Positions 1-38,624 of a DNA stretch of 38,624 nt are shown here, piece by piece (the first letter of the stretch is position 1; every line of letters begins with the position of its first letter). This DNA is from Rhodobacterales bacterium (lineage in GTDB: Bacteria; Pseudomonadota; Alphaproteobacteria; Rhodobacterales; Rhodobacteraceae), in contig PDRW01000009.1 in the NCBI GenBank assembly GCA_002746935.1, forward strand, positions 1 through 38,624. The letters are read 5' to 3'. Both the position numbers and the translations under genes were made by a program. The notes under the pieces were generated by a model. The model was not told the origin of the DNA. It worked only from the letters and a program-made list of their open reading frames with translations, and searched no databases.

Positions 1-83
1 ACGCCCTCACAGAAATCTGCGATCTCTTCTCTCCGGAAGAGTGCTGGAACTACTTCAGGGCTGCCGGATATGTCTCAGGTTAA
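1..83 (+). CDS. IS630-family transposase, C-terminal end (partial)
   Basis: The reading frame beginning at base 3 gives 26 residues before a TAA stop. It contains the block ICDLFSPEECWNYFRAAGY, which closely resembles the usual C-terminus of IS630/Tc1-mariner type DDE transposases. Everything upstream lies outside the window, so catalytic residues cannot be checked. No copy of the inverted end seen in the right-hand IS630 element (38491 onward) is recognisable in the next 150 bases. The two elements are therefore probably different family members, or this end is eroded. Family assignment rests on this short but characteristic block. Confidence 0.75.
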   Translation, partial: ALTEICDLFSPEECWNYFRAAGYVSG

Positions 84-266
84 AGGTCGGGCGCTTTAAC
101 AATGTCAATAACGACGTCTTGTAATATCTGATCAAGCATCGCAGCAGACGGTCCAGATCGGGCGGCTGCGAATGGGTCGACATCAGGCCTTGAGACAGAC
201 GTATACTCTGGCCTCCCAAAGGGGCCGGATCGGTGGCATCGGGCGGGAAAACCTCTGCACCTGACC

Positions 267-860
267 TCACTCCAGCGGCTTTCGCCCCGGCAACATGCGT
301 TGCAGGGTATGTCCCCTGTCAAAGAACTGATGCTTGAAGGCCGCCGCCGCGTGGATCGCCGCCAGGCCCAGAATGCCGAACCCCATGGCGGCGTGAAGCC
401 CTGGCAGCGCCTCTTTCAGGGGCCCGGTCACCTGCACCGATGCGGGGATTTCCAGGCCAAAGACCAAAGGCACCGCATCGCCGGTGGTCGTGGACATCAG
501 ATAGCCGGTGACCGGCAGAACGAAGACCATCAGGTTCAACAGATGGTGCCCGGCAACCGCCGCCCCCCTCTCGAACCGGGTCAGGCCCTTTTCCAGGGGC
601 GGCTTGTGCTGAAACCGCTGCCACATCAGTTTGAGCAGCAGCAAGGTGAAGGCCAGCACCCCCAACGCCCGGTGCAGCCATAGTGCGGTCGGGGCCCAGG
701 GGTCATAATATCCCAGCCCCATCAACCAGATCCCCACCCCCGCCGTGGAGAGAACCGTCACCGCCAGCACCCAGTGGAAGCCGAGTGAGGTCAGGCCATA
801 GCGGCCCGGGGCGTTCCGGCTGCGGCGCCGTGGTGTCGGTGTGGGCGAACCGGGTGGCAT
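267..860 (-). CDS. Cytochrome b561 family membrane protein
   Basis: A 197-residue integral membrane b-type cytochrome of the prokaryotic b561 family, expected to pass electrons between quinol and a periplasmic partner. Four hydrophobic segments are visible, with histidines placed as heme ligands: FHW in the first segment, LHR near the second, GHH at the third, and LHA plus IHAAAAFKH around the fourth. The ATG at 860 is chosen. An in-frame TTG at 905 would add 15 residues and also leaves a workable 24-base gap to the upstream gene. The gene follows the yceI-like gene on the same strand, and this YceI/b561 pairing is a known conserved neighbourhood. The N-terminus is proline/arginine rich before the first span. 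Confidence 0.9.
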   Translation of the reverse strand: MPPGSPTPTPRRRSRNAPGRYGLTSLGFHWVLAVTVLSTAGVGIWLMGLGYYDPWAPTALWLHRALGVLAFTLLLLKLMWQRFQHKPPLEKGLTRFERGAAVAGHHLLNLMVFVLPVTGYLMSTTTGDAVPLVFGLEIPASVQVTGPLKEALPGLHAAMGFGILGLAAIHAAAAFKHQFFDRGHTLQRMLPGRKPLE

Positions 861-929
861 GGGGCTGGCGGCCTTGTCTTCGGGGCTTATGGCCGGGGCG
901 CGCAAGGGTGCCCCGGGCCAAGCGCCGCG

Positions 930-1499
930 CTACTTGCGTTTGCCTTCGATGATGATGTTCAGTTCGACCGTGCTCGCGGCCGGGCCGAGGTTGTAGGTGG
1001 CGCCGAAATCGGCCGGGGTGATGGTCACCTTGCCCTCGAAACCGGCGCGATAGCCGCCCCAGGGATCCTCGCCTTCACCGATCTTCCTGACCATCACGTC
1101 GATCGGTTTGGTGATGCCGAACAGGGTCAGCTCGCCTTTCATCACACCGCCTTCGGCGTCGCCCTCGTATGCGGTGGATTTGAACGATGCGGTGGGGTAT
1201 TCGGCCACGTTCAGGTATTCGGCGTCGGCCAGGTGTTTGTTGCGCTCGGCGTGGTTGGTTTCAAGGCTTGCGGTGCTCACCTCGATATTGATCGACTGAT
1301 CCGCCGGGCTGCCTTCGCCGTCGAAGGTGAAGCTGCCCCCGGTCACGTCGAAATTGCCGATCACATAAGATACGCCCAGATGCGAGATCTTGAACTGGAC
1401 GAAGCTGTGGGTGTGGTCGATGTCATATTCGGCGGCGGAAAGCCCGGCGGTTGACAGGGCGATCGCGGTGGCGGTGGCGAGAGCGAGACGCTTCAGCAT
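930..1499 (-). CDS. YceI family periplasmic protein
   Basis: A 189-residue secreted protein with a clear signal peptide (MLKRLALATATAIALSTAGLSA, then A-E-Y). The mature part is the YceI lipocalin-like fold: it opens with YDIDHTHSFVQFKISHLGVS, has the central KSTAYEGDAEGG/GELTLFGITKPI region, and ends VELNIIIEGKRK. Family members bind polyisoprenoid-type lipids. The ATG at 1499 is preceded by AAGGGA and is preferred over an upstream in-frame start that would bury the signal peptide. It is the first gene of a two-gene unit with the b561 cytochrome, a pair often proposed to work in quinone-linked electron transfer. Four CCCCTGA sites lie 86-140 bases upstream of the start. Confidence 0.93.
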   Translation of the reverse strand: MLKRLALATATAIALSTAGLSAAEYDIDHTHSFVQFKISHLGVSYVIGNFDVTGGSFTFDGEGSPADQSINIEVSTASLETNHAERNKHLADAEYLNVAEYPTASFKSTAYEGDAEGGVMKGELTLFGITKPIDVMVRKIGEGEDPWGGYRAGFEGKVTITPADFGATYNLGPAASTVELNIIIEGKRK

Positions 1500-1584
1500 G
1501 GCATGTGTTCCCTTGTTGCGTTTCCTGTGACGGCCGGTCCGGTCTGGCAGCCGTGTCTTTAAGGAGAAACCTGACACAGGTTTG

Positions 1585-1639
1585 CCCCTGAGACGCTTCT
1601 CCCCTGATGAACAATGCCCCTGAAAAGCCGTACCCCTGA
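1585..1639. promoter_or_regulatory. Four CCCCTGA iterons at exact 16-bp spacing
   Basis: The heptamer CCCCTGA begins at 1585, 1601, 1617 and 1633, always 16 bases apart, while the nine bases between copies are unrelated. A related TTTGCCCCTG occurs at both 1581 and 1765. A conserved core with variable spacers at fixed period looks like a multi-site operator, not a decayed tandem duplication. It lies upstream of the minus-strand yceI-like gene, on which strand it reads TCAGGGG. The binding protein is unknown. Confidence 0.55.
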
Positions 1640-1968
1640 GAAACTGCGCGGGAAATGGGGCATGATGTTAAGGGGCGGACAGGGTGCGCCGCGCAAGCGG
1701 AATTGTGCCGGTCCGATGGGGCGGATGGGCGAGCGGCGGAGACATGCTTTCCCTCTGGTTACACTTTGCCCCTGGTCACAATTTCGATTTCACCCGATAC
1801 TCTCCAATAGCCTTCCCAATTGGCCCGATATCGGTCTGACGTTACCCGATTTGATCGCGCTTTTCAAGCGAGAGGCCTGCCTCGCCACGGCAATCGCCTG
1901 ACCGGCGGGAGTCCCAAATCGGGTGAGGTGTGAGGCCCTGCACTCCGGGCCATGTTTCGGAGGATGCA
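1640..1968. other. Intergenic stretch without a recognisable gene
   Basis: This stretch lies between the iterons and the ISAs1 remnant. Reading frames here have neither the third-position GC bias nor any family motif seen in the flanking genes. A second TTTGCCCCTG (1765-1774) is the only item linking it to the iteron block. No tRNA-like or strong hairpin structure was recognised. Confidence 0.4.
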
Positions 1969-2232
1969 ATGACGACTGTGCCTTTGCCGGACCATTTCCC
2001 GGCGTTCAAAGACCCGCGCCAGAGCCGGAAAACAGTCTGTCCGATCAGCGAAGTTCTTCTGATCGTGCTGGCCGGCGTGATGGCGAAGGCGGACGCGGCC
2101 ATTGCGCCGGGCACAAGCTGGCTTTTCTGCACCGGTTTCGGCCTTTTGCAAAAGGCATGCCCTCGCATGACATGGTCAACCGACAGAATAACGACTGTGC
2201 CCTTTGGCCAAAATATTCTGAATTCACGCTGA
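1969..2232 (+). pseudogene. ISAs1-family transposase, frameshifted N-terminal remnant
   Basis: After a good ribosome site (CGGAGG) the ATG at 1969 starts MTTVPLPDHFPAFKDPRQ, followed by KTVCPISEVLLIVLAGVMAK. This is the typical N-terminus of ISAs1/H-repeat transposases (DHF..L.DPRQ...YPL.EILLL). The matching continuation, KLAFLHRFRPFAKGMPSHD, is found in a different forward frame about 110-170 bases later, so at least one frameshift has occurred. The DDE catalytic core is absent. It is a dead fragment in a region of lower coding quality. Confidence 0.65.
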
Positions 2233-2916
2233 CGCTTCATGGCCTGGGCCAAATCCACTCCCGTCAGCTTTACCATGACCACGCTCAACGATAGCTACAT
2301 CATGCAGTAACTCGTCAGAGCCGGGTGCGCCATGGATAATGCGACAGGTATTGTGGCAGACAATGCGAAACTGCAGTTTCGCCGCGCTCATCGTGGTGGT
2401 TCTGTTGTTTGCGTCAAGGAACCGTATTCTTGGCAGCCCACCGAAATACAGGAGCAGGCACGGAAGCCGTTCAGATGACGGATTCAGCGGTGATGACAGC
2501 GGGTCGGGCTCAGAAGACTGACGGAGACGTGGCGCAAGTGAAGCCGTGGCCAGTCGAATGAAATCGGTTTTGACAGCTGGTGCGGTGATCCTGGGGCGCT
2601 GACAGGTTCGAAAGCCGAACAAGAAGGTGCTGATCTTTCTGTTGTGAATATTGTTCTTGAGCTCGGCAGTGGACTTCAGGACGCCAGTTCGCAAGATTCG
2701 GCTCTTGAAAAACCACAGTGCCCGGTAAACGGAGTGAAGTTCTGTCTACAGCTTCCGAAATCCCTGCTCGGGAAACGCTGACGACAACCGAAGCAATGCT
2801 TGTGGCGGAGGCTTTGAGCATTCACGGTGACAACGACCGGACACAGCACGAATTCGACAGCATCCTTCAGAAGTTTGATTTGAGCTTTTCCGATTCGAGG
2901 CGATACATAAAGCGTT
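2233..2916. other. Accessory DNA, decayed, no assignable gene
   Basis: Several short open frames occur but none has codon use like the neighbours or a recognisable motif. One plus-strand frame at 2332-2478 would encode 48 residues (MDNATGIVADNAKLQFRR...). It is internally coherent but matches nothing I recognise. The AT content is visibly higher than in the flanking core genes. Together with the ISAs1 remnant this suggests a graveyard of horizontally acquired DNA. Confidence 0.45.
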
Positions 2917-3090
2917 ATGCGAACCGGGCAGTTGCTGGAATATGCGGATTGGCAGACTCACCAGCCCTCAGTCGCGTTTCGCGAGTCCGAATACGACACC
3001 GGGTTCAGGAGGGTGTTTGACGAGCACGTCTTTGCCGCATATATACCGGTTCTTTTCTGGTCCGGTGATCTTGAACTGACATCGAAGTGA
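2917..3090 (+). CDS. Possible small protein or gene remnant, 57 residues
   Basis: An ATG at 2917 opens a frame of 57 residues ending in TGA at 3090. It contains the aromatic-rich C-terminus FDEHVFAAYIPVLFWSGDLE. Its composition (DEH, WQTHQPSVAFRESEYDTGF) looks more protein-like than the competing frames. There is no strong ribosome site, and no family is recognised. It may be the tail of a larger broken gene. It ends a few bases before the REP-like palindrome. Low confidence that it is expressed. Confidence 0.25.
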   Translation: MRTGQLLEYADWQTHQPSVAFRESEYDTGFRRVFDEHVFAAYIPVLFWSGDLELTSK

Positions 3091-3098
3091 ATGGTCAG

Positions 3099-3141
3099 AG
3101 CATGTCGCGCAAAAGTAAGCCCCGGCTTTGCGCGACATGCT
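3099..3141. repeat. REP-like palindrome (15-bp arms, 13-base loop)
   Basis: AGCATGTCGCGCAAA at 3099-3113 is exactly complementary to TTTGCGCGACATGCT at 3127-3141. It abuts the stop codon of the minus-strand Lrp gene, so it may also end that transcript. The core CATGTCGCGCAAAA resembles, from memory, dispersed palindromes of alphaproteobacteria (RIME-like), but copy number cannot be judged from one window. Confidence 0.65.
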
Positions 3142-3642
3142 TCAATTCTCCGCCTTCACCCATGCCTCGAGCACGTCGAAAGGCACGCCGGGTTCGTCCT
3201 TGGCGTCGCGGATCACCAGCGAGGTCTTCACGCTCGCCACATTTTCCGCCGCGGTCAGTTCTTCCGTCAGAAAGCTCTGGAAGGTCGAAAGATCGGGCGA
3301 GACGCATTTCAGAATGAAATCCACCTCACCGTTCAGCATGTGGCACTCGCGCACCAGCGGCCAGGCCCGGCAGCGGTCCTCGAAGGTCGACAGGTCCGAT
3401 TCGGCCTGGCTCACCAGCCCGACCATCACGAAAACCTGCACCTCGAAACCGAGTTTGCGCGCGTCCACGGTCGCATGATAGCCACGGATGAAGCCAAGCT
3501 GCTCCAGCGTGCGCACCCGGCGCAAACAGGGCGGCGCCGAGATTCCCACCCGCGTGGACAGCTCGACATTGGTCATGCGGCCGTCGGCCTGCAACTCGGC
3601 CAGAATCATCCGGTCGATCGGGTCGAGTTTGGTATGGGGCAT
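3142..3642 (-). CDS. Lrp/AsnC family transcriptional regulator
   Basis: A 166-residue feast/famine regulator. The N-terminal winged helix-turn-helix is clear: LDPIDRMILAELQADGRMTN, then ELSTRVGISAPPCLRRVRTLE. The C-terminal RAM (ligand-sensing) domain follows, including VRECHMLNGEVDFILKCV. Start chosen at 3642 because AGGAGGGAT lies directly upstream; an earlier in-frame start lacks such a site. It is transcribed away from trxB across a 214-base spacer. Members of this family usually bind the shared promoter region of the divergent gene, so trxB is a candidate target by position only. The ligand is unknown. Confidence 0.94.
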   Translation of the reverse strand: MPHTKLDPIDRMILAELQADGRMTNVELSTRVGISAPPCLRRVRTLEQLGFIRGYHATVDARKLGFEVQVFVMVGLVSQAESDLSTFEDRCRAWPLVRECHMLNGEVDFILKCVSPDLSTFQSFLTEELTAAENVASVKTSLVIRDAKDEPGVPFDVLEAWVKAEN

Positions 3643-3775
3643 GCGCGATCCCTCCTGGATTTGCCCGGACATTACGCAAGCGCCGCCGGGGGCGCAACAA
3701 TCTTTCGAAAATGCGCAAGATCATGACCCTTCGGAAACCCCAAAGCCCCGCGAGCCTGCCCAATCCCCGCCCTGA

Positions 3776-5238
<1,463 letters not shown>

Positions 5239-5454
5239 CCGGCGGGGGGCTCTGCTCCCGCACCCGGAAAGATTTGTGGAACAAAGAAGGCGCGGGTCCG
5301 GGGCGGGCGGGCAGAGTTTGGCGGGTGGCGGGCAATGGCCAATGGGTGGGCGAATACCCTTTGCTCGCTTGAATTTCGCCGCATTCGCTTGCTAGGGACG
5401 CGCCGGGGCCATGACACGCCGTGGCCCGCGAGCAGAACCGAAAAGGCCGATGAG

Positions 5455-7170
5455 ATGATGTTGCCCAACCTCGCTCCGATTCCGGAGCTCTATGTCTCCC
5501 ATGAGAGCGCGCAGAAGCTGAAGCTCGATGCCGCCGATCTCGTCAGCTGGGATCTGACCCCGCGCCAGATCTGCGACCTCGAACTTCTGATGAACGGCGG
5601 CTTCAACCCGCTGAAAGGGTTCCTCACCGAAGCCGATTATGACGGCGTCGTCGACAACATGCGTCTCACCGACGGGTCTCTCTGGCCGATGCCGATCACC
5701 CTCGACGTTTCCGAGGAGTTCGCGGCGCAGCTCGACGAGAACCAGGACATCGCCCTGCGCGACGAGGAGGGCGTGATCCTCGCCACCATGACCGTGACCG
5801 ACAACTGGGTGCCGGACAAGGCGCGCGAAGCCGAAAAGGTGTTTGGCACTTGCGACGAGGCCCATCCGGCGGTCGACTACCTCAACAACCGGGCGGGCAA
5901 GGTCTATCTCGGCGGGCCGGTCACCGGGATCCAGCCGCCGGTGCATTACGACTTCCGCGGCCGCCGCGACACGCCGAACGAGCTGCGCGCCCATTTCCGC
6001 AAGCTGGGCTGGCGCCGCGTGGTGGCCTTCCAGACCCGCAACCCGCTGCACCGGGCGCATCAGGAGCTGACCTTCCGCGCCGCCAAGGAAGCGCAGGCCA
6101 ACCTGCTGATTCACCCCGTGGTCGGCATGACCAAACCCGGTGACGTCGACCATTTCACCCGCGTGCGCTGCTACGAAGCGGTGCTCGACAAATACACCCA
6201 GTCCACCACCACCATGAGCCTGCTCAACCTCGCCATGCGCATGGGCGGCCCGCGCGAGGCGGTCTGGCACGGGCTGATCCGCAAGAATCACGGCTGCACC
6301 CATTTCATCGTCGGGCGCGACCATGCGGGGCCGGGCAAGGATTCGAAGGGGGAAGATTTCTACGGGCCCTATGACGCGCAGGATCTGTTCCGCGCCTGTC
6401 AGGACGAGATCGGCGTCGAGATGGTCGATTTCAAACATATGGTCTATGTGCAGGAGCGCGCCCAGTATGAACCCGCCGACGAGATTGCCGACAAGGACAA
6501 GGTGACCATCCTCAACATCTCCGGCACCGAATTGCGCCGCCGTCTTGCCGAGGGGCTGGAGATCCCCGACTGGTTCTCCTTTCCCGAGGTGGTCGCGGAA
6601 CTGCGCCGCACCCGTCCGCCGCGCTCGAAACAGGGGTTCACCGTGTTTTTCACCGGTTTCTCCGGCTCCGGCAAATCCACCATCGCCAATGCGCTGATGG
6701 TCAAGCTGATGGAGATGGGCGGCCGCCCGGTGACGCTGCTCGACGGCGACATCGTGCGCAAGAACCTCTCTTCCGAGCTGGGCTTCTCGAAGGAACACCG
6801 CGACCTCAACATCCGCCGGATCGGTTACGTCGCCTCCGAGATCACCAAGAACGGCGGCATCGCGCTTTGTGCCCCGATCGCGCCCTATGCCTCCACCCGC
6901 CGCGCGGTGCGCGAGGAGGTCGAACAGTTCGGCGCCTTCGTCGAGGTGCATGTCTCGACCTCGATCGAGGAATGCGAACGCCGCGACCGCAAGGGGCTCT
7001 ACAAGCTCGCGCGGGCCGGAAAGATCAAGGAATTCACCGGAATTTCCGACCCTTACGAGGTGCCCGAGACACCGGAACTGCGGGTCGATACCGAGAATGC
7101 CGATGTCGACAACTGCGCCCATCAGGTGATCCTGAAGCTCGAATCCATGGGGCTGATCGCCGGGCACTAG
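5455..7170 (+). CDS. sat: Bifunctional sulfate adenylyltransferase / adenylylsulfate kinase
   Basis: A 571-residue fusion that makes APS from sulfate and ATP and then phosphorylates it to PAPS. The ATP sulfurylase part (about 1-390) carries Q193-TRNPLHRAH and G287-RDHAGPG, its nucleotide/sulfate site motifs. The APS kinase part (about 395-571) has the P-loop G401-FSGSGKST and the LDGDIVRKNLSSELGFS block. The order Sat then CysC in one chain is known from Rhodobacterales and relatives. The start is at 5455, with a second ATG directly after it; AAGG lies upstream. No PAPS reductase or other cys gene lies next to it in the window. Confidence 0.96.
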   Translation: MMLPNLAPIPELYVSHESAQKLKLDAADLVSWDLTPRQICDLELLMNGGFNPLKGFLTEADYDGVVDNMRLTDGSLWPMPITLDVSEEFAAQLDENQDIALRDEEGVILATMTVTDNWVPDKAREAEKVFGTCDEAHPAVDYLNNRAGKVYLGGPVTGIQPPVHYDFRGRRDTPNELRAHFRKLGWRRVVAFQTRNPLHRAHQELTFRAAKEAQANLLIHPVVGMTKPGDVDHFTRVRCYEAVLDKYTQSTTTMSLLNLAMRMGGPREAVWHGLIRKNHGCTHFIVGRDHAGPGKDSKGEDFYGPYDAQDLFRACQDEIGVEMVDFKHMVYVQERAQYEPADEIADKDKVTILNISGTELRRRLAEGLEIPDWFSFPEVVAELRRTRPPRSKQGFTVFFTGFSGSGKSTIANALMVKLMEMGGRPVTLLDGDIVRKNLSSELGFSKEHRDLNIRRIGYVASEITKNGGIALCAPIAPYASTRRAVREEVEQFGAFVEVHVSTSIEECERRDRKGLYKLARAGKIKEFTGISDPYEVPETPELRVDTENADVDNCAHQVILKLESMGLIAGH

Positions 7171-7242
7171 GTACCGGCACAGGAAACCGGGAAGGGCCGG
7201 GGCGGCGCCCGGGAGGGCGCTGAGGGAGGCGCGGGAGGCCGC

Positions 7243-7896
7243 ATGCTGGTGATCGCCCTGACCACGATCCCGCCGCGTTTCGGGCAGCTTCCGCAGGTGC
7301 TGGACGCCCTGACAACCCAGGGCGCCGACCGGGTGGCGCTGGTCGTTCCCCGCCGTTACGCGCGCTTCGACCCTGCCCCCCTGCCCGCGCTGCCCGAAGG
7401 CGTCACCCTGCTCGAGACCGGGACCGACCCCGGTCCGGCGGGCAAGCTGCTGGCCCCGGCCGCCGCCTTTCCCGGCGCCGACATTCTGTGTTGCGACGAT
7501 GACTGGCGCTATCGGCCGGGCTGGGCCGCGGCCTTCATCGCCGAGCGCAAGCGGCAGGGTACCGGCCGGGTGATCGCCGGGAGCACCTGGCCCGGCGAGC
7601 GGATCGGGCGGCGGGGCGGCACCATCGTACAGGGCTTCGCGGGGGTTCTGGTGCCCGGGGCGCAGGCAGGCCGGATCCCGCCGCCGCCGCCCGAGGCCTG
7701 GGCGGTGGACGACATCTGGCTGTCGGGCTGGTTTGCGGGGCTCGGGCTGGAGATCGTCGAAGCGCCCGGCGCCCGCGCCCTCTGCTCCCCGCTCGACAGC
7801 CCCGGCGCGTTGCAGCAGACGACCCCGCGCGACCGCGCCAACCGCACCGCCGCCGCCCTCATCCACGCACGTTTCGGGATCTGGCCGGAGGTCTGA
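7243..7896 (+). CDS. Glycosyltransferase-like protein (GT-A type DDD motif)
   Basis: A 217-residue protein beginning MLVIALTTIPPRF, a pattern seen in small GT-A-like enzymes that start straight into a Rossmann-like strand. A metal/nucleotide-sugar type motif appears as ILCCDDDWRYRPGW near residue 85-95, and a second acidic site AVDDIWLSGWFAG near residue 155. Together these suggest a glycosyltransferase acting on an unknown acceptor. No signal peptide or membrane segment is seen. GGGAGG sits just upstream of the ATG. The gene stands alone between sat-cysC and the phospholipase D-like gene. Function beyond the fold is inferred. Confidence 0.7.
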   Translation: MLVIALTTIPPRFGQLPQVLDALTTQGADRVALVVPRRYARFDPAPLPALPEGVTLLETGTDPGPAGKLLAPAAAFPGADILCCDDDWRYRPGWAAAFIAERKRQGTGRVIAGSTWPGERIGRRGGTIVQGFAGVLVPGAQAGRIPPPPPEAWAVDDIWLSGWFAGLGLEIVEAPGARALCSPLDSPGALQQTTPRDRANRTAAALIHARFGIWPEV

Positions 7897-8027
7897 GCGC
7901 CCGGCGCTTCCGACTCGCGCCCCAGGGTGCTAGGCTCCGCAAGGGGCCGCGCTTGCGGCGTCAGGACGCAACGCGGAAATGGCTCTTGCAGGGGGGGATC
8001 TTGGTCTGGAGCAGCCTGCACCGTTCG

Positions 8028-9851
8028 ATGCAGCGCCTTGCGCTCATCGGCCTGTTGCTCGCCGGCTGTGCCCCGCCGGAGGCGGCACCGCCACTCACGA
8101 TCCCGCCCGAAGGGCCGTTGGTCGAGGCCAATATCTTCCTCTCAGCCGAAGGCCCGCGCGACCCGGAGGCGGTGTTCGACCTGCCCGGCGTGCCGCGCCG
8201 CGCCACCGAACTGACACTGCATTCGCTCAGCCCCCGCCCCCTCGCGGTGAAGCTCGGCTGCGACGGGCCCGCAAGGCTGCTGCTGGGAAACGACAACCGC
8301 TTCATCCGGCCCCATGGCACGCGCGCCTTCACCCTGCCGCCGCGCAGCGAGGCGCCGGCCCGGGCGGTGCGGGCGGTGTTGAGCCCGGAGGTGACGCGGT
8401 GCAGCCTCACCTGGGGCGACGGCGCCCGGATGCGCCTGCAAACCACCGATCTGAGCGCCCCCGCCCTGCACCGGCTCGACACGTTCCGCGACAGCTGCGC
8501 CGAACCCGCCCCGGGCCGCGCCGATGGCCTCACCCGCGCCTTCTACGCCAACACCGCGCTGGCACAAAGCTGCGCGCTGCCGCTGGGGGCGGTCGATTTC
8601 GCCGCCGAACCGCTCGACGGAATCAACGCCCGGATCGAGGCGCTCACCGGACAAGGCTGGCCGCGGACGAAGCTCGAGGCGGGCGACCCGGAGGTGGAGA
8701 TCGACTTTTCCCGCGCACCGAAGCTCGACCTCATCCTGTTGTCCTCTTTCAACATCCGGGCCGATTATTCGGGGCTGCTGATGCGCCGCGCGATCGAATA
8801 TCACGCCGCGCGCGGCACGAGGGTGCGCCTCCTCGCCAGCGCCAATACGGTCTTCAAACCCGATCGGGTCTTCTGGGAAAGCCTCGCCGCGCGTTACCCC
8901 AATGTGCAGATCCAGTATCTGAGCTGGGCCCCACAGGGCTTTGGCGGGCCAGCCGGGCCGCTGGACCGCATCCAGCGCTCAAACCATGCCAAGCTGTTCC
9001 TCACGCTCTCGCCCACACCGGGACGGTCGCGCTTCATCGGCGGCGGGCGCAACCAGGGCGACGGGTATTTCTTCGACCAGGCCTTCGACCTCTCGGACGA
9101 CCCGGAACTCGGGAAATACGCCAACGGAAAGGACGGGTGGCTCTGGCGTTTTTCAATCTACGAGGATTTTGAAATCGTGATGCGGGGCGACCGGGCGGTG
9201 CGCGGCATCGCCCGCCATTTCAGCACGCTTTGGCATCGCGATCGCCATGGCACCGTGGCGGTGCCGATGACCCGCCCGGGCAGCATTGCAGAGCTGCCGG
9301 TGAACGGGCAGGCGCGGCATTTCATCTCCTGTCCTTTCGCCGACGGGCATGCGCTGGAGGCCGCTTATGTCGCGCTGATCGACGCCGCCGAACGCGAGAT
9401 CCTCGCGGTCTCGCCCTACCTCTACCCGACCGATGCGATCCGGCAGGCGCTGGAACGGGCGGAGGCGCGCGGGGTGAAGGTGGCGATGGTGTCGCACCTT
9501 GCCTCCATCGACCCGCCGGACTTCTTCATCAAGGCGTTCACCAAGGCCTTCCAGGCCGAAACCGCCCGGTTCGATCACTGGATCCACGAGCCTGAAGGGC
9601 GGCTGATGCATACCAAGCTTCTGGTGATCGACCGGAAGCTCTCGGTGGTCAGCTCGGTCAACCTCAACCGGCGGAGCTTTCTGCATGACACCGAAAACGG
9701 TGTCGTGATCCTCGACCGGGCGCTTTCGGAGCGGCTCGCGGGGCTTGTCGGGCGTTATATCCGCACCAGCACCCCGGCGCGCAGCGCGCCCCCGGCGAGC
9801 GGGCTCATCCGGGCGCTGAGCGCGCAGGGCTGGCTGCAACAATATTTCTGA
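8028..9851 (+). CDS. Phospholipase D-like lipoprotein
   Basis: A 607-residue PLD-superfamily protein. It begins with a short lipoprotein signal (MQRLALIGLLLAGC, lipobox LAGC), so it is probably anchored in the envelope. The second HKD motif is complete: H528-T-K530-LLVI-D535, followed by SSVNLNRRS. The first is H320-A-K322 but has leucine where the aspartate is expected, followed by an intact GGGRN. An N-terminal ~230 residues precede the first PLD lobe and are unrecognised. A TTG at 8001 with a GGGGGGGA ribosome site is an alternative start that would lengthen the signal by nine residues. Substrate unknown; phospholipid or nucleic acid both possible. Confidence 0.82.
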   Translation: MQRLALIGLLLAGCAPPEAAPPLTIPPEGPLVEANIFLSAEGPRDPEAVFDLPGVPRRATELTLHSLSPRPLAVKLGCDGPARLLLGNDNRFIRPHGTRAFTLPPRSEAPARAVRAVLSPEVTRCSLTWGDGARMRLQTTDLSAPALHRLDTFRDSCAEPAPGRADGLTRAFYANTALAQSCALPLGAVDFAAEPLDGINARIEALTGQGWPRTKLEAGDPEVEIDFSRAPKLDLILLSSFNIRADYSGLLMRRAIEYHAARGTRVRLLASANTVFKPDRVFWESLAARYPNVQIQYLSWAPQGFGGPAGPLDRIQRSNHAKLFLTLSPTPGRSRFIGGGRNQGDGYFFDQAFDLSDDPELGKYANGKDGWLWRFSIYEDFEIVMRGDRAVRGIARHFSTLWHRDRHGTVAVPMTRPGSIAELPVNGQARHFISCPFADGHALEAAYVALIDAAEREILAVSPYLYPTDAIRQALERAEARGVKVAMVSHLASIDPPDFFIKAFTKAFQAETARFDHWIHEPEGRLMHTKLLVIDRKLSVVSSVNLNRRSFLHDTENGVVILDRALSERLAGLVGRYIRTSTPARSAPPASGLIRALSAQGWLQQYF

Positions 9852-9882
9852 GCACCGGCGCGGCGCCGCTTCGAAGGGCGCT

Positions 9883-9940
9883 GGCCTCAGTGCAGGCCTC
9901 GGTGCAGGCCTCGGTGCAGGCCTCGGTGCAGGCCTCAGTG
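9883..9940. repeat. 12-bp tandem repeat, about 4.8 copies
   Basis: The unit GGCCTC(A/G)GTGCA is repeated from 9883; the two inner full copies plus one are identical and the outer ones carry A instead of G at position 7. It lies between two convergent genes and its last copy runs into the stop codon of the DUF1150 gene. Each unit contains the small palindromes GGCC and TGCA. It is a minisatellite, likely prone to copy-number change. Confidence 0.9.
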
Positions 9941-10162
9941 AACCGCGACCGGCGAGAAATCGTTGCGCCGCGCCAGCACAAAGGCCATCTGCCGGTCGCT
10001 CACCAGCGCCAGCCGCGTGCCTTCGGCATCGTGAACCGCATAGAGCGTTTCGAGCCCCTGCGCCTCGCGCTGCACCGCTTCCGGCAGATCCTTCACCGAC
10101 ACTTCCCGAACATAGACGATCCGCTCCCCGGTTTCGGGAAGGACTTCATGTTTCATGTCCAT
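9935..10162 (-). CDS. DUF1150 family protein
   Basis: A 75-residue soluble protein with the DUF1150 signature: ERIVYVREVSVKDLPEAVQ, then GLETLYAVHDAEG, then ALVSDRQMAFVLARRNDF. This family is found mainly in alphaproteobacteria, normally directly behind an Hsp20 gene, as here. The ATG at 10162 has a near-perfect AAGGAGGG ribosome site. An upstream GTG at 10192 overlaps the hsp20 stop but has no such site. Co-transcription with hsp20 suggests a role in heat-shock proteostasis. The biochemical function is unknown. Its stop codon is formed within the tandem repeat. Confidence 0.9.
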   Translation of the reverse strand: MDMKHEVLPETGERIVYVREVSVKDLPEAVQREAQGLETLYAVHDAEGTRLALVSDRQMAFVLARRNDFSPVAVH

Positions 10163-10188
10163 GACGCCCTCCTTGGCTGCGCCCGCGT

Positions 10189-10614
10189 TCACCCCCGCCG
10201 GATCTCGATATTCTGCACCCGGGGCTCCGGGATCGCGCGTTCGAGATCAATGTGCAAAAGCCCGTTGCCGGTGTCGGCGCCGGTCACCTCGACGCCATCG
10301 GCCAGCACGAAGCTTTTCGTGAATTGCCGCGTGGCAATGCCGTGATGCAGATAGACCCGGCCCTCGTCCTTGTCCGAAATCCGGCCGCGCACAATGAGCT
10401 TGCGGTCTTCCACGGTGATCGACAGATCGTCATCGGCGAAACCGGCCACCGCCAGCGTGATCCGGTAGGCACGATCGCTGACCTGCTCGATGTTGAACGG
10501 CGGGTAGCCATCCGTCCCCGATTTCTCGGCCTGTTCCAGCATCCGCTCAAGCTGGTCGAATCCCAGCAGGAAAGGGTGGGAGCCCAGCGTCATCTTGGTC
10601 ATCTGCTTGGTCAT
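10189..10614 (-). CDS. Small heat shock protein, Hsp20 family
   Basis: A 141-residue alpha-crystallin domain chaperone that holds unfolding proteins in the cytoplasm. The domain runs from PPFNIEQVSDRAYRITLAVAG through DDLSITVEDRKLIVRGR to the C-terminal RAIPEPRVQNIEI. The I-E-I tail motif used for oligomer assembly is in place. It resembles the IbpA subgroup. The first ATG (10614) is chosen: AGGA is nine bases upstream, while the next in-frame ATG at 10602 is too far from it. Upstream there is a heat-shock (RpoH-like) promoter and a leader with a possible ROSE-type thermometer. The DUF1150 gene follows in the same transcript. Confidence 0.95.
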   Translation of the reverse strand: MTKQMTKMTLGSHPFLLGFDQLERMLEQAEKSGTDGYPPFNIEQVSDRAYRITLAVAGFADDDLSITVEDRKLIVRGRISDKDEGRVYLHHGIATRQFTKSFVLADGVEVTGADTGNGLLHIDLERAIPEPRVQNIEIRRG

Positions 10615-10680
10615 CTGCTAACGTCCTTTTCCAAAAGCGACCGGTGGTTTCAGGGCCCCGCAGCGGCAGCCCGTGACCTC
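10615..10680 (-). promoter_or_regulatory. Candidate ROSE-like RNA thermometer in the hsp20 leader
   Basis: In the hsp20 leader the pentamer UCGCU (complement of 10636-10640) lies eight bases before the ribosome site AAGGA and can pair with AGGA (10624-10627), leaving one G unpaired. A flanking G-C pair extends the helix. This U(U/C)GCU/AGGA pairing with a bulged G is the known core of ROSE elements, which mask small heat-shock gene ribosome sites at low temperature. The upstream part can form another GC-rich hairpin. Confidence 0.45.
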
Positions 10681-10684
10681 AGAA

Positions 10685-10713
10685 ACATGGGGGCGCCGCA
10701 TCGCGCCCGCAAG
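10685..10713 (-). promoter_or_regulatory. RpoH (sigma32)-like promoter of hsp20
   Basis: On the minus strand CTTGCGG (10713-10707) is separated by 14 bases from CCCCATGT (10692-10685). This agrees with the sigma32 pattern CTTG...CCCCATnT. It is oriented to hsp20 and would start RNA about 65 bases before its ATG. Confidence 0.55.
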
Positions 10714-10788
10714 GGGCAAAGCGCTCTGGATTTTGGCGGGTTTTGGTTTAACTTGTTTCACGGACTGCGAAATCAGGAACCGGGACCA

Positions 10789-11007
10789 ATGAGCAAAGCC
10801 AAGGAAATGAAGGCCGATGAGGTGCTGCGCGTCGAGCTTGAGGTGTTGCGCCAGGAGCATGGCGACCTTGACACCGCGATCGGAGCGCTGGAAGAGCGCA
10901 CCGCCTCCGATCAGTTGACCATCACGCGGCTGAAGAAGCAAAAGCTCGCCCTGAGGGACAAGATCGCCCGGATCGAAGACAAGCTCACCCCCGATATCAT
11001 TGCCTAG
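10789..11007 (+). CDS. DUF465 (YdcH-like) small coiled-coil protein
   Basis: A 72-residue, highly charged helical protein: [19 protein letters not shown], then the [22 protein letters not shown] block, the typical DUF465 signature. Function in the family is unknown. AGGAACC lies upstream of the ATG at 10789. It is divergent from hsp20 and 71 bases ahead of purE on the same strand. Confidence 0.9.
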
Positions 11008-11078
11008 CCGGGCGCGCGGTCCGGGGGCGTTTGGGGGGGCGCAGACCATGCACAGACCATGCCGGGGAGGGCAAGGCG

Positions 11079-11564
11079 ATGAATGTGAAGGTGGGCATCA
11101 TCATGGGCAGCCAGTCCGACTGGCCGACGATGAAGCAGGCGGCACAGGTGCTCGACGAGCTGGGCGTGGCCTATGAAACGAAGATCGTCTCCGCCCACCG
11201 CACCCCGGACCGGCTGTGGGACTATGGCAAGACCGCCGCGGAGCGCGGGCTCGCGGTGATCATCGCGGGGGCCGGGGGGGCCGCGCATCTGCCGGGGATG
11301 ATGGCCTCCAAGACCCGGGTGCCGGTGGTCGGCGTGCCGGTGCAGACCCGGGCGCTCTCGGGGGTCGACAGCCTCTATTCCATCGTCCAGATGCCGAAAG
11401 GTTTTCCGGTCGCCACCATGGCGATCGGCGCCGCCGGGGCGGCCAATGCCGGGCTGATGGCGGCGGCAATCCTCGCGACTTCCGATGCAGAGCTTGCGGC
11501 GCGGCTCGACGCCTGGCGCGCGGCGCTTTCGGCCTCGATCCCGGAGGTGCCCGCCGATGAGTGA
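11079..11564 (+). CDS. purE: 5-(carboxyamino)imidazole ribonucleotide mutase
   Basis: A 161-residue class I PurE converting N5-CAIR to CAIR in purine synthesis. Motifs: [13 protein letters not shown] at the N-terminus, [26 protein letters not shown] and GVPVQT. The start at 11079 is preceded by GGGGAGGGCAAGG. Its last codons overlap the purK start by eight bases, so the two are translated together, matching their consecutive reactions. Confidence 0.97.
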
Positions 11565-12729
11565 CCCGCAGCCCCTGCCCTCCTCACCCCTGGAACCGGG
11601 CGCCAGCATCGGCATCCTCGGCGGTGGCCAGCTCGGCCGGATGCTCTCGCTCGCCGCCGCCCGCCTCGGGTTCAAGACCCATATCTTCGAGCCCGGCGCC
11701 GCACCGCCCGCGGGTCAGGTGGCCGACCGCGTCACCACCGCCCGCTATGACGACGAAGCGGCGCTCAAAGCCTTCGGCAGGAGCGTCGATGTCATCACCT
11801 ATGAGTTCGAGAACATCCCCACCACGGCGCTCGACATCCTCGAATCCCTCGCCCCGATCCGCCCGGGCCGCGACGCCCTGCGGATCAGCCAGGACCGGCT
11901 GGTGGAGAAAGACTTCCTCGAAAGCTGCGGCCTCAGGGTGGCGCCCCATGCGGCGGTGTTCAACCTGCTCGACCTGACGGAAGCGATGGAGCACACCGGC
12001 CTGCCCGCGATCCTCAAGACCCGCCGCTTCGGCTATGATGGCAAGGGGCAGGCGCGGATCAGCCGGGCGGAAGAGGCGGGCGCGGCACTGGCAGAGATCG
12101 GCGAGGCCCCGGCGATCCTCGAAGGCTTCGTGAATTTCGAGCGCGAGGTGAGCGTGATCGTGGCGCGCGGGCTCGACGGCACCATGGCCTGTTTCGACCC
12201 GGGCGAGAATCTCCATGAAAACGGCATCCTCGCCACAACCATTGTGCCCGCCACCCTTGATGCACCGCGCCAGCAGGCCGCGCGCCGCGCCGCCGAGGCG
12301 ATCGCGGAAAAGCTTGGTTATGTGGGTGTGATGGGGGTCGAGCTGTTCGTGACCGGGAGCGGGACTGGATCCGGGAACGGGGCCAAGAACGAGGCCGGGC
12401 TGGTGGTCAACGAGATTGCGCCCAGGGTGCACAATTCCGGCCACTGGACCCAGAACGGCTGCGTGATCGACCAGTTCGAGCAGCATATCCGCGCGGTGGC
12501 GGGCTGGCCGCTGGGCGACGGGGCGCGGCATTCGGATGTGGTGATGCAGAACCTGATCGGCGGGGACATTGCCCGCGCCGCGGCGCTTGCCGCCGACCCG
12601 CGCGCGGCGCTGCATCTCTACGGCAAGGCGGAGGTGAAGCCGGGCCGGAAGATGGGCCATGTCAACCGGGTGGTCGGGCCTGCAACGGGGGTTTCGGGGG
12701 GGCCTGCAAAAGGGCCTTCGAAGGGCTGA
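11557..12729 (+). CDS. purK: 5-(carboxyamino)imidazole ribonucleotide synthase
   Basis: A 390-residue ATP-grasp enzyme that carboxylates AIR using ATP and bicarbonate, supplying PurE. It opens with the nucleotide-fold motif [21 protein letters not shown]-grasp features follow: [32 protein letters not shown], and [15 protein letters not shown] with the late [18 protein letters not shown]. The ATG lies inside the end of purE. A glycine/serine-rich insertion ([16 protein letters not shown]) near residue 270 is longer than in many relatives. The C-terminus is a short repeat-like [17 protein letters not shown] tail. Confidence 0.97.
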
Positions 12730-12778
12730 ACCGGCCGCCCTTCCCACAGGCGGGCGATCCGCCGGATCGCGCGGCGCG

Positions 12779-13564
12779 CTACCCGCCGCCCGCTTCCCCG
12801 CGCACCCGCTCGATCACATCGGCCCAGGTCACGTCGCGGTCGAAATGTCCGGTCTCGAGAAAGGACACCACTTCGGCGATCACCAGCGGGTTGTTCATCA
12901 TGAAGGTGTGGGTCACCGGCAGCACGATATGGTCGGTCATGCCGTCGAGCCGGGTGCTCTCGACCGAGACCTTGCCGTCGTCCTCGCCTTCGATCATCGA
13001 GGAAAACACCGGGTTGACCGAGCGGTTGCCCGCGATCACCCCAAGCTCGAACCCCGCCGTCCCGGTGGTGTTGGGCACCGAGGCGGGATCGGTGCCAAGC
13101 TCCAGCCCCGCCGGGCCGTTGAGCCATTCGAAGGGCTCGAAATCGCCAAGCTGATAGGTCTTGAAGGCATCGACCAGTTCCGAGCCCTGGTTGGGCGGCG
13201 CCAGCATCACCACCCGGCCCATGCGCGCCGGCCGGTGGTCGCGCAGCCAGACCCGGGCGAGGATCCCGCCGAGGGAATGGGTCACGAAATGCGTGGTCTT
13301 GCCGCCGCATTGCGCCACCGCGGGCGGCAGCGCAAGCTCGGCCAGTTCGTCGATCGGCGCTTCGGTCGACGGGTAATCGAGGTTCACCACCTGATAACCG
13401 AGGCCGTCCAGCGCCTCCTGCATCACCATCAGCGAGGCGGAACTGCGGGCAAGGCCATGCAACAGCACGACGCAATCGCCCGGCCGCTCCCGGGCCGCGG
13501 CATCGGACAGGGCGGTCGGCATGACGAGCGCGAGGCTCGCAAACAGGGCGGTCAGTTTGCGCAT
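12779..13564 (-). CDS. Secreted alpha/beta-hydrolase, lipase-like
   Basis: A 261-residue protein with a signal peptide ([24 protein letters not shown]), so probably periplasmic. The alpha/beta-hydrolase hallmarks are VVLLHGLAR (oxyanion H36-G37), the nucleophile elbow T-H-S97-[11 protein letters not shown] after it, and a late THTFMMNNP that may give the catalytic histidine. The pattern resembles bacterial triacylglycerol lipases/esterases of the PGAP1-like group. Start at 13564 is chosen so the signal peptide leads. It is convergent with purK. Substrate unknown. Confidence 0.85.
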
Positions 13565-13717
13565 CGGTCTGAGATAGGGATTGCAGCGCCCGGTTGCGAG
13601 GGGCGCGGCGCGAAAAACGGGCAAACCGGCGAAACGCCGCGCATCCGGGGCGCGGCGCTTCGTGTTCGGGTCACCGATCCGGGGTACAGACGGGATTCGT
13701 TGCCAGACTCGCGCCAG

Positions 13718-14857
13718 TCAGGCGGCGTGGCCTGCCGCATCGAGGCGGATGACCCTGGCGACCAGCGCCCCCGCGCCGATCAGAAACACCGCCATTGTCG
13801 CGAGCCAGCCAAGGAAGGGCACAAGCCCCACCGCCGCGGCCAGCGCCGCGCCGGCGAAGGCGGCAACCGCGCGCTCGCCCGTGCTCGCCGGGTCGCCACG
13901 TCCCGCCGTTCCCACGGCCCAGACCCCCAGCGCATAAGTGCCGACCACATAGCCCGCAACCCCGAGCAGCACGGCGGCGAGCACGGGCAGCGGCAACAGC
14001 AGGATGCCGAAACCGGTCATCGCCAGCAGCACCACCGAGCCGGTCAGCGCCGAAATGCCGACCGCCCCGACAACGCCGGAAAACCCCGGCCGGGCGAGGA
14101 TGCGCGCGCGCAGCCCGGCAAGGTAGTCCGGCGCAGACGCCGCAAACAGCGTCCCCAGCAGGCCCACCACCAGCACCCCGACGGCCCAGCGGAAAGCCCG
14201 CGCGAAGACCCCCGGGCGCTCGCCGAGCATCGGATGGGCCTCGTCGAAGGCCCGCGCCTCATGGAAGGTGATCCGGTCCGCGCCGGCGACACGCGCGGGC
14301 ACCCCGACCGCCTCCGGATCGTCGGTATAGATGTGCACCGCGCCCTCGATACGGGCCGCGTCGCCCCATTCCAGATCGTCGCCCGCCAGCGCCACATCGC
14401 CGCTGATCGTGGCGTTGATCCGCAGCCATTCGCCGCCCAGCACGGCGCTGCCCGCCACCGGGCCGTCGAGCTCGATGGTCTCGCCCGCGGCGCGCAGATT
14501 GCCGGAGACCGGCTCGGTGATGGTGACGGTCTGGCCGAACAGGGTGACATTGCCCGCCACCGGCCCGGCGATATCCACGTCCTGCCCCATGCCATAGAGG
14601 TTTTCGCCGATACGGGCATCGACCGCGACCCTGCGGCCGGCCAGGTGGGCGGAGCCCTCCATGTCCGTCGTCACCCGCACCGTATGACCTGCGGCAAAGA
14701 GATCGCCGGCCGGCGCGGCGACCGGTTCGACATGGCGTCCGGCCATATAGACGTCGCCGCCGAAGCGCCAATCGTTGTCGTTGCCGGCGCATGCGGGCGC
14801 GGCGGCGAGCCCGATCGCCAGTGCCGGAACCAGTGCCGGAAGGAATGCGCGCATCAT
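13718..14857 (-). CDS. Polymer-forming beta-helix protein with membrane domain
   Basis: A 379-residue protein. A signal peptide ends at PACAG. Residues about 30-190 form regular beta-helix-type repeats such as GRRVAVDARIGENLYGMG, VAGNVTLFGQTVTI and VSGNLRAAGETIEL, as in bactofilin-like polymer-forming proteins. Residues about 215-379 are hydrophobic with about four to five spans rich in glycine (VGVLVVGLLGTLFAASA, LLLPLPVLAAVLLGVAG). Two adjacent ATGs occur; GGAGAC lies upstream. The architecture suggests a periplasmic scaffold carried by a membrane anchor. Exact role unknown. Confidence 0.8.
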   Translation of the reverse strand: MMRAFLPALVPALAIGLAAAPACAGNDNDWRFGGDVYMAGRHVEPVAAPAGDLFAAGHTVRVTTDMEGSAHLAGRRVAVDARIGENLYGMGQDVDIAGPVAGNVTLFGQTVTITEPVSGNLRAAGETIELDGPVAGSAVLGGEWLRINATISGDVALAGDDLEWGDAARIEGAVHIYTDDPEAVGVPARVAGADRITFHEARAFDEAHPMLGERPGVFARAFRWAVGVLVVGLLGTLFAASAPDYLAGLRARILARPGFSGVVGAVGISALTGSVVLLAMTGFGILLLPLPVLAAVLLGVAGYVVGTYALGVWAVGTAGRGDPASTGERAVAAFAGAALAAAVGLVPFLGWLATMAVFLIGAGALVARVIRLDAAGHAA

Positions 14858-14983
14858 CGGATTGTCTCCGCTCTGGAATGTAACTGGCTTTAACATAGCA
14901 ACGCGGGGCCGGTCTTGTAAGGGCTGAACAGAGGATTTGCAAAGAAACCGGGGCGGGGTTCCCCCGATCGGGCGCGTCCTGGG

Positions 14984-15012
14984 AAAAGGGGCCGCCCCGC
15001 CGGGCGACCCCT
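14984..15012 (-). terminator. Terminator after groEL
   Basis: Downstream of groEL the minus strand reads AGGGGTCGCC, a six-base loop, GGCGGCCCCT, then TTTT. The ten-base stem contains one G.U pair. A run of T residues directly follows the stem, as in a Rho-independent terminator. Confidence 0.75.
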
Positions 15013-15109
15013 CACTTTTCCGCGGCTTCCCGCGGTATCTCGCGCAGGCGGGCCGCCTCTGCGGGAGACCGGATCAGCCCCGGTCACCCGCCACGCGGCC
15101 CAAAGGGCG

Positions 15110-16762
<1,653 letters not shown>

Positions 16763-16794
16763 TCAGTAAATCTTGCTGGTCCGGGTCGCGACGA

Positions 16795-17082
16795 TCAGGC
16801 AATGATGCCCATGATGTCGGATTCTTTCATGATGAGCAGTTCCTCGCCGTCGAGGGTGATCTCGGTGCCCGACCATTTGCCGAACAGGATCCGGTCGCCT
16901 TCCCTGACGTCCATGGCAATGCGCTCGCCGTCGTCGTCGCGCGCGCCGGCGCCAACCGCGACGATGATACCCTCAGCGGGCTTTTCCTTGGCGGAATCGG
17001 GGATGATGAGGCCGCCGGCGGTCTTTTCTTCGCTTTCGACGCGGCGGACGAGCACGCGGTCATGCAGGGGCTTGAATGCCAT
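16795..17082 (-). CDS. groES: Co-chaperonin GroES (10 kDa)
   Basis: A 95-residue lid protein for GroEL. It reads [14 protein letters not shown], then the mobile-loop region [12 protein letters not shown], and the C-terminal [14 protein letters not shown]. The start at 17082 follows AGGAG at good spacing; an upstream in-frame extension has no support. First gene of the groESL operon, preceded by CIRCE and a sigma70 promoter. Confidence 0.98.
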
Positions 17083-17135
17083 TGTGAGGCTCCTGAACTT
17101 TCTTTTCCGTTGTGCCCGGGTGTTTGCTCCGGGCC

Positions 17136-17162
17136 TTGGCACTCACCCGGGGCGAGTGCTAA
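17136..17162 (-). promoter_or_regulatory. CIRCE operator of groESL
   Basis: TTGGCACTC (17136-17144), nine bases, then GAGTGCTAA (17154-17162). This is the CIRCE inverted repeat (TTAGCACTC-N9-GAGTGCTAA) with one mismatch, the binding site of the HrcA repressor. It lies between the promoter and the groES start, so HrcA would block early transcription. Confidence 0.93.
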
Positions 17163-17169
17163 CGGCGCA

Positions 17170-17198
17170 TAGCTAGGGAGGCGGCCCGGGGGTGTCAA
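17170..17198 (-). promoter_or_regulatory. Sigma70-type promoter of groESL
   Basis: On the minus strand TTGACA (17198-17193) is followed by 17 bases and TAGCTA (17175-17170). The -35 box is a perfect match and the spacing is ideal. The CIRCE operator begins eight bases downstream, at the expected transcription start. Confidence 0.8.
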
Positions 17199-17268
17199 CC
17201 GCGGGGATGGGAAAAATCTGCGCAGAAAACCGATGCCGGAAACGGCGCGGAAACTCTGCGGCCCGGCC

Positions 17269-17931
17269 CTACCGCCCGATTGCCGCCCGCCCCTCCGGGG
17301 TCAGCCCATAGACCCCGCGCGCCACCCGTTCGAACCAGCCATAGCGGTTCGCCCGCATCATCTGGGTGGCGCGGCCCACCCCGGTGGCCTTCGCCACCGC
17401 CGCACCCCGGGCCGGCCCATGGTCGGCAAGCCAGACCGCAAGGCGCTCCGCGTCCTGGCGGTAGGCGGTCACCACCCGGCCGCGGCCGCCGCCGGTGTTG
17501 GGGTCGCCCGTCCGGCGGGCGAACTCGCCCAGCAGCCGGGCCCTGCGGGCCGGGGCCTTGCGCGGGCGGAAGGGTTTCGGATCCGCATGGACCTCGACAA
17601 ACCCATCCGCCAGCCGCACCGTGAGCACACCGAGGCACAGCCTTCGGCACAGGGCGAGATTGCCCTTGAACGCCTGCCATCCGGCGCGCCCCTGCCAGCG
17701 CGGCACGGCGACATAGACAGTGTCGGTCAGGCCCTGGCGCGCCACCGCCTGTTGCAGAAGCCTGAGCGAAAACCCGGCCTTCAGCTCCACCACCACCATG
17801 TCGTCGCCGCGGAGCCCGACCACATCGGCCGGCCCCACCTCGCCCTTCACCACATAGCCCGCGGCCTCCAGATGGGCCTTCACGGGGGCATAGAGCGCGG
17901 TTTCGGGCGGGCGTGGAGCGGGGCGTGACAT
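17269..17931 (-). CDS. DUF2161 PD-(D/E)XK-like putative nuclease
   Basis: A 220-residue protein of the DUF2161 family, described as a PD-(D/E)XK-type phosphodiesterase. Candidate active-site residues are D36 (GPADVVGL) and E49-L-K51 (VVVELKAG), the classic spacing of this nuclease fold. The C-terminal part, with GVGRATQMMRANRYGWFERV and RGVYGLTPEG, looks like a winged-helix DNA-binding domain. The start at 17931 is the last ATG compatible with the conserved N-terminus; upstream codons lack support. It is divergent from ppaC. DNA repair or defence roles are possible but unproven. Confidence 0.8.
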   Translation of the reverse strand: MSRPAPRPPETALYAPVKAHLEAAGYVVKGEVGPADVVGLRGDDMVVVELKAGFSLRLLQQAVARQGLTDTVYVAVPRWQGRAGWQAFKGNLALCRRLCLGVLTVRLADGFVEVHADPKPFRPRKAPARRARLLGEFARRTGDPNTGGGRGRVVTAYRQDAERLAVWLADHGPARGAAVAKATGVGRATQMMRANRYGWFERVARGVYGLTPEGRAAIGR

Positions 17932-18074
17932 GGTGGGTCTGGTAGCGGCTTTGGCGGGCCACGGAAAGGCGCGGGGCCGTCCGGCGCCGACACAGTCCGA
18001 AAACCCCATAGGTGACAAACCCGAACCGCCGCCCTATACACGCGCAATTCCACCCGAACTGAACGGATACGCCC

Positions 18075-18995
18075 ATGACCACCCTCGTTTTCGGCCACAA
18101 GTCGCCCGACACCGATTCCACCGGCTCGCCCCTCGTCTGGGCGTGGTATCTCAAGGAGATCGCCGGCGAAGATGCCGAAGCCGTGCTGCTCGGCGAGCCC
18201 AACACCGAGGCCGCCTTCGTGCTTGAACGCTGGAACGCGCCGAAGCCGCGGATCATCGAAGACGTGGCCCCCGGACAGGCCTGCGTGGTCGTCGACACCA
18301 ACAACCCCGCGGAACTCCCCGCCTCGATCAACGAGGCCGATCTGCGTCAGATCATCGACCATCACAAGCTGGTCGGCGGGCTGGAGACGAAGGGGCCGAT
18401 CGACATCACCATCCGCCCGGTGGCCTGCACCGCGACCATCCTCTACGACCTGATCGGCGCCGATACGGCCCGGATGCCCGACGACATCAAGGGGCTGACG
18501 CTCTCCTGCATCCTGTCGGACACGCTGGAATTCCGCTCGCCCACCACCACGGCGCATGACCGCGAGGTCTGCGAGAAACTCGCGTCCGAGCTTGGCATCG
18601 ACATCGCCGATTATGCCGCCGAGCTTTTCGCCGCCAAATCCGACGTCTCGGCGTTTTCGGATGCGGAGCTTCTGCGGATGGATTCGAAGAAATACGCCGT
18701 CGGCGACACGAATTTCCGCGTTTCGGTGCTGGAAACCACCGTCCCCTCGATCCCGCTCGACCGCAAGGCCAGCCTGATCGAGGCAATGGAGACGGTGGCG
18801 AAGGAAGACGAGGTCGATCAGGTGCTGCTGTTCGTGGTCGACATCCTCAAGGAGGAATCGACCCTGCTGGTGCCGAACGATCTGGTGAAGCGCGTGGCCG
18901 AAAAGAGCTTCGGCGCGACCGTTGAAGGCGACACGGTGGTGCTGCCCGGGGTGATGAGCCGCAAGAAGCAGATCATCCCGAACCTCAAGGTCTGA
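18075..18995 (+). CDS. ppaC: Manganese-dependent inorganic pyrophosphatase
   Basis: A 306-residue class II (DHH-family) pyrophosphatase hydrolysing PPi. Metal ligands are visible: H8, D12 and D14 in FGHKSPDTDST, D74 in CVVVDTNN, and the D95-H96-H97 motif in IDHHKLVGG. The C-terminal DHHA2 domain ends SRKKQIIPNLK, holding the substrate-binding arginine/lysine residues. Start codon without a strong ribosome site. A strong terminator follows 20 bases after the stop. Confidence 0.96.
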   Translation: MTTLVFGHKSPDTDSTGSPLVWAWYLKEIAGEDAEAVLLGEPNTEAAFVLERWNAPKPRIIEDVAPGQACVVVDTNNPAELPASINEADLRQIIDHHKLVGGLETKGPIDITIRPVACTATILYDLIGADTARMPDDIKGLTLSCILSDTLEFRSPTTTAHDREVCEKLASELGIDIADYAAELFAAKSDVSAFSDAELLRMDSKKYAVGDTNFRVSVLETTVPSIPLDRKASLIEAMETVAKEDEVDQVLLFVVDILKEESTLLVPNDLVKRVAEKSFGATVEGDTVVLPGVMSRKKQIIPNLKV

Positions 18996-19014
18996 GGGCT
19001 TCGGGGACCAGAAG

Positions 19015-19040
19015 AAAGGGCGCCTCCGGGCGCCCTTTTC
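19015..19040 (+). terminator. Terminator between ppaC and the rhodanese operon
   Basis: AAAGGGCGCC (19015-19024), loop TCCG, GGCGCCCTTT (19029-19038) followed by TTTC. A perfect ten-base stem with a T run on the plus strand. On the minus strand the stem is followed by CTTCT, so it may serve both convergent genes. Confidence 0.9.
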
Positions 19041-19072
19041 ATGTGTGGGTGTCGGCTGTGGTGTCTGGCGGC

Positions 19073-19438
19073 TCAGACCGCCGGGGCGACCGGCTGGTAG
19101 CCCTGGCGGCCGATGATCGCGATCATGCCACCGGCAACCGAAATCACCTTGTTGTCGAGCATCTGGGCGAGATACATGCCCGCGGCCTGGGTTCGCGAAC
19201 CGGACCGGCAGACAAGCACCACGTCGCGTCCGTCGGCAATGTCATCCCTGATCGCGGCCACAAAGCTCTGCGGATCCTGGAACGTCAAAAGCCTTGCGCC
19301 CTCGATCACACCGGTCTGGTGCCATTCGGGCGGGGTGCGGATGTCGACCAGCAGGCCGCCGGAGGCCCTGATCTCGTCGACACTCATCTCCTTGTGCTCG
19401 AACCCCTCGATCCGGGGCGGGCGGCGGAAACCGAACAT
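19073..19438 (-). CDS. Rhodanese-like sulfurtransferase, cytoplasmic
   Basis: A 121-residue single-domain rhodanese. The fold landmarks are VDIRTPPEW, TGVIEGARLL and the active-site loop VLVC77-RSGSRT with the cysteine that would carry persulfide sulfur, followed by GGMIAII. There is no signal peptide. The ribosome site AAGGAGAG is very good. It follows a paralogue 135 bases upstream on the same strand that differs mainly by an N-terminal membrane anchor, so the pair probably arose by tandem duplication. Confidence 0.92.
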   Translation of the reverse strand: MFGFRRPPRIEGFEHKEMSVDEIRASGGLLVDIRTPPEWHQTGVIEGARLLTFQDPQSFVAAIRDDIADGRDVVLVCRSGSRTQAAGMYLAQMLDNKVISVAGGMIAIIGRQGYQPVAPAV

Positions 19439-19573
19439 TTATCTCTCCTTCCGGGAGCCGCGGCGGGCGGTCTCCCCTGTCGTTGGATGGTCATTGCATT
19501 GCGATCAGCGGGCGGGCCCGGTGGCCCCCTGCCCGCCGTTTCGCGAGGGCGGGATGGAAAAGGCGCAGGTGGC

Positions 19574-20020
19574 TCAGCCCGGCCGCACCGTCCTGTAGCC
19601 CGAGGCCAGAACCTTCTGCATACCGCCCTCGATCGAGACGATCGGGTTTGGGATCTGCTTGGCGAGAAACTCCGCCGCCACCTGGGTGCGGTTCCCGGAA
19701 TTGCAGATCAGCACCAGCTGCCGGCCATCGGCAATGTCTTCCGCGATCTGCGGCAGGAACGTCCCCGGACGCTGGAAATCGAACTCCACCAGATGCGCGC
19801 CCTCGATCACCCCGGTGTCGGTCCATTCGCCCGGGGTGCGGATGTCGACCAGAAACGCGTCACCGGCGGTCATCTCGCTGACCGGCATGGCGCGGCGAAC
19901 CCAGCCACTGGCGGCCTTGCCTGCCTTGCCCGCCCCGGGCATCATCGCGAACCCCGCCGCACCGAGCACCAGCACGCCGACGCCCGCCAGCAGCAAATGC
20001 CGTCTGTTCATTCCACTCAT
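19574..20020 (-). CDS. Rhodanese-like protein, membrane-anchored
   Basis: A 148-residue protein. An N-terminal hydrophobic anchor or signal (RRHLLLAGVGVLVLGAAGFAM, preceded by MSGMN) precedes a rhodanese domain: VDIRTPGEW, TGVIEGAHLVEF and C106-NSGNRT in the active loop. The twin arginines followed by a hydrophobic stretch could suit Tat export, though the consensus is weak. ATG at 20020 is chosen (GAGGG upstream); the ATG at 20011 is possible. It is first in a two-gene unit with the cytoplasmic rhodanese. A periplasm-facing sulfur-transfer role is inferred. Confidence 0.9.
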   Translation of the reverse strand: MSGMNRRHLLLAGVGVLVLGAAGFAMMPGAGKAGKAASGWVRRAMPVSEMTAGDAFLVDIRTPGEWTDTGVIEGAHLVEFDFQRPGTFLPQIAEDIADGRQLVLICNSGNRTQVAAEFLAKQIPNPIVSIEGGMQKVLASGYRTVRPG

Positions 20021-20235
20021 TTCGCCCTCGATCTTCAGGAAAACCAGTCTTCTGTATAGGAACAACTTCTCCGGCATGCCACTGCAACTTTTCCGCCCTC
20101 GCGTGCCCGTGAACCCTCCCTGATCCGCCCACCAGACCGCCACCAGACCGCCCGCCCGGGCCATTCCCGTCTGGCCACCACCCGGCCCCCATGCGATACC
20201 AAGGGCGGAGCGAAAGACCGGAGACCCCACCGCCC

Positions 20236-21114
20236 ATGACCCGGATCGTCGAAAGCCTTGCCGAGATTTCCGCCCCCTATGACGCGCTGTTCTGCGATCT
20301 CTGGGGCTGTGTGCACAACGGCGTCACCCCCTTCCCCGAAGCGGTCGCGGCGCTTCGGGCGTTCCGCGCCTCCGGCCCCGGCAAACGGGTGATCCTGCTC
20401 ACCAATTCACCGCGCATGGGCGAGGCCGTCGCGGTGAGCCTCGACCGCATGGGCCTGCCGCGCGACGCCTGGGACGACATCGCCACCTCCGGCGATACCG
20501 CCCGACCGGCGATGTTCCGCGGCCTCGTGGGGCGGAAGGTCTGGGTCATCGGCGAGCCGGGCGATGCGCCCTTCTTCGAGCCGATGCCAGAGCTTTCCGG
20601 TGCGGTGGAGATCGAGCGGGTGGCGCTGGAAGAGGCCGAAGGCATCGTCTGCATCGGCCCGTTCGACCCGCTGGCCGAGCCCGACACCCTGCGCCCGCAG
20701 CTGCTGCTCGCCAAACAGCGGGGGCTGAAACTGCTCTGCGCCAACCCCGATCTCTTCAGCCTGCGCGCCGGAGAGCGCATCTGGTGCGCCGGCACGGTGG
20801 CGGCGCTCTACGAAGACATGGGCGGAACCAGCCTCTGGTTCGGCAAGCCCCAGCCGGGGATCTACGACCTCGCCCGCCAGCGTCTGGCAGAGGCCGGCGG
20901 CAGCACCGATCCGGCACGCATCCTCGCCATCGGCGACGGGATCGGCACCGACATCAAGGGCGCGCTGGGGGAAGATATCGATTCGCTGTTCATCACCGGC
21001 GGAATCGCGGCGCGGGAGACCGGCACCACCCGTCAGCCCGACCCCGACAAGCTCGCCCGCTTTGCCGAAGCGGCGATGGTGACCCCGACCTTTGCGGCGG
21101 GGTTTCTGCGCTAG
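20236..21114 (+). CDS. HAD-type hydrolase (TIGR01459-like)
   Basis: A 292-residue HAD-superfamily phosphatase of the subclass IIA type. Motif I is D21-LWG (DALFCDLWGCVHNG), where tryptophan replaces the usual second aspartate region, as is typical for this subgroup. Motif II is ILLTNSPR, and the late GDGIGTDIKGA is motif IV. The GKPQPGIYDLA block between them is also typical. The substrate is unknown. It stands alone between the rhodaneses and the MaoC gene. Confidence 0.9.
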   Translation: MTRIVESLAEISAPYDALFCDLWGCVHNGVTPFPEAVAALRAFRASGPGKRVILLTNSPRMGEAVAVSLDRMGLPRDAWDDIATSGDTARPAMFRGLVGRKVWVIGEPGDAPFFEPMPELSGAVEIERVALEEAEGIVCIGPFDPLAEPDTLRPQLLLAKQRGLKLLCANPDLFSLRAGERIWCAGTVAALYEDMGGTSLWFGKPQPGIYDLARQRLAEAGGSTDPARILAIGDGIGTDIKGALGEDIDSLFITGGIAARETGTTRQPDPDKLARFAEAAMVTPTFAAGFLR

Positions 21115-21202
21115 CAAACAACGGGCTTGATTTTCTGCGGTCGCGAAGCAATGTTATTGCAAGATGCGCATCTGTTGCGTTCGAAAATTGCCCGAGGGCC
21201 CC

Positions 21203-21676
21203 ATGCCGAACATGTCGAACCAGCCGAACGATATGCCGGACGATATTCAGCGCGGCACGATCTTCATCGAAGACATGGAGATCGGCATGATGCGGTCGCT
21301 CACCAAGGAAGTGACCGAGCGTGACATCGGAATGTTTGCCGAGGTCACGACCGACTGCAACCCGGTGCATCTCGACGAAGCTTTCGCCCGCGGCACCATC
21401 TTCGAAGGCCGCATTGCGCACGGCATGTTGTCGGCCGGGCTGATTTCGGCGGTGATCGGCGAACAGCTTCCCGGCCACGGCACGATCTACATGAGCCAGA
21501 GCCTGAAGTTCATCGCCCCGGTCCGCCCGGGCCACAGGGTGACGGCGGAAGTGACGGTGCTGGACATAGACCATGCGAAGCGCCGTGTGCAGTTGAAAAC
21601 CGAATGCAAGATCGGCCACCAGCTGGTGCTCAGGGGCGAGGCGCTGGTGCTGGCGCCCTCGAACAAGCTCGGCTGA
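21203..21676 (+). CDS. MaoC-family (R)-specific enoyl-CoA hydratase-like protein
   Basis: A 157-residue hot-dog fold protein. The hydratase motif is D51-CNPVH56-LDEAFA, with the catalytic aspartate/histidine pair, followed by GRIAHGMLSAGLIS and GTIYMSQSLKFIAPVRPG. This matches PhaJ-type hydratases, which act on enoyl-CoA. Start at 21203 has GAGGG five bases upstream; ATGs at 21164 and 21212 are alternatives. Role in fatty-acid or PHA metabolism is inferred from the family. Confidence 0.9.
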   Translation: MPNMSNQPNDMPDDIQRGTIFIEDMEIGMMRSLTKEVTERDIGMFAEVTTDCNPVHLDEAFARGTIFEGRIAHGMLSAGLISAVIGEQLPGHGTIYMSQSLKFIAPVRPGHRVTAEVTVLDIDHAKRRVQLKTECKIGHQLVLRGEALVLAPSNKLG

Positions 21677-21801
21677 CACCGCTTGCGGCCAGACCCTCCA
21701 CCAGACCCTCCACCGGCACCTTCGCCGGTCTCCCCGCACATATTTGCCGCAGCCCGCTTCCGCCACTTGCAAGGCCCCGGGGTGCGGGATAACCGGGGCG
21801 C

Positions 21802-22740
21802 ATGCGCATCGTACACGACTGGCAATTCATCGAGCCGCAGGACCGTGGCGCCTCCGCCGCCCTTGGCAATTTCGACGGCGTCCACCGCGGCCACCAGCAG
21901 GTGATCGACACCGCCCGGGCAGAGGCCAAACGCCGCGGCGTGCCGCTTGGGGTGCTCACCTTCGAGCCCCACCCGCGGCATTATTTCAACCCCGAAGGCC
22001 CCGCCTTCCGGCTGATGAACGCCGAAGCCCGCGCGCATCTGCTCGGCTGGTTCGGCGTCGATGTGCTCTATGAGCTGATCTTCAACGACACGCTCTCGGC
22101 GCTTCCGGCCGAAACCTTTGCCCGCTCGGTGATCGCCGGGGGGCTGGGGCTGGCGCATGTGACCGTGGGGGCGGATTTCCGCTTCGGCGCCGACCGCAAG
22201 GGCGATGCCCGGGCGCTGGCGGAATTCGGCAAGCACATGGGCTTCGGCGTGACCGTGCTGCCCCTGATGCAGGACACCGGCGCGCAAATCTCCTCCACCG
22301 CGATCCGCCGGGCGCTCAGCGAAGGCCGCCCGCGCGACGCGGCACGGATGCTCGGCCACTGGCACCGGATCGACGGCAAGGTGATCCGCGGCGACCAGCG
22401 CGGCCGGCTCTTGGGCTTTCCGACGGCGAACATGTCGATCGAGGGGCTGCATGCGCCAAAATTCGGGGTCTATGCGGTGAAGGTCGATGTGCTTTCGGGA
22501 CCGCACAAAGGCGAATACGGCGGGGCGGCGAGCGTCGGTGTGCGCCCGACCTTCGGCATCAAGAGCCCCAATCTCGAAAGCTTCATCTTCGACTTTTCCG
22601 GCGACATCTATGGCGAACATCTCTCGGTGGCGCTGGTCGACTACCTCCGCCCCGAACGCAAGTTCGACGATGTGGAGGCGCTGGTGGCGCAGATGGAAGC
22701 CGATTGCGTGAAGGCCCGGGAGGTTCTGGGCGGGCTCTGA
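21802..22740 (+). CDS. ribF: Bifunctional riboflavin kinase / FAD synthetase
   Basis: A 312-residue enzyme making FMN and FAD. N-terminal nucleotidyltransferase: ALGNFDGVHRGHQ, TFEPHPR, and ISSTAIRRALSEG. C-terminal flavokinase: GDQRGRLLGFPTANM, then SVGVRPTFG. Both lobes are complete. It is followed within 64 bases by a Cys-cluster protein gene on the same strand. Confidence 0.97.
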   Translation: MRIVHDWQFIEPQDRGASAALGNFDGVHRGHQQVIDTARAEAKRRGVPLGVLTFEPHPRHYFNPEGPAFRLMNAEARAHLLGWFGVDVLYELIFNDTLSALPAETFARSVIAGGLGLAHVTVGADFRFGADRKGDARALAEFGKHMGFGVTVLPLMQDTGAQISSTAIRRALSEGRPRDAARMLGHWHRIDGKVIRGDQRGRLLGFPTANMSIEGLHAPKFGVYAVKVDVLSGPHKGEYGGAASVGVRPTFGIKSPNLESFIFDFSGDIYGEHLSVALVDYLRPERKFDDVEALVAQMEADCVKAREVLGGL

Positions 22741-22803
22741 GGGGTCTCTGCGCCCCGACCGGCCCCCCTTCCCTTCCTGCCCGGCTTGCGCGAGGGTCGC
22801 CGG

Positions 22804-23253
22804 ATGACGACTCGCCTGCGCAAACGCTTCTGGGAGCTTCCCCTCGCCCGCCTTCGCCCGGCAGAATGGGAAGCGCTTTGCGACGGCTGCGGCAAATGCT
22901 GTCTCAACAAGCTCGAAGACGAGGAAACCGGCCAGGTGGTGTTCACCCGGGTCGCCTGCCGTCTGCTCGACGACGAAACCTGCCGCTGCGCGCAATACGA
23001 CATCCGCCTGCAAATCGTGCCCGAATGTATCGTGCTGACGCCGAAAAACATCGGCGAGGTGGGCTATTTCATGCCCTCCACCTGCGCCTACCGGCTGCGT
23101 CACGAGCACAAACCGCTCCCCGACTGGCATCCGCTGCTGACCGGCGACCCGGACAGCGTGCATGACGGCCATTCGGTGCGCGGCTGGACGGTGCCGGAGT
23201 TCGAAATCCCCGAGGAAGACTGGGAAGATTACGTGATCGAAGAGGAGCCTTGA
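22804..23253 (+). CDS. YcgN-type Cys-cluster protein (UPF0260/YkgJ)
   Basis: A 149-residue protein of the YcgN/UPF0260 group. It has the metal-binding cysteine cluster C26-DGC29-GKC32-C33, further cysteines at RVACRLLDDETCRC, and the late STCAYRL. A C-terminal acidic tail ends EEEP. The cysteine arrangement suggests zinc or iron-sulfur binding; function unknown. Its stop codon directly abuts the threonine aldolase start, so both are probably coupled. Confidence 0.9.
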   Translation: MTTRLRKRFWELPLARLRPAEWEALCDGCGKCCLNKLEDEETGQVVFTRVACRLLDDETCRCAQYDIRLQIVPECIVLTPKNIGEVGYFMPSTCAYRLRHEHKPLPDWHPLLTGDPDSVHDGHSVRGWTVPEFEIPEEDWEDYVIEEEP

Positions 23254-24303
23254 ATGTTCTTTGCGTCTGACAATGCCGGGCCGGTGCATCCGAAGGTAAT
23301 GGAAGCGCTGATGCGCGCCAACGCGGGCCATGCCGCGCCCTACGGGGCGGACGGGATCATGGACGAGGTGCGGGCGCGGCTGCGGGCGCTGTTCGAGGCG
23401 CCCGACGCGGCGGTCTATCTCGTGGCCACCGGCACGGCGGCCAATGCGCTGGCGCTGGCCACGCTTGCGCAGCCCTGGGAGACGATCTTCTGTGCGGCGC
23501 CGGCGCATGTGCAGCTCGACGAATGCAACGCGCCGGAGTTCTTCACCGGCGGTGCCAAGCTCACGCTGGTCGCCGCGCCGGATGCGAAGATGTCGCCCGA
23601 GGCCTTGCGGGCGACGATCGCGGCGGAGGAGAGCCGGGGGGTGCATGGGCCCCAGCGCGGACCGGTATCGCTCACCAATGTGACCGAACTCGGCACGGTC
23701 TACACCCCGGCGGAAATTGCCGCGCTGACGGCTGTGGCAAAGGACTATGGCCTCGCCTCCTATCTCGACGGCGCGCGGCTCGCCAATGCCCTCGCCGCGA
23801 CCGGGGCGCGCCCGGCGGAGATGACATGGAAGGCGGGGGTGGATGCGGTAAGCTTCGGCGGCACCAAGAACGGGCTGATGGGGGTCGAGGCGGTGGTGTT
23901 GTTCGACCCCGCCCGCGCCTGGGAATTCGAGCTGCGCCGCAAACGCGCGGCGCATCTGTTCTCCAAACACCGCTATCTCTCGGCGCAGATGCTGGCCTAT
24001 CTCGAAGACGACCTCTGGCTCAGCCTCGCCAGGGCCGCCAATGCCGCCAATGCCCGCATCGCCGCCGGGCTGAAGACCACGGGCGTGGCCCGCTACAGCC
24101 ATGCGCCCGAGGCCAACATGAGCTTTGTCGCCTTCCCCCGCGCGGCCCATGGGCGGCTGCATGAGGCCGGGGCGGCCTATTACATCTGGGAGGGGGCGCT
24201 GGAGGGCGACGACCCGGGCGAGATGCTCACCGCACGGCTGGTCTGCGACTGGTCGGCGGCAGAGGCGGAGACCGACAGGTTCATCGACCTCGTTCGCGGA
24301 TAG
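23254..24303 (+). CDS. Low-specificity L-threonine aldolase family protein
   Basis: A 349-residue PLP enzyme of the threonine aldolase / beta-eliminating lyase type, cleaving threonine or allo-threonine to glycine and acetaldehyde. N-terminal FFASDNAGPVHPKVMEAL, ATGTAANALAL for phosphate binding, YLDGARLANAL for the aspartate that holds the PLP ring, and the Schiff-base lysine K205 in SFGGTKNGLMG. It begins immediately at the preceding stop codon. A pair of GC palindromes follows downstream. Confidence 0.93.
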   Translation: MFFASDNAGPVHPKVMEALMRANAGHAAPYGADGIMDEVRARLRALFEAPDAAVYLVATGTAANALALATLAQPWETIFCAAPAHVQLDECNAPEFFTGGAKLTLVAAPDAKMSPEALRATIAAEESRGVHGPQRGPVSLTNVTELGTVYTPAEIAALTAVAKDYGLASYLDGARLANALAATGARPAEMTWKAGVDAVSFGGTKNGLMGVEAVVLFDPARAWEFELRRKRAAHLFSKHRYLSAQMLAYLEDDLWLSLARAANAANARIAAGLKTTGVARYSHAPEANMSFVAFPRAAHGRLHEAGAAYYIWEGALEGDDPGEMLTARLVCDWSAAEAETDRFIDLVRG

Positions 24304-24307
24304 GCGG

Positions 24308-24351
24308 GACGGCGGCGCGCGCCGCCGTCTCACCGCGCCGCGCGGCGCGGT
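24308..24351. terminator. Two adjacent perfect GC palindromes between convergent genes
   Basis: A 22-base perfect palindrome (GACGGCGGCGC and its complement, 24308-24329) is followed two bases later by a 20-base one (ACCGCGCCGC and its complement, 24332-24351). The second is followed by TTT on the plus strand. They lie between the convergent threonine aldolase and AhpD-like genes. They probably form hairpins that end transcription from both sides, though T runs are poor. Confidence 0.55.
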
Positions 24352-24409
24352 TTCCGGCTCACCGGCACCCGAAAGGACGTCCCCAAGGCCGCCCTTTCGT
24401 CGTGGCGCG

Positions 24410-24763
24410 TCACTCTTTCGCGCCGCCGAACTCTTCCCAGGCCCTGAGCGCCTTGCTGGCATACATCAGCGCCGGGCCGCCGCCCATATAGATCGCCATG
24501 CCGAGCACTTCCTCGAATTCCTGCCGGGTGGTGCCGAGTTTCACGAGGGTGCGGACATGGAAGCCGATGCAGCCGTCGCAATGGATTGCGACCGCAATGC
24601 CGGTGGCGATCAGCTCCTTGGTCTTTTCCGTCAGCGCACCGTCATCGCTGGCGGATTTCGACATCAGCCCGAAGCCTTTCATGGTGTCGGGGATATCCTT
24701 GCGGAGCTTGGCGGCATAGGTGGAGATGTCCTTGACGATCTCGTTATAATTGGTCTCGCCCAT
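24410..24763 (-). CDS. Carboxymuconolactone decarboxylase / AhpD-like protein
   Basis: A 117-residue protein of the AhpD/CMD fold. The redox-type motif HC62-DGC65-IGFHVRTLVKLG is characteristic of the peroxidase-like subgroup. ATG at 24763 follows AAGGAA. Likely role: peroxide or thiol-linked antioxidant activity (inference). It stands alone, upstream of nothing on its strand. Confidence 0.9.
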   Translation of the reverse strand: MGETNYNEIVKDISTYAAKLRKDIPDTMKGFGLMSKSASDDGALTEKTKELIATGIAVAIHCDGCIGFHVRTLVKLGTTRQEFEEVLGMAIYMGGGPALMYASKALRAWEEFGGAKE

Positions 24764-24872
24764 CAGAGGTTCCTTTCCAATAACAATCCGGTTTCCCCGG
24801 GGCCTTAGCAAAGGGCACCGGGCCGGATCAAGGCATGACAGCCATGCCCTTTTGCCGCATGACGCCCTGACC

Positions 24873-25682
24873 TCAGAGCTTCAGGAAATGCGCGATCTCG
24901 GCGGCGACGCTCTCGGGATGGGTGAGCGGCGCCATATGCCCCGCCCCCATCACCACCACCCGCTGCGCCTGCGGCACCCGCGCGGCGAGCCTGTCATGCA
25001 CCCGGTTGACGATCGCGGGCGAGGCGCTGCCTTCGATCAGCAGCACCGGCAGGGCAAGGGTTTCGAGGCGTCCGGGGGCGCAGAGCCCCGGGGCGTCGCC
25101 GACCGTCACGCCGCGTTCCTCGCCGATCCGGGGGATCTGCGCGATCAGCCGGGCGCGGGCCCGGTCGCTGAGCCCGTCCCATGGCTTGTCCGCCATCATC
25201 GCCGCCTGAAAGATCCGCGCCGCCGCCTCGTTGTCTCCGGCGGCAAGCGCCGCGTCGAACCCCTCCATGGCGCGGTCATACGCCGCCCAGGCGCGGGTGC
25301 CTTGGGCAAGGGTGAACAGCGGCGGCTCGATCAGGGTGAGCGAGCGCACCCGGTGCGGCAACTCCAGCGCCAGCCGCAATGCCACGGTGGCGCCATAGCT
25401 GTGGCCGACAATGTCGGCGCGGCCCTCGATCAGCTCCGCCGCGATCATGGTGGTGAGCCGGTGCAGCCCCTCGGGGCCGCCATCGCCGTTCCACATGGCC
25501 GAAGCGCCGTGCGACGGCCGGTCGAAGCAGGTTATCAGCAGCTTGTCGAGCAGCGGCGCCTGAAGCTTCGTCCAGGTCGCGTGGCTGCCCAGGGTGCAAT
25601 GAATGAACAGAACCCGCCGGACACCGCCGCCGAGCCGGACCACATGGGTCGGGAAACCCGCGACAGGTTCGGTCTGTGCCAC
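24873..25682 (-). CDS. Alpha/beta hydrolase
   Basis: A 269-residue alpha/beta-hydrolase. Landmarks: RRVLFIHCTLG (oxyanion region), FDRPSHGAS, the nucleophile elbow IVGHSYGAT, LIEGSASPAI before the acid, and VVMGAGHMAPLTHPE with the catalytic histidine. The GTG start at 25682 is chosen because it sits one base after the stop of the isomerase gene with AAGGGG upstream, giving coupled translation. An ATG at 25742 would overlap the isomerase by about 59 bases. Substrate unknown. Confidence 0.85.
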   Translation of the reverse strand: MAQTEPVAGFPTHVVRLGGGVRRVLFIHCTLGSHATWTKLQAPLLDKLLITCFDRPSHGASAMWNGDGGPEGLHRLTTMIAAELIEGRADIVGHSYGATVALRLALELPHRVRSLTLIEPPLFTLAQGTRAWAAYDRAMEGFDAALAAGDNEAAARIFQAAMMADKPWDGLSDRARARLIAQIPRIGEERGVTVGDAPGLCAPGRLETLALPVLLIEGSASPAIVNRVHDRLAARVPQAQRVVVMGAGHMAPLTHPESVAAEIAHFLKL

Positions 25683-25683
25683 C

Positions 25684-26331
25684 TCAGCCGGCCCCTTCCG
25701 GGAGCCCGGCCTGAAGCCCGGCAAGGTGGTCGGCAAGGTCATCGAGCCGGTCCTGTCCCCAGAACAGGGCCCCGTCTTCGGTGACGAAACTCGGCACACC
25801 GAACACGCCCGCCTGCACCGCCTCCTCGAGGTTGCGGCCGTAAATCTCGGCGCCGGTGAACAGCCCGCTGTCGGCCAGCCCCGGGTCGAATCCCGCCGCC
25901 GCCAGCGCCGCCTTCACCACCGCATCCTCGGCGATGTTCTTCTCCTCGGCCCAGCAGGCGGCGAGCACCGCTTCGACCAGTGCGAACATGTCGCCGCTGC
26001 CTGTCTGATGCCCGGCCTTCTGCACGGCCTTCTGCGCGGCGATGATCGCATAGGAGGCAGGGGCGGCATTGGTGGGGAAATGCGCGGGCTGCGCATGGAT
26101 CGGCAGCCCCAGCCGCTTCGCCTGACGGGCGATGTCGGCGAGGAGGTAGTCCTGACGCGCCTGCGGCCGCTGGCCGAGCGGGATGCCTCCGGTGCGCCTG
26201 AAAAGCGCCACGAGATCGAGCGGCTTCCAGACCACATCGAGCGCTTGTGCCTCGGCCAGGGCGCGCAATCCTGGCAATGCCAGATAGGAGTAAGGCGAGA
26301 TTGGCGAAAGATAGAAATCGAGTCGGGACAT
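25684..26331 (-). CDS. 2-hydroxychromene-2-carboxylate isomerase-like (DsbA fold)
   Basis: A 215-residue kappa-class GST/DsbA-fold protein. The N-terminal [17 protein letters not shown] carries the catalytic serine region (S12) used with glutathione. Later [20 protein letters not shown] is the cis-proline region and C-terminal motif of HCCA isomerases. These enzymes isomerise naphthalene-pathway intermediates, but no other aromatic degradation genes are nearby, so the real substrate is open. The coupled alpha/beta hydrolase downstream suggests joint action on one compound. Divergent from prs. Confidence 0.9.
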
Positions 26332-26438
26332 ATTGTTGCGCCCTGGATTCGGGATGTGGCCAGAAGCCTAGCCCGGTGTTAAGCGAAGTCAACGCGCGCC
26401 GTCGCGATTCGGTTACCGAAAGCTCAGGGACCAGACCA

Positions 26439-27452
26439 ATGCCTGCCATCCACGAACCGAAGCTCATCTCCGGCAACGCCAACCGCTCCCTCGCGGCCCA
26501 TGTCGCCCGGCGCATGTCGATCCACCGGGGCTCGAAGGTGGAGCTGGTCAGCGCAAGGGTCGAACGGTTCAACGACTCGGAAATCTTCGTCGAGGTACAT
26601 GAGAATGTGCGCGGCGAGGACATGTTCATCATCCAGCCGACCTCGAACCCGGCCAATGACAACCTGATGGAGCTCCTGATCATCGCCGACACGCTGCGCC
26701 GCTCCTCGGCCAGCCGGATCACCGCGGTGATCCCCTATTTCGGCTATGCCCGCCAGGACCGCCGCTCCCGCGCCCGCACCCCGATCAGCGCCAAGCTGGT
26801 GGCCAACATGATCGCCCAGGCGGGGATCGAACGGGTGTTGACCATGGATCTGCACGCGACCCAGATCCAGGGCTTTTTCGACATGCCGGTCGACAACCTC
26901 TATGCCGCGCCGATCTTCGCCCTCGACATCAAGCACCATTTCAGGGATTGCCTCGACGAGCTGATGGTGGTGAGCCCCGATGTGGGCGGTGTGGCGCGGG
27001 CGCGCGAACTGGCCAAGCGGATCAACGCGCCGCTGTCGATCGTCGACAAGCGCCGGGAAAAGGCCGGGGAAGTGGCGGAGATGACGGTGATCGGCGATGT
27101 CACCGACAAGCGCTGCATCATCATCGACGATATCTGCGACACCGCCGGCACGCTGGTGAAGGCCGCGGAACTGCTGATGGAGACCGGCGCCAAGGAGGTG
27201 CATGCCTATATCAGCCACGGGGTGATGTCGGGGCCGGCGGTGGAGCGGGTGTCGAACAGCTCGATGAAGAGCCTTGTCATCACCGATACGATCGAGCCGA
27301 CCGCGGCGGTGTCGGAGGCGCCGAATATCCGCGTGGTACCGACCGCGCCGGTGTTTGCGCAGGCGATCCTGAACATCTGGGGCGGCACGTCGGTGAGCTC
27401 GCTGTTCGACGATACCACGCTGGGGCCGCTCTACGAATCGTCCTACCCGTAG
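26439..27452 (+). CDS. prs: Ribose-phosphate pyrophosphokinase
   Basis: A 337-residue PRPP synthetase (ribose 5-phosphate + ATP). Motifs: [46 protein letters not shown], the flexible-loop region, [15 protein letters not shown] and the PRPP-binding loop [13 protein letters not shown]. Normal length. Start at 26439 gives the expected N-terminus. No linked gene in the same transcript. A 500-base gap follows. Confidence 0.97.
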
Positions 27453-27958
27453 GGGGCGCGCGGCAGGGCGCGCGCAAGAATGCGCCCGGAAGCGCTGCGC
27501 CCGAACCCGGCTTTCATTTGCAAAGCATCGGCGAAGCGGGTGGCCGGGTGGCGATGCCGTCCGAAGGCTTCGGGGGCTGCCGAACGACGGTTGGGGCAGA
27601 TGGCCGAAGGACAGTTGCGCCAGCCGTTCGGACCTTTGCCAATCTGCCGGGTTCCGTATCCTGCTGTCCTTGAAGAGGCTGTGGCATTCCCGTCTGGTAA
27701 AGGCATTTGCAGAGGTGGCCGACGGCCCTCCGGTGCGGGTCGTGTGGTCTTGCGGCGACTTTTCGGCTCAGGGCCCTGAGGCTGGAAACGCCATCCCGGT
27801 TGATGGTGTGGCTGGCTCCTGCGCCCGGCGTCGCGATGCGCCATGACGCCCGGATCTCGATGGGCGAAGGCCAGGGGTCTGCGCAGGTGACGCGCTCCTT
27901 GTTTAGATCCATTGAAAACCATGGGAAACGCTCTGTTTCCGCGCGGCCGGTCCGGCCG
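27453..27958. other. Gap of about 500 bases without an assignable gene
   Basis: A minus-strand frame at 27514-27912 (132 codons) begins after AACAAGG-like purines, but its arginine/proline-rich translation matches nothing I recognise. A plus-strand frame around 27600-27840 reads coherently (for example LKRLWHSRLVKAFAEVADG), yet also without a known relative. A short hairpin GGAAAC-GCTCT-GTTTCC at 27924-27940 lies near the end of the M15 peptidase gene. It may hold a decayed gene or a regulatory RNA; nothing firmer can be said. Confidence 0.35.
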
Positions 27959-28510
27959 CTACCCGCCGGTCAACCGCGCATGGAGGATCAGATCCGGCCG
28001 GTATTCGAAGTGGAAACTGTCGAAATGGTGCCACTTCCCGCCCCGGATGACGCCGTAACGCTCCATCGCCGCGACCAGTTCCGGCGGATAGGGCATGTCC
28101 ATCTCCCCCGCCTGCCCCGGCTTTGCGCCGGACCAGCGCCAGTAGCCGCCGAGCCTGGTGTTGAAATCCACCGCGATGCCGAAACTGTGGCTCGACAGCC
28201 GGCCGGTCCCGGCGATCCTGCGCCAGTTGAAGGTGCCGCCGACATTCTGGAAATAGCGGTCCATCGCCGCGCCGAGCCCCGCCACCTCGTCGCGCGCCGC
28301 CTGAAGCTGCTGGCGCACACAGTGCTTTCCGGTCATCGAAAACCGGGTGGTCTGGCCGGCGCCGGTACAGGTCGCGGTTTCGGGCGCGACGTCCACCGGG
28401 TCATCCGCGGGCAAGGGCAGCGCCAGCCAGTCAACGGGAGTGCATTCCCCGGCCATCGCCGGGGGTGCGATTTGGGCCAGCAGGGAAAGGACGGCCGACC
28501 GACGGCGCAT
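27959..28510 (-). CDS. M15 family D-Ala-D-Ala carboxypeptidase-like protein
   Basis: A 183-residue secreted protein. Signal peptide MRRRSAVLSLLAQIAPPAMA. The zinc-peptidase M15 motif SSHSFGIAVDFNTRLGGYW supplies the H..D pair, and HHFDSFHFEYRPDL the second histidine region. It would cut peptide cross-bridges or stem peptides of peptidoglycan in the periplasm. The start at 28510 is chosen so the signal peptide is N-terminal; the frame stays open further upstream but that part is antisense to the lldD-like gene. Divergent from the flavin oxidase. Confidence 0.85.
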   Translation of the reverse strand: MRRRSAVLSLLAQIAPPAMAGECTPVDWLALPLPADDPVDVAPETATCTGAGQTTRFSMTGKHCVRQQLQAARDEVAGLGAAMDRYFQNVGGTFNWRRIAGTGRLSSHSFGIAVDFNTRLGGYWRWSGAKPGQAGEMDMPYPPELVAAMERYGVIRGGKWHHFDSFHFEYRPDLILHARLTGG

Positions 28511-28627
28511 CGCGGCACCGAGACCGGACCCGACAAACCCCTCCGGCAACCGCCAATCGCCCCGATGCCCCCGCGGCCATGGACAGGCAGGGCGGGGATT
28601 GCTAGCAAAGTTGTCAGGGAGGAGCCC

Positions 28628-29791
28628 ATGCCCGTCATCACCAATATTGAAGACCTGCACCGCATCTACCGCCGCCGGGCGCCGAAGATGTTCTACGATT
28701 ATTGTGAATCCGGAAGCTGGACCGAACAGACCTTCCGCGAAAACACGTCTGATTTCGCCAGGATCCGGCTGCGCCAGCGGGTGGCGGTGGACATGTCGGA
28801 CCGCTCGACCCGCACCACCATGGCGGGCGAGGAGGCGGCAATGCCGGTGGCGCTGGCGCCGGTGGGGCTGACCGGCATGCAACATGCCGACGGCGAGATC
28901 CTCGCCGCCCGCGCCGCCGAGAAATTCGGCGTGCCCTTCACGCTCACCACGATGTCGATCTGCTCGATCGAGGACGTGGCCGAACACACGTCCAAACCCT
29001 TCTGGTTCCAGCTCTATGTGATGCGCGACCAGGATTTCCTCCGCCGCATCATCCAGCGCGCCAGGGATGCGAAGGTCTCGGCGCTGGTGCTGACGCTCGA
29101 TCTGCAAATGATCGGCCAGCGTCACAAGGACATCAAGAACGGCCTCTCGGCGCCGCCGAAACCGACGCTGGTCAACATGCTGAACCTCGCCACCAAATGG
29201 CGCTGGGGGCTCGGGATGCTGGGCACGACGCGGCGGCAGTTCGGCAATATCGTCGGCCATGTGGACGGAGTGTCGGACCCGTCGAACCTGATGGCCTGGA
29301 CCGCCGAGCAATTCGACCCGGCGCTCGACTGGAAGAAGGTCGAGCAGATCCGCGACATGTGGGGCGGCAAGCTGATCCTGAAGGGGATCATGGAGCCGGA
29401 AGATGCGCTGATGGCGGCGAAGATCGGCGCCGATGCGATCGTGGTGTCGAACCACGGCGGGCGCCAGCTCGACGGCACCATCAGCTCGATCCGGGCGCTG
29501 GAGCCGATCGTGCAGGCGGTGGGCGACAAGGTGGAGGTCTGGATCGACAGCGGCATCCGCTCGGGTCAGGACGTGCTGAAGGCGGTGGCGCTGGGGGCGC
29601 GCGGCGCGATGATCGGGCGGGCCTATGTCTACGGGCTGGGTGCGATGGGCGAAGCCGGGGTCACCAGGGCGCTCGAGGTGATCCACACCGAGCTCGACAA
29701 GTCCATGGCCTTCTGCGGACATCGCGACATCCAGGACGTGACCCGCGACATCCTCCGCGTTCCGCGCGGGTTTTCGGGCGACTGGGACTGA
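28628..29791 (+). CDS. FMN-dependent alpha-hydroxy-acid oxidase (LldD-like)
   Basis: A 387-residue FMN enzyme of the L-lactate dehydrogenase / glycolate oxidase family. N-terminal NIEDLHRIYRRRAPKMFYDY, the FMN-binding LAPVGLTGM, LVLTLDLQ, LILKGIMEPEDA, and the active histidine in VVSNHGGRQLDG, then IDSGIRSGQDVLKA and GARGAMIGRAYVYGL. Likely oxidises L-lactate to pyruvate into the quinone pool, but the substrate among 2-hydroxy acids is not fixed by sequence. AGGGAGGAG lies just upstream of the ATG. Confidence 0.93.
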   Translation: MPVITNIEDLHRIYRRRAPKMFYDYCESGSWTEQTFRENTSDFARIRLRQRVAVDMSDRSTRTTMAGEEAAMPVALAPVGLTGMQHADGEILAARAAEKFGVPFTLTTMSICSIEDVAEHTSKPFWFQLYVMRDQDFLRRIIQRARDAKVSALVLTLDLQMIGQRHKDIKNGLSAPPKPTLVNMLNLATKWRWGLGMLGTTRRQFGNIVGHVDGVSDPSNLMAWTAEQFDPALDWKKVEQIRDMWGGKLILKGIMEPEDALMAAKIGADAIVVSNHGGRQLDGTISSIRALEPIVQAVGDKVEVWIDSGIRSGQDVLKAVALGARGAMIGRAYVYGLGAMGEAGVTRALEVIHTELDKSMAFCGHRDIQDVTRDILRVPRGFSGDWD

Positions 29792-29962
29792 ACCGGGGCC
29801 GCGCCTTACCCAACCGCCCCGGCAGGCAAGGCAAAGCTGCGATTTCGCGGCCGGACCCGTGCAAATTCGCGGTTTTGGCGGTTTTGTGCCTCCCCAAGCG
29901 ATTGAAATCGCGCTACTCTCCCCCCAAGTCAATGTAACATTCATTTACTTTCGTGAGGATCC

Positions 29963-30988
29963 ATGGCCACCAGTCTCGACACGCAAATCAAGGAAAGCCA
30001 GGCCCAGGTGGCCGAAGCGCAGGCAAAGATTTCAGAACTGACGACGCGGATCGAAACCGCGCGCTCCAGGGCGCTGTCGGGCGATGACATTTCCATCGAC
30101 ATCGAGAACGCCACCCTCGACGACGTTCATGCCCATACCGATCTGATGAACGCCAATATCGCCGAGCTCATCATGGGGCTCGACGATGTGACCGCCGGTT
30201 TCTCGAAGGATTTCGACGAGATGCGCACCCGCACCGGCTGGGAACGTTTCATCGGCCTGTTCTCGAAACACCGCGCCGAGGCCTTGCGTCAGGAGCGGAT
30301 GCGCAATGCCAATATCGACGACAAGCTTCAGGATCTGATCGGCAAGTCCGACACCATCGTGGCACTGTTGCAAAACCAGCTCGATCTGCTCAACGAGCAG
30401 AAATCCCGGGTGGAAAGCAACCTCACCCAGACACTGGACGACCGCGAGCTTGCCGTGGGCGAGCTGGAACGCATCCGCGCCGAAATCCTCGCCATGGACC
30501 CGAAGCTGATCGAGCTTGAGGGCAAGATCTCCGCCACCACCGATGCGGCGGCGCGCACAAAGCTGGAGACCGAACTGGCCGCGCTGAACGGGACATACAA
30601 CGATCTGGTGCAGCAGGAACAGGTGAAGCTCGCCCGCAGCCAGACGCTGGAGCGCTATATCGAGAAGGGCAAGACCTGGGTCGACAGCCTGCAAAATCAG
30701 GCCGCGACGCAGATGGTGCTGATCAACAAGCTCCAGACCGACACCAGACAGCGGGTGGTGCTGTATGACGCGCTGTCGAAATCGCTGAAGACCGCCCAGC
30801 AGCAGGATGTGGCGCACCGGATCAACGAGATCGGGGTGCAGACCGACAAGGAAGCCCAGGCCGCCATGGCCGCGATCGGCACCGCCACCAACCAGCGCAT
30901 GGCCGACATGATGGAGGCCCATGAGGAGCATATGGTCTTTGCCCGCGAGGTGCTGGAGGCCAAGGCCCGCGCCACCGAGCGCATCTGA
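29963..30988 (+). CDS. Long coiled-coil protein, TelA-like C-terminal pattern
   Basis: A 341-residue soluble, almost fully helical protein. Residues 1-60 and about 130-260 are rich in heptad-like K/E/L/A spacing. The later stretch QAATQMVLINKLQ, followed by ALSKSLKTAQQQ and AMAAIGTATNQRM, resembles in pattern the conserved C-terminal core of TelA/KlaA (toxic anion resistance) proteins, where QxxPQIRLIQ and later Q and TN positions occur; the match is by eye and weak. First of six co-directional genes; GTGAGG precedes its ATG. No signal peptide or membrane span. TelA-like proteins often sit near ATPases, which fits the context. Confidence 0.75.
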   Translation: MATSLDTQIKESQAQVAEAQAKISELTTRIETARSRALSGDDISIDIENATLDDVHAHTDLMNANIAELIMGLDDVTAGFSKDFDEMRTRTGWERFIGLFSKHRAEALRQERMRNANIDDKLQDLIGKSDTIVALLQNQLDLLNEQKSRVESNLTQTLDDRELAVGELERIRAEILAMDPKLIELEGKISATTDAAARTKLETELAALNGTYNDLVQQEQVKLARSQTLERYIEKGKTWVDSLQNQAATQMVLINKLQTDTRQRVVLYDALSKSLKTAQQQDVAHRINEIGVQTDKEAQAAMAAIGTATNQRMADMMEAHEEHMVFAREVLEAKARATERI

Positions 30989-30999
30989 CGGACCCGTTC

Positions 31000-32139
31000 A
31001 TGCCTGAAACCGACGCCCTCACCCGCGACCACATGGAGCTGGAAGACACCCGCGTCACCCGGCGCTACTTCGCCATGTTCGAGGCGATCACCGGGCATCT
31101 CGCCCGGGTGGCGGGGCAGTTCGAGGCCGAAGGCAGCCTCACCCGCGCGGAGGTGAACCTGCTGGCGCGCTACATGATCGCTCTGGGCTATACCTTCCGG
31201 GCGCTGGCCAACAAGTACCACATGGCCGGCCGGGCCGAGGGGCTTGGCCCCGGCAAGCTTACCTTCGACCGCGAGGAATCGGGCTTTCCGGTCCATGCGG
31301 AACTGTTGCAGATGGCCTCCGACGCCGCCCAGGCCGGGCGCCACATGAAGGGCATGCCGGGGCAGGATGAGCTCAGGCGCCAGATGGTCGAGGAGATCGT
31401 CGGCAAGTTGCAGGTGCCGACCCGGCTGCAATATGCGATGAGCCAGCGGCTCTATTACGAGGAGCTCGCCCGGGGCGAGATCTTCTGGCCGCAGATGCAC
31501 CCGGACGTGGTCTGGCTCGGCAATGACGGCGAGGGGCGCGATCTGCGGCGGCGCTATCTGGTGCATTGGGCGGTCTATGACAGCAGCCTCAACATCCCCA
31601 CCATCTATCTGATGGACCTCGAGGATACCGGCCGCACCGCGCTGCCCAAGGACGAACGCCGCTGGCCGGAGGCACAGGCGCATCTGATGGCGCAGGCGGT
31701 GGCGGGGCTGAAGCTGGTGACCATCGCCGGCGGCTTCGACCGCGATTTCGACGATCTCCACCCCAAACGGCTGCGCCGGTTTCATATCGGCCCGATGTAT
31801 TCTTCCGCCTTCACCCGCCAGACCGGCCCCCTGAAGGCGGTGCTTGAGGAGGCCCATGCGTCGGTGGGCGAGGACTGGGCGCTGGCCTGGACCATGGAGG
31901 ATCTGGTGAGCGAACGGGTGGAGCTGGAGAAATCCGGCTGGTTCGGGTCGGTGGAACGCGAGATCTTTTCGCTCGACCCGTTCGACGGCGCCGCCGACAG
32001 CGGTCGCACGCGGATGGACCGCGCCATCATCCTGCCGCAGCGTCCGTTTCAGGTGCTCGCCGAGAAAAACCCGCCGGGCTTTCGCGAGGTGCGGAAATTT
32101 GTCGTGAGCCCGGGGGGGCGGGTGTTGTCCTATCGGTAG
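31000..32139 (+). CDS. Conserved-looking unknown protein of the AAA cluster
   Basis: A 379-residue soluble protein with no family I recognise. It has a helical N-terminal half (VTRRYFAMFEAITGHLARV, then a long charged region) and a mixed C-terminal half with FDRDFDDLHPKRLRRFHIG and a late VRKFVVSPGGRVLSYR. No signal peptide, membrane span, P-loop or cysteine motif. It starts 11 bases after the coiled-coil gene and precedes the ATPase gene, with the same codon bias, so it is a real gene and probably a subunit or adaptor of the same system. Ribosome site weak; an in-frame ATG at 31033 is an alternative. Confidence 0.8.
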   Translation: MPETDALTRDHMELEDTRVTRRYFAMFEAITGHLARVAGQFEAEGSLTRAEVNLLARYMIALGYTFRALANKYHMAGRAEGLGPGKLTFDREESGFPVHAELLQMASDAAQAGRHMKGMPGQDELRRQMVEEIVGKLQVPTRLQYAMSQRLYYEELARGEIFWPQMHPDVVWLGNDGEGRDLRRRYLVHWAVYDSSLNIPTIYLMDLEDTGRTALPKDERRWPEAQAHLMAQAVAGLKLVTIAGGFDRDFDDLHPKRLRRFHIGPMYSSAFTRQTGPLKAVLEEAHASVGEDWALAWTMEDLVSERVELEKSGWFGSVEREIFSLDPFDGAADSGRTRMDRAIILPQRPFQVLAEKNPPGFREVRKFVVSPGGRVLSYR

Positions 32140-32210
32140 ATGCCGCCGGAGCCGGGGCGCACCCCCCCGGATTTCTGAAGGTAGTTCGGGAACAAGGAAG
32201 AGGATGAGGG

Positions 32211-34160
32211 ATGTCATTGCCTGCCGACCAGATGGAGCTTCGCGAAGACGAGATCCGGGCGCATTACCCGGCCGCGGCGGCGATGCTCGAAGGCTTCGAC
32301 CACAACCCGCGGATCGCGAAGCCGAAGGCGGAGGCTGTGGCGGGGGTGGAGCGGCAGGAGCGCTCGCCCGGGATCGGGTCGCGCCGGCGGTTCCGCTCGA
32401 CCACGCCGGGGCTGGTGACGCGTTCCACCGCGCGGCCCGAGGGCGTGCGGCTGATCGAACGGATCGAGGAGACCGATGGCGGCGATCCGATCCTGTCGCC
32501 GGGGCAGGCGACGGTGCTGCACAGCCTGCGCCGGGCGCTGGCGATCGCCTTGGCGGTAGCCGAGGGTTACGGCGAGCAGACCGGGCTTGTCGAACTCAAG
32601 AAGCACAATCTCGAAAAGGCGCTGGCGGCCGAGCGGCAGGCGGCCTTCGCCGAGCTTCTGGCGGGCGAGGCGCTGGTGGCGCTGTCGGTCTTTGCCAATA
32701 CCACCGCCTTTCTGCTGACCCCCCATGCGGGCGCGGTTTCGGTGGAGGTGGGGAGCGTCGAGGAGCTGCTGACCGACAATGCCGCGATGGCGCTGCACGG
32801 GGCGCTGTGGGAACTCGACCAGAAGATCGCGCTGTTTGCCAGTGACGAGCCGCGGCTGGTGGCGGTGGTGACGGGTTTTGCCGAACAACTCATGCAGCGG
32901 GTGGCGCTGCGGGCCCAGAATGCGCCCGGGCTCGAGGCTTTCACGGGCGTGCATTACCGCGTCGAGGCCGACGATCTCACGATCTCGGGCTTCACCCCCA
33001 GCCGCAAGGCACGCGGCTCGACCCTCACCATGAGTTTCAAGAAGCCGCATGAGGTGGTCGGCAACCATATCGCCAAATATCAGGCGATGAAGCTCTCGAA
33101 GATGCTGATGGCCTATGATTTCGAGCGCAAGCTGAACCCGTTTGCCGAGCTTGGCGGCTTCATCTTCACCTTCATGGGCGACGGCAAGCCCGGCACCGGC
33201 AAGACCACCCTGATCCGGATGATGGCCGGGCTGATCGCGGGCTATTGCGAGAACGCGGGCTATCCGTTCCGCTATCAGAACCTCTCGACCGAAAGCATCG
33301 ACAGCTATCAGGGCAAGTCGGCGCAGAATGCCAAGGCTTTCATCAACAACGTGCTCGACCCGGGCGTCATCGGGTTCGGCACCATCGACGATATCGACCA
33401 GCTCGCCGGCAAACGCGGCGACCGGCAGTCTTCGGCGGGGCAACTCGAGATCACCGCGGTGCTGATGGAGAGTTTTGCCGGGGCGAATACGGTGGTGCGC
33501 GGCAATTGCACCTTCGGGATGTTTTCCAACTACCCGGAGAATGTCGACGACGCGCTGCGGCAACGGGCGGGCGCGCGGTTCCTTGTCGACGGGCCGCAGA
33601 CCCGGGAGGATTACATCGACATCCTCGCGCTGCTGATGGGGCGCAATCACGACATCCCGCTCGGCAAACACGAGCTTTACGCCGCGCAGGAGATCAAACG
33701 CGCGGTGGCGGCGAGCTTCGAGGCCCATTCGCGGCCGCAGGAGGCGGGGCTGGAGCGGGTCTTCGAGCGGGTGTCGCGCGATCTCGGCAAGCTCGACACC
33801 ATCGCCAAGCTCGGCACCTATCTGAAAGGCATCCAGGAGGCCGACGCGCGTTTCACCGGCCGGGCGATCAAGAACATCACCGATGCGGTGAAGGTGCGGG
33901 CGATGGATTTCGAACTGCCCGACGAATGGATGGAAGAGCCGGAGCTGTTTCTGCTGCGCCCCTATGACGAGAAGCGCGGCATGATCGAGGAGCTGCGCAA
34001 GCCGATCACGGTGGAGATGGTGGTGCAGGAGATCAACCGCTACGCCGACAGCGAATTCCGCTATGCCGACAAGTCCGACGAAGCGGCCATCGCGCGGATG
34101 GTGCGCGATTTCGGGCTGACGGAAGAGGCGAAGCGGCGGTATCTGGAGGGGAAGGGGTGA
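32211..34160 (+). CDS. AAA+ ATPase of the six-gene cluster
   Basis: A 649-residue protein. Residues 1-310 are an unrecognised N-terminal region, helical in parts (SLRRALAIALAVAEGYGEQ). The AAA+ module follows: Walker A G325-KPGTGKT332, Walker B-type FGTID393-DID, sensor-1 asparagine in GMFSNYPENVDDALRQR, with RQRAGAR supplying arginine-finger candidates. A C-terminal ~170 residues (after about 480) look helical. The Walker B aspartates are DD, not the usual DE. No membrane span. Flanked by unknown and DUF6638-like genes. Expected to remodel or move a partner using ATP; the partner is probably encoded next to it. Confidence 0.85.
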   Translation: MSLPADQMELREDEIRAHYPAAAAMLEGFDHNPRIAKPKAEAVAGVERQERSPGIGSRRRFRSTTPGLVTRSTARPEGVRLIERIEETDGGDPILSPGQATVLHSLRRALAIALAVAEGYGEQTGLVELKKHNLEKALAAERQAAFAELLAGEALVALSVFANTTAFLLTPHAGAVSVEVGSVEELLTDNAAMALHGALWELDQKIALFASDEPRLVAVVTGFAEQLMQRVALRAQNAPGLEAFTGVHYRVEADDLTISGFTPSRKARGSTLTMSFKKPHEVVGNHIAKYQAMKLSKMLMAYDFERKLNPFAELGGFIFTFMGDGKPGTGKTTLIRMMAGLIAGYCENAGYPFRYQNLSTESIDSYQGKSAQNAKAFINNVLDPGVIGFGTIDDIDQLAGKRGDRQSSAGQLEITAVLMESFAGANTVVRGNCTFGMFSNYPENVDDALRQRAGARFLVDGPQTREDYIDILALLMGRNHDIPLGKHELYAAQEIKRAVAASFEAHSRPQEAGLERVFERVSRDLGKLDTIAKLGTYLKGIQEADARFTGRAIKNITDAVKVRAMDFELPDEWMEEPELFLLRPYDEKRGMIEELRKPITVEMVVQEINRYADSEFRYADKSDEAAIARMVRDFGLTEEAKRRYLEGKG

Positions 34161-34280
34161 GCGCGGACCGAAGGGGCCTGAGAGGATGCGAGGAATGATC
34201 ATGCCCGGACCACACGGGACCAGACTGCCCCCGGCGAGCGCACCTTCCGCGCGGAGCAAGACACAACGAGGGCCAACAGC

Positions 34281-35657
34281 ATGAAACGCCTCATCCAACG
34301 CGGGTTGATGTTCGGCAATCTGGTCCGCATCGACAGCCCGGCGCTCGTCGGGCGCTACAACCGTGCGCTCGAACGGCTGACCGGCCACCGCACGGCGCTC
34401 GACGACTTTCACATCGACATTTCGGGCTATTCCTACGAGATCGGCGAGGAGCTTGGCGACCATCTCTATCTCAACCCCGGCGGGGTCAACCGGATGTTCA
34501 TCATCCTCACCGTCGACCAGAAACGCGCGCCGCTGCTCAACGCGCAATTCTCCACCTCCCGCGGGATCCTGCAACAATTCATCGCCGACAACGAGGCCAA
34601 ACTCTTTGCCCTCACCGCGCAGGACGCGGTGGCCGGTGAGCTCGACAATTCGGTGTTCGAGGCCGAGGCCCCGGCGCGGCTGTTCGACATCCGCAAGATC
34701 ACCGTGGTCGCCGACACCACCCAGAGCCATGTGGCCAATGCCCGCGCGCTGGCCGACAAGATCGAGACCTTCCAGACCGAACCCGACGCCTGGTATGACG
34801 ACGTGCTGATCGCCGAGATGATCGAACTCGCCCGGACCACCGGCGACGTCACCCGCCAGCCGCTCGACCTCGCCCGCCCGACCTATGAACAGGGCAATTT
34901 CTGGACCGCGCATTTCGGCGGCCTCTACATCTTCCGCGATGCCCCCTTCCCCGCCGCGATCTCGGTGCGTCCGCGCGACGAGCTGGGGCCGATGCCGGTC
35001 GAGAGTTTCGACCTCACCATGCGCAACGCGATCGCCGCCTTCCTCGACACCAACGATCTGGTGGAACCGGTGATCCAGGCGCGCGGCGTCGACGGCGCGG
35101 CGATCCTGCGCCAGAAGATGGATTTCATCCTCGTCGATGCCGCCGCCAGCCTCGGGGTGAAGATCGACGGGTTCGACTCGCGCAGCCTCCACCGCCTCGC
35201 CCAGCGTCTCGGCCGCCGCCTGCCGGAGGAGTTTTCCAAGCTCGGCGCGCTGGTCCGCTGGGCGCTCAACGGCGGCAAATGGCCCCGGATCGCCTCCGAC
35301 AACCCGGCCTATTTCTACACCCTGCGCGCGCGCGCCGATCACCCCGACCGCGACCTGATCAACCAGCTTCTGGCGGAACTGACCCCGCTCGATGTCCGCC
35401 AGCTGTTCATCACCCACAAGCCCGCGTTCTATGCCGCCTACCGCCAGTGGCCGGAGGCGAAAAAGGAATATGTCGCCGAATTCCTGCACCGCGATTATGC
35501 CGCCAACAAGGCCGGCGCACGCGATGCGCTGTTCGGCGGCGCGGCGCAGGAAGCTGCGGTCAGATCGCCCTGGGACAGGGGGGACACCCGCACCTCCCGC
35601 GCCGGGCGTGATATTGTCGATCTTGTCGGCCCCTGGGGGGCGGTACTCGGGAGATAA
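34281..35657 (+). CDS. DUF6638-like protein
   Basis: A 458-residue soluble protein. I recall its N-terminal MKRLIQRGLMFGNLVRIDSP and HIDISGYSYEIGEELGD as the pattern of DUF6638 proteins found in Rhodobacterales, but cannot confirm this without a search. No catalytic motif is evident. The C-terminus (from about 425) is basic and low in complexity, ending WGAVLGR. GAGGG precedes the ATG. The stop is three bases from the next gene, so it is coupled to the small membrane protein. It always-by-position belongs to the ATPase operon here. Confidence 0.75.
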   Translation: MKRLIQRGLMFGNLVRIDSPALVGRYNRALERLTGHRTALDDFHIDISGYSYEIGEELGDHLYLNPGGVNRMFIILTVDQKRAPLLNAQFSTSRGILQQFIADNEAKLFALTAQDAVAGELDNSVFEAEAPARLFDIRKITVVADTTQSHVANARALADKIETFQTEPDAWYDDVLIAEMIELARTTGDVTRQPLDLARPTYEQGNFWTAHFGGLYIFRDAPFPAAISVRPRDELGPMPVESFDLTMRNAIAAFLDTNDLVEPVIQARGVDGAAILRQKMDFILVDAAASLGVKIDGFDSRSLHRLAQRLGRRLPEEFSKLGALVRWALNGGKWPRIASDNPAYFYTLRARADHPDRDLINQLLAELTPLDVRQLFITHKPAFYAAYRQWPEAKKEYVAEFLHRDYAANKAGARDALFGGAAQEAAVRSPWDRGDTRTSRAGRDIVDLVGPWGAVLGR

Positions 35658-35660
35658 GCC

Positions 35661-35939
35661 ATGATCGGTGCCATTCGTCTGATCTTCTTCGGTTTTCTGG
35701 CGCTCAGCGTCGTCTATTTCGCGGTCTCGGTGTATTCGCGCTCGATCCGGCGCGAAAAGCTCGAAGACTGGTGGGCGGAAGAACACCCGGGCGATGATGA
35801 CAGCCCGGAACGCGATGCCTATATCGAACAGGGCATGATCGACTACCAGAACGGGCTCAGGCCCAAGCTGATCTGGCTGGTCTATATCATTCCGGCCATC
35901 GCGGTCGCGGCGGTCATGTATTTCGTCAACGCCACCTGA
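35661..35939 (+). CDS. Small two-span membrane protein
   Basis: A 92-residue protein with two hydrophobic segments: residues about 4-26 (AIRLIFFGFLALSVVYFAVSV) at the N-terminus and about 70-88 (WLVYIIPAIAVAAVMYFV) at the C-terminus. The loop between is strongly charged (RREKLEDWWAEEHPGDDD). It could be a small membrane adaptor. The start has GGGAGA upstream and lies three bases after the previous stop. No family recognised. Confidence 0.8.
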   Translation: MIGAIRLIFFGFLALSVVYFAVSVYSRSIRREKLEDWWAEEHPGDDDSPERDAYIEQGMIDYQNGLRPKLIWLVYIIPAIAVAAVMYFVNAT

Positions 35940-35954
35940 GCCCCGGGAGACCCC

Positions 35955-36632
35955 ATGCGCCTCGTCCGAAACACCCTTCTCGCCATACTCGTCTTTGCCG
36001 CGCTGGTGCTGGCCCATTACACCCTGCCGCAGCACGACGTGGTGCGGGTGGTCAACACCTATCAGGAACGCCAGGATTTCGACGACTGGACCCGGATCTT
36101 CTGGTCGAAGCCGGACGATCTGTCGGACGTGCTGATGAACCGCGATGTGCAGTTCATCCAGACGGTGAAGAAGAAGACCTTCCTGTTCGGCTTCATCCAG
36201 CGCGATGCCGAAGAGGTGATGGTCTACCGCAACGAAGACACCGGCTGGCGCTGGCCACCCTATTTCAAGTTCGACACCGCCTCGCTCCAGACCGAGGCCG
36301 ACGATCTGCGCTCCACCCCGGAAGCGCCGAAATGGGCGGTGATGACGCATTACGGCTGGCGCGCCGAGCTGTTTTCGGCCTTTCCCAACGCGGTGGCGAT
36401 CCGGCCGGTGGACGGTCCCAACCCGACCATCATCCCGTGGTTCAACATCGGCTTCTTCGCGGTGCTGATCGTGCTTTTGCTGTTCATCCGCGCGATGTGG
36501 CTGCAATTCCGCGAACGCACCATCGACCCGGCGCTGGAAGACACCCGCGACGCCTGGGAACGGGTCGACGAAGAGCTCGACGCGCGCCGCGGCAAGCTCT
36601 CGCGCTGGTGGAAAAGCTGGACTGGAGGGTAA
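35955..36632 (+). CDS. DUF1523 family membrane protein
   Basis: A 225-residue protein with an N-terminal span (LLAILVFAALVLAHYTLP), a periplasm-like middle beginning with HDVVRVVNTYQERQ, and a second span (FNIGFFAVLIVLLLFIRAMW) followed by a charged cytoplasmic-type tail. The HYTLPQ and VVRVVNT patterns are typical of DUF1523, a Rhodobacterales family of unknown function. GGGAGA precedes the ATG. Last gene of the six-gene cluster. With the small two-span protein it would give the system a membrane part. Confidence 0.85.
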   Translation: MRLVRNTLLAILVFAALVLAHYTLPQHDVVRVVNTYQERQDFDDWTRIFWSKPDDLSDVLMNRDVQFIQTVKKKTFLFGFIQRDAEEVMVYRNEDTGWRWPPYFKFDTASLQTEADDLRSTPEAPKWAVMTHYGWRAELFSAFPNAVAIRPVDGPNPTIIPWFNIGFFAVLIVLLLFIRAMWLQFRERTIDPALEDTRDAWERVDEELDARRGKLSRWWKSWTGG

Positions 36633-36858
36633 ACGGGGGGGTAACCGGGGGGTAACGGCGCCGGTCTCTTCCTGCCGGGCCGGACACCCGGTTTGGCGCG
36701 GTTTGGCGACGGTGCGCCTCCATGGCGGGTCTGAAACCCCTTGCCCTGCTGGTCCCGCCCCGCTTCAATGGGGCACCCGGCGACAGCCATGACCCACCGG
36801 CCCGACCGGACCGTGACCGGGCTGCGACCAGACAAGCCGGACCGACAGGAAGGACGAC

Positions 36859-38322
36859 ATGAAACAGCTCTCCCTCGCCGCCGCGCTGGCGCTCGCCGCC
36901 GGCGCCGCGCTTGCCCAGCCCGACACGATCACCCTCGGCATGGTGCTCGAACCGCCCAACCTCGACCCCACCGCCGGCGCCGCCGCCGCCATCGACGAGG
37001 TGGTCTATGCCAATCTGTTCGAGGGGCTGACCCGCTTCGGCCCCGACGGCGCGGTGCTGCCGGCGCTGGCCACAAGCTGGGAGGTGAGCGAGGACGGCAC
37101 GGTCTACACCTTCCACCTCGCCGAGGGGGTCACCTTCCATGATGGCACCGCTTTCGACGCCGAAGACGTGGTGTTCAGCCTCGACCGGGCGCGGGCGGAA
37201 GGTTCGACCAACGCCCAGAAGGCGCTGTTTGCCGGGATCACGGCCGTCGAAGCGCTCGACCCCACGATCGTCAAGGTCACCCTCGACGCGCCCAACGGCA
37301 ATCTGCCGTTCAACCTCGCCTGGGGCGATGCGGTGATCCTCGCCCCCGAAAGTGCCGACACCGCCGCGACCGCCCCCGTCGGCACCGGCCCCTTCGCTTT
37401 CGGGGAATGGGTGCAGGGCGACCACGTGACCCTCACCCGTTACGATGGCTATTGGGGCACGGCGCCGGCGCTTGCCCGCGCCACGTTCAAGTTCATCTCC
37501 GACGGCAACGCCGCTTTCGCGGCAATGATGGCGGGTGACGTCGATGCCTTCCCGAATTTCCCGGCGCCGGAGACGCTCGGCCAGTTCGAGGCCGATCCGC
37601 GCTTCAGGGTGATCGTCGGTTCGACCGAGGGCGAGACCATCCTCGCGATGAACAACGGCGCCGCGCCGCTCGACGACATCCGCCTGCGCAAGGCGATCGC
37701 CCATGCGATCAACCGGCAGGACATCATCGAGGGCGCGATGTTCGGCTATGGCACCCCGATCGGCAGCCATTTCCCGCCGCATCACCCCGATCATGTCGAC
37801 CTCACCGGGCTTTCGGATTACGACCCCGAGGCCGCCAAGGCGCTGCTGGCCGAGATCGGCGAGGTGCCGGTGCTGCGGCTGATGCTGCCGCCGCCGGCCT
37901 ATGCCCGCCGTGGTGGCGAGATCATCGCCTCGCAACTGCGCGCGGTCGGGATCGAGACCGAGATCACCAATCTCGAATGGGCGCAATGGCTCGAACAGGT
38001 GTTCAAGGGCAAGGATTTCGACCTGACCATCGTCAGCCATACCGAGCCCGCCGACATCGGGATCTACGCCCGGCCGGAGTATTACTTCCAGTATGGCACG
38101 GAGGCGTTTCAGGCGCTGATCGAGGAGCTTTCAGCGACCTCGGATCCGGCCGCCCGGACCGCGCTCAACCAGAAGGCCCAGAGGATGATCGCCGAGGATT
38201 ACGTCAACGGCTTCCTGTTCCAGCTCGCCAAGACCGGCGTGGCGAATGCAAAGATCGAAGGGCTGTGGGCCAATGCGCCGACCCAGGCCAACGACCTGAC
38301 CGGGGTGCGCTGGGCCGAATAG
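36859..38322 (+). CDS. ABC transporter substrate-binding protein (peptide type)
   Basis: A 487-residue periplasmic binding protein of the SBP_bac_5 family (peptide/opine/nickel transporters). Signal peptide MKQLSLAAALALAAGAALA. Family blocks include PPNLDPTAGAAAAIDEVVYA, LATSWEVSEDGTVYTFHL, GVTFHDGTAFDAEDVVFSLD and the C-terminal RMIAEDYVNGFLFQL. The ligand is not fixed by sequence. AGGAAGGA lies before the ATG. Permease and ATPase genes normally follow in an operon; here a terminator and an IS630 element lie within 170 bases downstream, so the rest is not in the window. Confidence 0.95.
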   Translation: MKQLSLAAALALAAGAALAQPDTITLGMVLEPPNLDPTAGAAAAIDEVVYANLFEGLTRFGPDGAVLPALATSWEVSEDGTVYTFHLAEGVTFHDGTAFDAEDVVFSLDRARAEGSTNAQKALFAGITAVEALDPTIVKVTLDAPNGNLPFNLAWGDAVILAPESADTAATAPVGTGPFAFGEWVQGDHVTLTRYDGYWGTAPALARATFKFISDGNAAFAAMMAGDVDAFPNFPAPETLGQFEADPRFRVIVGSTEGETILAMNNGAAPLDDIRLRKAIAHAINRQDIIEGAMFGYGTPIGSHFPPHHPDHVDLTGLSDYDPEAAKALLAEIGEVPVLRLMLPPPAYARRGGEIIASQLRAVGIETEITNLEWAQWLEQVFKGKDFDLTIVSHTEPADIGIYARPEYYFQYGTEAFQALIEELSATSDPAARTALNQKAQRMIAEDYVNGFLFQLAKTGVANAKIEGLWANAPTQANDLTGVRWAE

Positions 38323-38367
38323 GCGGCCGGAGCCGGGCTGAGGGACGCCGGGGGCGACGGGACATCT

Positions 38368-38396
38368 GGGGCGTCGGGGAAACCCGGCGCCCCTTT
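38368..38396 (+). terminator. Terminator after the substrate-binding protein gene
   Basis: GGGGCGTCGGG (38368-38378), GAAA tetraloop, CCCGGCGCCCC (38383-38393) then TTT. An eleven-base stem with one G.U pair and a stable GNRA loop. It lies 45 bases after the stop codon. The T run is short. Confidence 0.75.
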
Positions 38397-38490
38397 GCGT
38401 GGGACGCGGCGGGGGATCGCCAGGGCGAGGGTTCCCGAGGCTGTCAAACCGGGTCTTGCCGGGCAACCGCGCGCGAAAGGAAATCCACTA

Positions 38491-38624
38491 GAGTTGTTCC
38501 CGATCAGGCTGAATCGGGGGATTCACAAGTGCGGCGATTTCTGATTCCCTTTGTCGTATTCCAGGCAGGAGGATGGCGAGATGGGGCGACCGTATTCACA
38601 CGATCTGCGGGCGCGGTTTGTAGC
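38491..38624 (+). mobile_element. IS630-family insertion sequence, left part
   Basis: The element probably starts after the TA at 38489-38490, the usual IS630 target. Its end begins GAGTTGTTCCCGATCAGG and includes a small inverted repeat CCCGAT / ATCGGG. A transposase start follows. The right end is outside the window. Confidence 0.6.
38581..38624 (+). CDS. IS630-family transposase, N-terminal end (partial)
   Basis: The frame from ATG at 38581 reads MGRPYSHDLRARFV, a well-known start of IS630-type transposases (MGRPYS.DLR.RVV), leading into an N-terminal HTH. AGGAGG lies upstream. Only 14 codons are in view, so intactness cannot be judged. The family matches the left-edge fragment, but it need not be the same element. 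Confidence 0.8.
   Translation, partial: MGRPYSHDLRARFV

Follow-up and report, generated by a model that had tools for sequence, protein, structure and literature searches.

A conserved, apparently undescribed AAA+ ATPase gene cluster with a four-gene core, a variable junction and lineage-specific membrane partners

The stretch of Rhodobacterales DNA analysed here (38,624 nucleotides, referred to as "the window") contains six adjacent genes, A to F, built around an AAA+ ATPase, and the question that they raise is whether they belong together as one functional unit and, if so, whether this unit has already been described. As the initial annotation had stated, the six genes are all located on the plus strand in near-continuous order, with open reading frames throughout and gaps of 11, 71, 120, 3 and 15 bases. 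The claim that they follow the codon bias of the host is a fair one: GC3 is 0.84, 0.87, 0.86, 0.86, 0.77 and 0.86 for A to F, gene E having the lowest value, while five of six other sampled ORFs of the window lie at 0.85–0.89 and one at 0.73.

The AAA+, DUF6638, DUF1523 and membrane assignments that had been proposed from the sequence are confirmed by Pfam and by hydropathy. Gene A (29963..30988) encodes a soluble coiled-coil protein of 341 residues, and gene B (31000..32139) a protein of 379 residues with no known family. Gene C (32211..34160) encodes an AAA+ ATPase of 649 residues, in which residues 325–458 match AAA (PF00004; 3.3e-12, 47.4 bits against a cut-off of 21.2), while the first half matches no Pfam family; the C proteins of Vibrio and Sinorhizobium also exceed the PF00004 cut-off. 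Following an interval of 120 bases (34161..34280), gene D (34281..35657) encodes a DUF6638 protein of 458 residues (PF20343; 5.3e-225, 747.7 bits against a cut-off of 27). Gene E (35661..35939) encodes a small protein of 92 residues with two membrane spans predicted by hydropathy and no Pfam family at E <= 1, and gene F (35955..36632) a DUF1523 protein of 225 residues (PF07509; 1.8e-62, 210.3 bits against a cut-off of 23), with one span predicted near each end. A, B and E have no Pfam match above the curated cut-off, and none of the six proteins reaches the cut-off of an NCBIfam model. Among solved structures, nothing matches A or B with an E-value below 0.2, D has no match at E <= 5, and the sole match of C is one i-AAA protease ATPase domain (5.5e-4).

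The Walker B motif of AAA+ ATPases usually has the form IDE. In gene C, the corresponding position reads IDDID, with D393 and D394 being invariant in 10 diverse sequences, so that the place of the catalytic glutamate is taken by an aspartate (D394) in 10/10 aligned C sequences and C may therefore be a slow ATPase; the substitution, read from the alignment, makes fast ATP hydrolysis less likely but leaves the assignment to the AAA fold untouched. The statement that the ATPase has no named function stands, as we have found no named orthologue of C.

The comparison of 80 named loci has revealed the order A-B-C-D-E-F, on one strand, in 68 of them, and because the identical order recurs in this way, the arrangement is not due to chance. 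Ten of the remaining 12 loci are cut by contig ends, and D-E-F are separated from A-B-C in the other 2, so that the genes occur apart in 2 of the 80 loci; the same order is found in 15 of 18 sequence stretches around C. Beyond this set, A-B-C-D occur in order in Vibrio, Sinorhizobium, Shinella and locus L154, and in 13/13 further stretches, with the core being present in rhizobia, on large Vibrio plasmids and in another class; homologues of B are recognised at the same place in the cluster down to 26–28% identity in Vibrio and Sinorhizobium. The initial annotation was thus right about a conserved cluster, while its six-gene unit needs to be redrawn as a four-gene cytosolic core, A-D, with an exchangeable membrane partner, which is not restricted to Rhodobacterales. 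Plasmid carriage was also considered for S. meliloti, where record CP090106.1 is labelled pSymB; we have taken it as the chromosome by inference, because it measures 3.7 Mb and the next accession number, CP090105.1 (1.66 Mb), is listed too, and we draw no plasmid conclusion from it.

The membrane partner is exchanged by lineage around the A-D core: it is F or E+F (DUF1523) in the set of the window and a DUF2333 protein in rhizobia, a DUF2333 relative being present in 10/10 f160 loci. As to the role in envelope stress or membrane remodelling that the initial annotation had put forward as a possibility, hydropathy predicts no membrane span in the products of the genes that adjoin the core in Vibrio, and no stress regulator was found tied to the cluster.

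The pairwise distances of A to D correlate at rho 0.92–0.93 across 24 genomes, and two clear block transfers have moved the core, D included, while rpoB was left behind. The four-gene core is inherited jointly and has been passed between distantly related bacteria, whereas the genes that are inserted within it vary time and again. A different reading is that A-B-C and D with its membrane partner are two separate units, mere neighbours at a recombination hot spot. The two split loci, L138 (in whose genome A-B-C are located on a separate contig) and L119, are both broken at the C|D junction, where insertions are also concentrated, and when the comparison is limited to the 68 loci, which are closely related, A, B and C intercorrelate at 0.49–0.56 but reach only 0.34–0.40 with D (0.15–0.40 with D, E and F together). 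Against this, D tracks A, B and C at 0.93 in the 24 genomes and at 0.82–0.89 within the family, C and D are adjacent, with or without an insert, from Vibrio to rhizobia, and the block transfers carry D as well; we thus consider two separate units improbable. The mean distances over the same 68 loci are 0.20 for A, 0.24 for C, 0.35 for D, 0.36 for B, 0.45 for F and 0.50 for E, A being the most conserved.

The C|D junction itself is an insertion hot spot that holds many unrelated ORFs. It contains at least 300 bases in 59/68 loci, as compared to 23 at A|B, 2 at B|C and none at D|E and E|F, while it is shorter than 200 bases in 7/68 loci; the 120-base gap of the window is this slot in its empty form, usually filled in relatives, which the initial annotation had not recognised. 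In 54 of the 60 loci with a C|D gap of at least 240 bases, an ORF of 75 codons or more terminates at the start of D, as against about 8% at random positions, and these 54 slot ORFs form 27 clusters, among them DUF559, HNH and Mrr nucleases as well as proteins with two spans. Since both A|B and C|D are prone to insertions, a single transcript is not assured.

Such a slot would fit a biological-conflict (anti-phage or anti-element) system, in which A-D would form an ATP-dependent sensing or switching chassis and the slot gene an exchangeable effector that is produced jointly with D. The module is also patchy, being present in 20/36 and 14/27 sampled genomes of the family of the window, and NTPase systems with variable effectors have a precedent in the MoxR-vWA ternary conflict systems, according to Kaur et al. 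(2020, PMC7159879). PADLOC, however, identifies none of A-F as a defence protein (C is matched through its AAA core only, the matches of A, to LmuB at 0.0018, and of F are weak and due to coiled coil or at chance level, and B, D and E have none) and recognises only 2 of 43 slot ORFs; A-D follow rpoB at 0.75–0.82 within the family, the flanking genes are metabolic, the slot is empty in the window, and the DUF559 genes and displaced D starts would equally fit selfish insertion. We therefore regard a conflict system as unlikely. An origin from phages is not supported: profile scans of viral contigs returned no relative for C, a single one, located at a contig edge, for A and none for D, which also speaks against the conflict reading.

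In relatives, protein A ends in a conserved tail of about 18 residues with the motif RRF..I/V..KH..N.Y, which is kept in 66/68 loci, occurs as a one-residue variant in one more and has a disrupted end in another, and is recognisable in the A proteins of Vibrio and Sinorhizobium. The A protein of the window lacks this tail, as read from a draft assembly that is 83.9% complete, a feature that had been overlooked in the initial annotation.

The helix-rich, soluble character of A could also mark it as a distant TelA or PspA/Snf7 helical protein, so that the cluster would be a modified form of an envelope-stress or ESCRT-like system that is already known. In this direction points a short W-E-R/K-x-x-G stretch of A, which matches TelA locally in profile comparison (probability 2.4% and 1.6%), and PMC11237479 describes genes for PspA or Snf7 that are located beside those for AAA+ ATPases. 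The window A and four diverse A proteins, however, have no match to TelA (PF05816), PspA/PspA_IM30 or Snf7 at E <= 1, profile comparison with 24 TelA proteins remains below 3% probability, and the genome encodes a true TelA on a different contig. The TelA link that had been raised at first is thus unsupported by Pfam and by profile comparison, and the wider TelA or PspA/Snf7 reading appears very improbable.

Upstream of A, relatives share the palindrome TGTAAAT-N3-ATTTACA, of which the window holds an imperfect copy (29933..29949, 3/14 mismatches). Over the window and 67 loci, at most 4/14 mismatches are found in 46/68 regions upstream of A against 12/340 mononucleotide shuffles, an excess that is partly circular because those same regions had served for deriving the consensus by visual inspection; at the same threshold, the palindrome occurs upstream of B, C, D and F in 1, 0, 1 and 4 of 68. 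It is a probable operator upstream of A. A global regulon is not supported (24 exact sites in 8 genomes against 32 for a reversed control pattern), while a private operator of the cluster is possible.

The reading that we prefer, tentatively and at somewhat less than even confidence, is that of one protein machine, in which C would be the motor and A, with its long coiled coil and high conservation, the principal client or scaffold. By engaging the conserved C-terminal tail of A, C would disassemble, recycle or reorganise assemblies of A. B and D would serve as fixed cytosolic partners (adaptors or regulators), and an inner-membrane protein that differs between lineages (E+F here, DUF2333 in rhizobia) would tether the machine to the membrane. 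This reading is based on the conserved gene order, the joint inheritance and block transfers of A-D, the conservation of A and of its tail, the AAA domain of C and the exchange of the membrane partner, from which we infer all physical contacts, the tether, any envelope role and the direction in which remodelling would run. Since the window A lacks the tail, tail-dependent loading may be lost or work otherwise here. Several observations weigh against such a machine: the tailless A, the Vibrio neighbourhood, the split loci, locus L043 with no D in the 5.6 kb downstream of C, the A|B and C|D insertions, the low correlation of A-B-C with D-E-F and the Walker B aspartate.

Comparison with known systems places the cluster near several of them. 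It resembles Vps4-ESCRT-III (CdvC-CdvB) and PspA/Snf7 operons in that an ATPase with an AAA domain is encoded alongside membrane proteins and a soluble protein that is long and helical, and the tail of A could be an ATPase handle; it differs in that A is matched by neither Snf7 nor PspA and no counterpart was found for B and D, Vps4 having been compared by its AAA domain. It shares with the TelA/Ter stress genes a long, helical, cytosolic protein with weak local resemblance, which by Pfam is not TelA. It is also like the MoxR-vWA systems, as described by Kaur et al. (2020), with an AAA+ chassis beside variable genes; unlike them, it has no MoxR or vWA family among the A-F Pfam matches at E <= 1, and C fits the classical AAA model. 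The TRIP13/Pch2-HORMA defence modules are approached by a match of C to the PADLOC TRIP13 model (2.4e-7), which is confined to residues 324–501, the AAA region, with no HORMA match among the six.

The records that we have examined label parts of the module as hypothetical, ATP-binding or DUF6638, no paper was found for DUF6638 or PF20343, and no description of the cluster emerged, also when DUF1523 and DUF2333 were used as search terms, from the literature searched, most subscription journals lying outside its scope. The claim that the cluster is undescribed has thus held, and we regard it as a conserved, apparently undescribed ATP-driven machine. A further, unlikely proposal is that A-B-C-D is a horizontally transferable machine whose docking position between C and DUF6638 is repeatedly loaded with unrelated genes made together with D, i.e. 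a plug-in chassis outside the catalogues searched, with a membrane partner exchanged by lineage.

Roughly one in two of the genomes sampled from the family, and a set of rhizobial genomes, carry the module, and its four-gene core is a clear target, offering families of unknown fold around one ATPase, a candidate client, a tail motif and comparable slot contents. Should the slot genes prove to be effectors, the cluster would represent a conflict system that is both new and modular; otherwise, it would still be an uncharacterised ATP-driven machine.

The cluster is a genetic unit: its six open reading frames lie on the forward strand at 29963-30988 (gene A), 31000-32139 (B), 32211-34160 (C), 34281-35657 (D), 35661-35939 (E) and 35955-36632 (F), and their coordinates bear out the positions and gaps reported in the initial annotation. 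In Pfam, C is an AAA ATPase (3.3e-12), D a DUF6638 protein (5.3e-225) and F a DUF1523 protein (1.8e-62); no match of A, B or E reaches the curated cut-off, and no NCBIfam model exceeds its own cut-off against any of the six proteins. Against PHROGs, C shows matches of AAA type, and A and F weak ones; PADLOC matches C at its AAA core (TRIP13, 2.4e-7), with weak matches for A (LmuB, 0.0018) and for F. The Walker B motif, usually of the IDEID type, reads IDDID in C, with D393 and D394 invariant in 10 diverse sequences. Hydropathy predicts two membrane spans in E, one span near each end of F (7-25 and 165-183), a single marginal hydrophobic stretch in C (144-162) and none in A, B or D.

Gene C is present in 20 of 60 related genomes (20 of 36 from the window's family, 0 of 24 others). 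All six genes occur in order in 15 of the 18 stretches around C, one of these having A and C each in two pieces; as for the other three, E is not detectable in L039, the contig of L038 stops downstream of C, and in L043 C is partial, with no D within the next 5.6 kb downstream. A D-profile scan of named genomes has returned at least 477 relatives among the 595 stretches listed, and the best 80 have been analysed, a sample that is blind to genomes with A-B-C but without D, since D was the query. At 68 of these 80 loci the six genes are found in order on one strand. Ten loci are broken off by contig ends, among them L076, where the 1.2 kb upstream of D lack C. The remaining two, L119 and L138, carry D-E-F without A-B-C alongside: the genome of L138 has A-B-C on a different contig, and for L119, a search of the 2.5-Mb draft found no C, a polA-like gene (identified by eye) being located upstream of D.

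Outside the window's family, the unit is A-B-C-D. It occurs in Sinorhizobium, in Shinella, and in Vibrio parahaemolyticus and V. vulnificus records of 0.88-0.93 Mb, where mfd directly follows D; L154, from an alphaproteobacterium of another family, has A-B-C-D-F. At E <= 1e-40, C is found in 26 of 398 Pseudomonadota genomes: 14 of the 27 from the window's family, 10 from family f160, one from f165 and one from f189, the last belonging to another class. Judging from named relatives, the window's family would be Rhodobacteraceae and f160 rhizobial. When 289 genomes of the class were searched for DUF6638, five exceeded the cut-off: G246 and four genomes from the window's family. The order A-B-C-D is kept in 13 of 13 further stretches: in all ten from f160, the gene after D is related to a Sinorhizobium DUF2333 protein (Pfam, 6.2e-16), with neither E nor F detected; the f189 stretch has all six genes, the f165 stretch has A-B-C-D-F, and the remaining one is from the window's family. 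In Vibrio, hydropathy predicts no membrane span for either of the two genes that precede A, so the membrane partner lies outside the core there. The Vibrio plasmid records (L156 and L158) also carry secA, a SIMPL-domain gene and a LysM gene near A-D and mfd, a gene content unusually chromosome-like for plasmids; CP090106.1 (L157; 3.7 Mb), labelled S. meliloti pSymB, is probably a mislabelled chromosome, the next accession number being a 1.66-Mb record.

The C-terminal tail of A, with the motif RRF..I/V..KH..N.Y, is present at 66 of the 68 loci (a one-residue variant at one, a disrupted end at one) and can be made out in Vibrio, Sinorhizobium and L154. The A protein of the window ends about 18 residues short of that of L026, a same-genus relative; by a hand count, some 40 bases are missing at 30980-31000 relative to L026, which removes the tail.

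Upstream of A, the palindrome TGTAAAT-N3-ATTTACA (at most 4 of 14 mismatches) is found in 46 of 68 regions (the window and 67 loci), compared with 12 of 340 shuffles, a test that is partly circular, since the consensus was drawn from the tested regions; by the same criterion, it occurs upstream of B, C, D and F in 1, 0, 1 and 4 of the 68 regions. The exact palindrome is not enriched across eight whole genomes (24 sites, against 32 for the reversed control), and is therefore read as a putative private operator. Elsewhere in the window, an exact TGTWA-N7-TWACA copy at 14879-14895, at the end of another ORF, is probably due to chance, and G+C is 0.57-0.58 at 1001-4000, against 0.62-0.71 in the remaining 2-kb windows.

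Junctions of at least 300 bases are seen at C|D in 59 of the 68 loci, at A|B in 23, at B|C in 2, and at D|E and E|F in none. The C|D slot of the window (34161-34280) has 120 bases, too short for the slot ORFs of relatives. Of the 60 loci whose gap measures 240 bases or more, 54 have an ORF of 75 codons or longer that terminates at the D start, against about 8% for random positions within the same gaps. Most loci have ATGA as the first bases of D, so the 4-base overlap follows from the sequence itself; the presence of a long ORF does not. Clustering sorts the 54 ORFs into 27 groups, 18 of which are singletons, and the real number of families is below 27, since about six ORFs seem spurious by eye. 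DUF559 accounts for 6 of 43 ORFs in one scanned set (one from Sinorhizobium) and for one scanned singly, HNH for 1 of 43, Mrr for one scanned singly, and eight two-span proteins form a family. DUF559-type slot genes also occur in six of the ten f160 stretches, in Sinorhizobium, and after C in a split Frigidibacter locus. At five loci, the initial 28-91 bases of D recur upstream of the slot insert as a displaced, diverged copy (L116:7896-8828, with at least four copies; L129:8984-9263; L132:9127-9188; L134:8430-8520; L146:9247-9274); the copy stops at base 60-62 in three of the five, and four have a DUF559-type ORF. The pattern points to recurrent insertion into the D start, which would then be rebuilt, and the insert looks like a mobile cassette. 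The A|B junction is a second, smaller variable position, holding mostly short ORFs that resemble membrane proteins (e.g. L077:6152-6361, L079:5087-5305, L100:5900-6253).

The main rival to the AAA+ remodelling machine that we favour is a conflict system whose effectors, encoded in the C|D slot, would be exchangeable. It would account for the slot better; we consider it unlikely, and it leaves unexplained the empty slots, the missing PADLOC recognition (a match of any kind for 2 of 43 slot ORFs) and the near absence of the genes from viral contigs. The inheritance of A-D with rpoB inside the family is equally unexplained by it: for the 16 genomes of the family (120 pairs), distances correlate with rpoB at 0.75-0.82 for A-D and 0.47 for F, the window's incomplete genome being outside the comparison, since rpoB was not found in it. 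Over 24 genomes, the distance correlations are 0.92-0.93 for A-D among themselves and 0.68-0.73 for A-D against rpoB. Nor does a conflict system explain the metabolic neighbours, identified by eye: one upstream gene family is common to 37 of 62 loci and one downstream family to 22 of 67.

Two block transfers stand out. In G364, of another class, rpoB shares at most 60% identity with all others compared, but A, C, D and F share 74%, 75%, 64% and 51% with their counterparts in a single genome of the window's family. In G562, rpoB is 83% identical to f160, but A, C and D reach 75%, 72% and 55% identity with the window's family and about 41%, 51-52% and 29-30% with f160. Presence varies inside one genus twice (g24 and g256). 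By contrast with the 24-genome set, correlations over the 68 closely related loci, which rest on a narrow range of distances, are lower, at 0.49-0.56 within the trio A, B and C and 0.15-0.40 for this trio against D, E and F; the C|D junction has probably seen some recombination in these loci.

The literature searched holds no description of the six-gene cluster. Five A proteins give no Pfam match at E <= 1 to Snf7 or PspA, the helical-protein domains of ESCRT-III/PspA systems, so that a Snf7/PspA identity of A is unsupported at the sequence level. A comparison with TelA and with MoxR-type operons, as suggested in the initial annotation, yields no sequence support for either, A apparently lacking a TelA domain and no MoxR-vWA pair being found. 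Our preferred reading, which we put forward tentatively and at somewhat less than even chances, is a remodelling machine in which C would be the AAA+ motor, A may be the client or scaffold, B and D would act as fixed partners, and the membrane tether would vary with the lineage.
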